A stretch of 64,000 nt of DNA from Bifidobacterium aquikefiri (GTDB lineage: Bacteria > Actinomycetota > Actinomycetes > Actinomycetales > Bifidobacteriaceae): NCBI RefSeq assembly GCF_002259795.1, contig NZ_MWXA01000003.1, positions 124,001 to 188,000 of the forward strand, read 5' to 3'. This document shows, piece after piece, positions 1-64,000 of this stretch (the first letter of the stretch is position 1; each line of letters begins with the position of its first letter). A program made the position numbers and the translations under genes. The notes beneath the pieces are model-generated. The model was not told where the DNA came from, ran no database searches, and saw nothing but the letters and a program-made list of their open reading frames with translations.

Positions 1-298
1 GCAAGAAGCAATTGATGTGGTGCGTGACAATGCCGTCTCTGATTGCCCCGGTTGTGAACGATTTATTGGTACTATCAAAGTAATCTTTCAGCTTGCGCCA
101 TTGAAAGAATGCCCATAGTGATGTGGGAATGTCGGTGAGGGGAATTGCAGTGCAGGAATTTCACAGCCCATCATGGCCTCGGACGGTTTCAGGGTATTGA
201 GGACGGCGGTGCCAATTATTGGGGAATGACGCTGTTTGAGTCTTTGCCATATTCCACACTCGCATGGGTATAGGGGAACCATGGAGAGAGGGAAAAAC
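1..298. other. Left-edge region, no assignable gene
   Basis: No convincing gene was recognised. One plus-strand frame is open from the window edge to a TAG at 116-118 and ends in a Cys-containing peptide, so it could be the 3' end of a gene cut by the window, but nothing in it was recognised. A TTGCCA (244-249) and a TATAGG (269-274) lie just upstream of the first clear gene, but their 19-base spacing is long, so this is a weak promoter candidate. Confidence 0.3.
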
Positions 299-3223
299 AT
301 GACCAATGAAAATGCACGACCGCCGTCTGGCGAAATGCCTGAGAGTGCAAGCAACAATTCGAATCGCGAGAGTGAGAACTGGCAACCTGACCAGCCACCG
401 GTTCATCCAGATCAGCAGTCACCGGCCGAACCTTCGGCGCCTCGTGAGCAGCCATCTCCTGAGCACTCTGCTCAGGATTCGACACAGCCAACGATGTACC
501 CAGGTGCGGATCCAGTCGGGCAACAGCCATCCTCGGAATGGACGATTCCACAGCCTCAGCAGCCTTCTCCGAATAATGTTTCACCAAATCCGCAGTTCCG
601 GCAGCCTGCTCCTGGCAATGCGCAGCCCAAGCGTTCACATGAGATCGTCGCTGACTTCTCTCGTCAGGAAACATGGAAGAGCATTGGAGTTTCCGTGGGC
701 ATTGGCATTGCTTCCGCTATTGTGCTGGCGCTGGTCACGGGATTGCTGCTCCTTGCGGTTGAGGCATCTGCTACACAGCGTTTTGGTTCCGTCCTGACTG
801 GAATCAGCTCCTTGGCCGGATCCTCTCAATCATCAGCTTCAGCGTCATCAGCTGGACCAAACTTCTTCCAGCTCATCATATTCGCCCTGGTCGCTGGCAT
901 TTCCGGGCAGTTTTCCCTGCAGTTCAGCTCGGCTATGGGTTCATATGGAACATTGGGAATCAATGCGTACATGTGGCTGCCAGTCAGTCTTTCTGGTGTT
1001 GCTCTGCTGCTAGGCGCTGCTTTTGGTGCATTCTGGATGGCTCGTAGAGACCATCGGCGTTTGCGGTGGACTGGCATTGCGAGCGCTGCAGTGGTGGGCA
1101 TCATCATGGCTTTGATCTATATGCTGTTGAGTTCAGTCTTCCCCATCACGCTTGCGCGTAGTGCGGCGAATCCGTCCGCCATGCAGCTTTCGCTCAGTGG
1201 CATGACCTTCAGAACGGCTTTCATGGCCTTCCTGCTCGCTGGACTGGGAGCGTTGGCAGGTTATGCATTGGCTGCAGTGACACCCGAAGCCGATAACATT
1301 TTCACCGCAGCGTGGCGTTGGTCCCATCGCACTCGTGGTGCCGTTCGCACAGTTGTCGAATCCTTCGCAATCTATAGTGTGACATTCACGGTTCTCGGAA
1401 TAATTGCACTGATTATCTCGGCAATTCGTAGTCAGGACTTCACCGTGCTGTTGGCTGCACCGCTGCTTTTCCCAGCCTTGGCCTTGATGATGTTCAGTGT
1501 CGCCACGCTTGGAACGCTCACGCTCACGACACCCGGAAGCACTTCGCAAACCATCTCAATCTGGGCAGGTTCATCATCAGACATCCCGACATGGTCGGTG
1601 CTGATTCTCTTCGTCGTCTTCCTGCTGACAACCTTCTATATTGTGGTGAGGATGGCCGCAAGAAATATGTATGATCCTGCCCTCTCCGGATGGCAACATT
1701 CCTGGAAATCCCCACTGATCACGGCAGTGGTCTGGCTGATCGTCACATTCCTTGCAGCCAGCTTCACTGTAGGCATGCGCCTTTCGGGAGCACTCTCCTC
1801 ATTGATGAGCTCTGCCAGCAATGGCTCATTCATGGTGACATTGTCACCGGCGCTCTGGTTCTTTCTTCTCGCTGCGCTCTGGGCGTTCCTTGCCGAAGTC
1901 GCTGCATTGACATTCGCGCCTGCAATTGTCAGGTCGCAACCGGGACTATGGCGATTCATCGTCGGGGGCACCGTTGCAGTATCCAGTGCAGCCGCTGCTG
2001 GTGCCGCCGGCAGCAATGCAAATGCAGTCGGAAATGGGCAAACGGAACCTCTGGTGCAGCCAGACGCGGCATCGCAGACGTCTCAGTACGGGCAGCCTGC
2101 GAGGTCTAGTCAGCCTGTTCAATCTTCTCAACCATTGCCTCCGCCGATAATGGCACCTGCAATTGCCTCGGGAACTCCAAGTTCAGGCGTGCCAGGTGCA
2201 CCGGTCGCTTCCATACCAATGAGTGCAAAGAGCAAGCGCATCATTGTCATCACAGCCATCATTGTGGCTGTTGTGGCTGTGCTGGGAATTGCATATGCGG
2301 TGCTGAGCTCGACGGTATTCAGCGCGAAACCGGTTGCAGAACAGTATTTGAAAGCTCTTGAGGCGGGCAGGTATGAGCAGGCAAGCAGCATCGCTTCCCC
2401 AGGGGTCGGGTCTGGCAAGGATGCATTGCTGAAGGATGCTGCTGCAAAGTCGGGATCACGGATGTCCAACGTGCACATCACATCCACGTCACGCAGTGGT
2501 TCAGAGCAGATCATTGCCTTTACCTATGCTCTTCAGGGAAAGACGCAGTCAGACCAGATTTCCATCGCTGAGGATGGTTCGAAGTATCTGGTGTTCAAAG
2601 ACTGGAAGATCACAACGCCATTGGTGAAGGACATATCACTGTATGTTCCCTCGTCGGTCTCGAAGCTGGATATCAATGGGGTTTCGGTGAGTGCGAAGAA
2701 TGCGAGCGAATCCTCGGATGGCTCTGATTCGACATTGACCTTCAAGGTCTATCCGGGTACATACACGGTGACTGCCGGTAAATCCGAGTATCTCACGAGC
2801 AACACGGTGACAGTTGCAGCAGCTGCCCAGCAAGAATCGATTCCTCAGTCGATACATCCGAAGCCAACCGAGCAGCTGACGGCTGATATCGAAGCTCAGA
2901 TGAAACAGGAGCTGGATGCCTGTGCGAAGTCCACATCAATGGCCCCAGAAGGCTGCCCATTCCAGGCGTACACCTATTACGGCGACGATTCGTATAAGGA
3001 TGTCACATGGAGTATCACGGATTATCCGAAGGTTTCGTATATATCTCTCGATAGTGGCTCGTTCTATTCGGATACAGGTTCCGCAAAGGTCACCTATCAA
3101 GAGAAGTCGTTCTTCGATGATTCCTGGTCGGCCGAGTCTGATACCTCATATATCTATTACACTGGTACATTCTCGCTTGATGGCGACACGTTGACGGTGA
3201 AACTGGACTCGAGCGGGTATTGA
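299..3223 (+). CDS. Large multi-pass membrane protein with Pro/Gln-rich N-terminus and extracellular C-terminal domain
   Basis: A 974-residue protein of unknown role. The first ~125 residues are rich in Pro, Gln and Ser and look disordered. They are followed by about ten hydrophobic segments, a second Gln/Ser/Pro linker, then a single strong membrane segment near residues 645-670 (IIVITAIIVAVVAVLGIAYAV). The last ~300 residues would lie outside the cell: a helical stretch (VAEQYLKALEAGRYEQA) resembling NTF2-like/TcaA-type domains, then beta-rich repeats with a PEGA/TcaA flavour (DINGVSVSA, YPGTYTVTAG). The TcaA comparison is inference. ATG 299 was chosen because GGAGAGAGGG lies 6 bases upstream; an ATG at 281 in the same frame has no such site. 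A convergent stem-loop follows the stop. Confidence 0.85.
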   Translation: MTNENARPPSGEMPESASNNSNRESENWQPDQPPVHPDQQSPAEPSAPREQPSPEHSAQDSTQPTMYPGADPVGQQPSSEWTIPQPQQPSPNNVSPNPQFRQPAPGNAQPKRSHEIVADFSRQETWKSIGVSVGIGIASAIVLALVTGLLLLAVEASATQRFGSVLTGISSLAGSSQSSASASSAGPNFFQLIIFALVAGISGQFSLQFSSAMGSYGTLGINAYMWLPVSLSGVALLLGAAFGAFWMARRDHRRLRWTGIASAAVVGIIMALIYMLLSSVFPITLARSAANPSAMQLSLSGMTFRTAFMAFLLAGLGALAGYALAAVTPEADNIFTAAWRWSHRTRGAVRTVVESFAIYSVTFTVLGIIALIISAIRSQDFTVLLAAPLLFPALALMMFSVATLGTLTLTTPGSTSQTISIWAGSSSDIPTWSVLILFVVFLLTTFYIVVRMAARNMYDPALSGWQHSWKSPLITAVVWLIVTFLAASFTVGMRLSGALSSLMSSASNGSFMVTLSPALWFFLLAALWAFLAEVAALTFAPAIVRSQPGLWRFIVGGTVAVSSAAAAGAAGSNANAVGNGQTEPLVQPDAASQTSQYGQPARSSQPVQSSQPLPPPIMAPAIASGTPSSGVPGAPVASIPMSAKSKRIIVITAIIVAVVAVLGIAYAVLSSTVFSAKPVAEQYLKALEAGRYEQASSIASPGVGSGKDALLKDAAAKSGSRMSNVHITSTSRSGSEQIIAFTYALQGKTQSDQISIAEDGSKYLVFKDWKITTPLVKDISLYVPSSVSKLDINGVSVSAKNASESSDGSDSTLTFKVYPGTYTVTAGKSEYLTSNTVTVAAAAQQESIPQSIHPKPTEQLTADIEAQMKQELDACAKSTSMAPEGCPFQAYTYYGDDSYKDVTWSITDYPKVSYISLDSGSFYSDTGSAKVTYQEKSFFDDSWSAESDTSYIYYTGTFSLDGDTLTVKLDSSGY

Positions 3224-3250
3224 TTCGGTTCTCGGTAATCTGCAATGTTT

Positions 3251-3289
3251 GAGGGGTGCTGGACGGTGAGAAACATTCCAGCACCCCTC
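3251..3289. terminator. Perfect 13-bp stem-loop between convergent genes
   Basis: GAGGGGTGCTGGA (3251-3263) pairs perfectly with TCCAGCACCCCTC (3277-3289) across a 13-base loop. It sits between the stop of the plus-strand membrane protein gene and the stop of the minus-strand chloride channel gene. It has no T-run on either side, so its role as a bidirectional terminator or mRNA 3' stabiliser is inferred from position and stability. Confidence 0.55.
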
Positions 3290-3395
3290 GCAACATGCGA
3301 GTCGAATGATGGCGAAAAGGCAGTGTTTCACTGTTCGGCGTACAATCCAACACTCTTGGGTGCATGTTGATCAGATCGGTCATGATCGTTCTGTA

Positions 3396-4784
3396 TCAGT
3401 CAGAAGGGTGAAGCGCTGCCATCTTCAATGGCTTGCCCAAAGCATCATAGATGGGTTTGCCGCCCATGGCATCATAGACAAGATACGAGATGAGTGTTGC
3501 AAATCCGAGCGGCATGAGCAGATTATATGATGTCATTTCGGTAACGAGGATAATGGCTGTCAGCGGAGCCTTGCTCACCGCACCAAACAGGCCGCTCATC
3601 CCCACCATGATCATCAACGCCGTAGCATCAGTGTCGCCTGGCCAGAGGTGCTGCAGATTAAGAAAGGCACCCCAGGAAGCCCCTGCCAGCGCTCCGAGCG
3701 TCAGAATCGGCAGGAATATACCTCCGGGATTGCCCGAGCCATAGGTGATTTGAGAAATGGCGAATCTGACCACCAGGAATGTGAGTAGAATCCATAAGGC
3801 AAAGTGGCCATTCCCGACCGTGGTGACAGTCACATTGCCGCCGCCCAGCAAATCGGGGGCAAGAAGTCCGACCGGAACCGTAAGCAGCAGCGGAATCAGT
3901 GCGCGCACGGCAAGCGGCAGATGCAAGGCATCGTATGGCTTGGTCGAGCGCAGCAACGTCCACTCATATGCCCATGCGAGCACGCCGAGAAGGATTGCAA
4001 GCACCCCAATCGACCAGTATGCGGATATTGGTGTCCTGCCGACGTGAGGTAGCGAAAAAACAGGTTCGATACCAAAGATACTGCTGGACACGGCATTCGC
4101 GCTCAAGGCAGCGGCAAACGTTGATAGACCAATCTTCAGAGTGAAGCGGCTGTATATTTCTTCGGCTACAAAGAGCACGGCAGCAATCGGTGCATTGAAC
4201 GCCGCCGAAAGACCTGCCGCTGCCCCGGCGGCCACGAGTTCGCGCTTGTAGCTGCGTGTCGTCATAGTACTCGCAGAAACGCCCAATCCGACGCATGCCC
4301 CAATTTGGATGCTTGGACCTTCCCGTCCTGCAAACGCTCCGGGGCCGATGGCGAGAATGCCTCCAAGGATTTTCTTCCACAACACGCGGAACCAAGGGAA
4401 CTGTAAGGGAGCAGGGGAGCGCAACCTCTGTTCAACATCCGGTATGCCAGACCCCTTGATCAAGGGGTCGGAACGAATCAATGCAGCGATGCAGCATCCA
4501 AGAACGGCAAACAGCACTACTGCAACCGCCACGATCCAAGGCTGTTCAGGAATCACATATTTATATAGGTGGATGATTGCATGCAAGATCGTTTGCAATG
4601 CCAGACGAAACATGCTTGCTGTAAATCCGGCGACAACACCAACTACGATTGACCAACCCAACAGCCGAGGTGAGACAGAGTGATGCGAGGCGCTACGAAT
4701 TCTCCCCGTAAATCTGGTCGCCGATTCTTTGAAAGCTCTGCGCATACCAGCACGATAACCATCCGTGCAGACCGAAGTGTACAT
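3396..4784 (-). CDS. clcA: ClC-type chloride/proton antiporter
   Basis: A 462-residue ClC family membrane protein with the three signature selectivity motifs: GSGIPDVE, GREGPSIQIG and GSGNPGGIFLP. The gating glutamate in GREGP is present. So is the EE pair in LFVAEEIY, where the proton glutamate of CLC-ec1 lies, so an exchanger rather than a simple channel is expected. By family knowledge it would move chloride in exchange for protons, as in acid resistance. The ATG at 4784 has an AGGTG about 10 bases upstream; a second in-frame ATG at 4745 has no visible site. It converges with the membrane protein gene to its left. Confidence 0.93.
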   Translation of the reverse strand: MYTSVCTDGYRAGMRRAFKESATRFTGRIRSASHHSVSPRLLGWSIVVGVVAGFTASMFRLALQTILHAIIHLYKYVIPEQPWIVAVAVVLFAVLGCCIAALIRSDPLIKGSGIPDVEQRLRSPAPLQFPWFRVLWKKILGGILAIGPGAFAGREGPSIQIGACVGLGVSASTMTTRSYKRELVAAGAAAGLSAAFNAPIAAVLFVAEEIYSRFTLKIGLSTFAAALSANAVSSSIFGIEPVFSLPHVGRTPISAYWSIGVLAILLGVLAWAYEWTLLRSTKPYDALHLPLAVRALIPLLLTVPVGLLAPDLLGGGNVTVTTVGNGHFALWILLTFLVVRFAISQITYGSGNPGGIFLPILTLGALAGASWGAFLNLQHLWPGDTDATALMIMVGMSGLFGAVSKAPLTAIILVTEMTSYNLLMPLGFATLISYLVYDAMGGKPIYDALGKPLKMAALHPSD

Positions 4785-4876
4785 CGGATTTGTTCACCTG
4801 CGAAAGAATTGCACCTTCCACCGGCCGGCACTGAATTAGACAAACTCTCAGAACTCTCGTATGAGCGGCAATAAAA

Positions 4877-4904
4877 AAGCACCTACCGAAATTGGCGGGT
4901 GCTT
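4877..4904 (-). terminator. Rho-independent terminator of the small minus-strand gene
   Basis: On the minus strand AAGCACC and GGTGCTT form a stem followed directly by six Ts (complement of 4873-4878). It lies 39 bases past the stop of the 69-residue ORF at 4943-5152. Confidence 0.75.
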
Positions 4905-4942
4905 GATCATGTGATTCAGATCTGTCTTGAGACCTTTCATCA

Positions 4943-5152
4943 TCAGTTCTGGTTCGCTGCATCCTGATCTGCAGGAGGAACATCGTAGGTCACCTGATTG
5001 ACGGTGACCGGTGTCTCGATTGGCGTATCCTTCTTCGAATTCTTTACGGTAGGAACCTGAGGATTTGAAGGAACCGGGGCATCGTTCAATGGGACTCCAT
5101 TAACCTTTTTCTGGTTGCTGCCTGATGCGTTCTTGGCTGTGTTCTCGGTCAT
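4943..5152 (-). CDS. Small hydrophilic protein, unknown function
   Basis: A 69-residue protein starting MTENTAKNASGSNQKK, rich in Asn, Val, Pro and Asp, with no Cys, no membrane segment and no recognised motif; it looks largely disordered. ATG 5152 is preferred because GAGAGGTG stands 8 bases before it; an upstream in-frame ATG at 5236 would add 28 residues without a clear ribosome site. A good terminator follows, which supports a real transcription unit. No function is proposed. Confidence 0.6.
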   Translation of the reverse strand: MTENTAKNASGSNQKKVNGVPLNDAPVPSNPQVPTVKNSKKDTPIETPVTVNQVTYDVPPADQDAANQN

Positions 5153-5471
5153 AAACGTAACACCTCTCTCAAATCTGCTGACAATGGTTACCTGAACCAT
5201 GCTAGACATCTGTGATGCACTGTCCAGCATCAACACGGTTATGCGCTAGTAGCGTGAAAAATGCCATAATTCATCCCTCGTTTATCTTCGGTGAAGGTGG
5301 ATTTCATGTCATTTACTCCCACAATGAAAGAAGTGAGTGTATAGTCATGGTTGATAGCAGAGGGATGTGTCGGAGGGACCGGCACTGAGGTTTGTTGGAA
5401 AAAGAAAATTAGGAAATATATATAGACGCACAATATGCGTCGATAGATAGTGGATAAGAAAAGACATAATT
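5153..5471. other. Divergent intergenic region
   Basis: About 320 bases between a minus-strand and a plus-strand small ORF, with no convincing gene. The right half (about 5395-5480) is AT-rich and holds a stem GACGCA-CAATA-TGCGTC (5424-5440). It may contain the divergent promoters of both small ORFs, but no box pair is clear enough to call. Confidence 0.4.
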
Positions 5472-5711
5472 ATGCATACAGGCATGAGAATACAATCAAA
5501 CAAGACACAAAAGTGGCAGCTGGCAAGAAGCATCAGCGCAGAGGATAAGAACTTTCGAGCGAATGTTTCCACGGTTCCAGCCTATGAATTGAAGACCAAG
5601 GCAGCTCGTGGTTTCCGCGACATTGGAGTGAATTTCACCAAAACAGATCTGGATGAATATATCGCCAGTGTTCTTAGTGGCCGCGATTACCGATTCGTCA
5701 TTACATTCTGA
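5472..5711 (+). CDS. Possible small protein, unknown function
   Basis: A 79-residue open frame after an AT-rich, promoter-like stretch. The second half (FRDIGVNFTKTDLDEYIAS...YRFVITF) has the composition of a folded protein. No ribosome site is obvious before ATG 5472; ATG 5484 (MRIQSN) is an alternative. It could be a remnant of a larger gene. The 190 bases that follow hold an 11-bp tandem duplication, CGTTGCAAGAA, at 5753-5774 and no gene. Confidence 0.35.
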   Translation: MHTGMRIQSNKTQKWQLARSISAEDKNFRANVSTVPAYELKTKAARGFRDIGVNFTKTDLDEYIASVLSGRDYRFVITF

Positions 5712-5902
5712 GTGAACACCATCGAGGCATTGCACTTGGATAACCGATATAGCGTTGCAAGAACGTTGCAAGAACGTTAGTGATCCAGAATTATCGGATA
5801 TGGATGCAGCGGTCAGTTGCGCGCCGTGCAGGCGGTTCGTGAGTTCGAGAAGCTGAAAGTCATATATTCGCTGAGCGATACGAAGTGAAGTAGGCTGGAA
5901 GC

Positions 5903-7390
5903 ATGATTGAAAGTCGCTTCTCGGGTCGTCAAGCCACAACAGCCGTGCAACACAGCGAACGTGTTCCGGTGTCGATTTCAGCGAGGCTGGGGCGTTTGCA
6001 GTTCCACCATTCGGGCAAATTCAGAGTGTTGCAATTGGCTGATATTCAGGATGGACCAACGATTTCACCAGATACCGTAAGTCTGATCGCCGCAGCATGC
6101 GATGCTGCTCGGCCTGATCTTGTGGTGCTGTCTGGCAACCAGATTGCCGGATACGATGCGGCATATTCACGCACATTTCGTAAGCGCCGTTGGTCAACTG
6201 CCTGGGATGGCGTCTATGCCGCTGGGCGAAGCGTGAGCGCATGGGTTGGCAATGCACTTCAGGGTGTTTCGCAGCAGCAACGCAACGGCGATGGTGGCCA
6301 GAATCCGGGCAATGCCTTTGCTGACGATAATGTGAGTAATTCCGCAACGATTCCTGGCAATTTCGAAGATGACGTGCATAAGCGCGACATAGCCCGCACG
6401 CGAGATATGGTTCATCACAGCATGCAGCAGTTTCTTGCTCCGATTGTTGACCGAGGCATTCCATTTGCCGTGACATATGGCAACCATGACTTCCAATGTG
6501 GTTTGGACACTGCACAGATGGATGCGCTATACCGTGAATTTCCAGGATGCCTGAATCCGGAATCCACGATCGCCCAGCCCGAACACCCACGCTCATTGGC
6601 AGGTGCCGGTTTGCCGGATCAGATTGCATATGCGTGTGAACCAGGCACATTCGCCTTGCCGGTGAGTGACGACAATGGACGCAGCAACGTGATGGGCATT
6701 GTTCTCTTGAATTCAGGCGATTATGCCAGGGAGGGCGGATATGGCAATCCGAGCGCCGAAGGTCTGGGATTTCTCCGGCAGGTTCCGCGTTCGGTTGGAA
6801 CCAATTCCATCGTGTTCCAGCATATTCCGCTTCCACAGTTCTATTCCCTGCTCAAACCAGTTGCATCAACAACGGCCTATGCAGTGCAGGGGTACCGCAG
6901 CTATGACAGGCAATGCTACGTGCTGGATGCCGCAAAAACGCTGCCAGGCAGCTATCTTGGCGAGGGCATCAGTTGCGCTGATACGGATTGTGGAGAATTC
7001 GATATTCTCAAGAGCTCACACGGATACTCGGCAGTCTTTGCCGGTCACGATCATCGCAATGGATTCGTGGGGAAATATGAGGGTATCATGCTGGGCGCGA
7101 CGCCAACCTGTGGTTTTGGATCATATGGTCCAGTACCGCGCAAGCGTGCGGCACGCATGTTTGAATTCGATATCCGTCATCCAGACAATCCTCGAACGCA
7201 GCTTTTGGAGTTTGGCGATCTGGTGGGCAAGCCGCGTTCTCACCGTGCCTATACCTTTGCAATGAGCTATATACCTTCATCGACTGGGGATGCCGTAAAT
7301 CTCTTGCGTAAACCAGGATTCCTGGCAGGAAGCGCTGCGACCCTGGCTGCGGTTTTCGCCTCATTACGCAAGTTTGGGCATAGAAGCTAA
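5903..7390 (+). CDS. Calcineurin-like metallophosphoesterase
   Basis: A 495-residue protein with metallophosphoesterase motifs in order: VLQLADIQDG (D-x-H-like first block, with Gln in place of the usual His), DLVVLSGNQI (GD-x block altered to GN), TYGNHDFQ (GNHE/D block), and FAGHDHRNGFVG (GHxH block). The later metal ligands are all present, but the first two blocks carry substitutions, so the metal site may be unusual. It resembles PhoD/Icc-type bacterial phosphatases, and the substrate is not predictable. No signal peptide is visible, so it is probably cytoplasmic. ATG 5903 follows AGGCTGGAAG. Confidence 0.85.
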   Translation: MIESRFSGRQATTAVQHSERVPVSISARLGRLQFHHSGKFRVLQLADIQDGPTISPDTVSLIAAACDAARPDLVVLSGNQIAGYDAAYSRTFRKRRWSTAWDGVYAAGRSVSAWVGNALQGVSQQQRNGDGGQNPGNAFADDNVSNSATIPGNFEDDVHKRDIARTRDMVHHSMQQFLAPIVDRGIPFAVTYGNHDFQCGLDTAQMDALYREFPGCLNPESTIAQPEHPRSLAGAGLPDQIAYACEPGTFALPVSDDNGRSNVMGIVLLNSGDYAREGGYGNPSAEGLGFLRQVPRSVGTNSIVFQHIPLPQFYSLLKPVASTTAYAVQGYRSYDRQCYVLDAAKTLPGSYLGEGISCADTDCGEFDILKSSHGYSAVFAGHDHRNGFVGKYEGIMLGATPTCGFGSYGPVPRKRAARMFEFDIRHPDNPRTQLLEFGDLVGKPRSHRAYTFAMSYIPSSTGDAVNLLRKPGFLAGSAATLAAVFASLRKFGHRS

Positions 7391-7474
7391 TCAGATGTGC
7401 AAGGTCTGGTTGGCTCGTCCTGGTTGCATCGTCTGCCCGCAACAGAATCATGCAGCAGGCAGATGAGCCAACAA

Positions 7475-8308
7475 TCAGTTGTTGTTCGAGGCTTTCACGA
7501 GGCTGTCGCTCAGATACTTGCCTGCGGCCATGACCAGGGGGGCAAAGTGGCGACCTGGTGTGGAGGTCAGGCGTTGTGTTGGGCCTGAAATAGAAATGGC
7601 GGCAATCACATTGCCGCTTGCATTGCGAATCGGGGCAGAAATGGAAGAGACGCCCTGTTCGCGTTCACTCGATGATTCAGCCCATCCGCGCTTTCTTACT
7701 GCTGCAAGCTTTGCCGCAGTGAACTTGGCATGAAGCAGGCCACGATGCATGCGGTCGCTATCTTCCCAGGCAAGAAGAATCTGGGCAGCCGATCCAGCTT
7801 CCATGGAAAGCATGGCTCCCACAGGAATGGAATCACGCAGACCGCTGCTGCGCTCAACCGCTGAAATGCAGACCCTCTGCTCACCCTGACGTCGAAAAAT
7901 CTGTGCGGACTCTCCGGTTCGATCGAGCAGTGTCTGCAAGATAGGACCTGCGGCGGTGAGCAGTCGGTCCTCGCCGGCTGCGGCTGCAAGTTCGGCGAAC
8001 CGAGAACCGAGAACGAATCGGCCATGCGCGTCGCGCAAGACGAATCGGTGACGTTCCAGTGCAATTGCGAGTCGATGTGCCGTTGGTCGTGCCAGGCCCG
8101 TCGAAGAAACCAGTTGGCCGAGTGTTGCAGGGCCAGTCTCCAGAGCATCCAGAATTCGAACCGTCTTATCCAAGACACCAACTCCAGAATGAATGGCTTT
8201 GCCTTCAATATCTGAGTTTTCAGTGTTGCCGGCGCTCTCGGAAGTACTTACAGGAGAGGCATAGGAGTTAAGATCGTTTTCATTGGGATTAGCTGATGGA
8301 GATGTCAT
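7475..8308 (-). CDS. ltbR: IclR-family regulator, LtbR/NdgR-like
   Basis: A 277-residue regulator with an N-terminal winged helix-turn-helix (VLDKTVRILDALETGPATLGQLVSSTGLARPTAHRLAIAL) and a C-terminal IclR effector domain ending GKYLSDSLV. It lies head to head with leuC, the arrangement of LtbR in Corynebacterium and NdgR in Streptomyces, which control leucine (and tryptophan) genes; the same role is inferred here. About 45 residues before the HTH are polar and Ser/Asn-rich. ATG 8308 is preferred because GAGATGG lies about 10 bases upstream and the longer frame lacks conserved sequence. Confidence 0.9.
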   Translation of the reverse strand: MTSPSANPNENDLNSYASPVSTSESAGNTENSDIEGKAIHSGVGVLDKTVRILDALETGPATLGQLVSSTGLARPTAHRLAIALERHRFVLRDAHGRFVLGSRFAELAAAAGEDRLLTAAGPILQTLLDRTGESAQIFRRQGEQRVCISAVERSSGLRDSIPVGAMLSMEAGSAAQILLAWEDSDRMHRGLLHAKFTAAKLAAVRKRGWAESSSEREQGVSSISAPIRNASGNVIAAISISGPTQRLTSTPGRHFAPLVMAAGKYLSDSLVKASNNN

Positions 8309-8333
8309 AACTGGATTATGCCATCTCATTATG

Positions 8334-8350
8334 TGAAATGCAAAAGTCCA
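8334..8350. promoter_or_regulatory. Candidate IclR-type operator between ltbR and leuC
   Basis: TGAA-N9-TCCA at 8334-8350 is an inverted half-site pair of the TGRA/TYCA type bound by many IclR proteins. It sits 26 bases upstream of the regulator's start and 105 bases upstream of leuC. It is a weak, short motif, and the assignment rests on its position between the divergent genes. Confidence 0.3.
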
Positions 8351-8454
8351 TTTTTCGAAACACGCTTCATACTCTGATAAGAGGCATGAATATGGAGCAT
8401 GATTCCCATGCGCATATAAATATTGCAAGATGCGGTGCAGGATAGGTGGTTGAG

Positions 8455-9858
8455 ATGGGAACAACTTTGGCTGAGAAAGTCTGGGCCGACCACTTGGTTC
8501 GTAAAGGTGAACAAGGGGCTCCAGACCTGATATACATTGACCTTCAGCTGATGCATGAAGTGACAAGTCCGCAGGCATTTGAAGGCCTGCGTCTGGCAGG
8601 CCGCGGACTGCGCCGACTTGATCTCACCATCGCCACTGAAGACCACAACACTCCCACGGTCGATATCGATCAGCCCATTGCCGACAAGACCTCGGCAAAG
8701 CAGATTTCCACGCTTGAACACAATTGTAGGGATTTTGGTGTGAGACTGCACCCCTTGGGTGACGCAGACCAGGGGATCGTGCACCAGGTTGGGCCACAGC
8801 TTGGCCTTACACAGCCTGGAATGACCATCGTATGCGGGGATTCACACACTTCTACGCATGGAGCGTTCGGTGCCTTGGCATTTGGCATCGGTACCTCTGA
8901 GGTCGAGCATGTCATGGCAACGCAGACCTTGAGTCTGAAACCATTCAAGACCATGGCGGTCAATGTTGAGGGAACATTGCCACAAGGTGTTTCGTCGAAG
9001 GATATCATTCTTGCAATCATTGCCAAGATTGGAACCGGCGGAGGTCAGGGGCACGTCATCGAATATCGTGGCAGCGCGATTCGTGCCCTTTCCATGGAAG
9101 CTCGCATGACAATCTGCAACATGTCGATCGAGGCAGGTGCACGAGCCGGCATGATCGCTCCCGACCAGACCACCTTTGACTATCTGCAAGGACGCCCGCA
9201 CGCTCCGGAGGGCGAGATGTGGGATAGAGCAGTCGAATATTGGGAGACTTTGAAGACCGATGACGATGCGGTTTTCGATAAGGTCGTGGATTTGGATGCC
9301 AACGATCTTTCCCCATTCGTGACCTGGGGTACGAACCCGGGTCAGGGCTTGCCGATCAACGATACCGTTCCTGTTCCGGACAAGATTGCCGATGCAGACA
9401 AGCGCAGGGCCACAACCAGCGCGCTCGCTTACATGGGATTGAAGCCAGGCACGCCAATCAAATCGATTGCAGTCGACACTGTATTCATAGGTTCGTGTAC
9501 GAACGGACGTATCGAGGATCTGCGCGCTGCCGCTCATATTATGAAGGGTAATCATAAAGCGAAGAATATTCATAGAGTCCTTGTGGTGCCGGCATCATCT
9601 CGTGTACGTTTGCAGGCAGAACACGAAGGGCTGGATAAGGTGTTCAAGGAGTTCGGGGCTGAATGGCGCAATGCCGGATGTTCAATGTGCCTCGGCATGA
9701 ACGCCGACAAGATGGTTCCTGGAGAGCGCGCGATCTCGACTTCGAATCGTAATTTTGAAGGGCGCCAGGGCAAGGGGAGCCGCACTCATCTGGCTTCGCC
9801 GATCGTCGCTGCGGCAACGGCCATTCGCGGAACAATCAGCAGCCCTGCGGATCTTTAG
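8455..9858 (+). CDS. leuC: 3-isopropylmalate dehydratase, large subunit
   Basis: A 467-residue aconitase-fold subunit. With LeuD it converts 2-isopropylmalate to 3-isopropylmalate in leucine synthesis. The three 4Fe-4S ligands are visible: Cys in [14 protein letters not shown] and the CxxC in [22 protein letters not shown] and [11 protein letters not shown]-type blocks are intact. ATG 8455 ([10 protein letters not shown]) matches the usual N-terminus of actinobacterial LeuC and follows AGGATAGGTGG; an in-frame GTG at 8446 is possible. leuD follows after 118 bases. Confidence 0.97.
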
Positions 9859-9976
9859 ACGCATAGAAATTTGCGCGGGCATGGCGTATGACCATCTTTG
9901 CGCAGATGCCAACAACTGTAACAACGTATAACTGCACGCAACATCGCAACAACAGACCATGTGAAGGAAGCTGTTC

Positions 9977-10657
9977 ATGGAAAAGCTCACGGTAATCACG
10001 GGAACTGGAGTGCCATTGAGGCGCTCAAACGTGGATACGGATCAGATCATTCCTGCCGTATTCTTGAAGCGCGTGACCAAGTCTGGTTTTGAGGATGCCC
10101 TGTTCTATGCATGGAGGCGCGATCCTTCGTTCGTGCTGAACCAAAAGGAATATTCAGACGGCAAGGTTCTGGTGACCGGACCTGACTTCGGTATCGGGTC
10201 ATCGCGCGAACATGCGGTTTGGGCCCTGCACGACTATGGCTTCCGTGTGATCATAGCCCCACGGTTCGCGGATATCTTCTATGGGAATACTGCCAAGAAT
10301 GGTGTTCTGGCGGCGATCATGCCGATGGAATCCATCGAATTGCTGTGGAAGCTTTTGGAAGAGGAGCCCGGACGGAGCATCACAGTTGACTTGCAGACAA
10401 GAACGGTCGAATGTGCCGATGTGACCTTGCCATTCCAGGTTGACGACTACACATGTTGGCGCTTGATGAATGGATTCGACGATATCGACCTCACGTTGCA
10501 GCACGAAGCGGATATCACCGCATATGAGAAGATGCGTGCAGTAAAGTTCCCATTCAAGCCCAAGACGCTGCCTGCAAAGCACCTTCCGGAAGAGGAAGTC
10601 AAGTCTGCGCGTGAGGAAAGCATCGATTGGGCTGGTCCCTTAAGCGCTCGCGGGTAG
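9977..10657 (+). CDS. leuD: 3-isopropylmalate dehydratase, small subunit
   Basis: A 226-residue swivel-domain subunit partner of LeuC. It shows the family blocks [32 protein letters not shown] and the [15 protein letters not shown] stretch. GAAGGAAG lies 8 bases before ATG 9977. It is co-oriented with leuC and is probably on the same transcript. Past its stop begins the left arm of a perfect inverted repeat that belongs to the promoter of the next gene. Confidence 0.97.
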
Positions 10658-10663
10658 TGAAAG

Positions 10664-10768
10664 CGTTCATTGTGAACTTGCTGCGGTATCAACGTCTCAA
10701 AAGGGCGTAGCGGCCATGCAGACAGACCATTATTGAAGCCTTATACTTTGATAAGTTCACAATGAACG
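10664..10768 (+). promoter_or_regulatory. Promoter flanked by a perfect 16-bp inverted repeat (two operator copies)
   Basis: CGTTCATTGTGAACTT (10664-10679) and its exact reverse complement (10753-10768) are 73 bases apart. Each arm is itself a dyad, GTTCA-N3-TGAAC, so the arms are two binding sites for the same dimer rather than one stem. A -10 box TATACT (10742-10747) with a weak -35 CAGACA (10719-10724, 17-base spacing) puts the start of transcription on the right-hand dyad. This layout fits repression with DNA looping of the downstream pyrD-like gene. The regulator is unknown. Confidence 0.65.
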
Positions 10769-10804
10769 ATTCATGCCCGGTTTCGTTGGCTGGGAGATTG
10801 AGGA

Positions 10805-11941
10805 ATGATGGGTCAGATGCTTGAAAATCCTTGCTACGACGTCAATCTGACGTATGAAGAGAATTACAGGCGGGGACCTTTCGGTCGCTTTGCTGAAATT
10901 TTGAAACGTCATGATTCTAGGTATTCGTCAGATGATGAAGAACACAATGGCGAAGCGAGAAAAGTTCGAGTCGAACAATCGTCGTTCATGGGCTTTGCAG
11001 TTAACAAACCCTTTGGCATTCCTGCCGGTCCGTTGCTCAACAGTCATTTTACCGATGCTGCGTTTCGACTCGGCTTTGATATGTGTACCTATAAGACCGT
11101 GCGTTCACGGGCATGGGCATGCAATCCTTTTCCTAATGTACTGGCAATTCATCCCAAGACCTCGACAGGCTTCATTACGGCGGGCAGTCCTGAGATTAAA
11201 GAGGGACTTCTTGCAGACACCAGGTATCAGGAGCCACTTTCAATATCCAACTCCTTCGGTGTGCCATCACAGGACCCCGATGTATGGCAGCCGGATATGC
11301 AACATGCAATGCAGCATGCAGGATTCGGGCAACTTCTCATTCCAAGTTTTCAAGGTTCACGCATTACCGGCATGAGTACGGCTGAATACGTGCAGGATCA
11401 TGTGATCGCTGCGAAGCTGATTATGGAAACCGGCGCGAAACTGGTTGAGATGAACACGAGTTGCCCCAATGAGGGTCCTGGAAGCTTGCTCTGTGACAAT
11501 CCTGATTTGGTTGGTGAGATTTGCGAGGCGGTGAAGGATCAGATCGGCGATGTTCCGTTCATGATCAAGCTGGCTTACATTCCTGACGACTCAACCTTGC
11601 AACACATGCTTGATGTGACAGTTGGACGCGGTAGTGTGCAGGGAATCGTGGCAATCAACACGATTTCGGCGAGGCTGGTGGACAGCCGCGGCAATCAGGC
11701 TCTACCGGGCGTGGGAAGGGAACGTAGCGGAGTTTGCGGCCATGCGATTCTTCAATCTGGCCTTGATATGGTCTCCAGACTTGACGGCATCCGCAAACGC
11801 AGTGAATACAACTTTTCGATCATTGGAGTTGGCGGCGTTGCCAACGCAGACGATTACCGTAATTATCGCTCCAGAGGTGCCGATGCAGTCCAAGCCGCAA
11901 CCGCCGCTATATGGAACCCCAACCTGGCCGCATCCCTGTAG
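10805..11941 (+). CDS. pyrD: Class 1 dihydroorotate dehydrogenase-like flavoprotein
   Basis: A 378-residue TIM-barrel flavoprotein. Blocks seen: GFAVNKPFGIPAGPLLNS (FMN phosphate side), YKTVRSR with the FMN-contacting Lys, NTSCPNEGPGSL with the class 1 catalytic Cys, MIKLAY and a C-terminal GVGGVANADDY plus GADAVQAATA. By family it would oxidise dihydroorotate to orotate in pyrimidine synthesis, with class 1A enzymes using fumarate. It stands alone, not beside pyrB or pyrF, and is longer than typical class 1A (about 310), so a related dihydropyrimidine-oxidising role is possible. GGGAG precedes ATG 10805; ATG 10808 and 10814 are alternatives. Confidence 0.83.
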   Translation: MMGQMLENPCYDVNLTYEENYRRGPFGRFAEILKRHDSRYSSDDEEHNGEARKVRVEQSSFMGFAVNKPFGIPAGPLLNSHFTDAAFRLGFDMCTYKTVRSRAWACNPFPNVLAIHPKTSTGFITAGSPEIKEGLLADTRYQEPLSISNSFGVPSQDPDVWQPDMQHAMQHAGFGQLLIPSFQGSRITGMSTAEYVQDHVIAAKLIMETGAKLVEMNTSCPNEGPGSLLCDNPDLVGEICEAVKDQIGDVPFMIKLAYIPDDSTLQHMLDVTVGRGSVQGIVAINTISARLVDSRGNQALPGVGRERSGVCGHAILQSGLDMVSRLDGIRKRSEYNFSIIGVGGVANADDYRNYRSRGADAVQAATAAIWNPNLAASL

Positions 11942-12158
11942 CCGCTCACCGTCCATCGGTCGTCATGGTGTGCGGTTTCCGCGTAACTCTCAACATGGAA
12001 AGTGCAACATAATCAGAAAGTGACTTACACAGCGCGCTATGTTGTGCATGGTTGTTGTGCATAGTGTGGATAACGTTTGGCTTCAGGCACATTTCACGCG
12101 GTCACCACATCGTGTGTGGCAGACTTGTGGGGTACAAGAAATAGAAGAGGAGTCGACG

Positions 12159-13490
12159 TTGACCAGTGTCAAGCCGGAAGATGATGTGTTGCATGTTGTT
12201 GGGGGCAGCCCTCTTGAAGGAACCATCAAGGTTCGGGGTGCCAAGAACTTCGTCAGCAAGGCGATGGTTGCTGCCCTGCTTGCCCCAGGAGTCTCGGTTC
12301 TGAAAAATGTGCCTGAAATTCGCGACGTCCAGGTCGTTTCTGATCTTTTGCGACTTCATGGAGTCAATGTGGATGTGAAGGCCAGAGAAGGTGTCGTCAC
12401 AATCGATGCCACCCATGTTGAACTTGCAGATGTGGCTGATGTGGATACGCTCTCAGGCTCATCTCGTATTCCGATTCTGTTTTCTGGACCTCTGCTTCAC
12501 CGTCTGGGAGAGGCTTTCATTCCAGCCCTTGGAGGATGCCGCATAGGCAGTCGCCCAATTGACTTCCACCTGGAAACGCTGCGTCGTCTGGGCGCCACCG
12601 TTGACAAGGAACATGAGGCCGGCATTCACATCACGGCGCCCGATGGCTTGCATGGTGCAAAGATTCATCTGCCTTATCCATCCGTTGGTGCCACCGAACA
12701 GACCTTGCTCGCTGCAGTGCTTGCAGAGGGCAAGACCGAGCTTTCCGGAGCAGCGACCGAACCTGAGATCATGGATTTGGTTGCAGTTCTGCAGAAGATG
12801 GGCGCTCAGATTTCCGTGGATGTTGACCGCACGATTCGCATCGAAGGGGTGAAGGGGCTCAAGGGCTTCGCACACAATTCGCTGCCTGATCGTATCGAGG
12901 CTGCGAGCTGGGCTTCGGCGGCACTGGCCACGCACGGCGATATCTTTGTGGAGGGTGCAAGCCAGCCTGAGATGATGACTTTCCTGAATGTCTTCCGCAA
13001 AATCGGCGGCGAATTCGACGTTCGCGACAATGGCATTCGTTTCTGGCATCCGGGCGGTGATTTGAAGCCTGTCGCCATCGAGACTGATGTGCATCCCGGC
13101 TTCATGACCGACTGGCAGCAGCCATTGGTGGTCGCGCTTACTCAGGCCAAGGGATTGAGCATAGTTCACGAGACCGTCTATGAGAACCGTTTCGGGTTCA
13201 CGAAGCCTTTGGTTTCCATGGGGGCGACGATTCAGCTGTATCGTGAATGCCTGGGTTCATTGCCATGCCGTTTCCGTCAGCGCAACTTCAAGCATTCCGC
13301 TGTTATCTTTGGTCCAACGCCGCTGAAGGGGCAGGATATTGATGTTCCAGATCTGCGTGGTGGTTTCAGCCACTTGATCGCTGCTCTCACGGCGAGTGGT
13401 CCATCGACTGTGCATGGAATTTCTTTGATTGATCGTGGATATGAGGATTTCCGCGACAAATTGACCGCTCTCGGTGCCCAAATCTCCTGA
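12159..13490 (+). CDS. murA: UDP-N-acetylglucosamine 1-carboxyvinyltransferase
   Basis: A 443-residue EPSP-synthase-fold enzyme that adds enolpyruvate from PEP to UDP-GlcNAc, the first step of peptidoglycan precursor synthesis in the cytoplasm. Visible features are GAKN near residue 27, the loop GGCRIGSRPID with the PEP-binding and fosfomycin-sensitive Cys near 127, and the C-terminal DLRGGFSHLIAAL (DLRAG-type) block. The frame is open from 12039, but TTG 12159 is favoured because AGAAGAGGAG stands 6 bases before it and similarity begins just after. It leads an envelope gene run with plsC, gpsA and ddl. Confidence 0.93.
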   Translation: MTSVKPEDDVLHVVGGSPLEGTIKVRGAKNFVSKAMVAALLAPGVSVLKNVPEIRDVQVVSDLLRLHGVNVDVKAREGVVTIDATHVELADVADVDTLSGSSRIPILFSGPLLHRLGEAFIPALGGCRIGSRPIDFHLETLRRLGATVDKEHEAGIHITAPDGLHGAKIHLPYPSVGATEQTLLAAVLAEGKTELSGAATEPEIMDLVAVLQKMGAQISVDVDRTIRIEGVKGLKGFAHNSLPDRIEAASWASAALATHGDIFVEGASQPEMMTFLNVFRKIGGEFDVRDNGIRFWHPGGDLKPVAIETDVHPGFMTDWQQPLVVALTQAKGLSIVHETVYENRFGFTKPLVSMGATIQLYRECLGSLPCRFRQRNFKHSAVIFGPTPLKGQDIDVPDLRGGFSHLIAALTASGPSTVHGISLIDRGYEDFRDKLTALGAQIS

Positions 13491-13516
13491 CTCCAAACCG
13501 AGTCTGTCAGGGTCTG

Positions 13517-14446
13517 ATGGACAATAGAATCATGGTATCAAAGGGAAAACCCTCGCCGCGTTCGGCTGTTACAGCGCTTCCAGACGCGCAGGTCACACTG
13601 TTATCCAAGAAGCATCGTCTTGTTGATCCGACCCGGTACTATCCCACTGGTGAGCGCAAGCCGAACATGATCGAGATAGATGCGCAGAATCCAAAGGCAA
13701 CTGACCGCCTGTTGGCGGGAGTCTCACTGGTGATTCGTGCAAGCTGCAAGGTGAAGGCCTGGGGCCTGGAGAGGGTTCCCGAGCAAGGCGTATTCATTAC
13801 CGCTGCCACTCATGCCACGCAATTCGATGTTTTCGTGCCGATGATGGCACTGTTCCATATGGGTCGCAGACCACGGTACATGGCCAAGGCCGAGATGGCA
13901 CATTGGCCAGTGATCGGGAAATGGTTCCAACTCGTTGGCATGCAACCAGTACCACGAAGAACAGGCAAGGCCAAGGCCATCGAAGAAGAATCCATCGACA
14001 TTCTCACCTCCGGCCGCCCACTGACCATCTGGCCAGAGGGTACCGTGACCCGCGATCCATTGAAATGGCCAATGACGCTCAAGCCGGGCATAGGGTTCAT
14101 CGCTCTCGAAGCCTCACGAAGACTGGGCCGTCAGATCCCAATATTTCCAGCAGTCACTTGGGGAGCGGCATCAATCAACCACTGGTGGCCTTGGCCTCGC
14201 AAGAACGTGGTCATGCGTTACGATCGTCCTCTTGATTATGCCGATCTCTTGAAGGATATGGATTCGTGGGGGAGCGAGCCGCCGAGGGAGGCGATTGTCA
14301 TGCTTTCCAAACGTGTACGCGAGCGCATGGAAGTCGTCATGCAAGAGATTCGTGGCGAGGAACCACCGAGGCAAGGATTGTGGGATTATCCGACGATGTC
14401 GCGCAAACCCCGGCCTAAAGTTGATAAGAGGTATACCATCGAATGA
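13517..14446 (+). CDS. plsC: 1-acyl-glycerol-3-phosphate acyltransferase family protein
   Basis: A 309-residue PlsC-type acyltransferase. It carries HATQFD (H-x4-D catalytic block), GKAKAIEEESIDIL in the second region and WPEGTVTRDP in place of the EGTRS block. By family it acylates lysophosphatidic acid to phosphatidic acid at the inner membrane. The ~55-residue N-terminal extension is polar. gpsA, which makes the glycerol-3-phosphate backbone, follows 109 bases downstream, so phospholipid synthesis is the shared theme. The ribosome site before ATG 13517 is poor; ATG 13532 is possible. Confidence 0.88.
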   Translation: MDNRIMVSKGKPSPRSAVTALPDAQVTLLSKKHRLVDPTRYYPTGERKPNMIEIDAQNPKATDRLLAGVSLVIRASCKVKAWGLERVPEQGVFITAATHATQFDVFVPMMALFHMGRRPRYMAKAEMAHWPVIGKWFQLVGMQPVPRRTGKAKAIEEESIDILTSGRPLTIWPEGTVTRDPLKWPMTLKPGIGFIALEASRRLGRQIPIFPAVTWGAASINHWWPWPRKNVVMRYDRPLDYADLLKDMDSWGSEPPREAIVMLSKRVRERMEVVMQEIRGEEPPRQGLWDYPTMSRKPRPKVDKRYTIE

Positions 14447-14555
14447 GTAAAAGCCTTAAGCGTCCCAAACGAATATGCAGCTACGGACACAACTTAGGAC
14501 TGAGAAAACGGATGAGCATGCGGTTCGTTGAAAAACTCAAGGTGAGGAGAGGATT

Positions 14556-15545
14556 TTGCGTATAACTGTTCTGGGAGCAGGAGCTTGGGGAACCACTTTC
14601 GGCAGGGTTATGGCTGATGCCGGAAATGAAGTCACGATGTGGGCAAAGGAGCCAAACATCGTTGCCGATATTCAAGACAACCACCGTAATTCCTTCCGGC
14701 TGCCATCAGTCGACACCTTGCCCGATACGATGACAGCGACAGGAGATCGTGAATCAGCGGTTGAAAATGCGCAAATCATCGTCATCGCCATTGCAGCACA
14801 ATTCGCTCGCGTGGCCTTGCAAGAATTTCAAGCGTGCATTCCTCGACAGGCAATCGTCGTCTCATTGATGAAAGGTATTGAGCGTACCACTGGCAAACGC
14901 ATGGACATGGTTGTGCGCGAGGCCCTACAGCTTCCAGAAGAACGTTTCGCGGCTGTTTCCGGACCTAACTTAAGCAAGGAGGTTGCCGATCGCAAGCCAA
15001 CGGCAACAGTCATTGCATCAGCCAGTCTTGAGGCTGCGCGCACAGTCGCGCAGGCGTGCACCACCAACTATTTCAAGGCATACACTTCGCAGGATGTCGT
15101 CGGCCTTGAGCTGTGCGGCTCGTTGAAAAATGTTGTCGCGCTCGCGGTGGGGATGTGCCGTGGTGCCGGGTACGGAGAAAATACCGTGGCCATGGTTCAG
15201 ACCAGTGGACTTGCAGAGATGTCTGCCATAGGAAGAGCACAGGGAGCCATTGCCGCAACGTTCTCTGGACTGGCTGGAGTGGGAGATATGGTTGCCACCT
15301 GTGGCTCGCCATTGAGTAGGAACTATGCCTTTGGTTATAACCTTGGCAAGGGTCTGAGCGTTGAGGAGGCAACGAAGCTAAGCAACGGAGTCGCCGAGGG
15401 TGTGCCCACGACTGATGCCATGCTGGCCTTGGCCAAGAAGCTCAATGTTGAAACGCCACTCGCTTCCGCCATGAGTCATGTGCTCAACGATGGAATATCG
15501 TGTGCAGATATGCTTGCCGAATTGCTTGGTGCGACACAGATGTGA
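14556..15545 (+). CDS. gpsA: Glycerol-3-phosphate dehydrogenase [NAD(P)+]
   Basis: A 329-residue enzyme that reduces dihydroxyacetone phosphate to sn-glycerol-3-phosphate for phospholipids. The N-terminal Rossmann motif is VLGAGAWGTTFG. The catalytic Lys lies in CGSLKNVVALAVG, and the GYGENTVAMV block is present. The start is TTG 14556, preceded by GGTGAGGAGAGGA. It is between plsC and ddl in an envelope gene run. Confidence 0.96.
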   Translation: MRITVLGAGAWGTTFGRVMADAGNEVTMWAKEPNIVADIQDNHRNSFRLPSVDTLPDTMTATGDRESAVENAQIIVIAIAAQFARVALQEFQACIPRQAIVVSLMKGIERTTGKRMDMVVREALQLPEERFAAVSGPNLSKEVADRKPTATVIASASLEAARTVAQACTTNYFKAYTSQDVVGLELCGSLKNVVALAVGMCRGAGYGENTVAMVQTSGLAEMSAIGRAQGAIAATFSGLAGVGDMVATCGSPLSRNYAFGYNLGKGLSVEEATKLSNGVAEGVPTTDAMLALAKKLNVETPLASAMSHVLNDGISCADMLAELLGATQM

Positions 15546-15641
15546 TAAACCGGCCAAGCTGCTTCACGCGCTGTGCTGAGTTCCAGGAGACGTGATTGTG
15601 GTTTTGCTGTTGATTGTGATTATTTGGTGTGAAGGAGAAAC

Positions 15642-16868
15642 ATGGCGAAGAAACGCATTGTTGTGCTATACGGGGGTATGGCAGACGAGCACCCGATTTC
15701 ATGCATTTCGGCGGCAAGCGTTTTACGCGCCATCGATATGGAGCGATATGAAGTCATACCGGTTGGTATTACACGGAAAGGTCAGTGGATCGTTGACGGC
15801 GAGGATCCTAAAGCTTGGAAGCTGGGCACCTCTGATCTTCCCAGCGTGGAGATAACGAAGAACTCTCGACCGGTTCTGCTTGATCCTGCACTCGGGTGTG
15901 ATGGATTCTTTGCAGGTGAGCATGAGGATTTGAAGAATCCAGCCAATGGGTACGGTACGAATTTTGTGAGTATGAGTGGCATCGATCCAGAGAAACATAA
16001 TGTGGTGTGCTCGCTCGGCCATGTCGATGCGGTGTTCCCGGTGCTTCATGGCCCATTTGGAGAAGACGGCACGGTCCAGGGTCTTTTCGAGATGATGAAG
16101 GTCCCTTATGTCGGCTGTGGTGTGCTTGCATCCTCGGTGTGCATGGATAAACATTTCACCAAGATCTTGCTGCAGGCGGCAGGGATTGACGTTGCTCCTT
16201 GGATAACCCTGGATACGAGGGAATTCGATTCGGACTCTGCATTCGAACGCAATGCAATGGATATTCTGGCACAGGTCCAACGTGCAGAATTGGCTTACCC
16301 GCTTTTCATCAAGCCATCACGTGCCGGTTCAAGCTTCGGCGTCACCAAGGTCGAGAGTGGCGACGGTGCCGATGCAAGGAGCCAGTTGGCTGGCGCCGTA
16401 TTCGAGGCATCCAGGCATGACTGGAAGGTTTTGATTGAAGAGGGCATCGATGGCCGAGAAATTGAATGTGCAGTATTGCGTGACGTTCCTGCGGAACAGA
16501 CGCGCACCAGCTTGCCGGGTGAGGTAGTGCTCGACTCCCGTAGTCACGGGGACGATGATGCATTCTACGATTTTGACAGCAAATACATGGATGAATCGGC
16601 ATCTCACGTTGAGGTCCCCGCAAGTCTGCCACAAGAGATCCTCGAACGGGTGCGTACCGTTGCAGGCAAGTCATTCGATGCGGTCGATGGCATGGGTCTG
16701 AGCCGAGTCGATACATTCGTTCGTCCTGACGGTTCCGTCATGGTCAACGAAATCAACACAATGCCAGGGTTCACCTCGATTTCAATGTATCCAAAGGCTT
16801 GGGAAGCCACAGGCATCCCCTATTCGAAGCTCATCACCATGCTGATCGACGGCGTGTTGTCGAACTGA
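15642..16868 (+). CDS. ddl: D-alanine--D-alanine ligase
   Basis: A 408-residue ATP-grasp ligase that makes D-Ala-D-Ala for peptidoglycan. It shows HGPFGEDGTVQGLFE (first substrate site), FIKPSRAGSSFGVTKV (ATP loop), EEGIDGREIECAVL, and VNEINTMPGF with the Mg ligands. It is somewhat longer than E. coli DdlB. GAAGGAGAAAC precedes ATG 15642. With murA upstream, two peptidoglycan precursor steps are in one cluster. Confidence 0.96.
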   Translation: MAKKRIVVLYGGMADEHPISCISAASVLRAIDMERYEVIPVGITRKGQWIVDGEDPKAWKLGTSDLPSVEITKNSRPVLLDPALGCDGFFAGEHEDLKNPANGYGTNFVSMSGIDPEKHNVVCSLGHVDAVFPVLHGPFGEDGTVQGLFEMMKVPYVGCGVLASSVCMDKHFTKILLQAAGIDVAPWITLDTREFDSDSAFERNAMDILAQVQRAELAYPLFIKPSRAGSSFGVTKVESGDGADARSQLAGAVFEASRHDWKVLIEEGIDGREIECAVLRDVPAEQTRTSLPGEVVLDSRSHGDDDAFYDFDSKYMDESASHVEVPASLPQEILERVRTVAGKSFDAVDGMGLSRVDTFVRPDGSVMVNEINTMPGFTSISMYPKAWEATGIPYSKLITMLIDGVLSN

Positions 16869-16907
16869 TGTTGATTAATGGCTTGGATTCGTCGCAAGCG
16901 AAGTATA

Positions 16908-17675
16908 TCAGCCGGCGAGAAAATCCTCGCCGGCTATCGTTCGTGTGACGAGATCCTGCAAGGTCGAAGGCAGAACCTCCTGCTTGGCAAAAACCCAGAT
17001 CTCACCTTTGATCCCAGTCACATCAAAACCTTGGAACTTCACTAAAGTTGGTCTCTCTGGTAAAACCAGGCCGTTCGTTACGCGCGATACCTTGGCAAGA
17101 ATTTTCTGTTCGACGATCGCTGGGTCCGCAGTGCCCTTGACCACAAATGGAATGCGGGTGAGCGCCTCGCCGGCTGGTGTCATCTTCTCCAATGATGATG
17201 TATTCAGCAATGAATTTGGTATCCACATCTCTTCTCCTGCGCGGTCGATCACAATTGTGTGACGCCAGGTCACATCCTTGACGGTGCCGGTTATTCCTGC
17301 AATAGAAATCAAGTCTCCCGGTTGCACTACCTTGCCGAGCATCAGTCCTAATCCGCCGACGATGTTAGAGATCGTGTCCTTCAGACCAAATGAAACCGCA
17401 AGGCCGCCAACGCCAAGAGCCGTGCTCAGCGTGGTGGGGTTGATGCCGAATACGGGTTCCAGCACCATCATCGCGCCAATAATCCAGATGATGCCGATGA
17501 CGATGTTCACAAAGAATGTCGCGCTTGGGATTTGTGAATGTTCAAGCAATCTCCACAGCGCCTTGGATGCCGCATAGGCAATTGCCGCGGTTGCGATCAG
17601 AACGACGAGAAGAAAGATGATGCGGTTGGCATTGCTTGCCAGCCACGATTGCATCACATGCACAAACTGCGTCAT
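16908..17675 (-). CDS. MscS-family mechanosensitive channel
   Basis: A 255-residue small-conductance channel with three membrane segments: FLLVVLIATAAIAYAA near residue 20, VNIVIGIIWIIGAMMVL near 55, and the pore helix LGVGGLAVSFGLKDTISNIVGGLGLML near 90. This is followed by the beta domain (LGKVVQPGDLISIAGITGTVKDV). It would relieve turgor on osmotic downshift. AGGGAGAA precedes ATG 17675. Its last codons lie inside a perfect 10-bp stem AGCCGGCGAG/CTCGCCGGCT (16910-16935), which may end transcription between it and the convergent ddl. Confidence 0.92.
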   Translation of the reverse strand: MTQFVHVMQSWLASNANRIIFLLVVLIATAAIAYAASKALWRLLEHSQIPSATFFVNIVIGIIWIIGAMMVLEPVFGINPTTLSTALGVGGLAVSFGLKDTISNIVGGLGLMLGKVVQPGDLISIAGITGTVKDVTWRHTIVIDRAGEEMWIPNSLLNTSSLEKMTPAGEALTRIPFVVKGTADPAIVEQKILAKVSRVTNGLVLPERPTLVKFQGFDVTGIKGEIWVFAKQEVLPSTLQDLVTRTIAGEDFLAG

Positions 17676-17790
17676 TGTTTCTCCCTAACCTCGGCGGTTC
17701 ACTGTTGCACGATACTCGCAATCGATTATCACATGCAGTATGCTGCTCACTTGCTTTATATCCTGCACTTGCTGTATCCCCTGCACTCAC

Positions 17791-19077
17791 TCACCAAGAG
17801 AACGGCTCATAGCAGATGTCTCCGGCACGCACGCCTTGTGAAAGCAGCATGCGTCGTACCGAGCGCAGCATGCTTGCCGGCCCTGCAACCAGATAGAGTG
17901 CATCCTGTTCCATGGCGCTCTTCAGCTCCTCGGGTGAAAAACGACCGACTTTGAGCTGTGCCTCGCAATGAGATGCCTGCGACCATTGCCTCAGCTGCTC
18001 CTGATACAACAATTGGTCTTGGCTTTTTGCCGTATACATGAATTTCATGTGTCTGCCGTGCGTCCCGTAGCTCAAGGCTACCGGCACAAGTGGGGTTACA
18101 CCGATGCCGCCAGCGAACACGACGATTGGACGGTTCGGCGCATGTTCTTCAATGAAATGGTGATACCGCCCATATGGTGGAATCATTCGTGCCTTCATTC
18201 CGGCCTTGGCGGTGCTGACGAGCTTTCGTGTGAAGTCGCCATCCGCTCGAATGGCAAAACGTATGATGTCTGTTTGATCCTTCAAGCTCACGATGGAGAA
18301 TGGATGATATTAATGCAGTCCTCTCATTTTGGGGAATCTGATGAACGCGAAATCGCCGTTCTCCCACTTTCCATGCAAGCCATGGACCCGCATCGTTATT
18401 TCTACGGTGTTGAAGGCAAGCGTCTGTACGGTTTCAATCTCGCCTCGATATGCGCCATAGCGCTGATGAAGCTTCTCATAGAGGTATGCAAACGCAACCA
18501 ACGCAGAAGCTCCATCAAAGAGCACCATGAATGGGTGAATGACGGTGATATAGCTGATGAGGTTTACGTGGATGAACACCAGCACGACGGCGACGAGGTT
18601 GAATCTGTGCAGCCAGACGTTCAATTCATGGTGGAATACCCGTTCAAGCGTTCGGCGAATGTCACCAAGTATCCTGAAACGCGATGACAGCCAGCCAGAC
18701 ATCAATACCATCGACCACACCCCAAGAAATGCGAGGATATAGAAGGCGGTGTTGCCGGTGAGAGCAATCAGTCCATAGGAACTCATCAGCGTCTTGTGCA
18801 TGAACGCCACCAGGATTGCGCACAGGCTCAGGATGCCATGCACCATATAGATCTTTGGCAATCCAATGAGCCTGTCGAGCCAACGGGGGCGCGTACTGAA
18901 ATAGATTGCGGTGAGCATCCAACAATAGGCAATCGACCCTGCCATGATGTATTGCGCAGAGGGAGCGTACAAAGCCGGCAATCCGTGACTCAATAATAGG
19001 ATGAATGGCATGGGAAGTACGAAGAGCACGGTGAACCAGGTGATTGTCATTGGCAAATGCAGTCGTTTGAGCATCAT
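17791..19077 (-). pseudogene. Ferric-reductase-like flavocytochrome interrupted by one in-frame TAA
   Basis: Two minus-strand open frames, 18310-19077 and 17791-18291, are in the same phase and together form one 428-codon ferric reductase. Codon 256 is TAA (18312-18310), between MRGLH and YHPFSIVSL, where homologues read through into the FAD block (HPFSI). The first part has about six membrane helices with heme-type His (YMVHGILSL, FMHK, LHRFN, FIHVN). The second has GGIGVTPLVP for NAD(P)H, the LVAGPASM block and the C-terminal CYEPFSW. One substitution such as GAA to TAA would explain it. It is the last gene of a flavin redox operon, one base after apbE. Confidence 0.82.
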
Positions 19078-19078
19078 G

Positions 19079-20059
19079 TCACTCCTGAGTGGTCGTTACG
19101 CTTGTGCGTGCGTGTGACGATTTACATGGTGACGGGTTGCCTGGAGGTAACGATTGCGCTGTTCCAGGTGTTATATCCCACGTCTGATGTATCTGCTGAA
19201 TCTCAATGAGCCGCGAATCCGGTCTCAGGGCAAGCATCCCAAACCCATTGCTCTGTGCCATGCCAACTGCTGCCGACTCTCCAGCCGCGAGACATGCCGT
19301 TGCCCACATATCCGCATCGGTGATTGAACCCGTTACCACGGTGACCTGTGTCAGAGCTTCCTTATTGAACGCTTCGGTGGTCACAATATGGTGGCCGCGC
19401 TTGCTGAAACCCGAAGTCGCCACGGCACCATTCTGAAGATGGTATTGCGCGAGTATGGTGTTCGGCTCAGCAGGGTTCTCGATGCCAATGTTCCACTCGA
19501 ACTGCGAAGCCTGCGAAATGCCGAACTGCATGTCGCCACCGCCGTTCAGAGCGACTGCCTCGACAAGGGATCTTGTCCTTTCACTAGGGTTTTTACTGTA
19601 GACTTCACTGGTGTCTTCATGGTTGTGGGGATTCTGTGCAGTGGTGGTATTGGTAATCAGCGGTTTGAGAAATCGTTGAAATGCCTGTTCGATCGCCCAT
19701 CCCTTTGCGACTCCTGTTGGGTCATAGAGACCCGTTGTGAAAGCATCAAAGGAACCGTGGGTGATGCGTTTGGCCAACGCGGATCGAGCGTAAATTTCCA
19801 TGAATTCGGAATCTTCGAGTAGCGGTGCCCAATTGCCCAGGCGGGCACGAGAAACCAGTGATTCGCTCTTGAATGTTGAAAACTTCATGTCTACTTCGCC
19901 CAGAAAATCCCGGATGTTGGACACAACCGTCTCACAATCAGTTGATGAGAGATTCTTTGCGTGATTGTTCGTGAAGCCGGCATCCCACGGTTTGATCATG
20001 ATGGTGAAGGGGATATTCATTACCCCGATGGCTCGAATGAACAGTGATGTTGTCATCAT
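19079..20059 (-). CDS. apbE: FAD:protein FMN transferase (ApbE family)
   Basis: A 326-residue flavinyltransferase. ApbE proteins move FMN from FAD to a Thr/Ser in exported FMN-binding domains. Blocks seen: VDMKFSTFKSESLVSR near residue 57, YDPTGVAKGWAIEQAF (DPSGxVKGWA type), ALNGGGDMQF (NAGGD type) and DADMWATACLAAG near the end. No clear lipoprotein or signal peptide is present at the N-terminus, so where the reaction happens is uncertain. Its ATG overlaps the stop of the upstream FMN-binding gene (ATGA), so the two are translationally coupled, and the target and enzyme sit together. Confidence 0.9.
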   Translation of the reverse strand: MMTTSLFIRAIGVMNIPFTIMIKPWDAGFTNNHAKNLSSTDCETVVSNIRDFLGEVDMKFSTFKSESLVSRARLGNWAPLLEDSEFMEIYARSALAKRITHGSFDAFTTGLYDPTGVAKGWAIEQAFQRFLKPLITNTTTAQNPHNHEDTSEVYSKNPSERTRSLVEAVALNGGGDMQFGISQASQFEWNIGIENPAEPNTILAQYHLQNGAVATSGFSKRGHHIVTTEAFNKEALTQVTVVTGSITDADMWATACLAAGESAAVGMAQSNGFGMLALRPDSRLIEIQQIHQTWDITPGTAQSLPPGNPSPCKSSHARTSVTTTQE

Positions 20060-20652
20060 GACTGCCCCTGAGTTGAGCTGGTCGAGCTGCCGGACATTGT
20101 CTGATTGATGGCATCCTGAAGCGAACCCTTGAAACCGGTGTATGTTTCTGTAGCGCCGCTGACGAGCTGGATATCGGCATTCTGTGATTTCACTGCCTCG
20201 GACTGGAAGGTCGGAATGACCTGAGCGCTGATGGTTTGCGATTGCGAGGTTTCGTTCGGATAGGTTATGGCAGTCACATTCGTGATCTTGCCGCCGGATA
20301 CGGTGATCCGAACCTGCACATCACCGCGGTTGGTCTGCACCAATGCCCCAGTATATGTTCCATCGGCATATTTCGAGGAGCTGGTGGAACTGGAACTGGA
20401 ACTGGAACTGGAGCTGGTGGAGCTTGAGCTGCTCGATGCGCTATCCGAGGACGTTGCCGTCCCTGATCCGCTTCTCGAGGAACTTTCGGCCGCGGTAGCT
20501 GATGCCGAGCTTGTGGCGAGTGGGGTTTCGGCGGTTGGTTTGAAAAAAAGCACCAAAAAATCGATCGCCGCCGAAACTGCTATGAGTATCGAGAATACGA
20601 TTCCCAAGATTTTGCGTCGTGCCACATGGGCATTGGTTCTTCTATGGCGCAT
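20056..20652 (-). CDS. Exported FMN-binding domain protein, likely ApbE substrate
   Basis: A 198-residue protein: a basic start, one membrane anchor (ILGIVFSILIAVSAAIDFLVLFF, residues ~17-39), a Ser/Thr/Ala linker of about 60 residues including a nearly pure Ser run, then an FMN-binding domain (YADGTYTG...GGKITNVTAI...LVSGATETYTGFKGSLQDAI). SGATETYTGF is the S/D-GAT-S/T flavinylation motif, in which Thr would carry FMN by phosphoester. The domain would face outward. The linker DNA is a near-tandem repeat (GGAACT-type hexamers near 20386-20412 on the plus strand), so linker length may vary. It is first in the operon, and CGAGGGGCAAG precedes ATG 20652. Confidence 0.88.
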   Translation of the reverse strand: MRHRRTNAHVARRKILGIVFSILIAVSAAIDFLVLFFKPTAETPLATSSASATAAESSSRSGSGTATSSDSASSSSSSTSSSSSSSSSSTSSSKYADGTYTGALVQTNRGDVQVRITVSGGKITNVTAITYPNETSQSQTISAQVIPTFQSEAVKSQNADIQLVSGATETYTGFKGSLQDAINQTMSGSSTSSTQGQS

Positions 20653-20927
20653 CTTGCCCCTCGTGCATTGTTCTCATGTCCACAGCTTTAGCGAGGCATG
20701 GAGCAGTGCAAGGCTTCAGATTCCACCGGCCGGGTGTAAAGGAGCCAATGATCCATACTCTTTCGAATACAGCTCTGTGTCAATGCTGATATGCAGTTAT
20801 GCGATGCTTCAATTGCCTAGCTGATTTCAGATAAAGGCATGAGCCTGAAAGTTTCTTGTGAAGAATCTGAATTCTGGGTTAAATCTGTGAAACATAAGTC
20901 AGGAGAAGGCTTGTGACCAGTTCTGAG

Positions 20928-21968
20928 TTATGCCTTGAGCAGAGCTGCAAAGCGTGATTTCCATGAGGCTAGTTCTTTCAGCAATGCATCGCGCCGCACA
21001 GCGTTGATGAATGACGCATTGATTGAGTTCTCTGCCATGATCGTCAGTTCTGAAAGTGTGAAGCCTATGCCTGCGAGTGCCTTGTAATTGTCAGCAATAT
21101 ATCCGCCAAAATATGCCGGATCGTCGGAATTGACGTTGATCAGCACCCCCTGTTCCATCATGTTGCGCAAGGGAAGCTCTTCAAGACTGTTGACGACCTG
21201 AAGCCTTCTGTTCGAGAGCGGGCAGGTCGTCAGGGGGATACGTTCGGATGCCAGGCGTTTCAATAGCATTGCATCGGTGACTGAGTGGATGCCGTGGTCA
21301 ATGCGTTCTGCGTGAAGGGTATCGAGAGCATCAATCACATACGCTGCAGGTCCTTCCTCGCCAGCATGGGCGACGCAATGCCAGCCAAGCGTCTTGGCCT
21401 CTTGGAATTGTCTGGCGAAGAGATGGGGTGGATAGCCGACTTCCGCAGAGTCAAGACCGATGCCGAGAATATCGTCAGTTCGATGTCTGACCGAGTCAAG
21501 AACGGACTGTGCAGTGTCGATTGGCATGTCACGCACGATGCTCAGAATCAAACCGCTTGTTATGCCATAGCGTGCCTTTGCGTCTTTCATGCCTTCGAGC
21601 AGACCATCCATGACTATATTCACATCGAGACCGTTGGCTACATGCACTTGTGGGTCAAAGAATATCTCTGCATGTCTGACACCTTGTGCGCTGACCTTCC
21701 CGAAGTATGCGAGGGCAAGATCGCGAAAATCGTCTGATGTCTTGAGAACGCCCATCAATTCGTAATATAGATCGAGAAAAGACTGCAGATTCGTGAATCG
21801 ATATTGTTTGCGTAAGTCATCAAGATCTCTGTAGGGCAGTGTGATTCCATTGCGATCTGCCAGTTCAAGCGCGAGCTCGGGTTCCAGACTTCCCTCAATA
21901 TGCAGGTGCAATTCCGATTTAGGCAGTGTTTCGATTGCCGTTTGCATGTTCAATGCTGTACTGTTCAT
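20928..21968 (-). CDS. Adenine deaminase of the adenosine-deaminase fold (type 2)
   Basis: A 346-residue metal-dependent deaminase. Blocks: KSELHLHIEGSLEPE (HxH metal ligands), GLDSAEVGYPP, VAHAGEEGP (His and catalytic Glu), RIDHGI, CPLSNRRL and NSDDPAYFGGYI (metal Asp). GLDS-EVG-PP and DPAYFGGY are typical of bacterial and yeast adenine aminohydrolases rather than adenosine deaminases, which have DP-x-FG. Adenine to hypoxanthine is therefore the likelier reaction, in purine salvage. TAGGGAAT precedes ATG 21968. It is transcribed away from the XRE gene on its right. Confidence 0.85.
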   Translation of the reverse strand: MNSTALNMQTAIETLPKSELHLHIEGSLEPELALELADRNGITLPYRDLDDLRKQYRFTNLQSFLDLYYELMGVLKTSDDFRDLALAYFGKVSAQGVRHAEIFFDPQVHVANGLDVNIVMDGLLEGMKDAKARYGITSGLILSIVRDMPIDTAQSVLDSVRHRTDDILGIGLDSAEVGYPPHLFARQFQEAKTLGWHCVAHAGEEGPAAYVIDALDTLHAERIDHGIHSVTDAMLLKRLASERIPLTTCPLSNRRLQVVNSLEELPLRNMMEQGVLINVNSDDPAYFGGYIADNYKALAGIGFTLSELTIMAENSINASFINAVRRDALLKELASWKSRFAALLKA

Positions 21969-22069
21969 GATTCCCTAACCATTGCCTGACATAAACCCCG
22001 ATATCGTTCGTATCTTAGTCGCACGAAAGACCTTAGAATGGAGAAAGGGGGATATGCCTTGGAAGTATT

Positions 22070-22140
22070 ACGGGATAAGGGGTTGTCCCGTGTGCAACCA
22101 GAGGTTGCGCGAAAATTTTGGTTGCATGATGGGGTGCAAC
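22070..22140 (+). promoter_or_regulatory. Three consecutive hairpins in the leader of the XRE gene
   Basis: ACGGGA/TCCCGT (22070-22075 with 22086-22091), GCAACC-aga-GGTTGC (22094-22108) and GTTGCA-N8-TGCAAC (22121-22140) follow one another, ending about 90 bases before the ATG of the XRE regulator. Hairpins 2 and 3 share the GGTTGC/GCAACC core, so alternative pairing between them is possible. This looks like a structured 5' leader. It matches no riboswitch class that I recognise. Confidence 0.4.
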
Positions 22141-22232
22141 TTGAAGATGGTGGTGATAGCGAAGAATCTTTGCAAGGCTAGAAAGCATTACGAAAAGGTG
22201 CCATTGCCTTTTTACCGTTGTGAGGAGGAGAC

Positions 22233-23324
22233 ATGAGTTTCAAAACCAACCTGCAGTCCTTGCGTGCACAACGCAATATGACTCAGGAACAGCTTGCAAT
22301 GTTGTTGGGTGTTTCACGTCAGGCGATTTCCAAGTGGGAATCCGAGAAGGCATATCCGGAGATGGATAAACTGCTGATCATATGCGATCTCTTTGGATGC
22401 ACACTCGACGATCTGGTTCTTGGCGATGTGAACAGGCCGGGTCAGTCAGCTGCAGATCCTCAGCAATCGGCTCACAGCCATCATGAAGAGCCAGAAAATA
22501 AGCATGAATCTGGAACGAGAGCTAGCGGCGGTGTCGTTGCTGGTGGTGTTGCATTGTCTAGTGCGGATGGGCCGGCTCTTCCGGCCGACGTTACCGGATA
22601 CGATCTGGAACGCAGATCGTTTGCCTTGAAGATTGCATCTGGAGTGGCATTGATCCTTTGTGGTGTCGCAGTCTGCCGATTGTTTGACGTTGAAGATGGT
22701 GGGTGGCTGATCGCAAGCTCATCGTTTTCTGAATTTCTTGTGGTGATCTGTGTGTTTATGGGCGTTGCGCTCGGTCTGGCATGTCTCGTTCCGGCAGGTC
22801 TGGCGCATGGTGATTTTAGAAGAAGACACCCCTATGTTGAGGATTTCTATTCTGATACTGATCGCTCGTATGCTGCCAGAAGGCTTGGCTTCGCTGTTGC
22901 CGGTGGCATTGCCTTGATTCTGTTGGGCGTGGCAGTCCTGGTACTTGAAGACAATCCATTTACACAATCCTTCATGCTGCTCTGCGTAGCCGCTGCGGTT
23001 TTTGGATTCGTGTATTACGGAATCGCCTATGGTTTGCTTAACATCAATGAATATAACGCCAAAGAAGACGAGGATGACTTGGTCGCGATGAGCAGGCACG
23101 ATGCAGAAATCCTCGAAGAGAGAAAAAGGCAGAAGAAAGTGGTCAGTTCGATCTGCAGCATCATCATGATCATTGCGACTGTGATTGCCCTGCTTGCTCT
23201 GTTTGGCGGACGTGGCGAATTGCAGATTGGAAGTATGGTACTGCCATTCTGGATTCCGTGGGTGATTGGCGGTGTGCTCTGTGGGTTGGCCGAGCCGATC
23301 GTGACCGTGTTTCACAGGCGTTGA
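22233..23324 (+). CDS. XRE-family regulator with C-terminal membrane domain
   Basis: A 363-residue protein. Residues ~6-60 are a classic helix-turn-helix (LRAQRNMTQEQLAMLLGVSRQAISKWESEKAYPEMDKLLIICDLFGCTLDDLV). They are followed by a polar linker (~70-130, His/Glu/Gly-rich) and at least five hydrophobic segments from about 135 to the end (IASGVALILCGVAV, FLVVICVFMGVALGLA, FAVAGGIALILLGVAVLV, SIIMIIATVIALLALF, WIPWVIGGVLCGL). A DNA-binding domain tethered to the membrane suggests a sensor of envelope or bilayer state, which is inference. GTTGTGAGGAGGAG precedes ATG 22233. Confidence 0.9.
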   Translation: MSFKTNLQSLRAQRNMTQEQLAMLLGVSRQAISKWESEKAYPEMDKLLIICDLFGCTLDDLVLGDVNRPGQSAADPQQSAHSHHEEPENKHESGTRASGGVVAGGVALSSADGPALPADVTGYDLERRSFALKIASGVALILCGVAVCRLFDVEDGGWLIASSSFSEFLVVICVFMGVALGLACLVPAGLAHGDFRRRHPYVEDFYSDTDRSYAARRLGFAVAGGIALILLGVAVLVLEDNPFTQSFMLLCVAAAVFGFVYYGIAYGLLNINEYNAKEDEDDLVAMSRHDAEILEERKRQKKVVSSICSIIMIIATVIALLALFGGRGELQIGSMVLPFWIPWVIGGVLCGLAEPIVTVFHRR

Positions 23325-23355
23325 GCTTCACCGCGCTCAATTCACGATGAGATTT

Positions 23356-23460
23356 CGAGTTTTGTGGCAATTTCGATGTGTGCACATCTATTGTTGGCTT
23401 ACTGGCGATCAAATATCAACGTTTTCGGACATTGATACTTCGGAATTGCCACAAAACTCG
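23356..23460. repeat. 105-bp palindromic element, copy 1
   Basis: The ends are inverted copies of CGAGTTTTGTGGCAATT; in this copy the pairing extends outward by 7 bases (GAGATTT/AAATCTC), giving a perfect 24-bp stem (23349-23372 with 23444-23467). The core holds TTGGCTTA at offset 38. A second element with the same length, ends and core offset lies at 38985-39089. It is intergenic, after the XRE gene. It could be a mobile or regulatory palindromic repeat; transcribed, it would form one long hairpin. Confidence 0.8.
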
Positions 23461-23589
23461 AAATCTCGCATGATTTGCATATGATATTCATCCCGTCTGG
23501 TGGGGACGTCGCAGTCCGGGTCGAATTCAGTATCCATTTGAAGGAAATGAGGGTTTGTCTTTGTTGACGAACCCCTATACTTATGTGTG

Positions 23590-24267
23590 ATGCATAAACG
23601 GTTGGTGACAATGAGCAGTGAACAGACACAGGGCAGCGAACGGGCACATACGAATATGAGTGAGAAGAGCAAAGGTGAAATTCCCGACTCCAAGCTTTCT
23701 TTGGCGGATATTGAGCGCAGGCAGTCCAATCCTGCGAGCTGGGTCGTTTTCATTGTCCTGATACTCGTTGCAATCATTGCTCCCTATGGTTTTGGTCGCT
23801 ACGTTGCCTTGCGCCATACGCAAGGACTCATCGTGCGACTGAACATGATTGAGACTCCTGCGATAGCGGTCATTGGATGGATTGTCACGGTAGTTACGTT
23901 GATTGCTCTCGCGATGTGTGTTCTCGAAAGCAAATCGTGGTGGTGGCGGACTGTACTGATCGTCGCGCTTGCATCCGAGCAGCTCATATCTGGTTTGTGC
24001 CTACTGAAAATGTCGTTTTGGTACGGAACCTATGTTGTCTTTGGAAAATATGCCTATCTCGCCAATGCCGCAAATCTTGGAGTAATCTCAGCAGCGCTAG
24101 GAGCTGCCATATTCGCATTCTTGTTTGTCGCCATCCTGGTGGTCGTGCGAAAGGATTCGCCGTTAAACGTACTTACGCATAGTTGGTCGGCCATGTCGCT
24201 CTTCTTCATAATCGAGCTCATCGCCCTGAGTGTCGTGCTGTTTGGTGGTCTGCTTACCATCGTGTGA
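23590..24267 (+). CDS. Predicted membrane protein, unknown function
   Basis: A 225-residue protein: a polar N-terminal ~45 residues (Ser/Glu/Lys-rich), then four or five membrane segments ([101 protein letters not shown]). No family was recognised. No ribosome site precedes the ATG; a TATACT at 23576-23581 would start transcription right at 23587-23590, so the mRNA may be leaderless. GTG 23587 and ATG 23611 are other starts. It is upstream of rpsO but has its own promoter gap. Confidence 0.78.
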
Positions 24268-24286
24268 AACAGCCTTGCAATTGCGG

Positions 24287-24314
24287 GTGAAAAATATCGT
24301 GGTGAGTGTATACT
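24287..24314 (+). promoter_or_regulatory. Promoter of rpsO
   Basis: GTGAAA (24287-24292) and TATACT (24309-24314), 16 bases apart, precede rpsO by about 84 bases. The -10 box is good; the -35 box is partial. Confidence 0.5.
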
Positions 24315-24397
24315 CCTGTCTTGGCGTGTTCCGCCCGCGGAAAGAGAGCGCTTCGACACTGGGTCGTGGCACCGCGCAGCAATATCAAGGAGGAGCC

Positions 24398-24667
24398 GTG
24401 GCACTTACGGCACAGGAAAAGCAAGAGATCGTCACCAAGTATGCGACGCATGAAGGTGATACGGGTTCTCCCGAGGTTCAGATTGCGTTGCTGACCAAGC
24501 GCATCAGTGACCTGACCGAGCACCTGAAAGAACATAAGCACGACCACCATTCACGTCGTGGTTTGCTTCTGATGGTCGGCGACCGTCGTCGTCTGCTCGA
24601 TTACCTCCAGCGCGTTGACATCGAACGTTACCGTTCATTGATCAGCCGTCTGGGATTGCGTCGATAA
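24398..24667 (+). CDS. rpsO: 30S ribosomal protein S15
   Basis: An 89-residue S15 with the family blocks [33 protein letters not shown] and the C-terminal [13 protein letters not shown]15 binds 16S rRNA helices 20-22 and nucleates the platform of the small subunit. The start is GTG 24398 after a strong AAGGAGGAG. It is followed by a clear terminator and then pnp, the common rpsO-pnp order. Confidence 0.98.
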
Positions 24668-24679
24668 TTGAATACTTCC

Positions 24680-24706
24680 GCCCGAGCAATATGCTCGGGC
24701 GCTTTT
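24680..24706 (+). terminator. Rho-independent terminator after rpsO
   Basis: GCCCGAGCAATATGCTCGGGC (24680-24700) is a perfect GC-rich stem of 9 bp followed by GCTTTT, 13 bases past the rpsO stop. Confidence 0.85.
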
Positions 24707-24782
24707 GCATACCGGCATTCGGAACAAGTGAATACGAATAGATGCTGAGCACAGCAGTTGGTTAGACGGATGAGTCGTCATG

Positions 24783-24971
24783 AACTCGACAATGCGAGTT
24801 ACAGACGGTTCAGGGTATGACGGAATAATGCGGACACAGCAGGTATCTCCAGCAAGGAGCGCGCGGTCAGGTATACCGCGTCCGGGATGCACAAGATGGA
24901 TGAAGCGCTAGATAGCGCTAGATTTTTGGCTAGTCAGTCTAGCGAATGTGATGAAAAAATAGTGAAGGAGG
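24783..24971 (+). promoter_or_regulatory. Structured leader of pnp
   Basis: Between the rpsO terminator and pnp lie AACTCG/CGAGTT (24783-24800), a tandem 10-bp duplication of AGCGCTAGAT (24904-24923), and CGCTAGA/TCTAGCG (24916-24922 with 24938-24944). The ribosome site AAGGAGG follows at 24965-24971. PNPase genes in other bacteria are autocontrolled through a leader stem cut by RNase III; a similar role here is inferred from position only. Confidence 0.4.
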
Positions 24972-24976
24972 AACCC

Positions 24977-27637
24977 GTGGAGGGTCCCGAAATACAAGCC
25001 GCAGAAGCGGTTATTGATAATGGCTCATTCGGTACGCGCACGTTGCGCTTCGAAACCGGTCGTCTCGCCCAGCAGGCAGACGGTGCAGTAGCAGCCTATC
25101 TTGATGATGATTCAATGGTGCTTTCAACCACGACAGCTGGTTCAAGCCCTAAGGAAAATTACGATTTCTTCCCACTCACCGTTGATGTGGAAGAAAAGAT
25201 GTACGCTGCCGGCAAGATTCCCGGCTCGTTCTTCCGCCGTGAAGGTCGTCCTTCTTCGGAAGCCATTCTGGCTTGCCGAATCATTGACCGTCCATTGCGT
25301 CCACTGTTCCCGCACACGCTGCGCAACGAAGTCCAGGTTGTGGAGACCGTGCTCTCTGTCAACCCAGACGACGCATACGACATGATTGCACTCAACGGTG
25401 CATCCGCTTCCACGATGATCTCCGGATTGCCTTTCGAAGGCCCAGTTTCCGGTGTCCGTCTGGCTCTGATCGATGGTCAGTGGGTTGCATTCCCACGCTG
25501 GAGCGAGCGTGAGCGCGCCGTATTCGAGATCGTCGTTGCCGGCCGAGTCATCGAGAACGGCGATGTAGCCATCGCCATGATTGAGGCTGGTGCAGGCAAG
25601 AATGCATGGAAGCTCATCTATGACGAGGATCAGATCAAGCCTGATGAGGATGTTGTGGCACAGGGCCTTGAAGCCGCCAAGCCATTCATCAAGGCAATCT
25701 GCGAGGCACAGAGTGAGCTCAAGTCCAAGGTTGCCAAGGAAACCAAGGAATTCCCACTCTTCCCTGAATACACCGACAATCTGTACAAGCGTATCGACGA
25801 GATCGCCCATGGCGATTTGGACGAGGCTCTTTCCATCGCTGACAAGCTTCCACGTCAGGACAGAATTCATGAAATCAAGGAGAAGGTTCGCGAAACTCTC
25901 GCCTCTGAATTCACCGACATGGAAGATGCCGAGAAAGACAAGGAGCTGGGTAACGCCTTCAAGGAGCTGCAACGTCAGATCGTTCGTCAGCGCATTTTGA
26001 CCCAGGATTATCGTATTGATGGCCGCGGTCTTCGCGACATCAGAACCCTGTCTGCCGAGGTCGACATCGTTCCTCGCGTTCATGGTTCAGCGCTCTTCCA
26101 GCGTGGAGAGACCCAGATTCTTGGCGTCACCACACTGAACATGCTCAAGATGGAGCAGCAGGTTGATGCCCTTTCCGGCCCAACTTCAAAGCGCTACATG
26201 CACAATTACGAAATGCCTCCATACTCAACCGGTGAGACTGGCCGCGTTGGTTCGCCAAAGCGCCGCGAAATCGGCCACGGTGCTCTCGCGGAGCGTGCAC
26301 TGGTTCCAGTGCTGCCCTCACGCGAAGAGTTCCCATATGCCATTCGCCAAGTCTCCGAGGCCATTGGTTCCAACGGTTCGACTTCGATGGGTTCCGTCTG
26401 CGCTTCGACGCTGTCGCTACTCGCAGCTGGCGTTCCCTTGAAGGCTCCAGTAGCCGGCATCGCCATGGGACTGGTGTCCGGTGACGTTGATGGCAAGCAT
26501 ATTTTCAAGACTCTGACCGATATTCTCGGTGCAGAAGATGCCTTCGGCGATATGGACTTCAAGGTTGCAGGTACCGCAGACTTCATCACCGCGCTGCAGC
26601 TTGACACCAAGCTTGACGGCATTCCTGCCGACATCCTTGCCGCAGCTTTGCAGCAGGCCAAGGAGGCCCGCACCACGATTCTCGAAGTCATCAACGAGTG
26701 CATCGATAGCCCAGCCGAGATGAGCCCATACGCACCGCGCATCATCAGCACCACCGTTCCAGTTGAGAAGATCGGTGAGGTCATCGGCCCGAAGGGCAAG
26801 ATGATCAACCAGATCCAGGAGGACACCGGTGCCGATGTCACCATCGAGGATGACGGTACGGTTTACATTTCCTCCGAGGGTGGCGAGGCTGCAGCCAAGG
26901 CCAAGGAAATGATTGACCAGATTGCCAACCCGCATGTTCCAGAAGCCGGAGAGACTTTCAACGGCAAGGTGGTGAAGACCACAAGCTTTGGTGCCTTCGT
27001 CAACCTCACGCCAGGAACCGATGGGCTGCTTCATATCTCGCAGATTCGCAACCTCACCAATGGTGAGCGTGTGGATGCCGTCGAAGATGTGCTGAAAGAA
27101 GGCGACACCGTCGAGGTCATCGTGCAAGGCGTTGACGATCGCGGCAAGATTTCGCTTGCCATTCCAGGATTTGAAAGCCAGGAGAGTGCCAGCCAGTCAC
27201 ATGGTGATCGTGGAGACCGCCGTGGAGATCGTGGTGATCGTCGTGGTGATCATGGCGATCGCGGTGGATATCGCTCGCACTACAACAATGACGATCGTCC
27301 ACGTCGTCGTCGCGATGACCGTGATGATAGGGGCGAGCGTTCCGATCGTGGTGATCGTGGCTATGATCGCAGGGATCATCATGATGATCGTTCGGATCGC
27401 TATGAGCGTCGGGATCGTGATGAGCGTTCTGATCGTGGCGAACGCAGTGATCGACGTCACGATCGCAATGAACGCAACGATCGTCGTGATGATCGTCGTG
27501 GCGGGTACCGTGGCCGTCGCGAGCAGGCCCACTATGCTCCAGATGAACACTACGATGAGTATCGCGCAGATCGCGAAGAACGCACTGAGCGTCCTCGTCG
27601 CAGAGTTCGCAAGGACTTCGATCCTTTCGAGGACTGA
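24977..27637 (+). CDS. pnp: Polyribonucleotide nucleotidyltransferase (PNPase/GPSI)
   Basis: An 886-residue phosphorolytic 3'-5' exoribonuclease. Order: first RNase PH domain ([21 protein letters not shown]...), an all-helical linker, second RNase PH domain ([23 protein letters not shown]; active-site [17 protein letters not shown] and [18 protein letters not shown]), KH domain ([17 protein letters not shown]) and S1 domain ([26 protein letters not shown]). From about residue 735 there is a ~150-residue tail of RGDR/DDR/RRR repeats, low in complexity. Start GTG 24977 follows AAGGAGG and yields the conserved EGPEI beginning; the frame is open to 24887. Confidence 0.97.
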
Positions 27638-27678
27638 ACGTATCTCTCGCGCCAGTGCATAGCTGACCGATAGCCCAA

Positions 27679-27714
27679 GTTGCCATGAAGCCAACGCTTC
27701 ATGGCAACTTTTTA
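27679..27714 (+). terminator. Rho-independent terminator after pnp
   Basis: GTTGCCATGAAG (27679-27690) and CTTCATGGCAAC (27697-27708) form a perfect 12-bp stem with a CCAACG loop, followed by a TTTTTATT run. Confidence 0.9.
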
Positions 27715-27882
27715 TTTGGTGTTCGTTCCATCTTCTCCGGTGCAGGTTGCGAACGTTGTGCTTGGTGAGTCACTGTTGGGCAGAATCATGCGAAAACCGA
27801 CTTGCAAAGCACAGCCTGTGAAAAGTATGGCTCCGATATAGTGTTGTCGCAGCCAGCTAGGACTGGGCATTCCCCTCACCAT
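27712..27882 (-). CDS. Doubtful small ORF with one hydrophobic segment
   Basis: A 56-residue minus-strand frame with a central hydrophobic stretch (HYIGAILFTGCALQVGF) and a Thr/Asp-rich tail. Several ATGs are in frame (27915, 27885, 27882, 27870), and GTGAGGGGA abuts the last. No relative was recognised. It begins on the far side of the pnp terminator and may be chance. The rest of 27638-28188 holds only a terminator and a repeat cluster. Confidence 0.2.
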   Translation of the reverse strand: MVRGMPSPSWLRQHYIGAILFTGCALQVGFRMILPNSDSPSTTFATCTGEDGTNTK

Positions 27883-27957
27883 CATTTCGAGAGATGCCCG
27901 GATACCAACGGTCATCTTGGTCGAGCCCTCTGTTACTTCGAGTGTTCTGTTCTTTTG

Positions 27958-28067
27958 TCATCTCGAGCGAAGGCGCAGCCGCAGTCGAGAGATCTCACCA
28001 CTGGATACCAATAGGAGATCCCTCGACTACGCTCGGGATGACCACACAGTAGGTCGCTCGGGATGAC
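27958..28067. repeat. Intergenic palindromic repeat cluster A (CCCTCGACT/GGGATGAC type)
   Basis: Inverted arms TCATCTCGAGCG...GTCGAGAGATCTC (27958-27995) and GGAGATCCCTCGACT...CTCGGGATGACC (28014-28042) are followed by a partial copy (28053-28067). The same sequence family recurs at 43961-44059 and 50341-50555. All are intergenic. Confidence 0.75.
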
Positions 28068-28188
28068 ATTAGGTCGTTCCGGGGGACTGGCTTGTTCGGG
28101 ATAACGCTGGGTTACTTGAAGAATAACAGGGCGGGTGAGGACCGCACCTACGTGTGTGCAACCTGAAAATGAACCGAATGCGACCGAT

Positions 28189-28518
28189 CTAGCGAACGAG
28201 TTTGATCTTTTCCACGTCGTCGCGATGGGTTTCCCGGTAGATGACGAAGCGGTTGCCGATGACCTGGACCACGGAAGCGCCAAGCTTCTCGGCAAGCTGT
28301 GAGGCTGCATCGCGCGCAGTCAAATCAGACCCGTTCAGCACCGAGCATTTGATGAGCTCGCGATTTTCCAAGGTTTCGTTCGCCTGTTTGATACTCGCCT
28401 CAGTGAGGTTGCTCTTGCCGATGATAATGAGTGGATTCAGATGATTGCTCAGTGCGCGAAGTTGCTTGACCTGATGCTTGTTCAGTTCCTTTGCCGAGCG
28501 GACGTCTTGCTCTTCCAT
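28189..28518 (-). CDS. YhbY/CRM-domain RNA-binding protein
   Basis: A 109-residue single-domain CRM protein: LNKHQVKQLRALSNHLNPLIIIGKSNLTEASIKQANETL, with the IGKSNLT loop equivalent to the GxxG RNA-binding turn, and a C-terminal VVQVIGNRFVIYRE strand pair. CRM proteins of this size (E. coli YhbY) bind pre-50S particles and are thought to aid ribosome assembly. GAAGGGA precedes ATG 28518; a TTG at 28536 would overlap that site. It is divergent from lemA. Confidence 0.88.
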   Translation of the reverse strand: MEEQDVRSAKELNKHQVKQLRALSNHLNPLIIIGKSNLTEASIKQANETLENRELIKCSVLNGSDLTARDAASQLAEKLGASVVQVIGNRFVIYRETHRDDVEKIKLVR

Positions 28519-28618
28519 ACGAATGTATCCCTTCAATCCTTGCTTGGTTTGAATGCTGAATCCTATGGTATCGTGCGCTGCAGTCGAAAGATTCCCCGCT
28601 CATGAGACAATGGTAGGC

Positions 28619-29191
28619 ATGAACGGATTACTTATCGCTGTACTTGTGATAGTTGTTATTGTCGTTGTGTTCGTATTGTGGGGGATTGGGGTCTATAACG
28701 GACTGATTGCCTTGCGAAACCGCGTTGCCAATGGTTGGGCCCAGATCGATGTTCAGCTCAAGCAACGTGCCGACCTGGTTCCCAATCTTGTCGAGACCGT
28801 GAAGGGCTATGCAACCCATGAATCTCAAGTTTTCCAGAAGGTTACCGAAGCGCGTGCAGGGGCAGTCGAGGCGGCGCAGCACGGCGATCCGGAGCAGCGC
28901 GCACAGGCTGAAAACCAGTTGAGCAACGCTCTCGTGAATCTGCGTGCGACTGCTGAGGCATACCCGCAATTGCAGGCAAATCAGAACTTCATGGACCTGC
29001 AGAATCAGCTGAGCCAGCTGGAGCAGAAGATCGCCTATGCGCGTCAGTTCTATAACGATGTCGTGCAGAAGTTCAACGTCAAGATTCAATCGGTTCCAAG
29101 CAACATCATCGCGGGCATGTTCCACTTCGAGGAAGCGCAATTCTTTGCAGCAAGAGAGCAGGATCGCGTGGTGCCACAGGTCAAGTTCTGA
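28619..29191 (+). CDS. lemA: LemA family protein
   Basis: A 190-residue protein with one N-terminal membrane helix (IAVLVIVVIVVVFVLWGIGVYNGLI) and a helical domain with the LemA block RNRVANGWAQIDVQLKQRADLVPNLVETVKGYA and the C-terminal FHFEEAQFFAA. LemA proteins have an unsettled role in the envelope. It stands directly before a DUF2207 membrane protein gene, a common pairing. ATG 28619 is preferred on family length; ATG 28610 is close by. Confidence 0.93.
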   Translation: MNGLLIAVLVIVVIVVVFVLWGIGVYNGLIALRNRVANGWAQIDVQLKQRADLVPNLVETVKGYATHESQVFQKVTEARAGAVEAAQHGDPEQRAQAENQLSNALVNLRATAEAYPQLQANQNFMDLQNQLSQLEQKIAYARQFYNDVVQKFNVKIQSVPSNIIAGMFHFEEAQFFAAREQDRVVPQVKF

Positions 29192-29330
29192 CATGCACGA
29201 AAGGCGTATTTCGAATACGTGGAGCAGTTCTGCAACGATTATGCGCGTGCACACCGATGGTTGAGCGCGGCCTAGGAAACGGCATAGTGCGCCAGGCAGC
29301 GCCGTATCACGTCACACGAAGGGGAAACAT

Positions 29331-31589
29331 TTGATCCAGCCAACTCAACAAGCTCTGCCAACGGACTCTGGTGACACTCCGGTTTCGAAGCGTGAGTGGA
29401 ATGTGAAGCGGTTCATTGTATGCCTTGGTGTAGCGGTACTCGTTTCGGCTGTGGCAAGCGCCATTCTCTTGGGAATTGGCGTGTCGAGCCTCAATGAGGC
29501 TCCTCTTTCTTACAATTCTCTGAATTACAAGACGCAGGTGCTGAAAAACGGTGACCTGAAAATAGATCAGCGGGTGTCCATCAAACTCAACGAGCGCGAG
29601 GATGATGATGGCGACACACTGCCATGGCGTCAGATGTATCAGCAATACACGATCAATCCAAACAATCTGACATCGATTGCCGACGTTTCGGTTCGCAATG
29701 TCACAGATGGCACCACCTATACGCAGACCAAGCCAATTCCGCCTGATGACGTTTCAGGCACGGACAATTGGGATTCAACCGAAGCAAATCATTGGTATAT
29801 TGCCGATGTTTCCGATTCCGACAATCCAACGCAATACGTTGCCTCAACCGCTGGCAGGGACTCCAAATATCCTGTAGAGATAGGCTGGAACATTCCCGAG
29901 ACGGATTCCGCTGAGGCGATGGTCTTTGATATAACAATGACTTTCCACGGCGTTTCGACTGCTCACCCGGATGTGACCAACTTCCAGTGGGAACCATTCG
30001 GCAATGCCAATCAGATTCCGATCGGCACGGTGAATGCAACAGTCAGCTTCCCCGAAGGCATCAACTCAAAGAATTCCTGGGCGTGGCTGCATTACGCGGG
30101 ACAGTCCCAGACATCTCGTGCAGACGATGGGACCTTGAAGTTCTCGGCACAGAATGTGGGTGCCGGCGAGCACCTCGATCTGGTCGCAATGTTCGATTCC
30201 TCAGCCAGCAGCGGTGTTGCAAGAACGAGCAGCACCGACGTCAAGCAGAGCATCATCGACGACGAGACACAGCAAGAGACCAAGGCTAGGGATGCCGCGC
30301 GGGTGAAGGCGCGGTTCACCGTAATCGCGTGGATCATTGGCGGTATCCTTGCACTGATTCTCAGCGTTTTTGCTCTACGAGCGGCTTTCACAACCTATGG
30401 CGCCTCACGCTATCACGGCGATGTGGAGTACTGGCGCGAACCGCCGAACATGAGTCCAGCATCGGCAGCGAGCATGCATGATCTTGTACTTAAGAAAACC
30501 TCAGACAAGGCATCGCGTCAAATGGCAGCCAGTGTGCTATCGCTGGCATCCAAGCATGCGATTTCGATTTATCCGGGCTCGGTCTCAGTGTATGGCAATG
30601 TCGATCTGGTACAGGCTGATTCGGTGCAGATTTCAAGTGCGGTTTCGAGTGACGACAAACGATTGCAGAAAGATCTTGCATCGACGTCGACGATTGTCAT
30701 TCATCCAGTCTGTTCCAATGATCGTGGGGCACTCAAGCTCAGTTCCTCTGAAGATGCTGCGTTGCATCTCTTGGAATGTGCGGCGCAACGTTTGAATTCA
30801 TCAGTGTTTGACTTGAAGCAGATGCAGCAAAGCTTCAAGAAGTGGGAGTCTGGCTATAAGGAGCAGGCGAAGTTCACGAATGCGGTGAGCGGTGAATTCG
30901 CCTTGCTTGGAGCAACCCAAACGAAGGCCAGCTCGATTGGGTTGGGCATCACTGGCATTACCTGTGCTTTGGTTGGCACGCTGGCAGCTGGGTTGACGCT
31001 TGGCGGGGGAACCTTTGTGATCGGCATTCTTTGCAGCTTTGTGCTTTTGGTATGCTCCATCTTTGCAGTCACATACGGCAAGGTTACGGTGCTTAATGAC
31101 ACCGGTCAGGAATACGCCGGACAGATTCAAGGACTTGAACGATATCTACTCGACTTCAGCTCCTTCGAAGATCGCGGCGTTGACAACCTCACACTGTGGG
31201 ATCGTTATCTCGTCTATGCTGCGGCCTTCGGCATCAGCAACGAAGCATTGCAGCAGCTTGCACGCGCCAATCCAAAGCTGGGCGACCCCGAATGGCTTGA
31301 TTCCAATGCTTCCGGTTCCATGCTGTATTGGTCGTTCAGACCGTGGGCATTCATGGCCTATGGCTATGGTATGGGCGGATTTGGCAACGCATCTCCAGGA
31401 ATGCCTGCAAACTCGAACGTTAACCCAGGAATTGGCGATCTCGGCAGTCAACTGACCTCCAGCTTCTCGTCCATCAGCTCGACGATTCATGCTGCCGCCC
31501 CTTCGTCATCCTCCGGCGGTGGCTTCTCTGGAGGCGGCTTTGCCGGTGGTGGCGGTGGCTCAGGCGGTGGATCCTTCGGCGGTAGGTAA
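29331..31589 (+). CDS. DUF2207-type membrane protein
   Basis: A 752-residue protein: a membrane anchor near residue 27-50, a large exported beta-rich domain (LKNGDLKIDQRVSIKL...WNIPETDSAEAMVFDITMTFHGV), a membrane helix near 330-350 (FTVIAWIIGGILALILSVFAL), a cytoplasmic domain, a helix pair near 545-590 and a Gly/Ser-rich C-terminus (GGGFSGGGFAGGGGGSGGG). This is the DUF2207 layout found beside LemA. Function is unknown in the family. TTG 29331 is the start, with GAAGGGGAAA before it; lemA ends 139 bases upstream. Confidence 0.9.
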   Translation: MIQPTQQALPTDSGDTPVSKREWNVKRFIVCLGVAVLVSAVASAILLGIGVSSLNEAPLSYNSLNYKTQVLKNGDLKIDQRVSIKLNEREDDDGDTLPWRQMYQQYTINPNNLTSIADVSVRNVTDGTTYTQTKPIPPDDVSGTDNWDSTEANHWYIADVSDSDNPTQYVASTAGRDSKYPVEIGWNIPETDSAEAMVFDITMTFHGVSTAHPDVTNFQWEPFGNANQIPIGTVNATVSFPEGINSKNSWAWLHYAGQSQTSRADDGTLKFSAQNVGAGEHLDLVAMFDSSASSGVARTSSTDVKQSIIDDETQQETKARDAARVKARFTVIAWIIGGILALILSVFALRAAFTTYGASRYHGDVEYWREPPNMSPASAASMHDLVLKKTSDKASRQMAASVLSLASKHAISIYPGSVSVYGNVDLVQADSVQISSAVSSDDKRLQKDLASTSTIVIHPVCSNDRGALKLSSSEDAALHLLECAAQRLNSSVFDLKQMQQSFKKWESGYKEQAKFTNAVSGEFALLGATQTKASSIGLGITGITCALVGTLAAGLTLGGGTFVIGILCSFVLLVCSIFAVTYGKVTVLNDTGQEYAGQIQGLERYLLDFSSFEDRGVDNLTLWDRYLVYAAAFGISNEALQQLARANPKLGDPEWLDSNASGSMLYWSFRPWAFMAYGYGMGGFGNASPGMPANSNVNPGIGDLGSQLTSSFSSISSTIHAAAPSSSSGGGFSGGGFAGGGGGSGGGSFGGR

Positions 31590-31658
31590 AAGAGCGTGCG
31601 ACGACATCGCCAGCGTGTAGGGTTGGAGTGATCGTCACCAAGTTGAAAGGGACTCCAG

Positions 31659-32525
31659 ATGGAACTACGTCGCAGAAATATAGGTCAGCGCAGCACCACT
31701 GCCATCGGCTTTGGAGAGATGCCTTTGACAATCGAAGGCAAACCCGGCCACGAGCAGGCGATAGAAACCATTCATGCCGCGCTGGATGCCGGTTGTCGTC
31801 ATATCGATACCGCCTGGGCTTATTACGAATCGGGTGGCGAGGAAGAGACAGGTGAGAAACTCGTCCGTCAGGCATTGCAATCGTGGAGTGGCCCTCGTGA
31901 AGAGGTTCTGGTTGCCACCAAGGTGGGGCATTTCAGGAATTTCACCGATGGCAGGCCGACATGGGATGTCGATGGTCGTCCCGAGAGTCTGATTCGTTAT
32001 GGTAAGCAATCAGCCGAGGCTTTGGGTGTGAACAGTATTGATCTGCTGTATTTCCATCGCCCTGATCCAAAAGTGCCATACAACGAGTCCATCGAAGCCA
32101 TCAAGCAGCTGGTCGATGAAGGCGTTGTCAAGGATGCCGGTATATCGAATGCCAGCATTGAGCAGATCGATGTTGCTCGTGGCATACTTGGCGAGAGTCT
32201 GGTAGCTGTTCAAAACCAGTATTCTCCAATCTATCGCGACACTGAAGATACGTTGGAATACACCAGAAAAGTCGGTCTCGCATTTGTCTGTTGGAGTCCA
32301 TTGGGCGGTTTTCGCAAGGCAAAGGACGAGAGCAGATTCGATCCATTCAAGGCGGTTGCCAAGGCACATCAAGTCAGCTATCAACAGGTAGTGCTTGCGT
32401 GGGAGCTGAGCAAGGGAGATCACATGTTTGCGATTCCTGGCGCTCACCGTCCAGCAACCATCTTGGATTCACTCCATGCCGGTCAGCTTGAATTGAGCGC
32501 CGACGAACTTGCAACTCTGGGCTGA
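31659..32525 (+). CDS. Aldo/keto reductase
   Basis: A 288-residue NADPH-dependent TIM-barrel oxidoreductase. The catalytic tetrad is visible: Asp in HIDTAWAYY, the Tyr in the same block, Lys in VATKVGHF and His in LLYFHRPDP. It also has QNQYSPIYR and CWSPLGGF. The protein is slightly short, with a simplified C-terminal nucleotide block (IPGAHRPATILDS). The substrate is not predictable. GAAAGGGA precedes ATG 31659. Confidence 0.92.
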   Translation: MELRRRNIGQRSTTAIGFGEMPLTIEGKPGHEQAIETIHAALDAGCRHIDTAWAYYESGGEEETGEKLVRQALQSWSGPREEVLVATKVGHFRNFTDGRPTWDVDGRPESLIRYGKQSAEALGVNSIDLLYFHRPDPKVPYNESIEAIKQLVDEGVVKDAGISNASIEQIDVARGILGESLVAVQNQYSPIYRDTEDTLEYTRKVGLAFVCWSPLGGFRKAKDESRFDPFKAVAKAHQVSYQQVVLAWELSKGDHMFAIPGAHRPATILDSLHAGQLELSADELATLG

Positions 32526-32631
32526 GACGAGTTGACATCGTCAATGCTCCATTTCCATGCTGCTTGATGGTGTGTCGGCATTGCCTCACCCATCACTCAA
32601 CGTGCGTCATCGGTCGGAAGGATATAGACAT

Positions 32632-33309
32632 ATGACTGTTGAAGACCCATTCAGCGCTTCTCTACACCATGAGCAAGGTGTGGGAACAAAGGGGCGCCGA
32701 GCATTGATTATCGTAGATGTGCAGCCCACCTTCTGTGAAGGTGGCGAACTCGGTGTAGAGGGTGGCAATCGAGTGGCATCGGCGATTGCAGACTTTGTGA
32801 AGGAACATCGCAAGGATTACTGCTATATCGCAACGACTCAGGATTGGCATATTGAACCTGGCCATCATTTTTCCGATACCCCTGACTTCGTTGATACATG
32901 GCCGCGGCATGGTGTTGCAGGCTCCAAGAATGCGAAGCTCCACCCTCTGATTGCGGCATTGGGCATCGAACACCATTTCAAAAAGGGTCAATATGAAGCT
33001 GCATATTCGGGTTTTCAAGGTATTGAGGATCTTGGCGGTCCTGCGATTCCTTCGCGCGAGGAGTTTGCGCAAATGAGCAAGGCTGGACACACGTTGAAAC
33101 ATGAACTCGACGAGCAACAGGTGAGCAATGTTGATGTAGTGGGCATTGCACAATCGCATTGTGTGAAGGAAACTGCCCTGGATGCTCAGAAATATGGCTT
33201 ACGCGTGCGCGTTTTCACCGATCTGACTGTTCCCGTGAGTAGAGAACTGGGAGAAGAAGCTCGCAAGGAGATGAACAATGCAGGAATCATCCTTCAACCT
33301 TCACGCTGA
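32632..33309 (+). CDS. pncA: Nicotinamidase
   Basis: A 225-residue isochorismatase-fold hydrolase that deamidates nicotinamide to nicotinate for NAD salvage. The catalytic Asp is in IIVDVQPTFCEGG, metal ligands are in TTQDWHIEPGHHF, the Lys is in FKKGQYEAAYSGF, and the nucleophile Cys is in GIAQSHCVKETALDA. GGAAGGA precedes ATG 32632. Its last 32 bases overlap the start of the laccase-domain gene, so the two are co-translated. Confidence 0.94.
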   Translation: MTVEDPFSASLHHEQGVGTKGRRALIIVDVQPTFCEGGELGVEGGNRVASAIADFVKEHRKDYCYIATTQDWHIEPGHHFSDTPDFVDTWPRHGVAGSKNAKLHPLIAALGIEHHFKKGQYEAAYSGFQGIEDLGGPAIPSREEFAQMSKAGHTLKHELDEQQVSNVDVVGIAQSHCVKETALDAQKYGLRVRVFTDLTVPVSRELGEEARKEMNNAGIILQPSR

Positions 33310-34432
33310 AAGCGTTGTATCAGCACAGATTCTGGATGACACACGCATCGATGACCACGACAGCTCAGGTAATCCGATTCCCGTGACCATACCCATTGAT
33401 TTGGCTCCTGGCGTGCGGGTCACCTATACGACGAGGCTCGGCGGGATTTCGACCGGAAGCTTCGCCCAGCTCAACTTGGGCGGCAAAGGAGGAGACAATC
33501 CCCGTCATGTGCTTGCGAATCGCAGGGCATTGTCACAATCGCTCCATGCACCCTTGGCGTTAGTCAGTCAGGTTCATTCCGGGCACGCCATCGATATCGA
33601 TGATGTCTGGAAACACAATGCGGATTTTGGCTTCGATGCCAGTGGAACGGCTGTTCATGAGCCAGCTGTGAGTTCATCAGCTGTGAGTTCATCAGCTGTG
33701 AGTTCATCATCTGTGTCTTCTCAACTTGTGTCTTCTCAAGCTGTGTCTCACGGCGGGCAACGCTCTCAAAGCCCGGATTCCGAGGATATTTCGGTTCAGG
33801 GGATAGCGGGCACTGTGATTGATGCTGACGGACAGATTTCGGAGCAATCAGACGTAGCGCTCGGCATGTTCGCGGCTGACTGCCTGCCGGTGCTGCTTGC
33901 AGATCCGAACAGGCACATCATCGCCGCCGCTCATTGTGGACGGAAAGGTCTGCAACGGGGGATCATCGCGGCGACCGTTGCGAGGATGCAGGAACATGGC
34001 GCGCAACTTGACAACATCGTTGCAACCTTAGGTCCGTGCATCTGTGGTGACTGCTATGAGGTTGGCGACGAAATTGCCGCGGACTTCGATGTGCAGTTCC
34101 CCGGTGCTGCAACGCAGACGCGTTTCGGTGGCAAGGGCATCGATATCGCAAAGGCAGCGACCATGGCTCTGCACGATGCCGGAGTCGTTCGTCTCATCTC
34201 TTCCATACCACGAGTGAATGCTGCAACACAGTATCTTGAACACGATCAGGAACTTGCTGACCTGTGCAGTGTGGACGGCGAGGGTCCAGTATCGTTGGCG
34301 GAGCGTATTGCAGACATACGTCACAGCCTGTGCACGCTGGAAAATCCTCTCTGGTTCTCACACCGCCGCGCAACTCTAGCCCATAAATCCCGTGAAGGCC
34401 GGATGCTCGCTCTGATAGCTCAGCATCGGTAA
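33278..34432 (+). CDS. pgeF: Laccase-domain (YfiH/PgeF) protein with repeat-encoded insertion
   Basis: A 384-residue member of the multicopper-like family that includes purine nucleoside phosphorylases and peptidoglycan editing factor. Blocks: YTTRLGGISTGSFAQLNLG, VSQVHSGHA (metal His), FAADCLPVLLAD (metal Cys), AAHCGRKGL (metal His; usually AHAGWRG) and GPCICGDCYEVG. About residues 130-165 form a Ser/Val/Ala insertion encoded by a 15-bp tandem repeat, which makes the protein longer than usual (about 250). AAGGAG precedes ATG 33278, inside the end of pncA. Confidence 0.88.
   Translation: MQESSFNLHAESVVSAQILDDTRIDDHDSSGNPIPVTIPIDLAPGVRVTYTTRLGGISTGSFAQLNLGGKGGDNPRHVLANRRALSQSLHAPLALVSQVHSGHAIDIDDVWKHNADFGFDASGTAVHEPAVSSSAVSSSAVSSSSVSSQLVSSQAVSHGGQRSQSPDSEDISVQGIAGTVIDADGQISEQSDVALGMFAADCLPVLLADPNRHIIAAAHCGRKGLQRGIIAATVARMQEHGAQLDNIVATLGPCICGDCYEVGDEIAADFDVQFPGAATQTRFGGKGIDIAKAATMALHDAGVVRLISSIPRVNAATQYLEHDQELADLCSVDGEGPVSLAERIADIRHSLCTLENPLWFSHRRATLAHKSREGRMLALIAQHR
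33666..33755 (+). repeat. 15-bp tandem repeat inside the laccase-domain gene
   Basis: AGCTGTGAGTTCATC is repeated three times exactly (33666-33710) and followed by about three diverged units (33711-33755). It encodes an AVSSS-type pentapeptide. Being a multiple of three, copy change would alter loop length without shifting the frame. Confidence 0.9.
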
Positions 34433-34505
34433 TTAACCGCAAGCAAGGCAATACAATTGCGCTCAATAACGATGGCATAAAGCTGCAACCATTGAGGGGT
34501 GAACA

Positions 34506-35168
34506 ATGACTGAAGACGCGGGCCGGTGCAGTGAGCTGATGACGCTTCGGGGCTTGTCGACTTTGCTGTATGAAATGGGCAGGACCTTTGACAATCTTTC
34601 ATCAACTCGACTCGCGACCGAGGAGTTCCTGCGTACCAACAACCCCAAGGTGCTCGGCAGTCGCAATGATTTCACGTTGCTCAGTGACTTGAAGGATGCG
34701 GCGAATTATGCGTTGACGCATGCGAGGCATGCGATCGATTTCGCATATCTGTGTGGGATCAATGCGCAGATGACACGGACCGCCGCCATTGAGCCGGGAA
34801 AAATACGAACGTCAAGCAACATTGTTGTCCATACTGCGCTTGGAGATTACGTACCGCCAGTTCCAAAGGAACAGGAATTGAGCAGGGTGATACATCTAGC
34901 GCTTGCTGAAAGCGATCCACGTAAGGCAGCGTCAACCGTATTCGTCACGATTGCTCGAAGTCAGCCATTTGGCGATGGAAACAAGCGTTCAGCACTACTG
35001 CTGGCCAATGGTTTGCTGCTCCATCGTGGCTACCCGGGTATGCTTTCAGTTCCCGTTGAAGATGCGGGTAGGCAGGAGTTCAATGCGAAGCTCTCAGCCT
35101 GGTACCTGCAAGGCGATAAAGCTATCATTGCGTGGCTTTCTGCCTGGAACCAACACCGAGGGCGATAG
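34506..35168 (+). CDS. Fic-domain protein lacking the motif histidine
   Basis: A 220-residue Fic/Doc-fold protein. The motif at 153-161 is QPFGDGNKR, where active Fic AMP-transferases have HPFxxGNGR: the catalytic His is Gln (CAG at 34962-34964). The flanking context (FVTIARSQPFGDGNKRSALLLANGLLL) and a beta-flap-like stretch before it (GDYVPPVP) are Fic-like. No antitoxin-like partner is next to it. It may be inactive, use another chemistry or bind only nucleotide. GAGGGGTGAAC precedes ATG 34506. Confidence 0.8.
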   Translation: MTEDAGRCSELMTLRGLSTLLYEMGRTFDNLSSTRLATEEFLRTNNPKVLGSRNDFTLLSDLKDAANYALTHARHAIDFAYLCGINAQMTRTAAIEPGKIRTSSNIVVHTALGDYVPPVPKEQELSRVIHLALAESDPRKAASTVFVTIARSQPFGDGNKRSALLLANGLLLHRGYPGMLSVPVEDAGRQEFNAKLSAWYLQGDKAIIAWLSAWNQHRGR

Positions 35169-35310
35169 CCGGATGTTTATGCTTTGGGAGTCTATTTTTC
35201 GTGGATTGAGCCGGAAAATCGACTCCCGAAGCGCAAGCTATCGGAAAAGGGTCGGCTGAAGCACAACGTGGTGAGCGACTGAAACGCAATATGAGCATAG
35301 ACTGGTAGGT

Positions 35311-36015
35311 ATGGAACGGTTTTCTGTTATTGTGTCCGGCTTTGACCGGTATGAAAGTGTCGATGTCAATCCGTCGCGCGAAGTTCCTGAAGCTTTGGAA
35401 TCTCAAGGGTTGAAACTCGGCTCGAATAGTGAGACAAATCCGACCTCCGATGTTGATGATGACGTGAGCTTTGATTGTGAAATACACATTCACAGTGTGA
35501 TGTTGCCTGTCAGTTTCACCAATGCGTGGCCGACACTGAAGGCTGCGATAGACAGGTATCATCCTGATATAGTCATCGCCACCGGACTGAAGCATGCAGC
35601 CAGGGGTATCGCATTGGAACGATGCGCAACCAATCTTATGGATGCTGCCCGTCCTGATGCAGACAACGTCAAGCCGCGCAAGATTGCGATCGTCGAAGAA
35701 GGACCAGCGGCATATTGGACAAGGCTGCCATTGCGCTCGATACTTGAGGATTTTTCCACGCACAACATTCCGGCGACCTTGAGCTCCGACGCGGGAACCT
35801 ACGTCTGCAATTCTTTGTTCTATCATCTGCTGAACTGGACTTCGCATCAGCAAAAAGTACTTTCAGGTTTTGTGAGTTTTCCCCTGGTGAATGAGCACGG
35901 GGGAAATCTGTATGGGTTGCCTCTGAAACAGCAGATTGCTGCCGGACGTGACGTCGTGAAGGAAACCTTGCGTTATTATCGTGAACCAGCCACAAGAGAT
36001 GTGGTAATCGTCTGA
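35311..36015 (+). CDS. pcp: Pyroglutamyl-peptidase I family protein, active-site His replaced
   Basis: A 234-residue C15-family protein. The Glu (E103 in RGIALERCATN) and nucleophile Cys (C166 in DAGTYVCNSLFYHLL) are present, as are GPAAYWTRLPL and the early SGFDRYESVDVNPS. Where the family has GFIHxP with the catalytic His, this protein reads SGFVSFP (S189, AGT at 35875-35877). It may be inactive or use the nearby His in NEHGG. By family it removes N-terminal pyroglutamate from peptides in the cytoplasm. ATG 35311 has no strong ribosome site. Confidence 0.85.
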   Translation: MERFSVIVSGFDRYESVDVNPSREVPEALESQGLKLGSNSETNPTSDVDDDVSFDCEIHIHSVMLPVSFTNAWPTLKAAIDRYHPDIVIATGLKHAARGIALERCATNLMDAARPDADNVKPRKIAIVEEGPAAYWTRLPLRSILEDFSTHNIPATLSSDAGTYVCNSLFYHLLNWTSHQQKVLSGFVSFPLVNEHGGNLYGLPLKQQIAAGRDVVKETLRYYREPATRDVVIV

Positions 36016-36155
36016 GAACAATCTGGGAAAGCACTGAATGTTGCGCTGAGAGTGTGTGAAATCATCGATGCTAGGATGTTTCCGTCATTATTGGATATAC
36101 AGTCATATGAAGTGGGTTTGACGTAAGAACCGGCAATCGGTGAATAGGAGTTTCG

Positions 36156-37517
36156 ATGGTGGATAATTTCCCTGTTGTGTTGCGTGGATATGACAAAGAC
36201 AGAGTTGACGGTGCACTTTCTGACATGCGTCAGAATATTGTCCGTCTGCGTGAGCAGATCAAGGCTTATGATACAAGGGTTTTGAAACTCGAGTCGGAAC
36301 TTCAGGACGAGAAGGCGCGTAAGTCTACCGTTTCCAAGGATTCTTTCGCTTCACTGGGAGCCAATGCCCAGCAGTTGCTTGCCTCGGCCGAGCAGACGAG
36401 CACAGAACTCCTCAATCGCGCGAAGCAGGATGCGAACACCATCAGAACGTCTGCTCAGGAGCAGTCCGATACGGCAATCAACAACGCGCACATTGACGCA
36501 AAACGCGTTGTTGAGGAGTCGCAGGCAAAGGCGAAGTCTCTGCTTGATTCGGCAAGGGATAAGGCACAGACCGTTACAGCCACCGCGAGCCAACAGGCCG
36601 ATCAGCTGCAGTCCACAGCCGATAAGAAGGTTTCTGAGCAACGCCAGGCAGTTGAGCTTGAGCTGCGCAATTCCCGTGCGGAGCATGAGAAGCGCATGGC
36701 CGCCGAGCGAGCCTCGCAGGAGCGGGACATCGCCGCGATGCGGGCGGAAGCGACCAAGGAGACCGCGCATCAGCGTCAGGTTGCCGATCAGGAGATCACG
36801 CAGCTGAAGAGTGAAGCCAATGATCAGATTCAGAAGGCGCTCGCGGAGGCCAATAAGAAGTTGGCAGATGTTCGTGAACAGGTATCACGCAACCTTACCG
36901 AGGCAAAGCGCAAGGCGGGCGAGATCACCGATGCGGCACATGTCAAGGCTCAGCAGATCACTGATGAAGCCGTGGTGAGCCGGGCTGAGACCCTTTCGAA
37001 GGTTTCTGCAGAGGTCCAGCAGATTCGCAAGGACATCTCCCAGCAACAGGACGATGCAACAGCCAAGGTCAACGAGCTGTTGAAAAATCTGGAAGAGCGT
37101 CGCGCCCAGACCGAGAAGGAATCTCAGGAGTTGCTTGCCCAGGCAAAGAAGGCTCGCGAAGATGCTGACGAATATGCTGCCCACAAGCGAGAGGATGCCG
37201 CGCTCAAGGCTGATCAGATCCTTGCCAAGGCATCATCCGACGCACACGTTGAGGTTGAGAATCGTCGTCATGCAGCTGAGCAGGAATTGAAGGGGTTGAA
37301 GACCAGCATTTCCAAGTTGCAGCATCGTGAGGCAACCATCACGGCGCGTGTTGACGATTTGCGCTCAATCTTTGCGAAATCCTTCGGGGCTCTTGATATT
37401 GCCGACGATCATGCAGACAAGACCGCGAACACGCCGGCAAACGCACCAACTACATCGTCCGATCAAGGTGAGCAGAGCAGCGGGGACGATGCCCAGAGCG
37501 ATCAGAATGCCGCATGA
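36156..37517 (+). CDS. DivIVA-like coiled-coil protein
   Basis: A 453-residue protein with a short DivIVA-type head (FPVVLRGYDKDRVDGALSDMRQNIVRLREQIKAYD, residues 5-40), about 350 residues of Ala/Gln/Lys/Glu-rich coiled coil, and an acidic disordered tail (Asp/Ser/Gln). It resembles actinobacterial cytoskeletal coiled-coil proteins that organise cell poles or septa; that role is inferred. ATAGGAG precedes ATG 36156. Confidence 0.87.
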   Translation: MVDNFPVVLRGYDKDRVDGALSDMRQNIVRLREQIKAYDTRVLKLESELQDEKARKSTVSKDSFASLGANAQQLLASAEQTSTELLNRAKQDANTIRTSAQEQSDTAINNAHIDAKRVVEESQAKAKSLLDSARDKAQTVTATASQQADQLQSTADKKVSEQRQAVELELRNSRAEHEKRMAAERASQERDIAAMRAEATKETAHQRQVADQEITQLKSEANDQIQKALAEANKKLADVREQVSRNLTEAKRKAGEITDAAHVKAQQITDEAVVSRAETLSKVSAEVQQIRKDISQQQDDATAKVNELLKNLEERRAQTEKESQELLAQAKKAREDADEYAAHKREDAALKADQILAKASSDAHVEVENRRHAAEQELKGLKTSISKLQHREATITARVDDLRSIFAKSFGALDIADDHADKTANTPANAPTTSSDQGEQSSGDDAQSDQNAA

Positions 37518-37620
37518 TTGCCCTGAGATTACAGAGTTCATCAACGAATAGTACAGTGCGATAGTGCATAAGTAATGTTGGTACGAATATCAATACGTAG
37601 ATTGCTGAAGGGTATAAGTA

Positions 37621-38961
37621 ATGAGTGAGAATCTACAACCACTGGGAAAAGAACAGCTTGCACAGATGCGTGAGAGCTTCGATGAACATGATGCACACCG
37701 TGTGGCCATGAATGCGGTCACGGGTGCAGGCATCAATGAGGTAGCAAGGAATTATGACAAGTCGCGCTTGTTGCAGCGTCGTTTTTCGGTCACGGTAGAC
37801 AATGGCGATGTGACTTCACAAGAGCATTCGGGGCGCTGCTGGCTGTTCAGTTCTTTGAATGTGGCACGTTTTATTGCCAAGAAGTCGATGAACCTCAAGG
37901 AGTTCGAGTTTTCGCAGAACTATGCGATGTATTACGACAAGCTTGAGCGCATCAACTACTTCCTGCAGGATGTGGCCGAGCTGGTTCGTTCAGGCGAGAC
38001 GAGTGATTCAAGGCTGATACAGCATCTGCTCAATGATGTGATGGGCGATGGCGGGCAGTGGACGATGGCGATGAACCTCTACAAGAAGTATGGTGCGGTT
38101 CCCAAGGATTTGTTCCCGGAGACGGCATCGTCACGTAACACTTCTGAGATGAATGTGCATCTTCGTTCCCTGCTTCACCAAGCAGTGGCCCATATGTATG
38201 AGAACACGGGCGACATCGACGCAATCGTGAAGACCACACTTGAGGCTGGCCACCGCGTTCTCACCATTCATCTTGGCACTCCTCCGACCAGTTTCGACTG
38301 GGAGTGGACCGACAAGGATGACAACTTCCATCGCGACGGTGAGATCACACCTCAGGAGTTCTGGAAGAAGTATGTTGATGCCGGCTTGGAAGACTATGTC
38401 TGCCTGGTTGACGATCCGCGCAGTGAGCACCCTAAGGGTCACAAGATTGCCATCGAGCACCTTGGAAATGTCGTTGGCGGCGATGCCACTGAATACCTGA
38501 ACGTACCAGTTGACTTCATGAAGGACATGGCTCGCAGAATTCTCTCCGAAGAATCGATTCCAGTATGGTTCGGCGCTGATTGTCACCCGATGATGGACCG
38601 CAAGAACGGCGCATGGGCGACTGATCTCTTCGAGTACGGCCGTGTCTATGATTTCGATTTCGATCTCGACAAGGAAGAGCGCGTACGATATAACGACTCG
38701 GCAATGAATCATGCGATGGCTTTCGTGGGCGTCGACGTTGCCGATGATGGAACGACCACACGTCGTTGGCGAGTTGAGAATTCATGGGGCTGCAAGATCG
38801 CTGACAAAGGGTACTTCACGATGGAAGACTCTTGGTTCTCTGAATTCGTGTATGAGGTTGCCGTGCCGAAGTCCATGCTTCCGGCCGAATATCAGGAAGC
38901 CCTCAAGAAGCCGGCCATCAAGCTACCAGCCTGGGATCCGATGGGTGCTTTGGCCCGATAA
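37621..38961 (+). CDS. pepC: Aminopeptidase C (bleomycin hydrolase family)
   Basis: A 446-residue C1-family cysteine aminopeptidase. The triad is visible: Cys in SGRCWLFSSLN, His in SAMNHAMAFVGVD and Asn in RRWRVENSWG. The typical C-terminal arm ends near the residue 430-446 stretch. It trims N-terminal residues from peptides in the cytoplasm as a hexamer. GAAGGGTATAAG precedes ATG 37621. A 105-bp palindromic element follows its stop. Confidence 0.96.
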   Translation: MSENLQPLGKEQLAQMRESFDEHDAHRVAMNAVTGAGINEVARNYDKSRLLQRRFSVTVDNGDVTSQEHSGRCWLFSSLNVARFIAKKSMNLKEFEFSQNYAMYYDKLERINYFLQDVAELVRSGETSDSRLIQHLLNDVMGDGGQWTMAMNLYKKYGAVPKDLFPETASSRNTSEMNVHLRSLLHQAVAHMYENTGDIDAIVKTTLEAGHRVLTIHLGTPPTSFDWEWTDKDDNFHRDGEITPQEFWKKYVDAGLEDYVCLVDDPRSEHPKGHKIAIEHLGNVVGGDATEYLNVPVDFMKDMARRILSEESIPVWFGADCHPMMDRKNGAWATDLFEYGRVYDFDFDLDKEERVRYNDSAMNHAMAFVGVDVADDGTTTRRWRVENSWGCKIADKGYFTMEDSWFSEFVYEVAVPKSMLPAEYQEALKKPAIKLPAWDPMGALAR

Positions 38962-38984
38962 TTGGGTGCGGAGAAACCACATTG

Positions 38985-39089
38985 CGAGTTTTGTGACAAT
39001 TTTGAAGTACAGAAGTGACTTTTTGGCTTATTCTCGACGCTGAAATGCCGATTTTGGGCTTTTGTACTTCAGAATTGCCACAAAACTCG
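38985..39089. repeat. 105-bp palindromic element, copy 2
   Basis: Arms of 27 bases (38985-39011 and 39063-39089) pair with two mismatches. They begin CGAGTTTTGTGACAATT and end AATTGCCACAAAACTCG, and the core TTGGCTTA is at offset 38. Length, ends and core position match copy 1 at 23356-23460 exactly, while the rest of the interior has diverged. It lies between pepC and the first DAHP synthase gene. Confidence 0.8.
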
Positions 39090-39229
39090 TATTTCAGCAA
39101 ACAATGTTGGCTGTAACGCATGTTTTCGATAGGGAATTCCAGAATTCAGACGAAAATTCGCCGAAAACGGGTATTGTCCGCTAGGCTTGACGGGCGGTAT
39201 AGCGGCAGCAACGTATGGTGGAGGAGAAC

Positions 39230-40369
39230 ATGGCAGAATTGCGCGGGCCCGATAGCTCTGAGGATGAGCAGTCACGATTGAGCCGCCAAGCGGTGTTCCC
39301 TGAAACGGTTGATATCAACATTCGTCAGCTGGATCCGATTCCAGCACCACGAGCATTCATCAAAGAGTTGCCCCTTGGTCAGGCAGAGGCACGCTTTGTG
39401 CTTCGTTCCAGGCAAGAGATTCGAGACGTACTCAACGGAGTTGACGACAGACTGTTGGTTATTGTCGGTCCGTGCTCCATTCATGATCCGAAGGCGGCAG
39501 CCGAATACGCCTCAAAGCTGGCAAAGGTGCATAGTGAACTCAAGGACCGTCTGCTGATTGTGATGCGGGTGTATTTCGAAAAGCCGCGAACTACGGTGGG
39601 GTGGAAAGGACTGATCAATGATCCTGATCTGGACGGCACCTTCGACATTCGCAAGGGCATGTGGCTTGCGCGAAAGGTATTGATTGACATTGTGTCCAAG
39701 GGGGTTCCCGCTGCAACTGAATGGCTTGACCCGATAACGCCGCAGTATCTTTCCGATGCCATCAGCTGGGGTGCCATAGGAGCGAGAAATACCGAGAGCC
39801 AGGTACATCGCGAACTGGCAAGCGGACTTTCCATGCCCATCGGATTCAAGAATTCCACCGATGGCAATGTGAAGGCGGCCGCAGATTCCTGCTATTCCGC
39901 ATCGGCGGAGCACCACTTCCTTTCCATCAATCTTGACGGTCATGTCATTGCTGCAGAAACGAAGGGAAATCCAAACTGCCATCTCATTCTTCGCGGATCA
40001 TCGCATGGTCCGAACTACGATTCGGAATCGGTTGCGTCCGCAATGCGAGAGTTGCATGATTCCAAGGCCAGCGGTCCCAGCGAACATGGCCTGATCATTG
40101 ATGCCGCACACGGAAACTCGGGCAAGGACGAAAACGTCGAAGCCTGTGTCGTTGAGGACATTGCCGGAAGACTGGCATCTGGTGAGCGGGGCATCACGGG
40201 TATCATGATGGAGAGCTTCCTTCAGGGCGGTAATCAGCAGCCCGGTCCGTTGAGCTCATTGATCTATGGATGCTCGGTGACCGATCGATGCATCCCGTGG
40301 TCGAGGACTGACGAGTTACTGCACACTCTCGCAGAGAGCATTGCCATTCGTAGATCGCAGACAGCTTGA
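39230..40369 (+). CDS. aroG: DAHP synthase (first of two tandem copies)
   Basis: A 379-residue type I 3-deoxy-7-phosphoheptulonate synthase, first step of the shikimate pathway from PEP and erythrose-4-phosphate. Metal ligands are visible: Cys in VGPCSIHD, His in IDAAHGNSGK, Glu in GIMMESFL and Asp in SVTDRCI. Other blocks: YFEKPRTTVGWKGLINDP, GARNTESQVHRELASGL. GGTGGAGGAG precedes ATG 39230. The downstream paralogue at 40469 is similar throughout; the two may differ in feedback control by aromatic amino acids. Which amino acid cannot be read from the sequence. Confidence 0.95.
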   Translation: MAELRGPDSSEDEQSRLSRQAVFPETVDINIRQLDPIPAPRAFIKELPLGQAEARFVLRSRQEIRDVLNGVDDRLLVIVGPCSIHDPKAAAEYASKLAKVHSELKDRLLIVMRVYFEKPRTTVGWKGLINDPDLDGTFDIRKGMWLARKVLIDIVSKGVPAATEWLDPITPQYLSDAISWGAIGARNTESQVHRELASGLSMPIGFKNSTDGNVKAAADSCYSASAEHHFLSINLDGHVIAAETKGNPNCHLILRGSSHGPNYDSESVASAMRELHDSKASGPSEHGLIIDAAHGNSGKDENVEACVVEDIAGRLASGERGITGIMMESFLQGGNQQPGPLSSLIYGCSVTDRCIPWSRTDELLHTLAESIAIRRSQTA

Positions 40370-40392
40370 CATCTGCGCGTGCAGACTACAAT
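40366..40392 (+). promoter_or_regulatory. Candidate promoter of the second DAHP synthase
   Basis: A perfect TTGACA (40366-40371), overlapping the stop of the first copy, and TACAAT (40387-40392) are 15 bases apart, which is short. The position suggests the second paralogue can be transcribed separately. Confidence 0.4.
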
Positions 40393-40468
40393 CATGGTGC
40401 ACGCAGTATTAACGCAGTGATTGCTCCTGGATCAATGCATTCAGGAATGACGCAAGAAGGTGGGGGAT

Positions 40469-41659
40469 ATGTCCGACAGCGCACAGGAGTCAGAACGCGG
40501 TCAGATTCATGCCATCCGCGAGGCGATAGCCGAAGGCAAGAACCCTCTATCAATGCAGGGAATCAGCCGTTGGGAAAATGAGGTCGGCATTGACCCAATC
40601 ATCAATCGCAGAGTCTTGGAACTTGATCCGTTGCCGGCTCCGGCCGATGTGCTTGCACAATATCCATTGACCGCGAAATCGCGTGAATTGGTGGCATATT
40701 CGCGTGATGAACTACGCGCCTGCCTCTATGGGCAGGACGATCGCCTGGTGGTCATCGTCGGACCATGTTCGATTCACGATCCAAGTGCGGCACTCGATTA
40801 TGCGCATAGGCTTGCGGCTATGAAGCAGGAGCTTGATTCCGAGTTGCTCATCATCATGCGCGTATATTTTGAAAAACCCCGAACAACCGTTGGCTGGAAG
40901 GGATTGATCAACGATCCCGATGTTGATGGTAGCCATAACATTCGTAAAGGCCTCCTGCTTGCGCGCAAAACATTGATAGGTGTGCTTGATCAGGGTTTGG
41001 CGGCTGCGACCGAATTTCTTGAGCCTACATCGCCCCAGTTCATTGCAGATGCCGTGACATGGGGTGCAATTGGCGCAAGGAATACGGAGAGTCAAATCCA
41101 TCGTCAGCTTGCCAGCGGTCTATCGATGCCAGTCGGCTTCAAGAATGCTACAGATGGCAGTGTCAAGGTCGCGATAGATGGTTGCTATACGGCGGCGCAA
41201 CGTCATACTTTCTTTGGTATCGATCACCGGGGGCGTGCCGCTGCAGTCGAGACGCTAGGAAATCCTGATTGCCATGTGGTGCTGCGGGGTTCCTCGCACG
41301 GACCGAATTACGATGCACAGTCCGTCGCTGATGCAATGGCAAGCATTCGTCACGAGATGTCTGAGGATTCGGCAGCGGCACATGGTCTCATCATCGATGC
41401 TGCGCATGGCAATTCAGGCAAGAACGAGAAGCAGGAGATTCGCGTTGTTCGCGATATTTCTCAACGAATCGCAGCCGGAGAACGTAATATCACGGGCATC
41501 ATGATGGAAAGCTTCATCGAAGGGGGCAATCAGCCTGCCGCTCCGCTATCGAAATTGGTCTATGGCAAATCGATAACGGATAGATGCATCTCATGGCCGG
41601 ACACGGAGGCACTTCTGCATGAGTTGGCTGATGCTGTACGCTCAAGACGCTGGAATTAG
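40469..41659 (+). CDS. aroF: DAHP synthase (second of two tandem copies)
   Basis: A 396-residue type I DAHP synthase with the same metal and substrate blocks as its neighbour (VGPCSIHD, YFEKPRTTVGWKGLINDP, GARNTESQIHRQLASGL, DAAHGNSGK, MMESFIEGG, SITDRCI). It has a longer polar N-terminus (SERGQIHAIREAIAEGKN), the region that binds feedback inhibitors in E. coli relatives, so a distinct control is likely. The gene symbol is tentative. ATG 40469 follows AGAAGGTGGGGG; GTG 40460 is also in frame. Confidence 0.95.
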   Translation: MSDSAQESERGQIHAIREAIAEGKNPLSMQGISRWENEVGIDPIINRRVLELDPLPAPADVLAQYPLTAKSRELVAYSRDELRACLYGQDDRLVVIVGPCSIHDPSAALDYAHRLAAMKQELDSELLIIMRVYFEKPRTTVGWKGLINDPDVDGSHNIRKGLLLARKTLIGVLDQGLAAATEFLEPTSPQFIADAVTWGAIGARNTESQIHRQLASGLSMPVGFKNATDGSVKVAIDGCYTAAQRHTFFGIDHRGRAAAVETLGNPDCHVVLRGSSHGPNYDAQSVADAMASIRHEMSEDSAAAHGLIIDAAHGNSGKNEKQEIRVVRDISQRIAAGERNITGIMMESFIEGGNQPAAPLSKLVYGKSITDRCISWPDTEALLHELADAVRSRRWN

Positions 41660-41732
41660 GTGGCTGAACCCGCAGACCTTTCACAGTCATCTCAGTTGAT
41701 ATCGAGGACGACGGTTGCACATTCACGCTTAT

Positions 41733-41761
41733 TTGCGCTTGCTCACGATTTGCGGTACACT
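41733..41761 (+). promoter_or_regulatory. Promoter of rpmB with an inverted repeat over the -10 box
   Basis: TTGCGC (41733-41738) and TACACT (41756-41761) are 17 bases apart. An inverted repeat TCACGA-N11-TCGTGA overlaps the -10 box. Downstream, TGTACAT (41856-41862) pairs with ATGTACA (41888-41894) in the leader just before the ribosome site. A zinc-responsive control would fit a Cys-type L28 but is not shown. Confidence 0.5.
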
Positions 41762-41914
41762 CGTGAAATTGTGTGTAAGGCAGGTGTGTAGCTTGCCGGT
41801 CACCTCACAGGCTTGAATGTCAGAGAGCTAGAGCAACACACGTATAGTGAGCACTTGTACATTGGATGTATATACAACATGCAATATATGTACACAGACA
41901 TAAAGGGAGTTATC

Positions 41915-42109
41915 ATGGCAGCTCGTTGCGCAGTATGCGGCAAGGGACCGCAGACAGGTTTCAGCGTTTCGCATTCACATATCCGCAATAAGCGCAGCTT
42001 CCGTCCGAACCTGCAGGCAGTTCGTACCAGCGTTGACGGCAAGAACTTGCGCGTCCGCGTGTGCACCAAGTGCCTCAAGGCCGGGAAGATACAGCGCGTA
42101 GCGGCCTGA
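41915..42109 (+). CDS. rpmB: 50S ribosomal protein L28 (four-Cys form)
   Basis: A 64-residue L28: [34 protein letters not shown]...[11 protein letters not shown]. The two CxxC pairs mark the zinc-binding (C+) form. AAAGGGAG precedes ATG 41915. It has its own promoter and terminator, not paired with rpmG here. Organisms with a C+ L28 often keep a Cys-free spare copy elsewhere under zinc control; none is in this window. Confidence 0.97.
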
Positions 42110-42143
42110 ATGCCACTCGCTTCTTTGTAGATCTGAACAGCAC

Positions 42144-42215
42144 AAAGTGCGCGTTCCACCTGAACTCATTGCTATAACAGCTTTGTTTTCAGTCGGGACG
42201 CGCACTTTTTGTTTT
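42144..42215 (+). terminator. Rho-independent terminator after rpmB
   Basis: AAAGTGCGCGT (42144-42154) and ACGCGCACTTT (42198-42208) pair perfectly around a 43-base loop and are followed by a T-rich run. The long loop is unusual but the stem and T-run are clear. Confidence 0.75.
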
Positions 42216-42233
42216 TCATACTACGCTGTAATC

Positions 42234-42274
42234 GAACATCAAGAATGTTCACAATTGCGAGTGCCTGATATAAC
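42234..42274 (+). promoter_or_regulatory. Candidate promoter and operator of fhs
   Basis: TGTTCA (42246-42251) and TATAAC (42269-42274) are 17 bases apart. An inverted repeat GAACAT-N5-ATGTTC (42234-42250) covers the -35 box. The adjoining GTTCACAAT (42247-42255) shares nine bases with the operator arms before the pyrD-like gene, though the second half-site is missing. Confidence 0.4.
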
Positions 42275-42318
42275 CGCCCTTGGATATGATGGTTGAGTCG
42301 CGCTACAGAGAGGATTCC

Positions 42319-43836
42319 ATGTCAGTTTACGAGAATTATGTGACTCAGTTCGGATCGTTTAAGAAGATCGATGCCTTTGGCTATCTGGATTACTTGGAGG
42401 GTCATCCAGACGAGCCGAGAAAGCATGGGAAAGTCGTGCTGGTCACTGCGGATACACCGTTGAAGGCTTCGCGTGGCGAGGGGAAAACCACTACGACCAT
42501 TGCACTTATCGATGCACTTCGCGCACGTGGAATTGATGCGGCAGCTGTGCTCAGACAGCCGAGCATGGGCATCACCGCCGCAGGCTCAAAGGGCGGTGCT
42601 TCGGGTGGCGGCAAGGCATCTCTGACGCATCCAGAGCTTGTGGATTGGGGTCTGTGCGGTGAGATGGCGGCCATTGCGGCTGCTCAGAATCTGCTTGTTG
42701 CCTTCGCGGAGAAGGCTGTGGACGATGAAAGACTTGATACGATTGCGGTGCCGCGGGTATCTGAAACGCCATCGCGTTCACTGCGCCGCGTTCGAGTGGA
42801 TGATGGGAAAAATAACATCGCTGAGCGCGTTGTGCTCACGCCAACGTGTGAATTGACCCAGATTGTAGTGCTTTCGCGAAGCATGGACGAGATCAGCAAC
42901 CGCGTTTCGAATATGGTTGCTGGCGAGAAAGATGGCCAGCCGGTACGATTCGGCGATTTCATCGATTTGTGGCGCATCACCAACATTCTCACCGAGGCGG
43001 TGAAGCCGGCATATACGGAAACGATGCAGGGTTCTCCGGTATATGTGCATTGTGGACCATTTGCCAACGTCTCCATCGGCATCCCAAGCTTGGTATCCGT
43101 TGAAATGGCGTGTGCAAGACATGATGTGGTTGTTGTTGAGGCAGGATACGGCACTGATGCCGGCGCACAGAAGTGGCTCGACATTGCAGCTCGTGAATAC
43201 GGCGCGCAGTGGCCTTCTGCTGCAATCGTCGTTACGCGTGCAACGACATGGCGCGATGATCCAACCCTGCGCTGGAGGTATCCGTTCCATGTTCACCGTT
43301 TGGAGAGCCTTGGAATTCCTGCCTTCCCCATGATCAATCTCTGGGATGGAGAGGACGATCAGGTTCTCGAACTGCGCCAACAGGCATCTCATTTGAAATT
43401 CCGCGAACCCATCGTTGGCAACCTCTTCCGTGATGGTGGCGATGCACTTGTCAATCAGTTGGATGGATTCGTTGCAGCCGTGCAAAATGAAGGTATTCCT
43501 TCTGTACCGGGCAGCCATAAGGGCATGGATATTCTTGAGCATGTCCGCTGGATTGCTGATAGTGCCTATGGCGTTCCTGCCGAACGTGTTGTGATGCGCG
43601 ATGGATTCAGTGAATCGTTGCAGGATGCGCGCGCACTGTGCGCGGCATTAGGCCAGGATCTGAATGACTACGCGGTTGTTGCCGTGAAGTCGCCGGCGAC
43701 CATGACGGATAATGACAGCGCACCTGAGGAATCTCGTTCGGTGACGCTGAAAAAGGTCGAAGTGCATGCCGGTGCAGGCTTGGTGCAGGTCAATCTGACC
43801 TCTTCGTTGACGACTCCGATGCCAAAGATCGTCTGA
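42319..43836 (+). CDS. fhs: Formate--tetrahydrofolate ligase
   Basis: A 505-residue ATP-dependent ligase making 10-formyl-THF from formate, feeding purine and formyl-Met synthesis. The ATP loop is TPLKASRGEGKTTTTI. Also visible: RQPSMGITAAGSKGGASGGGKA, HCGPFANVSIG, VVEAGYGTDAGAQKW and VVAVKSPATMTDN near the end. The protein is a little shorter than the usual ~555. ATG 42319 follows AGAGAGGA; the frame extends to 42280 without conserved sequence. In formate-producing bifidobacteria it ties pyruvate formate-lyase output to one-carbon supply (inference). Confidence 0.94.
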   Translation: MSVYENYVTQFGSFKKIDAFGYLDYLEGHPDEPRKHGKVVLVTADTPLKASRGEGKTTTTIALIDALRARGIDAAAVLRQPSMGITAAGSKGGASGGGKASLTHPELVDWGLCGEMAAIAAAQNLLVAFAEKAVDDERLDTIAVPRVSETPSRSLRRVRVDDGKNNIAERVVLTPTCELTQIVVLSRSMDEISNRVSNMVAGEKDGQPVRFGDFIDLWRITNILTEAVKPAYTETMQGSPVYVHCGPFANVSIGIPSLVSVEMACARHDVVVVEAGYGTDAGAQKWLDIAAREYGAQWPSAAIVVTRATTWRDDPTLRWRYPFHVHRLESLGIPAFPMINLWDGEDDQVLELRQQASHLKFREPIVGNLFRDGGDALVNQLDGFVAAVQNEGIPSVPGSHKGMDILEHVRWIADSAYGVPAERVVMRDGFSESLQDARALCAALGQDLNDYAVVAVKSPATMTDNDSAPEESRSVTLKKVEVHAGAGLVQVNLTSSLTTPMPKIV

Positions 43837-43960
43837 GCATCGGGAAACATCGCTGTTGCTATCCACGTGAACAGTATCTGCGCAACATCGGCGGGAAACG
43901 ACCGGCAAACCACCAACCGTTGCAACCACCACTAGAAACCGCCCTTTTTTGCCTATAACC

Positions 43961-44059
43961 CCGTCATCCCGAGCGAGCGGAGCGAGTCGAGGGATCTCCA
44001 CTGTCGATGCTCACAAGGCTGAGATCTCTCGACTCGCTACGCTCCGCTCGAGATGACGG
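43961..44059. repeat. Intergenic palindromic repeat cluster B
   Basis: Arms CCGTCATCCCGAGCGAG...GTCGAGGGATCTC (43961-43998) and GAGATCTCTCGACTCGC...CTCGAGATGACGG (44021-44058) form a long imperfect palindrome, the same family as at 27958 and 50341. It is between fhs and tRNA-Lys, where 43837-44110 has no other feature. Confidence 0.8.
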
Positions 44060-44110
44060 GGGACACACTTTTTTGCTTATTAACCCATAACCCGGGGTAT
44101 TGACCTATAA

Positions 44111-44144
44111 AAAATTCTCACCATCTTTCGGTGGTGAGAATTTT
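44111..44144 (-). terminator. Rho-independent terminator of tRNA-Lys
   Basis: On the minus strand AAAATTCTCACCA and TGGTGAGAATTTT pair, followed by more Ts (complement of the A-run at 44109-44114). It lies 6 bases past the tRNA 3' end. Confidence 0.85.
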
Positions 44145-44150
44145 GGCTTG

Positions 44151-44224
44151 TGCCCCCACGGGGACTCGAACCCCGGACACGCTGATTAAGAGTCAGCTGC
44201 TCTAGCCAACTGAGCTATAGGGGC
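44151..44224 (-). tRNA. tRNA-Lys (anticodon CTT)
   Basis: A 74-base cloverleaf on the minus strand. The acceptor GCCCCTA pairs with TGGGGGC, the D arm is GCTC-AGTTGGCTA-GAGC, the anticodon arm CTGAC-TCTTAAT-CAG region places CTT at 44190-44188, and the T arm holds GGTTCGAGTCC. The 3' A discriminator is encoded; CCA is not. It has its own promoter and terminator. Confidence 0.96.
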
Positions 44225-44250
44225 GTTGGCACTTCTTGAGCCGAGTGACA

Positions 44251-44278
44251 ACTGTACACCCTTTTTGGGTAATTGCAA
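44251..44278 (-). promoter_or_regulatory. Promoter of tRNA-Lys
   Basis: On the minus strand TTGCAA (44278-44273) and TACAGT (44256-44251) are 16 bases apart, ending 26 bases before the tRNA 5' end. Confidence 0.6.
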
Positions 44279-44404
44279 CTCTGCACGGCGTTGTGTTGTG
44301 AAATCTTGTTGTACACTCTTTCTGGAGAGCCACATTTTCGTTGTGTTTCGAGGCTGTATCTCCCCATTCATTCTATTTCGTTGCACCTGAATACAGGAGT
44401 TATT

Positions 44405-45136
44405 GTGCATTATTCCCTCATGACTGAATTGATTGCGGAGTTTATCGGAACTGCATTACTGATGGTCTTCGGCAACGGAGCCGTTGCCAACGTGGAGCTG
44501 AAAGGCACCAAGGGCTTCAAATCCGGATGGATAACGATTGCCATGGGTTATGGTTTCGGTGTCATGTTCCCCGTACTGATGTTCGGAAGCGTCTCTGGGG
44601 CGCACATCAATCCAGCGATGACGATTGCTCAGGTTGTGGTCGGCATGTTCCCCGTATCGGATATGCTCCCGTACATCATTGCGCAGCTGTTCGGTGCATT
44701 GGCAGGCCAGCTCATCGTCGTGGCGACCTATTACCCATATTACAAGGCGACCGAGTCGGCAGATTCAATCTTTGCAACGTTCTCGACCACAGATGCGGCG
44801 CAGTCTCGCACCAATTACTTCCTCAATGAGTTCTTCGGAACATTGATTCTTGTCGTTGGAGCATTGAGCTGTCTGATTCTTCCGTGGGGAGCGAAGGATC
44901 CCGCTGCAGCCTCAATTGTCGTTGGCTTCATCGTGTGGGGTCTGGTCACATCCATGGGCGGACCGACGGGGCCAGGGTTGAATCCTGCTCGTGATCTGAT
45001 GCCGCGATTGCTCCATCAGATTCTTCCTTTCCCCAACAAGGGATCATCTCGATGGAAAGAGGCATGGATTCCCGTCGTTGCACCAATAGCCGGGGCTATA
45101 GTGGGTGCAGAGATATTCCATTACTTCATTGTCTGA
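44405..45136 (+). CDS. glpF: Glycerol uptake facilitator (MIP family)
   Basis: A 243-residue, six-helix aquaporin-fold channel with both NPA boxes: GAHINPAMT and GPGLNPARDLMPR. The Asp after the second NPA is the mark of glycerol facilitators rather than water channels. The start is GTG 44405, with AGGAG 5 bases upstream; ATG 44420 (MTELIAEFIG) is the other candidate. Its 3' end overlaps the long frame of the GluQ-like gene, suggesting coupled translation. Confidence 0.92.
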   Translation: MHYSLMTELIAEFIGTALLMVFGNGAVANVELKGTKGFKSGWITIAMGYGFGVMFPVLMFGSVSGAHINPAMTIAQVVVGMFPVSDMLPYIIAQLFGALAGQLIVVATYYPYYKATESADSIFATFSTTDAAQSRTNYFLNEFFGTLILVVGALSCLILPWGAKDPAAASIVVGFIVWGLVTSMGGPTGPGLNPARDLMPRLLHQILPFPNKGSSRWKEAWIPVVAPIAGAIVGAEIFHYFIV

Positions 45137-46319
45137 GAGGTTGTCTGAAGCGTTGACTGAGAGCTTGCCGGGGAATGAGTGTGATGATTCGCTCGCCGAG
45201 GGTTTCGCCAGACATGCCAACAACGGCTTTCACAAGCTTGGAAATGATGCTGCACGTGGACTTCGAACCATTCCGGTCATCGGCCGGATTGCCCCCTCGC
45301 CAACAGGACGGATGCACATAGGCAATGTGTATGCCGCCTTGGCTGCCTGGCTGGCTGCTCGTGCGGCGCATGGCCGTGTCAGACTCCGCATCGAAGATAT
45401 CGATGCGGAACGAGACATACCCGATGCGGACCGGTGGATCATGGACGATCTTTCGTGGCTTGGTCTGGATTGGGATGGGGATGTCGTTTATCAGTCGCAA
45501 CGTATAGATTGCTATCACGAAGCCTTGCAGCGATTGAGGTCGCAATATCTTCGCGATGAGACTGACGATGCTCAATCGAGCGACGAACCACAGCCGCTGA
45601 TTTATCCCTGCTTCTGTTCACGAGCTGATCTCAAGGCGGCCTCGGCGCCCAACGATGGCGATGGCTTTCGGGTGTATGCCGGAACTTGCCGAAGACTTTC
45701 GGCCGCTGAACGCAGACGACGCATTGCTGCAGGCGAGAGGTATGCCTTGAGAATCGCCGTGCCGCAAGATTGCCATGATTCGTCTGCGAACGTGAATTTT
45801 CTGGACCACATGTATGGCCATCAGCACTTCAATCTTGCTCAGGATATTGGTGATACGGTCATTCGTCGCTCCGACGGTGAGTATGCCTATCAGTTTGCCG
45901 TAAGCGTTGATGATAGGGCGATGGGGGTGAATCAAATTGTTAGGGGCAGAGATCTTCTGCCATCGACTGCCATCCAAGAATGGATTGTGCGGCAACTGAA
46001 TTCCGTTGATGCTGCCATCTCGAATTCAGTATCTGCCGAGTATATTCACCTTCCCCTGATCGTTGATGCAAGAGGTCGGCGATTGGCCAAGCGTCATGCC
46101 GATCTGGATCTGGGCGTGCTGAGAGCGCGGCATACGAAGTCTGAGCTTGTGGTTGGATTATGTGCATATTGGCTTGGTCTGATTGACCGCCCATATCCGT
46201 GCAAGGCTTGCAATCTGATTGCGAAGTTTTCCACTGAACGAGTCAAACGTCACCCTGAGGATATTCGTGTGGATTCGCAGTCGCTTCAAGCCATTGGACT
46301 CTCGTTCGCACAAGGATGA
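45105..46319 (+). CDS. gluQ: Glutamyl-Q tRNA(Asp) synthetase-like protein
   Basis: A class I synthetase catalytic domain without an anticodon-binding domain. HIGH-like block in RIAPSPTGRMHIGNVYAAL, RIEDIDAERD, zinc-ligand-like YPCFCSRADL and YAGTCRR, VDDRAMGVNQIVRGRDLL, and RRLAKRHADLDL in the KMSKS position. This is the YadB/GluQ type that attaches Glu to queuosine in tRNA-Asp; a non-discriminating GluRS remnant is less likely given its size. Extent given is the whole open frame (GTG 45105); conserved sequence starts near residue 58, and TTG 45153, after GAGAGG, is an alternative start. Confidence 0.85.
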   Translation: MQRYSITSLSERLSEALTESLPGNECDDSLAEGFARHANNGFHKLGNDAARGLRTIPVIGRIAPSPTGRMHIGNVYAALAAWLAARAAHGRVRLRIEDIDAERDIPDADRWIMDDLSWLGLDWDGDVVYQSQRIDCYHEALQRLRSQYLRDETDDAQSSDEPQPLIYPCFCSRADLKAASAPNDGDGFRVYAGTCRRLSAAERRRRIAAGERYALRIAVPQDCHDSSANVNFLDHMYGHQHFNLAQDIGDTVIRRSDGEYAYQFAVSVDDRAMGVNQIVRGRDLLPSTAIQEWIVRQLNSVDAAISNSVSAEYIHLPLIVDARGRRLAKRHADLDLGVLRARHTKSELVVGLCAYWLGLIDRPYPCKACNLIAKFSTERVKRHPEDIRVDSQSLQAIGLSFAQG

Positions 46320-46424
46320 CGCACACTCATATGGGCGATTTCGAGTGAGCGCGATAGCCTTGATATTCAGGGATATCAAGGGATATCCAGCAGAGCAGGA
46401 CAAGGCTGACAAAGGGGCGTTCAT

Positions 46425-47246
46425 ATGGTCTCCTATATGGGGCATATTGATCTTTCGAATCAGAACGTAGAGGCGCAGAGGGCGGCACAGATTCACGACA
46501 ATATTGTGACGGTCATGGACAAGATTCGTGTCACCGAGCATCAGACGGGGCGTTCCAGTGGAGAAGTGAAGCTGCTTGCCGCCACCAAAACGCGCACCGT
46601 TGGTGAGATCATGGCGGCAATTGATGCAGGGGTGCGTCTGATCGGTGAGAACCGACCTCAGGAGGTCACTGCCAAGATTGCAGGTTTGCAGACGTTGTGC
46701 GCTCAACATGGGCTTGCACTCAACCCAAAGTCTCATGATGAGGCAAAGGTTATGAACACATGCGTGGGCTTTCATCTTATCGGTCAGTTGCAGGCGAACA
46801 AGATCAATAAGGTTATTGATCATGTAGGAACCATTGAGTCGGTTGATAATTTTCAACTGGCAGAACGCATCAGTCGGCGTGCAGCTGCGCGGGGTCTGAC
46901 CATGGGAATACTTCTCGAGGTCAATGAATCCGGAGAAGAGGCGAAGTCGGGATGCGAGCCTGATGACGCATTCGAACTTGCCTGCAAGATGGCTACACTG
47001 CCAGGACTTGAGTTGCAGGGATTGATGACTATCGGCGCTCACGTTGACGATGAAGCCATCATTCGGAAGGGTTTTGCGCATTTGCGTACTGCAAGGGATG
47101 CCATATTGCAGTCGGGTGAGCAGGGGACTGCTGGTTGCAGTGAACTCTCGATGGGCATGACGCACGATATGGAATACGCGATACGTGAAGGTTCGACAAT
47201 CGTTCGTGTTGGAACTGCTATCTTCGGGCCGAGGGCCTTTATCTGA
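46425..47246 (+). CDS. YggS-family PLP-binding protein
   Basis: A 273-residue single-domain alanine-racemase-fold protein that binds pyridoxal phosphate without known catalysis and keeps PLP balance. The PLP Lys is in LLAATKTRTVGEI. GENRPQEVTAKI, FHLIGQLQANKINKV, LLEVNESGEEAKSG, GLMTIGA and the C-terminal LSMGMTHDMEYAIREGSTIVRVGTAIFG match the family. A 7-bp inverted repeat GGATATC-AAGG-GATATCC (46371-46388) lies in its upstream gap. Confidence 0.93.
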   Translation: MVSYMGHIDLSNQNVEAQRAAQIHDNIVTVMDKIRVTEHQTGRSSGEVKLLAATKTRTVGEIMAAIDAGVRLIGENRPQEVTAKIAGLQTLCAQHGLALNPKSHDEAKVMNTCVGFHLIGQLQANKINKVIDHVGTIESVDNFQLAERISRRAAARGLTMGILLEVNESGEEAKSGCEPDDAFELACKMATLPGLELQGLMTIGAHVDDEAIIRKGFAHLRTARDAILQSGEQGTAGCSELSMGMTHDMEYAIREGSTIVRVGTAIFGPRAFI

Positions 47247-47330
47247 TCCGTGTCTTGACTGGCCTTGCTGCGTCGCGAGAATTGATTGCTCCCGTGAGCC
47301 ATTGAACACGACAGGAAAGGGGAATTCGAT

Positions 47331-47678
47331 ATGAAAGTTGAAGAGCGTTTGTTGTCAGGATTGCGCAGTCACGGTCGAAAGCATGGTGGCGTCATGGATG
47401 TGAAGCCTCAATCCATTCGTATTCATGCTCAGGTTATCGGTATGGTGCAGGGTGTTGGTTTCCGCTATGCTGCATTGAGGGTTGCAGAGCGAATCCAAGT
47501 GACCGGCTGGGTCCATAACGAACACGATGGTTCTGTTGTGGTCGAGGCTCAAGGCGATGAGGAAGCAATCAGCAGTATGACGCAATGGCTTCACGAAGGA
47601 CCTGCATGGGCAAGAGTCGACAACGTGAACATTGAGCACATCAATCCTGTTCCTGAGCGCAGATTTATCATCAGATAG
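47331..47678 (+). CDS. acyP: Acylphosphatase
   Basis: A 115-residue protein whose last ~90 residues are an acylphosphatase: HAQVIGMVQGVGFRYAALRVAERIQVTGWVHNEHDGSVVVEAQGDEEAI. The catalytic Arg (GFRY) and Asn (WVHNEHDG) are present. It hydrolyses acyl phosphates. About 25 N-terminal residues are extra and basic. AAAGGGG precedes ATG 47331; an in-frame ATG at 47394 (MDVKPQ) would give a normal-length enzyme. Confidence 0.92.
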   Translation: MKVEERLLSGLRSHGRKHGGVMDVKPQSIRIHAQVIGMVQGVGFRYAALRVAERIQVTGWVHNEHDGSVVVEAQGDEEAISSMTQWLHEGPAWARVDNVNIEHINPVPERRFIIR

Positions 47679-47737
47679 GCTCACCGCTCAGTGATTCGAG
47701 TCGGCGCAAGAACTTCCAATCTCGATGAAGGAAAGTC

Positions 47738-48292
47738 TCAGTCACCCAACGTGCTCTCAATGGCATCTACGAAGGCATCCAAATCGTCTGGCTTGCGTGA
47801 CGTGATCAAGCGCCATTCCTGCGAATCGTCAATCAGGACTTCCTGGTCACGATATACGCCACCGGAGTTTTCAATATCGGCTGCGATGTAGCGGCAGCTG
47901 GTGAGCGTCTTGCCTGATGTCAGTCCAGCGTTCACCAGAAGCCACGGTCCATGGCATATTGCGGCGATGGGCTTCTTGGCCTTCGCAAATTCCTGAGCCA
48001 GTGAAATTGCCTTTGGTGTGATGCGCAGACGATCGACATTGCAGGTGCCACCAGGAACGATCAGCATGTCGTAATCCTCGGCCTTGACATCCTCCAGAAG
48101 TGCGTCTGGTTTGACCTTTTCGCCTTCGTAGCGGTCATGCTTTACGGTTTCGACTTCATCGAAGCTCGGTGCGGCCAAGGTGACGTTAGCACCCGCCTTG
48201 CGTAAATCGCGCAGGGGGCGTGTGAGCTCAGTTTCTTCGATGCCCCAGTTGTTGACAATGATCAAGGCATTAGCCTGTTGCAGTGCACTCAT
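47738..48292 (-). CDS. PfpI/DJ-1 family protein
   Basis: A 184-residue class I glutamine-amidotransferase-like protein. The nucleophile elbow AICHGPWLLV has Cys and His adjacent, and the Glu of the site lies in NWGIEETEL near residue 18. LIVPGGTCNVDRLR is the loop before it. Relatives are reported as proteases or glyoxal/glycation repair enzymes, and the choice is not settled here. GGGAAAGGA precedes ATG 48292. It converges with acyP. Confidence 0.9.
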   Translation of the reverse strand: MSALQQANALIIVNNWGIEETELTRPLRDLRKAGANVTLAAPSFDEVETVKHDRYEGEKVKPDALLEDVKAEDYDMLIVPGGTCNVDRLRITPKAISLAQEFAKAKKPIAAICHGPWLLVNAGLTSGKTLTSCRYIAADIENSGGVYRDQEVLIDDSQEWRLITSRKPDDLDAFVDAIESTLGD

Positions 48293-48435
48293 ATTCAATC
48301 CTTTCCCATCTCTTAATGTCATCCACTTCAATACTGCCAGCTTGCCGAGCAGACTTCATCCACCATGACATAACTGTGTTGAGAGCGAACATGTCCGTCA
48401 CTGGGCGTGACTCGGCGACTCGGTTCGGATGCCGG

Positions 48436-50196
48436 TCACGCGAAATAGAAATCGTGGAAATCGTACTGATATACGCGATAGATGATATTCTGCCTCAGAT
48501 TCATCTTCCACTGGCTGATCAGTTTGCCATTGGAAGTGTATACGCCGAATATGCCACGCATTCCCGAATCAATCAGAATATTGCCATTGGACAGATCCTG
48601 CGCACTGCTCACCAAGGGAGAGAACGGCACCTTGAACGTGCTCACCAGCTGATAGGTGCCGGTCTTTTCGTTGACCAGATACTTGTCATAGTCAGATGTG
48701 GTGTACTTCGTCATGCTGGTGTTGATGCCCGGCGTATTCGCAGCCCAGTCATAGTCTGGACGGGTATTGCTCGATCCGTAATTGTTGTCGAACATGTAGA
48801 GATAGTATTCGCCGTCCGGCAGGCTTGGATCGCTGACGTATGTCACTGAATGTTGTCCGCCGGTATTGGGGAACGTGCCTTTCTGCGTAAGCAGATATTT
48901 GGCGTAGTCCGTGCCCTTCCAGAAGTTTTGCTCACCGATCATGTATGAGATGCTTGGCTTGGTCTCGATGGCATTGATCTTGATGATGGTCGAGGTCTCG
49001 CGTGAACTCACAATCGCACTTCCATCGTCCAGGACCTGGATGGTGTTGAGGTGAATCCAATCCTTCTTATGAGGTGTGGAATCGGCATTGAAGTCGGAGC
49101 TGTTGCTATCGGATGTCGAAGATTCTGAAGTACCGAGTGAAGCGTTCTTTGCTGTTGCCTCATATGATTTGAACAGTGAGACCATGTCCACCAAGAGGCT
49201 GACCTTGCCAGTGGTGGCATTGATCTTGATGATTTTGTCCTGGATGCTCTGTTCCCTAAGATCGGTTGCCAGCACAATGAAGTTTCCGTGCTTGTCGAAT
49301 TCGTAATCGTGATGCAGTATGTAGTTCGTGCCGGTGTTATAGAACTTGACGAGCCTGCCGAGTTTGTTCATGCCAACGATCAGATGTGTGGAAGCGCTGA
49401 AGTACATCAGATCGTTACGGAAGAGCAGTCGGTGGCTTCTATAGAACAGGATGGGAATCTCACCGCGGATCACACCATGGGTGTCGTAGTAATACATGAA
49501 ATCCTGTTCTGTACTGTCGTTGCCAAGAATGGCGTACAGGCCGTTGCCCAAATTCTGGGAGGAGTTCTTCTTGGTGCTGGACAGCTGAACCTCGACATCG
49601 CTTTGGAGCTTGCCTTGCTTGTGCTGGATGGTTCTGGTGAACTGTTCGCCATTCTTCAAGGTGAGCGTGATGGTTATGACGTTATTTGCCTCTGGAATGA
49701 GGCCCAATGCCTGGAACTCATGCGTTGTCGTGAATTCGTCGCCTTTGTCGGGAGTTGCGCTGAAATCAGGATAATCGGTGTCCGGGGCTGAAATCGTATA
49801 GCTGACCTTGGCGGGCTGATCGGTGGTGAAATAGATGTATGCACCTGTGGTGCTGGTTCCGTAGGGGTTGTATTTCACAAAGATGTTGTCTTGATTGTGG
49901 GCACTCTTATCGCGCTGGGCAATCAGATCCGCCTGCGCTTTCTGCTGATATGAAGTGGTATAGATCTTTTCGATCTTTGCGGTCAGACGCGAAAGCTTAA
50001 CCTTATTGATGCTTGTGGTCACGCTTGTTGCGGAGGCAAATGAGACTACCGTGATGATTGCTACGACAATGATTCCCGTAACAATCCTGCCGATGGGCCC
50101 TTTGAGATCCTCTTGGAATCTCTTCAGGCGTGGGTGTGTTGCCTCATTCGATGATGAGGATGGCGAATCCTTATCATCGGGTGTCTTCGCTGACAT
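48436..50196 (-). CDS. Arylsulfotransferase (ASST) family membrane protein
   Basis: A 586-residue protein: a cytoplasmic polar ~35 residues, one membrane anchor (IVTGIIVVAIITVVSFASA), an Ig-like N-domain, and a beta-propeller. The catalytic His candidates are in LHHDYEFDKHGN (near 295) and DWIHLNTIQVLDDGSAIVSSRETSTIIKI (His near 382, the position that takes the sulfuryl group in E. coli ASST). By family it moves sulfate between phenolic donors and acceptors outside the cell without PAPS. No dsbA-like partner is adjacent. ATG 50196 follows GGAAAGGAT. Confidence 0.87.
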   Translation of the reverse strand: MSAKTPDDKDSPSSSSNEATHPRLKRFQEDLKGPIGRIVTGIIVVAIITVVSFASATSVTTSINKVKLSRLTAKIEKIYTTSYQQKAQADLIAQRDKSAHNQDNIFVKYNPYGTSTTGAYIYFTTDQPAKVSYTISAPDTDYPDFSATPDKGDEFTTTHEFQALGLIPEANNVITITLTLKNGEQFTRTIQHKQGKLQSDVEVQLSSTKKNSSQNLGNGLYAILGNDSTEQDFMYYYDTHGVIRGEIPILFYRSHRLLFRNDLMYFSASTHLIVGMNKLGRLVKFYNTGTNYILHHDYEFDKHGNFIVLATDLREQSIQDKIIKINATTGKVSLLVDMVSLFKSYEATAKNASLGTSESSTSDSNSSDFNADSTPHKKDWIHLNTIQVLDDGSAIVSSRETSTIIKINAIETKPSISYMIGEQNFWKGTDYAKYLLTQKGTFPNTGGQHSVTYVSDPSLPDGEYYLYMFDNNYGSSNTRPDYDWAANTPGINTSMTKYTTSDYDKYLVNEKTGTYQLVSTFKVPFSPLVSSAQDLSNGNILIDSGMRGIFGVYTSNGKLISQWKMNLRQNIIYRVYQYDFHDFYFA

Positions 50197-50340
50197 AACA
50201 TGATCCTTTCCGATATTCATAATCTGCCTTGGTGCAGATCCCCTCTGCTTTCCATGCTTCGGCCGTATGTCTCAATAGTATTGTGAAGACTTGAAACTTT
50301 CTGGAATTATCTCGAAGAATTCCTGATATTTGCCATGAAC

Positions 50341-50555
50341 GGAGATCCCTCGACTCCGCTCCGCTTCGCTCGGGATGACGGGGTGGGCTACGTTCCGCTC
50401 GGGATGACAGGGAAGGCTCCGCTCGGGGTGACGGGGTGGGGCTTGCTTGTGATCTTGACGTTTTTCCTGTCATCTCGAGCGAAGTCGAGAGATCTCCCCG
50501 ACTCCGCTCCGCCATGCTCGGGATGACAGGGAAGGCTGCACTCGGTGCGGTGGTG
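50341..50555. repeat. Intergenic palindromic repeat cluster C
   Basis: The largest of the three clusters: at least five partial or whole units of the GGAGATCCCTCGACT...CTCGGGATGACAGG type in both orientations (for example 50341-50380, 50394-50411, 50417-50434, 50470-50497, 50499-50530). It fills the gap between the ASST gene and the FAH-family gene and ends just before the latter's promoter. Confidence 0.85.
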
Positions 50556-50571
50556 GGGATATGCTGGTCGC

Positions 50572-51387
50572 ATGAGAATTGCACGTTTTTCATTGAACGA
50601 CCAGCCGCAATATGCGTTCGTTCAGCACGATGACAAAGAAAACAAAGACTACCTGATCTGCCTCGATGGCTATCCATTGGGGGCGAAACAGGTGAGTCCG
50701 ACCGGTGAGCGCCATGCCTTGGATGAAGAGGGCATCCGTCTGCTCGCACCGGTAATCCCGTCCAAGGTGTTTGGATTGGCAAAGAACTACGCAGCGCACG
50801 CCAAGTTCATGGCCGATGCCGGGCATGCCCCAACTCCTGTCCCACCGGAACAGATGGTGATTTTTTCGAAGCCATCGACCTCGGTCATCGGTCCTGACGA
50901 TCCGATTGTTTACCCGAGCTTCTCTCATAACATGAACTTCGAGCCTGAGCTTGCTGTGGTGATTGGTCGCATTGCCAAGAATGTGTCTGAATCCGAGGCG
51001 ATGTCGTATGTGCTGGGCTATACATGCGTCAACGACGTTACCCTGCGCGATCTTCAGGGCGGCGACCCGATGTGGACAAGAGCCAAGGGCTTCGACACCT
51101 CGTGCCCGCTTGGGCCATGGATAGAGACGGATGTCGATTATGCCAACACCAGGATTTCATTCTCGCTCAATGGCAAGGATGTTCCTGAAGCCAGTGGCAC
51201 GACTGCGCAGCTCGTTCATTCGATTCCTGCTCAGATATCGTTCATTTCAAGTTTCTCCACCCTGCTTCCTGGCGATGTCATCATGACGGGGACTCCGAAT
51301 GCATCCATGGAATTAAAGCCGGGAGACGAGCCAGTCGTTCATATTGAAGGTGTTGGCAGTCTGCGTAATGTGGTGGTTCAAGGCTGA
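50572..51387 (+). CDS. Fumarylacetoacetate hydrolase family protein
   Basis: A 271-residue FAH-fold protein. VFGLAKNYAAHAKFM, the metal ligands in FEPELAVVIG, GYTCVNDVTLRDLQ, RAKGFDTSCPLGPWI, LLPGDVIMTGTPN and the closing GVGSLRNVV match 2-keto-acid hydrolases/decarboxylases or oxaloacetate decarboxylases. The true substrate is not predictable. No ribosome site precedes ATG 50572; a TATGCT at 50560-50565 would start the mRNA at or near the ATG, so it is probably leaderless. A HAIR/terminator palindrome follows. Confidence 0.9.
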   Translation: MRIARFSLNDQPQYAFVQHDDKENKDYLICLDGYPLGAKQVSPTGERHALDEEGIRLLAPVIPSKVFGLAKNYAAHAKFMADAGHAPTPVPPEQMVIFSKPSTSVIGPDDPIVYPSFSHNMNFEPELAVVIGRIAKNVSESEAMSYVLGYTCVNDVTLRDLQGGDPMWTRAKGFDTSCPLGPWIETDVDYANTRISFSLNGKDVPEASGTTAQLVHSIPAQISFISSFSTLLPGDVIMTGTPNASMELKPGDEPVVHIEGVGSLRNVVVQG

Positions 51388-51417
51388 AACGAGAAGCAAC
51401 AGCGAACCAAACTTCTT

Positions 51418-51462
51418 ATATTCCCAAAACTTGAGTCGACATCACTCAAGTTTTGGGAATAT
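51418..51462 (+). promoter_or_regulatory. HAIR element (HspR operator) upstream of clpB
   Basis: CTTGAGT (51430-51436), a 7-base spacer and ACTCAAG (51444-51450) match the HspR-associated inverted repeat consensus exactly. The dyad extends outward to a perfect 19-bp arm (51418-51436 with 51444-51462) followed by TATTTTTT-type sequence, so the same DNA could also terminate the upstream gene. HspR/HAIR control of clpB is known in actinobacteria, including bifidobacteria; hspR is not in this window. Confidence 0.85.
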
Positions 51463-51584
51463 TATTTTTTCCGAGTGGTTGTTCATAGCAGAACACAATC
51501 GTCAAGACATATGGCTGGCGTTGGACCGAACTATCAGCATGCAATCGGGATGTTGCAGGCAGGTACCAGCCTTTTGGAGGAAAT

Positions 51585-54320
51585 ATGGAACAGAAATTCA
51601 CCACGTTGGCACAACAGGCAATTGGTGATGCGATTCAAAGCGCATCAGCTGCAGGCAATGCGCAGGTCGACACTCTGCATCTGCTGGATTCGTTGATGCG
51701 TCAACAAGGAGGAGTCGTCGGCGCTCTGCTCAAGGAGGCGGGCGGTGACTCCCAGCAGATTGGTGCTCAGGTGCGCAATGCGCTCGTGGAGCTGCCGGCT
51801 GCAAGCGGTTCAAGCACTGCTCAGCCACAGGCGAGCCGTCAGCTTACCGTTGCCCTGACCCAGGCTGAACATGAGATGCAGCACATGGGAGACGATTATG
51901 TCTCTACGGAACATTTGCTGATTGCCATTGCAGTGGGACCATCGCAGGCCGCGGATATCTTGCGCAAGTCTGGCATCACTCCGGAGAATCTGCGCAAGGT
52001 GATTCCAAGCGTGCGTGGGGGAGCGAAGGTCACCAGTCCAGACGCCGAGGGCAATTACAAGGCATTGGAGAAGTACTCATCCGATCTGACAGCTCAGGCG
52101 AAGGAAGGCAAGCTCGATCCGGTCATCGGCCGTGATCAGGAGATTCGCCGCGTCATTCAGATTCTCAGTCGTAGAACCAAGAACAACCCGGTGCTGATCG
52201 GAGAGCCTGGTGTCGGCAAGACAGCCGTCGTCGAAGGTCTCGCGCAGCGGATCGTCGCGGGCGACGTACCGACTGGTCTACAGGGCAAGAAGTTGATCTC
52301 TCTGGATCTGGGTTCGATGGTTGCGGGCAGCAAGTACCGTGGCGAATTCGAGGAACGATTGAAGTCAGTGCTCAACGAGATCAAGAGCGCCAATGGAGAG
52401 GTCATCACCTTCATCGATGAGATTCATACTATTGTAGGCGCGGGTGCTGCTGAAGGATCGATGGATGCCGGCAACATGCTCAAGCCCATGCTCGCTCGCG
52501 GCGAGCTGCGTCTGATCGGCGCGACGACACTCGACGAATACCGCGAGAACATTGAGAAGGATCCTGCACTTGAACGCAGATTCCAGCAGGTGTTTGTCGG
52601 GGAGCCATCGGTTGAGGATACCGTTGCCATCCTTCGTGGCTTGAAGCAGCGGTACGAGGCGCACCACAAGGTGACTATCGGTGACGATGCCTTGGTTGCA
52701 GCAGCGACACTCTCGAATCGATACATTACCGGTCGCCAATTGCCAGACAAGGCGATTGACCTGGTTGACGAGGCAGCGGCCCATCTTCGCATGGAGCTCG
52801 ATTCGCAGCCTGAGGAAATCGATGAATTGCAGCGTAAGGTAACGCGTCTCGAAATGGAGGAGATGCAGCTGAAAAAGGCCGAAGATCCTGCGTCCAAGGA
52901 CCGTTATGAGAAATTGCAGTCTGATCTGGCTGATACCAAGGAAAAGCTTGGTGGGCTGACGGCTCGGTGGAACGCCGAGAAGGCAGGCCACAACAAGATC
53001 GGTGATTTGCGTGCCCAATTGGATGCCAAGCGCGTCGATGCTGACAAGGCGACACGTGAAGGCAACCTTGAAGAGGCCTCGCGCATTCTCTATGGCGAAA
53101 TTCCAGCGATTCAGAAGGAGTTGGCAGCCGCCGAGAACGCTGCGGACGAATCTAACGAGCAGCATGATGGAAATACTGATGAAGGTGCCGATATTGCAGG
53201 CGGTCCTGCTGAAGAGCCAATGGTTCCTGATCATGTCGATGCCGATTCCGTCGCAGAAATCGTCGCGGATTGGACCGGCATTCCTGTAGGCCGTCTGATG
53301 CAAGGTGAGAACGAGAAGCTCCTGCATATGGAAGACACCTTGGGCAGGCGTGTCATCGGTCAGAAAACCGCCATTAGTGCAGTCTCTGATGCGGTTCGTC
53401 GCTCTCGTGCAGGAATCTCCGACCCTGACAGACCAACCGGTTCATTCATGTTCCTCGGTCCTACTGGTGTAGGCAAGACTGAACTGGCGAAAGCGCTCGC
53501 AGACTTCCTCTTTGATGACGAGAAGGCCATGGTGCGCATCGACATGAGTGAATACATGGAGAAGGCATCGGTGTCTCGGCTCATTGGTGCGGCTCCGGGC
53601 TATGTCGGTTATGAAGAGGGCGGCCAGCTCACTGAAGCGATTCGCCGTCGTCCATATTCGGTCGTGCTGTTCGATGAGGTTGAAAAGGCCAATTCCGAGG
53701 TATTCGACATCCTGCTGCAGGTGCTTGACGATGGTCGACTGACCGATGGCCAAGGCAGAACCGTGGATTTCAAGAACACGATTCTGATCATGACCTCAAA
53801 TCTGGGATCACAGTTCCTGATTGACGATTCGCTCGATAAGGAAGCGAAGCATCGTGCCGTTATGGATGCGGTGCACGCTCACTTCAAGCCTGAATTCCTC
53901 AATCGACTCGATGAGATGGTGGTGTTTGATCCTCTCACACGTGAGGAATTGGCAGGTATCGTCAACATCCAGGTCAACCAGGTTGCCGCGCGTCTGACCG
54001 ACCGTAGAATCATGCTTGATGTAACGGATTCTGCTCGTGAGTGGCTCGCAGATGCCGGCTATGACCCGGCCTATGGTGCACGTCCATTGCGTCGGCTGGT
54101 ACAGACCGAGGTTGGTGATCAGCTCGCAAGAATGCTGCTTGCCGGCAAGATTCACGATGGCGATACCGTACTGGTTGATCAGACGGGTGGTGAGCATCTT
54201 GAACTCACCGCATGGCCAACTGACAATCTGGTCAGCGACGATACGTCGACATCATCAGGCAATGGCAATGATGTGCACGTTGATGGAATCAGCGAGGATC
54301 CGCCAGCTGAGAACAGGTAA
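51585..54320 (+). CDS. clpB: ATP-dependent disaggregase ClpB
   Basis: A 911-residue Hsp100 chaperone: N-domain (residues ~1-145), AAA+ 1 with [13 protein letters not shown] and [15 protein letters not shown], coiled-coil middle domain (~405-545), and AAA+ 2 with [14 protein letters not shown] and [11 protein letters not shown] plus a sensor-2 GARPLRR. It carries an extra acidic segment in the middle domain end ([18 protein letters not shown]). It rescues aggregated proteins with DnaK. TTGGAGGAAAT precedes ATG 51585. A HAIR operator lies about 130 bases upstream. Confidence 0.97.
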
Positions 54321-54375
54321 TCTGCCATCGCAGCGCTCGCAGGTCTGAGTGTAAGCATGTCTGTGCGCTGAACCG

Positions 54376-56316
54376 CTAGATTTGGGTCACGATATGTGGA
54401 GTCCGATGGACAATGTCAGACTCCACATATTCCCATGTGTGCTTGATATCGGTCTTTGAGAGACGGTGGGCATTGATGATGACGCATAGGAGCGAACATG
54501 TCATCGCCAGTCCTGCTATGGCAGGTGTAAGCAGCCATCCGGTGAAGGGATAGAGAATACCCATGGCAAACGGTATGCCAACGACGTTGTAGATCAATGC
54601 CCAAACGAGATTCTCGCGCATATTGCCAATGGTTTGTCGAGAGAGCGATATGGCATGTAACACTCCCTGCATGTCGCCGCTAAGAATCGTAATATCTGCC
54701 GACTGCATGGCTTGATTGGATGCCGTACCGAGGGCGAAGGCAACATCGGCTTCATCGAATGCCAGGGTATCTTTCTCGCTGTCGCCAACCATGGCGACCA
54801 ACCCACTGCCCGAGTTCTGATCGACGAAGTGGCGTATCCATTGAGCCATTTCAACATTGCGCTCATGCAATGAAGGTTGGGGCTTGTGCTGAATGTCGGA
54901 TTGCATGTTTGCGTCATTCGGCACCGCTAGCGGAATGATTTCGTCTACGCCAAATTCGGATGCCTGACGCATCGTGTCGGCGCTCGTGTCGTGTGTAAAC
55001 ATGCCAATCGAAATTCCCGCCTTGTGCAGCGCTGCTGAGGTTTCCTTGGGATTTCTCGTGTCGTGGGTGGAGAGCATGTCAGCTTCGAAGAAAATCTTGG
55101 TAATGCTGCGCGCTCTTGACAATGACAGGCCGGAAGACATGAGAATGCCTTGGGTTGCCCCCAGATTCATTGCTACGAAAGCGGAAAGCGGTGTCGCCAG
55201 GGCGAGGGCGCAGGGGCAGGCGACGATCAGCACGCTGATTCCTGTAACCAAGGCATGTGAAAGGCGTGGTTGTGGCCCGACGACAATCCAGATCGCGAAG
55301 GTCCAGATGGCCAGAATGATGACTGCTGTCACGATGATTCTGCTGAGCCTGAGTGCGAGTGTCTGCAATGGTGCAGAAGTGCTGCGAGCCTTGGAAACCA
55401 AGGCAATGATGTGTCCGAGAACGCTGTTCGTAGCGATGGCGGTGACCTGCACAAGAATCGAACCTTGAACGACGAGTGAAGTCGCGCAGACTTTGCGGCC
55501 ATACTCGATATGGATGGATTGACTGTTGCCTGTTATTGAGGAGTCATCGATTCTTGCAGAGCCTCCGACAACCAGTCCGTCCGCAGGGATGCGCTCGCCA
55601 ACGCCGACGAGCACCACGTCGCCGGATCGTAACGTCGAGGTTTCGGCATCTTCGATGGGGATTGCATCGAGATTGAGATTGTCGTTCGTATGATTGCCCG
55701 TTTTCAGAGAGGAAGCAACCTGTGCGGACACCTTATGGGAATTTTGCGGATATAGCCGTTGCAATGCCGAAACCGCCTCGCCGGAACCGGCGCGAACCTT
55801 ATCTTCCAGAAGTTTGCCCAGCAAGACCAGGGTGATGATGATGCCGACTGATTCAAAATAGGGATCCCGTGATCCGACGGGCAGTACATCCGGTGCGAAG
55901 CATACAAAAAGGCTGTAGAGATATGCGGCCCAAGCGCCGAGTGAGACGATGGAATCGATGTTCGGTGCACGATGGACAATGCCGCGCCAGCCATCATGAT
56001 GAATGGTTCTGCCACAATAAAACATTACTGGCGTGATGAGTATTGCCTGAATCCAAGGACTGCGGAGCCATTGAGGTACCAGGATATCGCTGAGCAAGGG
56101 AAGCATGATGATCAGAAAGACCGGTATCGTCAGTAACGCCGCAATGATGAGCAGGCGTTGCGTCATGGTAATGCTGCTGGGGGAATCCTTGTCGGGTGGC
56201 TCACCGATAGGGACGCTCTCCATCTGACCTTTCGGAAAGAAGAACCACAGCATGAGCCAGGTCAAGGCTCCTGCAACGACTATGGTGATTCCAAGCATGA
56301 ATATGTCGAATCCCAT
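54376..56316 (-). CDS. Degenerate P1B-type ATPase-like membrane protein (catalytic motifs lost)
   Basis: A 646-residue intact frame with the membrane plan of copper-type P1B ATPases: about eight helices, the CPC metal motif at 367-369 (VACPCALALATPL) and the YN of the seventh helix at 576-577. The energy-coupling parts are changed. TGES reads TGNS (262-265); DKTGT reads EADML (411-415); GDGxND reads GDSEKD (511-516); and the nucleotide-binding domain with its HP motif is absent, since the P-domain half resumes directly (HDTRNPKETSAALHKAGI). No N-terminal CxxC metal domain is seen. It cannot follow the normal phosphoenzyme cycle. AGGGAGGGTGA precedes ATG 56316. Confidence 0.88.
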   Translation of the reverse strand: MGFDIFMLGITIVVAGALTWLMLWFFFPKGQMESVPIGEPPDKDSPSSITMTQRLLIIAALLTIPVFLIIMLPLLSDILVPQWLRSPWIQAILITPVMFYCGRTIHHDGWRGIVHRAPNIDSIVSLGAWAAYLYSLFVCFAPDVLPVGSRDPYFESVGIIITLVLLGKLLEDKVRAGSGEAVSALQRLYPQNSHKVSAQVASSLKTGNHTNDNLNLDAIPIEDAETSTLRSGDVVLVGVGERIPADGLVVGGSARIDDSSITGNSQSIHIEYGRKVCATSLVVQGSILVQVTAIATNSVLGHIIALVSKARSTSAPLQTLALRLSRIIVTAVIILAIWTFAIWIVVGPQPRLSHALVTGISVLIVACPCALALATPLSAFVAMNLGATQGILMSSGLSLSRARSITKIFFEADMLSTHDTRNPKETSAALHKAGISIGMFTHDTSADTMRQASEFGVDEIIPLAVPNDANMQSDIQHKPQPSLHERNVEMAQWIRHFVDQNSGSGLVAMVGDSEKDTLAFDEADVAFALGTASNQAMQSADITILSGDMQGVLHAISLSRQTIGNMRENLVWALIYNVVGIPFAMGILYPFTGWLLTPAIAGLAMTCSLLCVIINAHRLSKTDIKHTWEYVESDIVHRTPHIVTQI

Positions 56317-56492
56317 TCACCCTCCCTGCGTGGGTATGGCAGCTCATTTTTCGTCCAGCGATGGATGCAATGCACGGGCATTGCAGCAATGCTCCCATCA
56401 TCTTCTCACTGATTGCCGGTCAATGGCGTAAAGTTCAGGCTCAAATGCGCCGATATTACGAAGCGTCCACACTTGCTGATTCTATAGAACAT

Positions 56493-57911
56493 ATGTTCGA
56501 AACTGCCTCATCTATTATCATGCTCCTTGGCCTCGCGGTGATCACCGCCATACTTGGCTTGGCAATTGGCTGGCTGCTGGGCAGGAATCAAGGTTCTGCA
56601 CATGCAGAGAACAACAGTGCTGAAAGCTTGAACCAACTGCAAGCGGAATCTGCAATGCTCAAGGACCGTCTTGAGCAGGCAAACGCTGGGGTCATTCAGT
56701 TCAAGACACAGGCGGTTGCCTTGCAGGAACAGCTGGTGTATGTAAAGAACCAATTGAGCCAGGCGCAGGCCGATGAACGCATGCGACTGCAACATGAGCG
56801 CGAGCGAGCAGATGCTGAAGCTGAGAAGAAACGCGAAGAGCAGGCAAAAACCATGCAGGAGCAAAGCAAGGTACTCAGTGCATTGGCACCTGTGCAGAAG
56901 AATCTCGATGCCCTGCAGCACAAGGTTGCGCAGATTGAAGAGGGCAGAAAGCACGAGATGGGTGCTCTCGATCAGCAATTGAAGGGACTCGGCGAGCAGC
57001 AGCTACGGCTCGGCCGCGAGACGAGCTCGTTGGCATCCGCATTGCGCAACAATAAGGTCCGAGGAGCATGGGGCGAGGCACAGCTCAAGAATATTGTCGA
57101 ATCCGCGGGTTTGCTTGAACATGTCGATTTTGACACTCAGGTTGTTGTTGAAGACGGCGACGGCAAGGTATATCGACCTGACATGGTGGTGCATCTTCCC
57201 GGCGGCAAAAGCATTCCCATTGATGCGAAGGCTCCATATTCGAACTATCAACGCGCGTGTGAGATTCCAGATACGGCTTCCGAAGATGAAATCAATCGTC
57301 GATCCGAACTGTTGAAGGCGCATGCGAAGGATCTGCGAGAGCATGTCAGGGCGTTGGGAGACAAAGCGTACTGGAATGCGTTCAAGACCGCCCCTGACTT
57401 TGTGATCGCATTCATTCCCAATGAATCCCTGCTGCAAGCAGGGCTGGAATCCGATCCGGCATTGATGGACGATGCCTTTAATCGCAAGGTTGCGCTCACA
57501 TCACCAGTAACGCTTTGGGCTGTTCTGAAATCTGTCGCGTATGCATGGCAGCAGCAGAGTCTGAGTGATGATGCCAATACCTTGTTCGAGCTGACCCGTC
57601 GTCTCTATGACCGTCTCTATACATTGGGCTCCCATGCCAACGCACTGGGCAAGTCGATCACCAATTCAGTGAAGGCATATAACAAGTTCGCAGCAACGCT
57701 CGAATCTCGGGTATTGGTCACCGCGCGCAAACTCGAGAAACTCGATAGTTCAAAGGTCATCGCAGAGGTGAGCCCGATAGAACCCAATAATGCTGACATC
57801 AGAGAACTCACGGCAGCAGAACTTGTCGACACTGATGACACGGATGACACGGATGACACTGGCGACGGTGGAGACACCGATGACAGTGGCGACACAGTTT
57901 CGAAGTCATGA
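56493..57911 (+). CDS. rmuC: RmuC family protein
   Basis: A 472-residue protein: an N-terminal membrane helix (IIMLLGLAVITAILGLAIGWLLG), ~170 residues of coiled coil, then the RmuC domain (LRNNKVRGAWGEAQLKNIVESAGLLEHVDFDTQ, PDMVVHLPGGKSIPIDAKAPYSNYQ, AFIPNESLLQAGL, TPVTLWAVLKSVAYAWQQ-like block). RmuC limits DNA inversion at short repeats and resembles a nuclease fold. The tail is an acidic DDTDDTDDTGD repeat. No ribosome site precedes ATG 56493; a TATAGA at 56483 suggests a leaderless start. It is divergent from the P1B-like gene. Confidence 0.92.
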   Translation: MFETASSIIMLLGLAVITAILGLAIGWLLGRNQGSAHAENNSAESLNQLQAESAMLKDRLEQANAGVIQFKTQAVALQEQLVYVKNQLSQAQADERMRLQHERERADAEAEKKREEQAKTMQEQSKVLSALAPVQKNLDALQHKVAQIEEGRKHEMGALDQQLKGLGEQQLRLGRETSSLASALRNNKVRGAWGEAQLKNIVESAGLLEHVDFDTQVVVEDGDGKVYRPDMVVHLPGGKSIPIDAKAPYSNYQRACEIPDTASEDEINRRSELLKAHAKDLREHVRALGDKAYWNAFKTAPDFVIAFIPNESLLQAGLESDPALMDDAFNRKVALTSPVTLWAVLKSVAYAWQQQSLSDDANTLFELTRRLYDRLYTLGSHANALGKSITNSVKAYNKFAATLESRVLVTARKLEKLDSSKVIAEVSPIEPNNADIRELTAAELVDTDDTDDTDDTGDGGDTDDSGDTVSKS

Positions 57912-57925
57912 GATAGGCTGTAGCC

Positions 57926-58621
57926 ATGAAGTCGAAACATGGTTCAGAAGAATTGAGTGACGCTTCTTGCGCAATCCTTGCCAAGAAGCTTGCCCGTTCC
58001 ATACAGGGCAAGGCCTTCAGTGAACTTGCTGATGTCACCTTCGATCACCGTGGTGCGGTGCTTATTGGCAGGGTGTTCATCAAGTCGTTGCAACGTTGCG
58101 GTTACGATCTTTCAGATTTTGATGCGGTTGGGGCGCTTACCTCGGCCGCGGTACCAATTGTCGACGCAATAATCCATACAGCGGCTGCACAGGGCAGCGA
58201 ATTGAATGCATTCGTCATGGATTTTGTGTATCCCAGCATCAAAGGTCCTTCCATTGCGGGCAAGCGGGTACTGCTGGTCGATTCATGGCTGAGCGAGAAA
58301 TCATATATTCAAACGTCTTCGCTGGTCACATTGCGCGATGGCAATGAACTCGGACTTGACTTCGGCATCATTACGAAGGAGGGTGCGACGGTCGTCGCCA
58401 TTGCCAGCCTGATTGGATCTCAACAGCAATTCGGGCATGCACCCAAGTCGGATCCGAGTCCACGGTCCTTCGAGATCGAAGCCGTGAATCCGGCGACACA
58501 GGAACATGCGACAATACCCTTTGTCATGGTTTTCGACGAAGACACACTGCGATCGCAGCTTCCCGCCGATTCAGATACCACTGTTAGATCTGAACGCGGC
58601 ATGGAGGATACTGAAGCGTGA
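57926..58621 (+). CDS. Degenerate phosphoribosyltransferase-like protein (PyrE-like)
   Basis: A 231-residue protein with the layout of a type I phosphoribosyltransferase: FDAVGALTSAAVPIVDAII (residues 65-83) stands where orotate PRTases have GG-x-GA, and GKRVLLVDSWLSEKS (112-126) stands where the PRPP motif VLVVDDxxTTG is expected. The second acidic residue and the TTG are gone. It may be an inactive or repurposed PRTase. The C-terminal ~60 residues are polar. It overlaps the next gene by 4 bases (GTGA), so it is co-translated with a SpoU methyltransferase. Confidence 0.7.
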   Translation: MKSKHGSEELSDASCAILAKKLARSIQGKAFSELADVTFDHRGAVLIGRVFIKSLQRCGYDLSDFDAVGALTSAAVPIVDAIIHTAAAQGSELNAFVMDFVYPSIKGPSIAGKRVLLVDSWLSEKSYIQTSSLVTLRDGNELGLDFGIITKEGATVVAIASLIGSQQQFGHAPKSDPSPRSFEIEAVNPATQEHATIPFVMVFDEDTLRSQLPADSDTTVRSERGMEDTEA

Positions 58622-59343
58622 GGGAGCCGAATGAAGTGACGAAGGCAGCCCTTGCCTCAGGAGAACCAACATTTCGTCCCATTGGCGTAGGTCCATGGAA
58701 TGAGACTCACGCGGATGAGCCTCGCCCGGATGATCCCAATTCACCACAATTCGATCCGCGCTTCGATACTGAACTGCTTGACGAAGGCGATCATCGCAAC
58801 GTTCTTGACCAATACCGCTACTGGACGGTTGATGCGATCAGGGACGATCTGGATCGTAAGGGGCGTCATGGTTTTGAAGTGGCTATAGAGAACTGGACCC
58901 ACGATTTCAATATTGGTTCGATGGTCAGAACTGCAAACGCATTCAGTGCCCAAACTGTGCACATTGTCGGTCCACATAAATGGAATCGCAAGGGTGCGTT
59001 GATGACCGAGCTCTATCAGCACGTTGAGCATAGCCCCAGCATCGAAAGTCTGGTAGATGAAATCCGCGCCAGAGACGAACGACAGCATGTCCATACTCGA
59101 ATCATCGCCATTGACAATGTTCCGGGGTCAGTCCCGATTGAGACTTACAGCTTTGTGGAGCATTGTCTCATGATTTTTGGCGCGGAAGGCCCAGGCCTTT
59201 CACGCAAGGCTCTTGAACTGGCCGATGATGTTGTATACATCTCGCAATACGGTTCCGTTCGTTCAATAAATGCAGGTGCAGCAGCCGCGGTTGCCATGCA
59301 TGCATGGATATCGCAGCGTGCAAAACCGGTATTCAACCTGTAA
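58618..59343 (+). CDS. SpoU/TrmH-family RNA methyltransferase
   Basis: A 241-residue SPOUT methyltransferase. EVAIENWTHDFNIGSMVRTANAFSAQTVHIVG (motif 1 with the Asn-Arg pair), LMIFGAEGPGLSRKALELAD (motif 2) and ISQYGSVRSINAGAAAAVAMHAW (motif 3) form the knotted AdoMet site. It would methylate 2'-O of a tRNA or rRNA ribose; the target is not given by the sequence. About 80 N-terminal residues are extra and acidic. The start is GTG 58618 within the upstream stop. Confidence 0.92.
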   Translation: MREPNEVTKAALASGEPTFRPIGVGPWNETHADEPRPDDPNSPQFDPRFDTELLDEGDHRNVLDQYRYWTVDAIRDDLDRKGRHGFEVAIENWTHDFNIGSMVRTANAFSAQTVHIVGPHKWNRKGALMTELYQHVEHSPSIESLVDEIRARDERQHVHTRIIAIDNVPGSVPIETYSFVEHCLMIFGAEGPGLSRKALELADDVVYISQYGSVRSINAGAAAAVAMHAWISQRAKPVFNL

Positions 59344-59389
59344 ACCATGGGTCAGAGCTGTGTCACACTGAACACATATGATGTGGATT

Positions 59390-59686
59390 ATGCCAACATT
59401 CACACGTGAAGAAATCGAGCATCTTGGTGATCTTGCCCGCATCGCGTTGACTGATGAAGAAGTCACGCGAATGCAAGGCCAATTGAATGTGATTGCCGAT
59501 GCCATTGCAAAAGTCCAGGAAGTTGCCTCTGACGACATTCCACCAACGGCCAATCCGGTACCGCTTGAGGCGTATATGCGTCCAGACGTTGCCGTGACGC
59601 CGTTGACCCAGGAGCAGGCTTTGGCGGATGCGCCTGCGACCGAGGATGGCATGTTCGTTGCACCGCGAATCATGGGCGAGGAGTGA
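59390..59686 (+). CDS. gatC: Asp/Glu-tRNA amidotransferase subunit C
   Basis: A 98-residue Gat[43 protein letters not shown], then the linker with [13 protein letters not shown]. It clamps GatA to GatB. ATG 59390 gives the usual length; ATGs at 59378 and 59381 are close by. A TATGAT at 59377-59382 may place the start at the mRNA 5' end. First of gatC-gatA-gatB. Confidence 0.95.
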
Positions 59687-59694
59687 GTTTGGGT

Positions 59695-61251
59695 ATGTCA
59701 CAACAGGATAATTCCCGACAGGATGATCTGGTCAGACTGTCTGCAGCCGAAATGGCTGACAAAATAAGAAACAAGCAAGTTTCCAGCCGAGAATTGGTTG
59801 AGGCTGAGCTCAAGGTCATCGAATCTGCCGAGCCAAGCATTCAGGCGTTCCTGCATATCTCCAAGGATGAAGCGTTGGCTCAGGCCGATGCCTTCGATAA
59901 GAAGCATGCCTCTGGAGACACCGAAGGTCTGCCGGAATTGGCTGGTGTGCCCATTGCGATCAAGGACATGATCGTCACGAAGGGCATTGAAACGACCGCT
60001 GCCTCGAAGATACTTGAGGGCTGGGTTCCACCATACGACGCAACCGTCATCACCAAGATCAAGGCAGCCGGAATGCCTATCCTGGGCAAGACGAACCTTG
60101 ATGAATTCGCTCAGGGTTCCTCAACCGAGCACAGTGCATACACCACAACTCATAACCCTTGGGACACTGAGCGCGTCCCCGGTGGTTCCGGTGGTGGCTC
60201 GGCTTCAGCCGTGGCATCATTCGAAGCGCCGGTTGCTCTGGGAACGGACACTGGCGGTTCCATTCGGCAGCCCGGCGCACTTACCGGCACGGTCGGCGTG
60301 AAGCCCACCTATGGTGGCGTATCACGTTTTGGTGCCATCGCCATGGCTTCCTCACTCGATCAGATTGGTCCAGTGTCAAGAACTGTTCTTGATGCCGCAC
60401 TGCTTCATGAGCTCATCGGCGGCTATGACGAGCATGACTCCACCTCCATTCCAAAGCCACTGCCTTCCATAGTGAAAGCGGCCCGCGAAGGTCAGAAGAT
60501 GGATTTGAAGGGCGTGAAAGTTGGTCTGATCAAGGAAATCTCCGGCGAAGGCTTCCAGCCCGGCGTGCAGGCTCGCTTTGACGAGGCGTTGAAGGCATTG
60601 CAGAACATGGGTGCCGAGGTCGTGGAAGTCTCATGCCCGCATCTCTCCTATGCCCTTGGCGCGTATTACATCATCATGCCTTCCGAGGTCTCAAGCAATC
60701 TTGCCCGTTACGATGGCATGCGCTATGGTCTGCGTGTGATGCCTCCTACAGGCACCGACCAGACTGCGGCCAATATGATGGCAGCCACACGTGAGGCGGG
60801 CTTCGGTGACGAGGTCAAGCGCCGTATCATTCTCGGCACCTATGCACTTTCTGCAGGCTACTACGATGCGTGGTACGGCTCGGCTCAGAAGGTTAGGACG
60901 CTGATCATTCGCGATTACGAGAACGCGTTCAAGCAATGCGATGTGCTGGTCTCTCCAACGAGCCCCAGCACGGCATTCAAGTTCGGCGAGAAGATGGACG
61001 ATCCTCTGACCATGTACCTGGAGGATGTGGCAACGATTCCTGCGAATCTTGCAGGTGTGCCAGCCATGTCGATTCCAGCCGGCCTGAGCGATGATGGCCT
61101 GCCAGTCGGATTCCAGTTCTTCGCACCACAGATGCGCGACGATCTCATGTATAAGCCTGCCGCAGCGCTCGAGGCAGCGCTCGATCAGGCTCGTGGCGGC
61201 CCGATGCTGCAATCCCTGAAGACACCGTGGCTTGAGAGCCTCGCAAAGTAA
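59695..61251 (+). CDS. gatA: Asp/Glu-tRNA amidotransferase subunit A
   Basis: A 518-residue amidase-signature subunit that releases ammonia from glutamine for the GatB reaction. The Ser-cisSer-Lys triad is visible: Lys in [10 protein letters not shown], Ser in [13 protein letters not shown] and the nucleophile Ser in [15 protein letters not shown] 59695 is preferred. GTG 59683, overlapping the gatC stop (GTGA), is also possible. Confidence 0.97.
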
Positions 61252-61272
61252 GCATCGTAAAGGAAAAGAATC

Positions 61273-62775
61273 ATGGCTGATACATTGATGAAATTTGCCG
61301 ATGCCGTCAAGAAGTACGATCCGGTATTCGGTTTGGAAGTCCACGTTGAGCTCAGTACAAATACGAAGCTGTTCTGCCCGGCGCACATTGAATTCGGTGG
61401 TGAACCAAACTCGCAATTGACGCCGGTATCGCTCGGCTTGCCTGGCAGCTTGCCGGTTGTCAATAAGACCGCGATTGACTATGCGGTAAAGCTTGGTCTT
61501 GCATTGCACTGCGACATTGCTGAGTGGAGCCAGTTCGCCCGCAAGAACTACTTCTACCCAGACATGCCGCGTAATTATCAGATCTCCCAGTATGACAAAC
61601 CGCTGAACGGCAACGGATACCTTGATGTTGAGCTGGATGACGGCGAGATCTTCCGTGTCCCGATCGAGCGCGCGCACGTTGAGGACGATGCTGGCAAGAA
61701 CACGCATGTCGGCGGCGCCGATGGTCGCATCGAAGGTGCCGATCACTCCCTCTGCGACTACAACCGTGCTGGCGTACCGCTGATTGAGATTGTGACCAAG
61801 CCAGTCGAGGGCGCAGGCGCACGGGCCGCCGAAATTGCAGGTGCTTACGTTCGCACGATTCGTGACATCGTCCGCGCACTGAACATTTCCCACGCTCGCA
61901 TGGAGCAGGGTAATATGCGTGCCGATGTGAACATTTCACTGCGTAAGACGCAGCAAGATCCATTGGGAACGCGTTCCGAAACCAAGAATGTGAACTCATT
62001 CAAGGGCATCGAGAAGACACTGGTATACGAGATTCGCCGTCAGGCCGCCATTCTCGACAAGGGTGGTGAAATCCTTCAGGAAACCCGTCACTGGGACGAA
62101 TCCACGCAGACTACGGCCGGCGGCCGTGTGAAGTCCGATGCCAACGATTATCGTTACTTCCCGGATCCTGATCTGGTCATGGTTCACGTCACCAAGAGCC
62201 ACATCGAGGAATTGGCGGCACACATGCCTGAAATGCCTCGTGAACGCAGGGCACGCTTGAAGGCCGAGTGGAAATTCTCTGATTTGGAGATGCGTGATGC
62301 GGTGAACGCAGGAGCGCTCGATCTGATTGAAGAGACCGTCAAGGCTGGAACCGATGCAGCCGGTGCTCGCAAGTGGTGGATGGGCGAACTGTCCAGAATC
62401 GCCAACGAGCAGGGTGTATCGCTTGAAGAGCTTTCGATCACGCCGCACAACGTTGCCGATGTTCAGAACATGGTTACCACAGGCAAGCTCAACGATAAGC
62501 TCGCCAAGCAGACCGTTGCGGGTGTACTCGCCGGTGAAGGAACACCTGCCGAGGTCGTTGCCAAGCATGGATATCAGGTCGTTTCCGATGATGGTGCTTT
62601 GGAAAGTGCCGTCGTTGAGGCTCTTGACAAGAACCCTGATGTTGCTGAAAAGTTGCGCTCCGGCAACATGAAACCCATGGGAGCAATCATTGGTGCCGTA
62701 ATGCGCGCAACGCATGGTCAGGCAGATGCCAAGGCTATCAGCAAGATCGTCATTCAGAAGGTTCGTCAGGGTTGA
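61273..62775 (+). CDS. gatB: Asp/Glu-tRNA amidotransferase subunit B
   Basis: A 500-residue GatB that activates the side chain of misacylated Glu-tRNA-Gln or Asp-tRNA-Asn and amidates it. [63 protein letters not shown] and RYFPDPDL are family blocks. The YqeY-like tail domain closes the protein. Ribosome site AAAGGAAAAG precedes ATG 61273, 21 bases after gatA. This complex supplies Gln-tRNA (and perhaps Asn-tRNA) in cells without GlnRS. Confidence 0.97.
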
Positions 62776-62894
62776 TTTTCCACTCCGAATTTCCGCTGGT
62801 TGCGCATGCAATGACTGGGCATGACCTGAATGCCAAGGTTTTGCTGGGAAGTGTCTCGGCAATCAGCGGAATATGGGGTTGTTTTTCAATGATT

Positions 62895-62917
62895 CACTGT
62901 TGGTAATACCAACGGTG
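62895..62917. promoter_or_regulatory. 23-bp dyad upstream of the GNAT gene
   Basis: CACTGTTGGT-AAT-ACCAACGGTG is a dyad with one mismatch in ten pairs, located 58 bases before the GNAT start. Size and symmetry fit an operator for a dimeric repressor. A TACTAT at 62930-62935 is a possible -10 box downstream of it. Confidence 0.45.
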
Positions 62918-62974
62918 GAGATACCGCAGTACTATCGTATCGGATAAGAAACCGTCGAATTCGAGAGTGGCATT

Positions 62975-64000
62975 ATGACACGCAGCACTGGGGACAAGTC
63001 ATTATCCGGTCAGTCAAGAGAGCTTCCGGAGCGCATCATCATTCCTGATATCAAAGGGGAGATGGTGTATTTACGCCCCGCCACACTTGATGATCTTTCG
63101 CGTATGGAAGAGCTGGACGCCTTCTATAATGCCTCGGGAATCACTGGCAAAGACAAGCAGACCGAGCGTGCTGTGGTCCGCACATGGGTACGTCGCTCCG
63201 TTGCGTGGACGTGGGGTCAGAAAACTGTGGATTCCGGCGTGGGCGATCCGGAATTCCGTCGTACTGTCGCATGGGCATTGGTTGCCGAGCCCACGGATCG
63301 CGACACTGAGAACACATCTGATGAGGAATCGGATGCCGATCGCGTCATCGGCATGATCTTCCTCATTGACATTGATGGTTGGGCTCGTTCTGCTCGTATT
63401 CAGGTGGTGCTGGGCAAGGATTATCGTGGCCGTGGATATTCAAGGGATGCCATGCCTCGCGTCATGACGTATGGTTTTGCCCCTGAACCGGTTGGCCTGG
63501 GTCTGCATCGTATTTGGGTGAGCATTCCTGAGAAGAACACACGTTCCATCTCTGTGTATCAGTCACTTGGATTCCTGCCATTGGGTGTATCCCGTGATGC
63601 ATTATGGGATGCTGCTGCAGGAAAATATCAGGATCTGATCGTCATGGACACGCTCGTGGACGAATATGATCCGATACGTTCGCTTGATGCTTTTGGCATG
63701 CACGTCTTCGAAGAAAATCCTGGTGTCAAAGAGGCGATGACGGTGCAGCATATAGCGCCTGAGCTGCATCATCTTGAGAATAAGCGCGGCATAGTTGCCG
63801 ACAGAATCGGCAAGGGGCCCATCAGCGTCAGCAAGCAGCGCTCGTTTGCAAACACTGCAGAGTCCGAGAATGCATCGAATGTGGATTCAGATCTCGATGC
63901 TGTTTCGGCAACGAAATCCCCACGTGATGGCACAACGGCATCCGCTTATGATGACAATGCAGGTGAACACACATCCTCTGCCTCGCAATTGAGCGACGGC
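62975..64000 (+). CDS. GNAT-family N-acetyltransferase (cut by the window end)
   Basis: Open from ATG 62975 through the window edge (342 codons, no stop). Residues ~30-225 are a RimJ/RimL-type GNAT domain: VYLRPATLDDLSRMEELD at the start, VVLGKDYRGRGYSRDAMPRVMTYGF (acetyl-CoA loop, R/Q-x-x-G-x-G/A type), LHRIWVSIPEKNTRSISVYQSLGFLPLGV. After that the protein is polar and Ser/Asp-rich. GAGAGTGG precedes the ATG. The acceptor is unknown. It follows gatB with a 199-base gap and its own dyad. Confidence 0.88.
   Translation, partial: MTRSTGDKSLSGQSRELPERIIIPDIKGEMVYLRPATLDDLSRMEELDAFYNASGITGKDKQTERAVVRTWVRRSVAWTWGQKTVDSGVGDPEFRRTVAWALVAEPTDRDTENTSDEESDADRVIGMIFLIDIDGWARSARIQVVLGKDYRGRGYSRDAMPRVMTYGFAPEPVGLGLHRIWVSIPEKNTRSISVYQSLGFLPLGVSRDALWDAAAGKYQDLIVMDTLVDEYDPIRSLDAFGMHVFEENPGVKEAMTVQHIAPELHHLENKRGIVADRIGKGPISVSKQRSFANTAESENASNVDSDLDAVSATKSPRDGTTASAYDDNAGEHTSSASQLSDG

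Follow-up and report, generated by a model that had tools for sequence, protein, structure and literature searches.

A pseudo-P1B-ATPase of Bifidobacterium aquikefiri is probably a retained, non-pumping descendant of an N-domain-less copper pump

The nucleotide-binding domain (N-domain) is one of the defining parts of P-type ATPases. In a stretch of 64,000 nucleotides from Bifidobacterium aquikefiri (assembly GCF_002259795.1, contig NZ_MWXA01000003.1, positions 124,001 to 188,000; hereafter the window), one gene encodes a protein that resembles a copper-transporting P1B-ATPase and has neither an N-domain nor an intact catalytic motif. Such a gene raises the question of whether it is decaying or retained and, if it is retained, from what kind of pump it descends. 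A preliminary description, based on the letters of the window, had proposed a retained pseudo-ATPase rather than a decaying gene. Here, we follow up this proposal with homologues from the genus and the family, structure prediction, a search for operators and an analysis of selection. Genomes and loci are cited by our own handles (G and L numbers, respectively).

The gene lies on the minus strand, a point on which the preliminary description was silent, and is open from ATG to stop over 646 codons, with no stop or frameshift inside; the plus-strand reading of the same interval contains 17 stops. The ribosome site announced in that description was found as AGGGAGGG, and its readings of the five motifs are all correct at the residues listed in Table 1. 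CPC in TM6 and YN in TM7 are thus those of a P1B-1 CopA, but TGES, DKTGT and GDGxND are replaced, with a glutamate at the position of the DKTGT aspartate.

Table 1. Features of the window discussed in the text, with coordinates in the window
Feature	Coordinates	Strand	Basis
clpB, conserved neighbour	51585..54320	+	Pfam, synteny
N-domain-less pseudo-P1B-ATPase, 646 aa	54376..56316	-	open frame, Pfam E1-E2_ATPase, AF2 model, Foldseek
YN of TM7, residues 576-577, kept	54586..54591	-	sequence motif
P-like domain, residues 394-553, without inserted N-domain	54658..55137	-	alignment, AF2
GDSEKD replacing GDGxND, residues 511-516	54769..54786	-	sequence motif
EADML replacing DKTGT, residues 411-415	55072..55086	-	sequence motif
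CPC copper motif in TM6, residues 367-369, kept	55210..55218	-	sequence; TM5-6 dN/dS 0.028, equal to own CopA
A-like domain, residues 179-312	55381..55782	-	Pfam, AF2, dN/dS 0.25 vs 0.13 in own CopA
TGNS replacing TGES, residues 262-265	55522..55533	-	sequence motif
Ribosome site	56320..56327	-	sequence
rmuC, conserved neighbour on the other side	56361..57911	+	Pfam RmuC 9.7e-90, synteny

The missing N-domain is borne out by Pfam, by alignment and by structure prediction. Pfam assigns E1-E2_ATPase to the protein (1.6e-42) and HAD profiles match below threshold only; the NCBIfam copper ATPase model TIGR01511 scores 316 bits, under its cut-off of 397. Alignment with LpCopA (3rfu) leaves out the N-domain. 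The AlphaFold2 (AF2) model, computed from an alignment of 32 homologues (mean pLDDT 83.4), predicts A-like and P-like folds on a P1B membrane core; the strand at residues 405-411 leads into helices at 413-417 and 423-432, which leaves no space for an N-domain. A nucleotide-binding domain with an HP motif is absent from sequence, alignment and model, and no N-domain was seen elsewhere in the gene in the sequence or the AF2 models. In Foldseek the top solved match is LpCopA (4bbj, E = 2.7e-29), and 7r0g_A gives a TM score of 0.69. The protein therefore resembles CopA (LpCopA 3rfu/4bbj, 7r0g) in its membrane fold, CPC, YN and A-like and P-like domains; unlike CopA, it lacks the N-domain and the three catalytic motifs and stays under the TIGR01511 cut-off.

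All 27 genomes examined from the genus carry a homologue of the window gene; we judge this sample to include B. asteroides, B. psychraerophilum, [B.] indicum and Bombiscardovia coagulans. None of the 27 carries the catalytic motifs, and in the 11 aligned rows DKTGT and GDGxND are absent throughout. Twenty-six copies are single open frames, across divergences with dS > 1; the copy of G015 is split in two by a frameshift (L081:7880-7960), either a true frameshift or a sequencing error. The homologues of G005 and G016, 85% and 76% identical to the window protein, have the same structure, and a sequencing or assembly error in the window was rejected on this ground. More variation is seen at single positions and in the A domain. 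Aspartate occupies the nucleophile position in 11 of 13 pseudo-ATPase rows and glutamate in the window protein and G005; the window clade and G023/G024 retain CPC, the second cysteine of which is alanine or threonine in asteroides-like rows. The A domain is skipped by the profile match in G001, G002, G012, G021 and G026, and intermediate forms of about 460 aa are without it. The window genome (2.4 Mb, 18 contigs) also encodes a full CopA, a 966-aa frame on another contig, and every genome of the genus likewise has a full CopA with an N-domain.

Selection on the gene was estimated by pairwise Nei-Gojobori dN/dS. In the genus pairs of the window gene the ratio is 0.081-0.255 (12 finite pairs of 13, one saturated), that is, about 0.1 rather than the value near 1 that the preliminary description had named as the mark of a young pseudogene. 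With the gene lacking stops and frameshifts as well, and with homologues in all 27 genomes, a young pseudogene was rejected and the earlier proposal of a retained pseudo-ATPase gains support. For the window genome and G005 the value is 0.145, compared with 0.154 for the full CopAs of the same two genomes, and seven pairs of the N-domain-less relatives described below give 0.066-0.202. By region, the values for the pseudo-ATPase, CopA and one N-domain-less pair are 0.028, 0.028 and 0.028 in TM5-6 with the CPC motif; 0.024, 0.037 and 0.047 in TM7-8; 0.252, 0.134 and 0.119 in the A domain; and 0.121, 0.131 and 0.029 in the P domain. In the window protein, constraint on the membrane core thus equals that in a working pump, and constraint on the A domain is relaxed.

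The origin of such a protein is suggested by relatives in the sister genera, which were collected by searching 189 genomes of the family with a profile and by scanning named genomes (59 loci, some from MAGs); a direct scan of genome contigs with the single protein returned no relative, whereas the profile scan found them. At 39 of the 59 named loci the protein has no N-domain and carries TGES, DKTGT, GDG[IV]ND and a cupredoxin motif. Thirty-seven of these 39 have a YHS motif, and 37 have [ST]GDx by the pattern used, one of the two others reading SGDT. The remaining 20 loci comprise 18 eroded forms, a normal ATPase (L131) and the mis-framed L094, which was left out of the N-domain-less count for its wrong frame and whose genome (G090) has an N-domain-less locus. 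DKTGT and SGD are 43-51 residues apart in the N-domain-less proteins (64 in Scardovia wiggsiae), compared with 147 in L131, and the P-domain junction is conserved among these loci. Species with this form include B. thermophilum, B. boum, B. reuteri, B. callitrichos, B. biavatii and B. minimum. Pfam assigns Cupredoxin_1, E1-E2_ATPase and YHS to the protein of B. thermophilum, together with the second half only of the HAD profile; the AF2 model of this protein is of moderate quality (pLDDT 71, pTM 0.66). As judged from their sequences, these relatives keep the motifs for both phosphorylation and dephosphorylation under strong selection without an N-domain. Since sister-genus homologues that lack the N-domain retain TGES, DKTGT and GDGxND, the preliminary description, which had listed these losses together, is to be corrected in one respect: loss of the N-domain preceded that of the catalytic residues.

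This form appears to be confined to one family. In 394 genomes of the class and 396 of the order (the order sample includes family members), searched with a profile of the P-domain junction, the whole junction was matched at E < 1e-48, among the matches listed, only by N-domain-less loci of the Bifidobacteriaceae. Of the rows from outside the family, two start near position 1 (G901, G836) and have normal N-domains, and three more start at 7-9 (G812, G643, G759). In the literature searched, no comparable P-type ATPase was reported, whether without an N-domain or as a pseudo-ATPase. Within the family, the window protein also shares a homologous membrane core with the cupredoxin-CopA-YHS ATPase of its own genome (G000:C11, L084). 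Cupredoxin and YHS are common to the N-domain-less relatives and the full CopAs of cupredoxin type but are absent from the window gene; the full CopAs have an N-domain (a DKTGT-to-GDG gap of 196-248 aa in cupredoxin-type rows) and usually a CsoR-type operator, of which the window gene has neither. The combination of an N-terminal cupredoxin with a C-terminal YHS domain, seen in the window genome's own CopA (L084:6133-9006) and in the N-domain-less relatives, is an unusual architecture.

Gene order ties the window gene to the same lineage. At the own-genus loci examined, clpB is adjacent in 11 of 11 and rmuC lies on the other side in 10; at the remaining locus (L079) the rmuC frame was not picked, yet its downstream neighbours are present. 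Among 11 N-domain-less loci, clpB adjoins five and rmuC eight. With these the window gene shares its clpB/rmuC location and the absence of the N-domain; it has none of their catalytic motifs, cupredoxin, YHS or CsoR-type operator. Where a full CopA exists, the gene at this site is eroded, to about 280-740 aa. In B. bombi, B. moukalabense, B. ruminantium and B. mongoliense the site holds membrane-only remnants of about 270-310 aa (L138, L139, L142 and L143; 291-306 aa in three, 272 aa aligned in B. bombi), which keep the N-terminal helix, TMA-B, TM1-5 and the outer loops without CPC, A or P domain. Eroded forms of other lineages have lost CPC and even TM6-8, so that copper binding cannot be a role common to all. 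On the far side of rmuC, a 231-aa frame at 57926-58621 of the window adjoins that gene; it is conserved in 16 of 21 compared regions and has no Pfam match at E 0.01.

A tree of the membrane core (205 columns, 63 rows; L150, L153 and L174 were left out as redundant or truncated) joins the window protein with G005 and G016 (100/100), and then with B. psychraerophilum and G024 (95/88). A single clade of N-domain-less and eroded rows was not rejected (AU p = 0.61), nor was a single clade of all eroded rows (p = 0.637), which the free tree split. These tests fit a history in which the N-domain would have been lost once and the catalytic residues once or a few times thereafter.

The distribution of the two forms follows that of the full CopA. 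In the largest sister genus (g5), where N-domain-less and eroded forms were called by hand among the matches listed, 47 genomes have the former and 40 the latter. A P1B N-domain, as recognized by a profile (A2) built from full CopAs, was matched in only 5 of the 47 as against 40 of the 40, again among the matches listed (Fisher p = 1.7e-19, phylogeny ignored). The five exceptions are G053, G088, G140, G141 and G143, the match in the last (L197) being a P1B ATPase without cupredoxin. Eleven further g5 genomes have a P1B N-domain match and neither form called, among the matches listed; a full CopA does not, therefore, require the relic. The presence of a candidate operator divides the forms in a similar manner. 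We searched upstream regions, to a depth that varied by gene, with a relaxed pattern for the palindrome ATACCCCnnnGGGGTAT, which we take to be the CsoR site. It was found upstream of 38 of 46 N-domain-less loci (43 distinct, 37 with the operator), mostly 59-171 bases before the start, and of 12 of 21 full CopA loci, that of the window genome included. It occurs upstream of 1 of 51 eroded loci (48 distinct, 1 with the operator), the sole case being L178 in G138, and of 0 of 23 own-genus loci, the window gene among those without one. A repressor of the CsoR family (PF02583) adjoins both an N-domain-less gene (L069) and the window genome's own CopA (L084). Since the window gene is without the operator of its catalytic relatives and of its own CopA, a copper-induced role is less likely for it.

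Taken together, we favour, with a probability of roughly 0.55, the reading that the window gene descends from an N-domain-less copper pump of the Bifidobacteriaceae, probably driven by a small phosphodonor, and that it has been retained in a form that no longer pumps but still has a copper site. A copper P1B-ATPase of the family would have lost its N-domain with the phosphorylation machinery whole and, behind a CsoR-type operator, would probably work as the copper exporter where the cell has no other copper ATPase. Owing to the lack of an N-domain, the aspartate of this pump is probably phosphorylated by a small phosphodonor, for which acetyl phosphate from the phosphoketolase pathway is the best candidate; phosphoketolase (PF03894) was present in 12 of 12 genomes tried, which is consistent with such a supply and no more. 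Beside a full CopA, as in all 27 genomes of the genus, the operator, cupredoxin, YHS and catalytic residues would then have been lost and the gene would persist, encoding a membrane protein that does not pump. Lacking the necessary residues, the window protein cannot go through a phosphorylation cycle. From the pump-level constraint on CPC and YN we infer that the most likely role of the window-clade protein is to bind Cu(I) but not to transport it and, given the lack of an operator, that the protein is constitutive, perhaps as a partner, buffer or regulator next to CopA. Several points count against this reading, among them the loss of CPC in eroded forms of other lineages and the eleven g5 genomes with an N-domain match but neither form called. 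In addition, D322 of the LAD motif is missing from the window clade, which also carries S609>L, the operator match is missing at 8 of the 46 N-domain-less loci, and profile A2 could miss a separate N-domain protein that has diverged strongly. Its boldest form is tentative and, as a whole, rather doubtful: that the N-domain-less ATPases are not run by ATP at all, that phosphoketolase-derived acetyl phosphate phosphorylates their aspartate directly and makes the N-domain dispensable, and that the window lineage turned this pump into a constitutive pseudo-pump that binds Cu(I), alongside a full CopA that was either kept or regained.

The gene might instead be a slowly decaying relic, an N-domain-less pump made redundant by a full CopA whose frame is merely not yet lost. 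The frameshifted copy of G015, the CopA genomes without a relic, the relaxed A domain of the window clade and the progressive loss of domains, with dN/dS of 0.21-0.50 (8 distinct finite pairs) in the short forms of the sister genus, all speak for slow decay. Nevertheless, we consider it unlikely, as 26 of 27 copies have stayed open where dS exceeds 1, and the whole-gene ratio and that of TM5-8 (0.02-0.03) are those of a constrained gene and of a working CopA, respectively. It is distinctly improbable that the N-domain is supplied in trans, in heteromers that pair the N-domain-less pumps, and perhaps the window protein, with a separate N-domain protein or a second P-type ATPase. In the window genus CopA could be such a partner, as every genome has one, but 42 of the 47 N-domain-less g5 genomes are without a P1B N-domain match among the matches listed, all matches listed lie in frames of at least 344 aa with no free-standing N-domain seen, and the window protein itself lacks the residues that an N-domain would serve. 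The kept CPC and YN, the constraint on TM5-8 and the lack of a copper-inducible operator would also suit a pump core that, released from the ATPase cycle, serves as a passive channel or carrier for Cu(I). An ungated copper leak would be costly, however, and with eroded relatives devoid of copper ligands this explanation could hold for the window clade only; we regard it as very improbable.

Known systems offer partial parallels to the non-pumping descendant favoured here. The eukaryotic protein TMEM94/ERMA has a P-type-like fold and a disputed ATPase status (PMC12134183), which makes it the nearest published debate to the window protein. Compared by description only, the two are alike in a P-type-ATPase-like architecture with doubtful catalysis; TMEM94/ERMA differs in being eukaryotic, not P1B and equipped with an N-like domain, CTD3. 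For the proposed phosphodonor, two studies report that acetyl phosphate drives Ca2+ transport by SERCA (PMC7961605) and that FITC-blocked H,K-ATPase still hydrolyses acetyl phosphate (PMC4215238); P-type chemistry can accept a small phosphodonor with the nucleotide site unused, although both pumps, unlike the N-domain-less ones, possess N-domains and normally use ATP as fuel.

Across dozens of species, the N-domain-less family retains all other catalytic motifs; it is preceded by a copper-type operator and apparently provides the sole copper ATPase of the cell. It thus offers a natural experiment for asking what purpose the N-domain serves and whether a small phosphodonor can run a P-type pump. 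At a single locus, the series from a catalytic N-domain-less pump through a pseudo-ATPase to a membrane piece of 300 aa shows a pump turned into a pseudoenzyme and its parts kept by selection.
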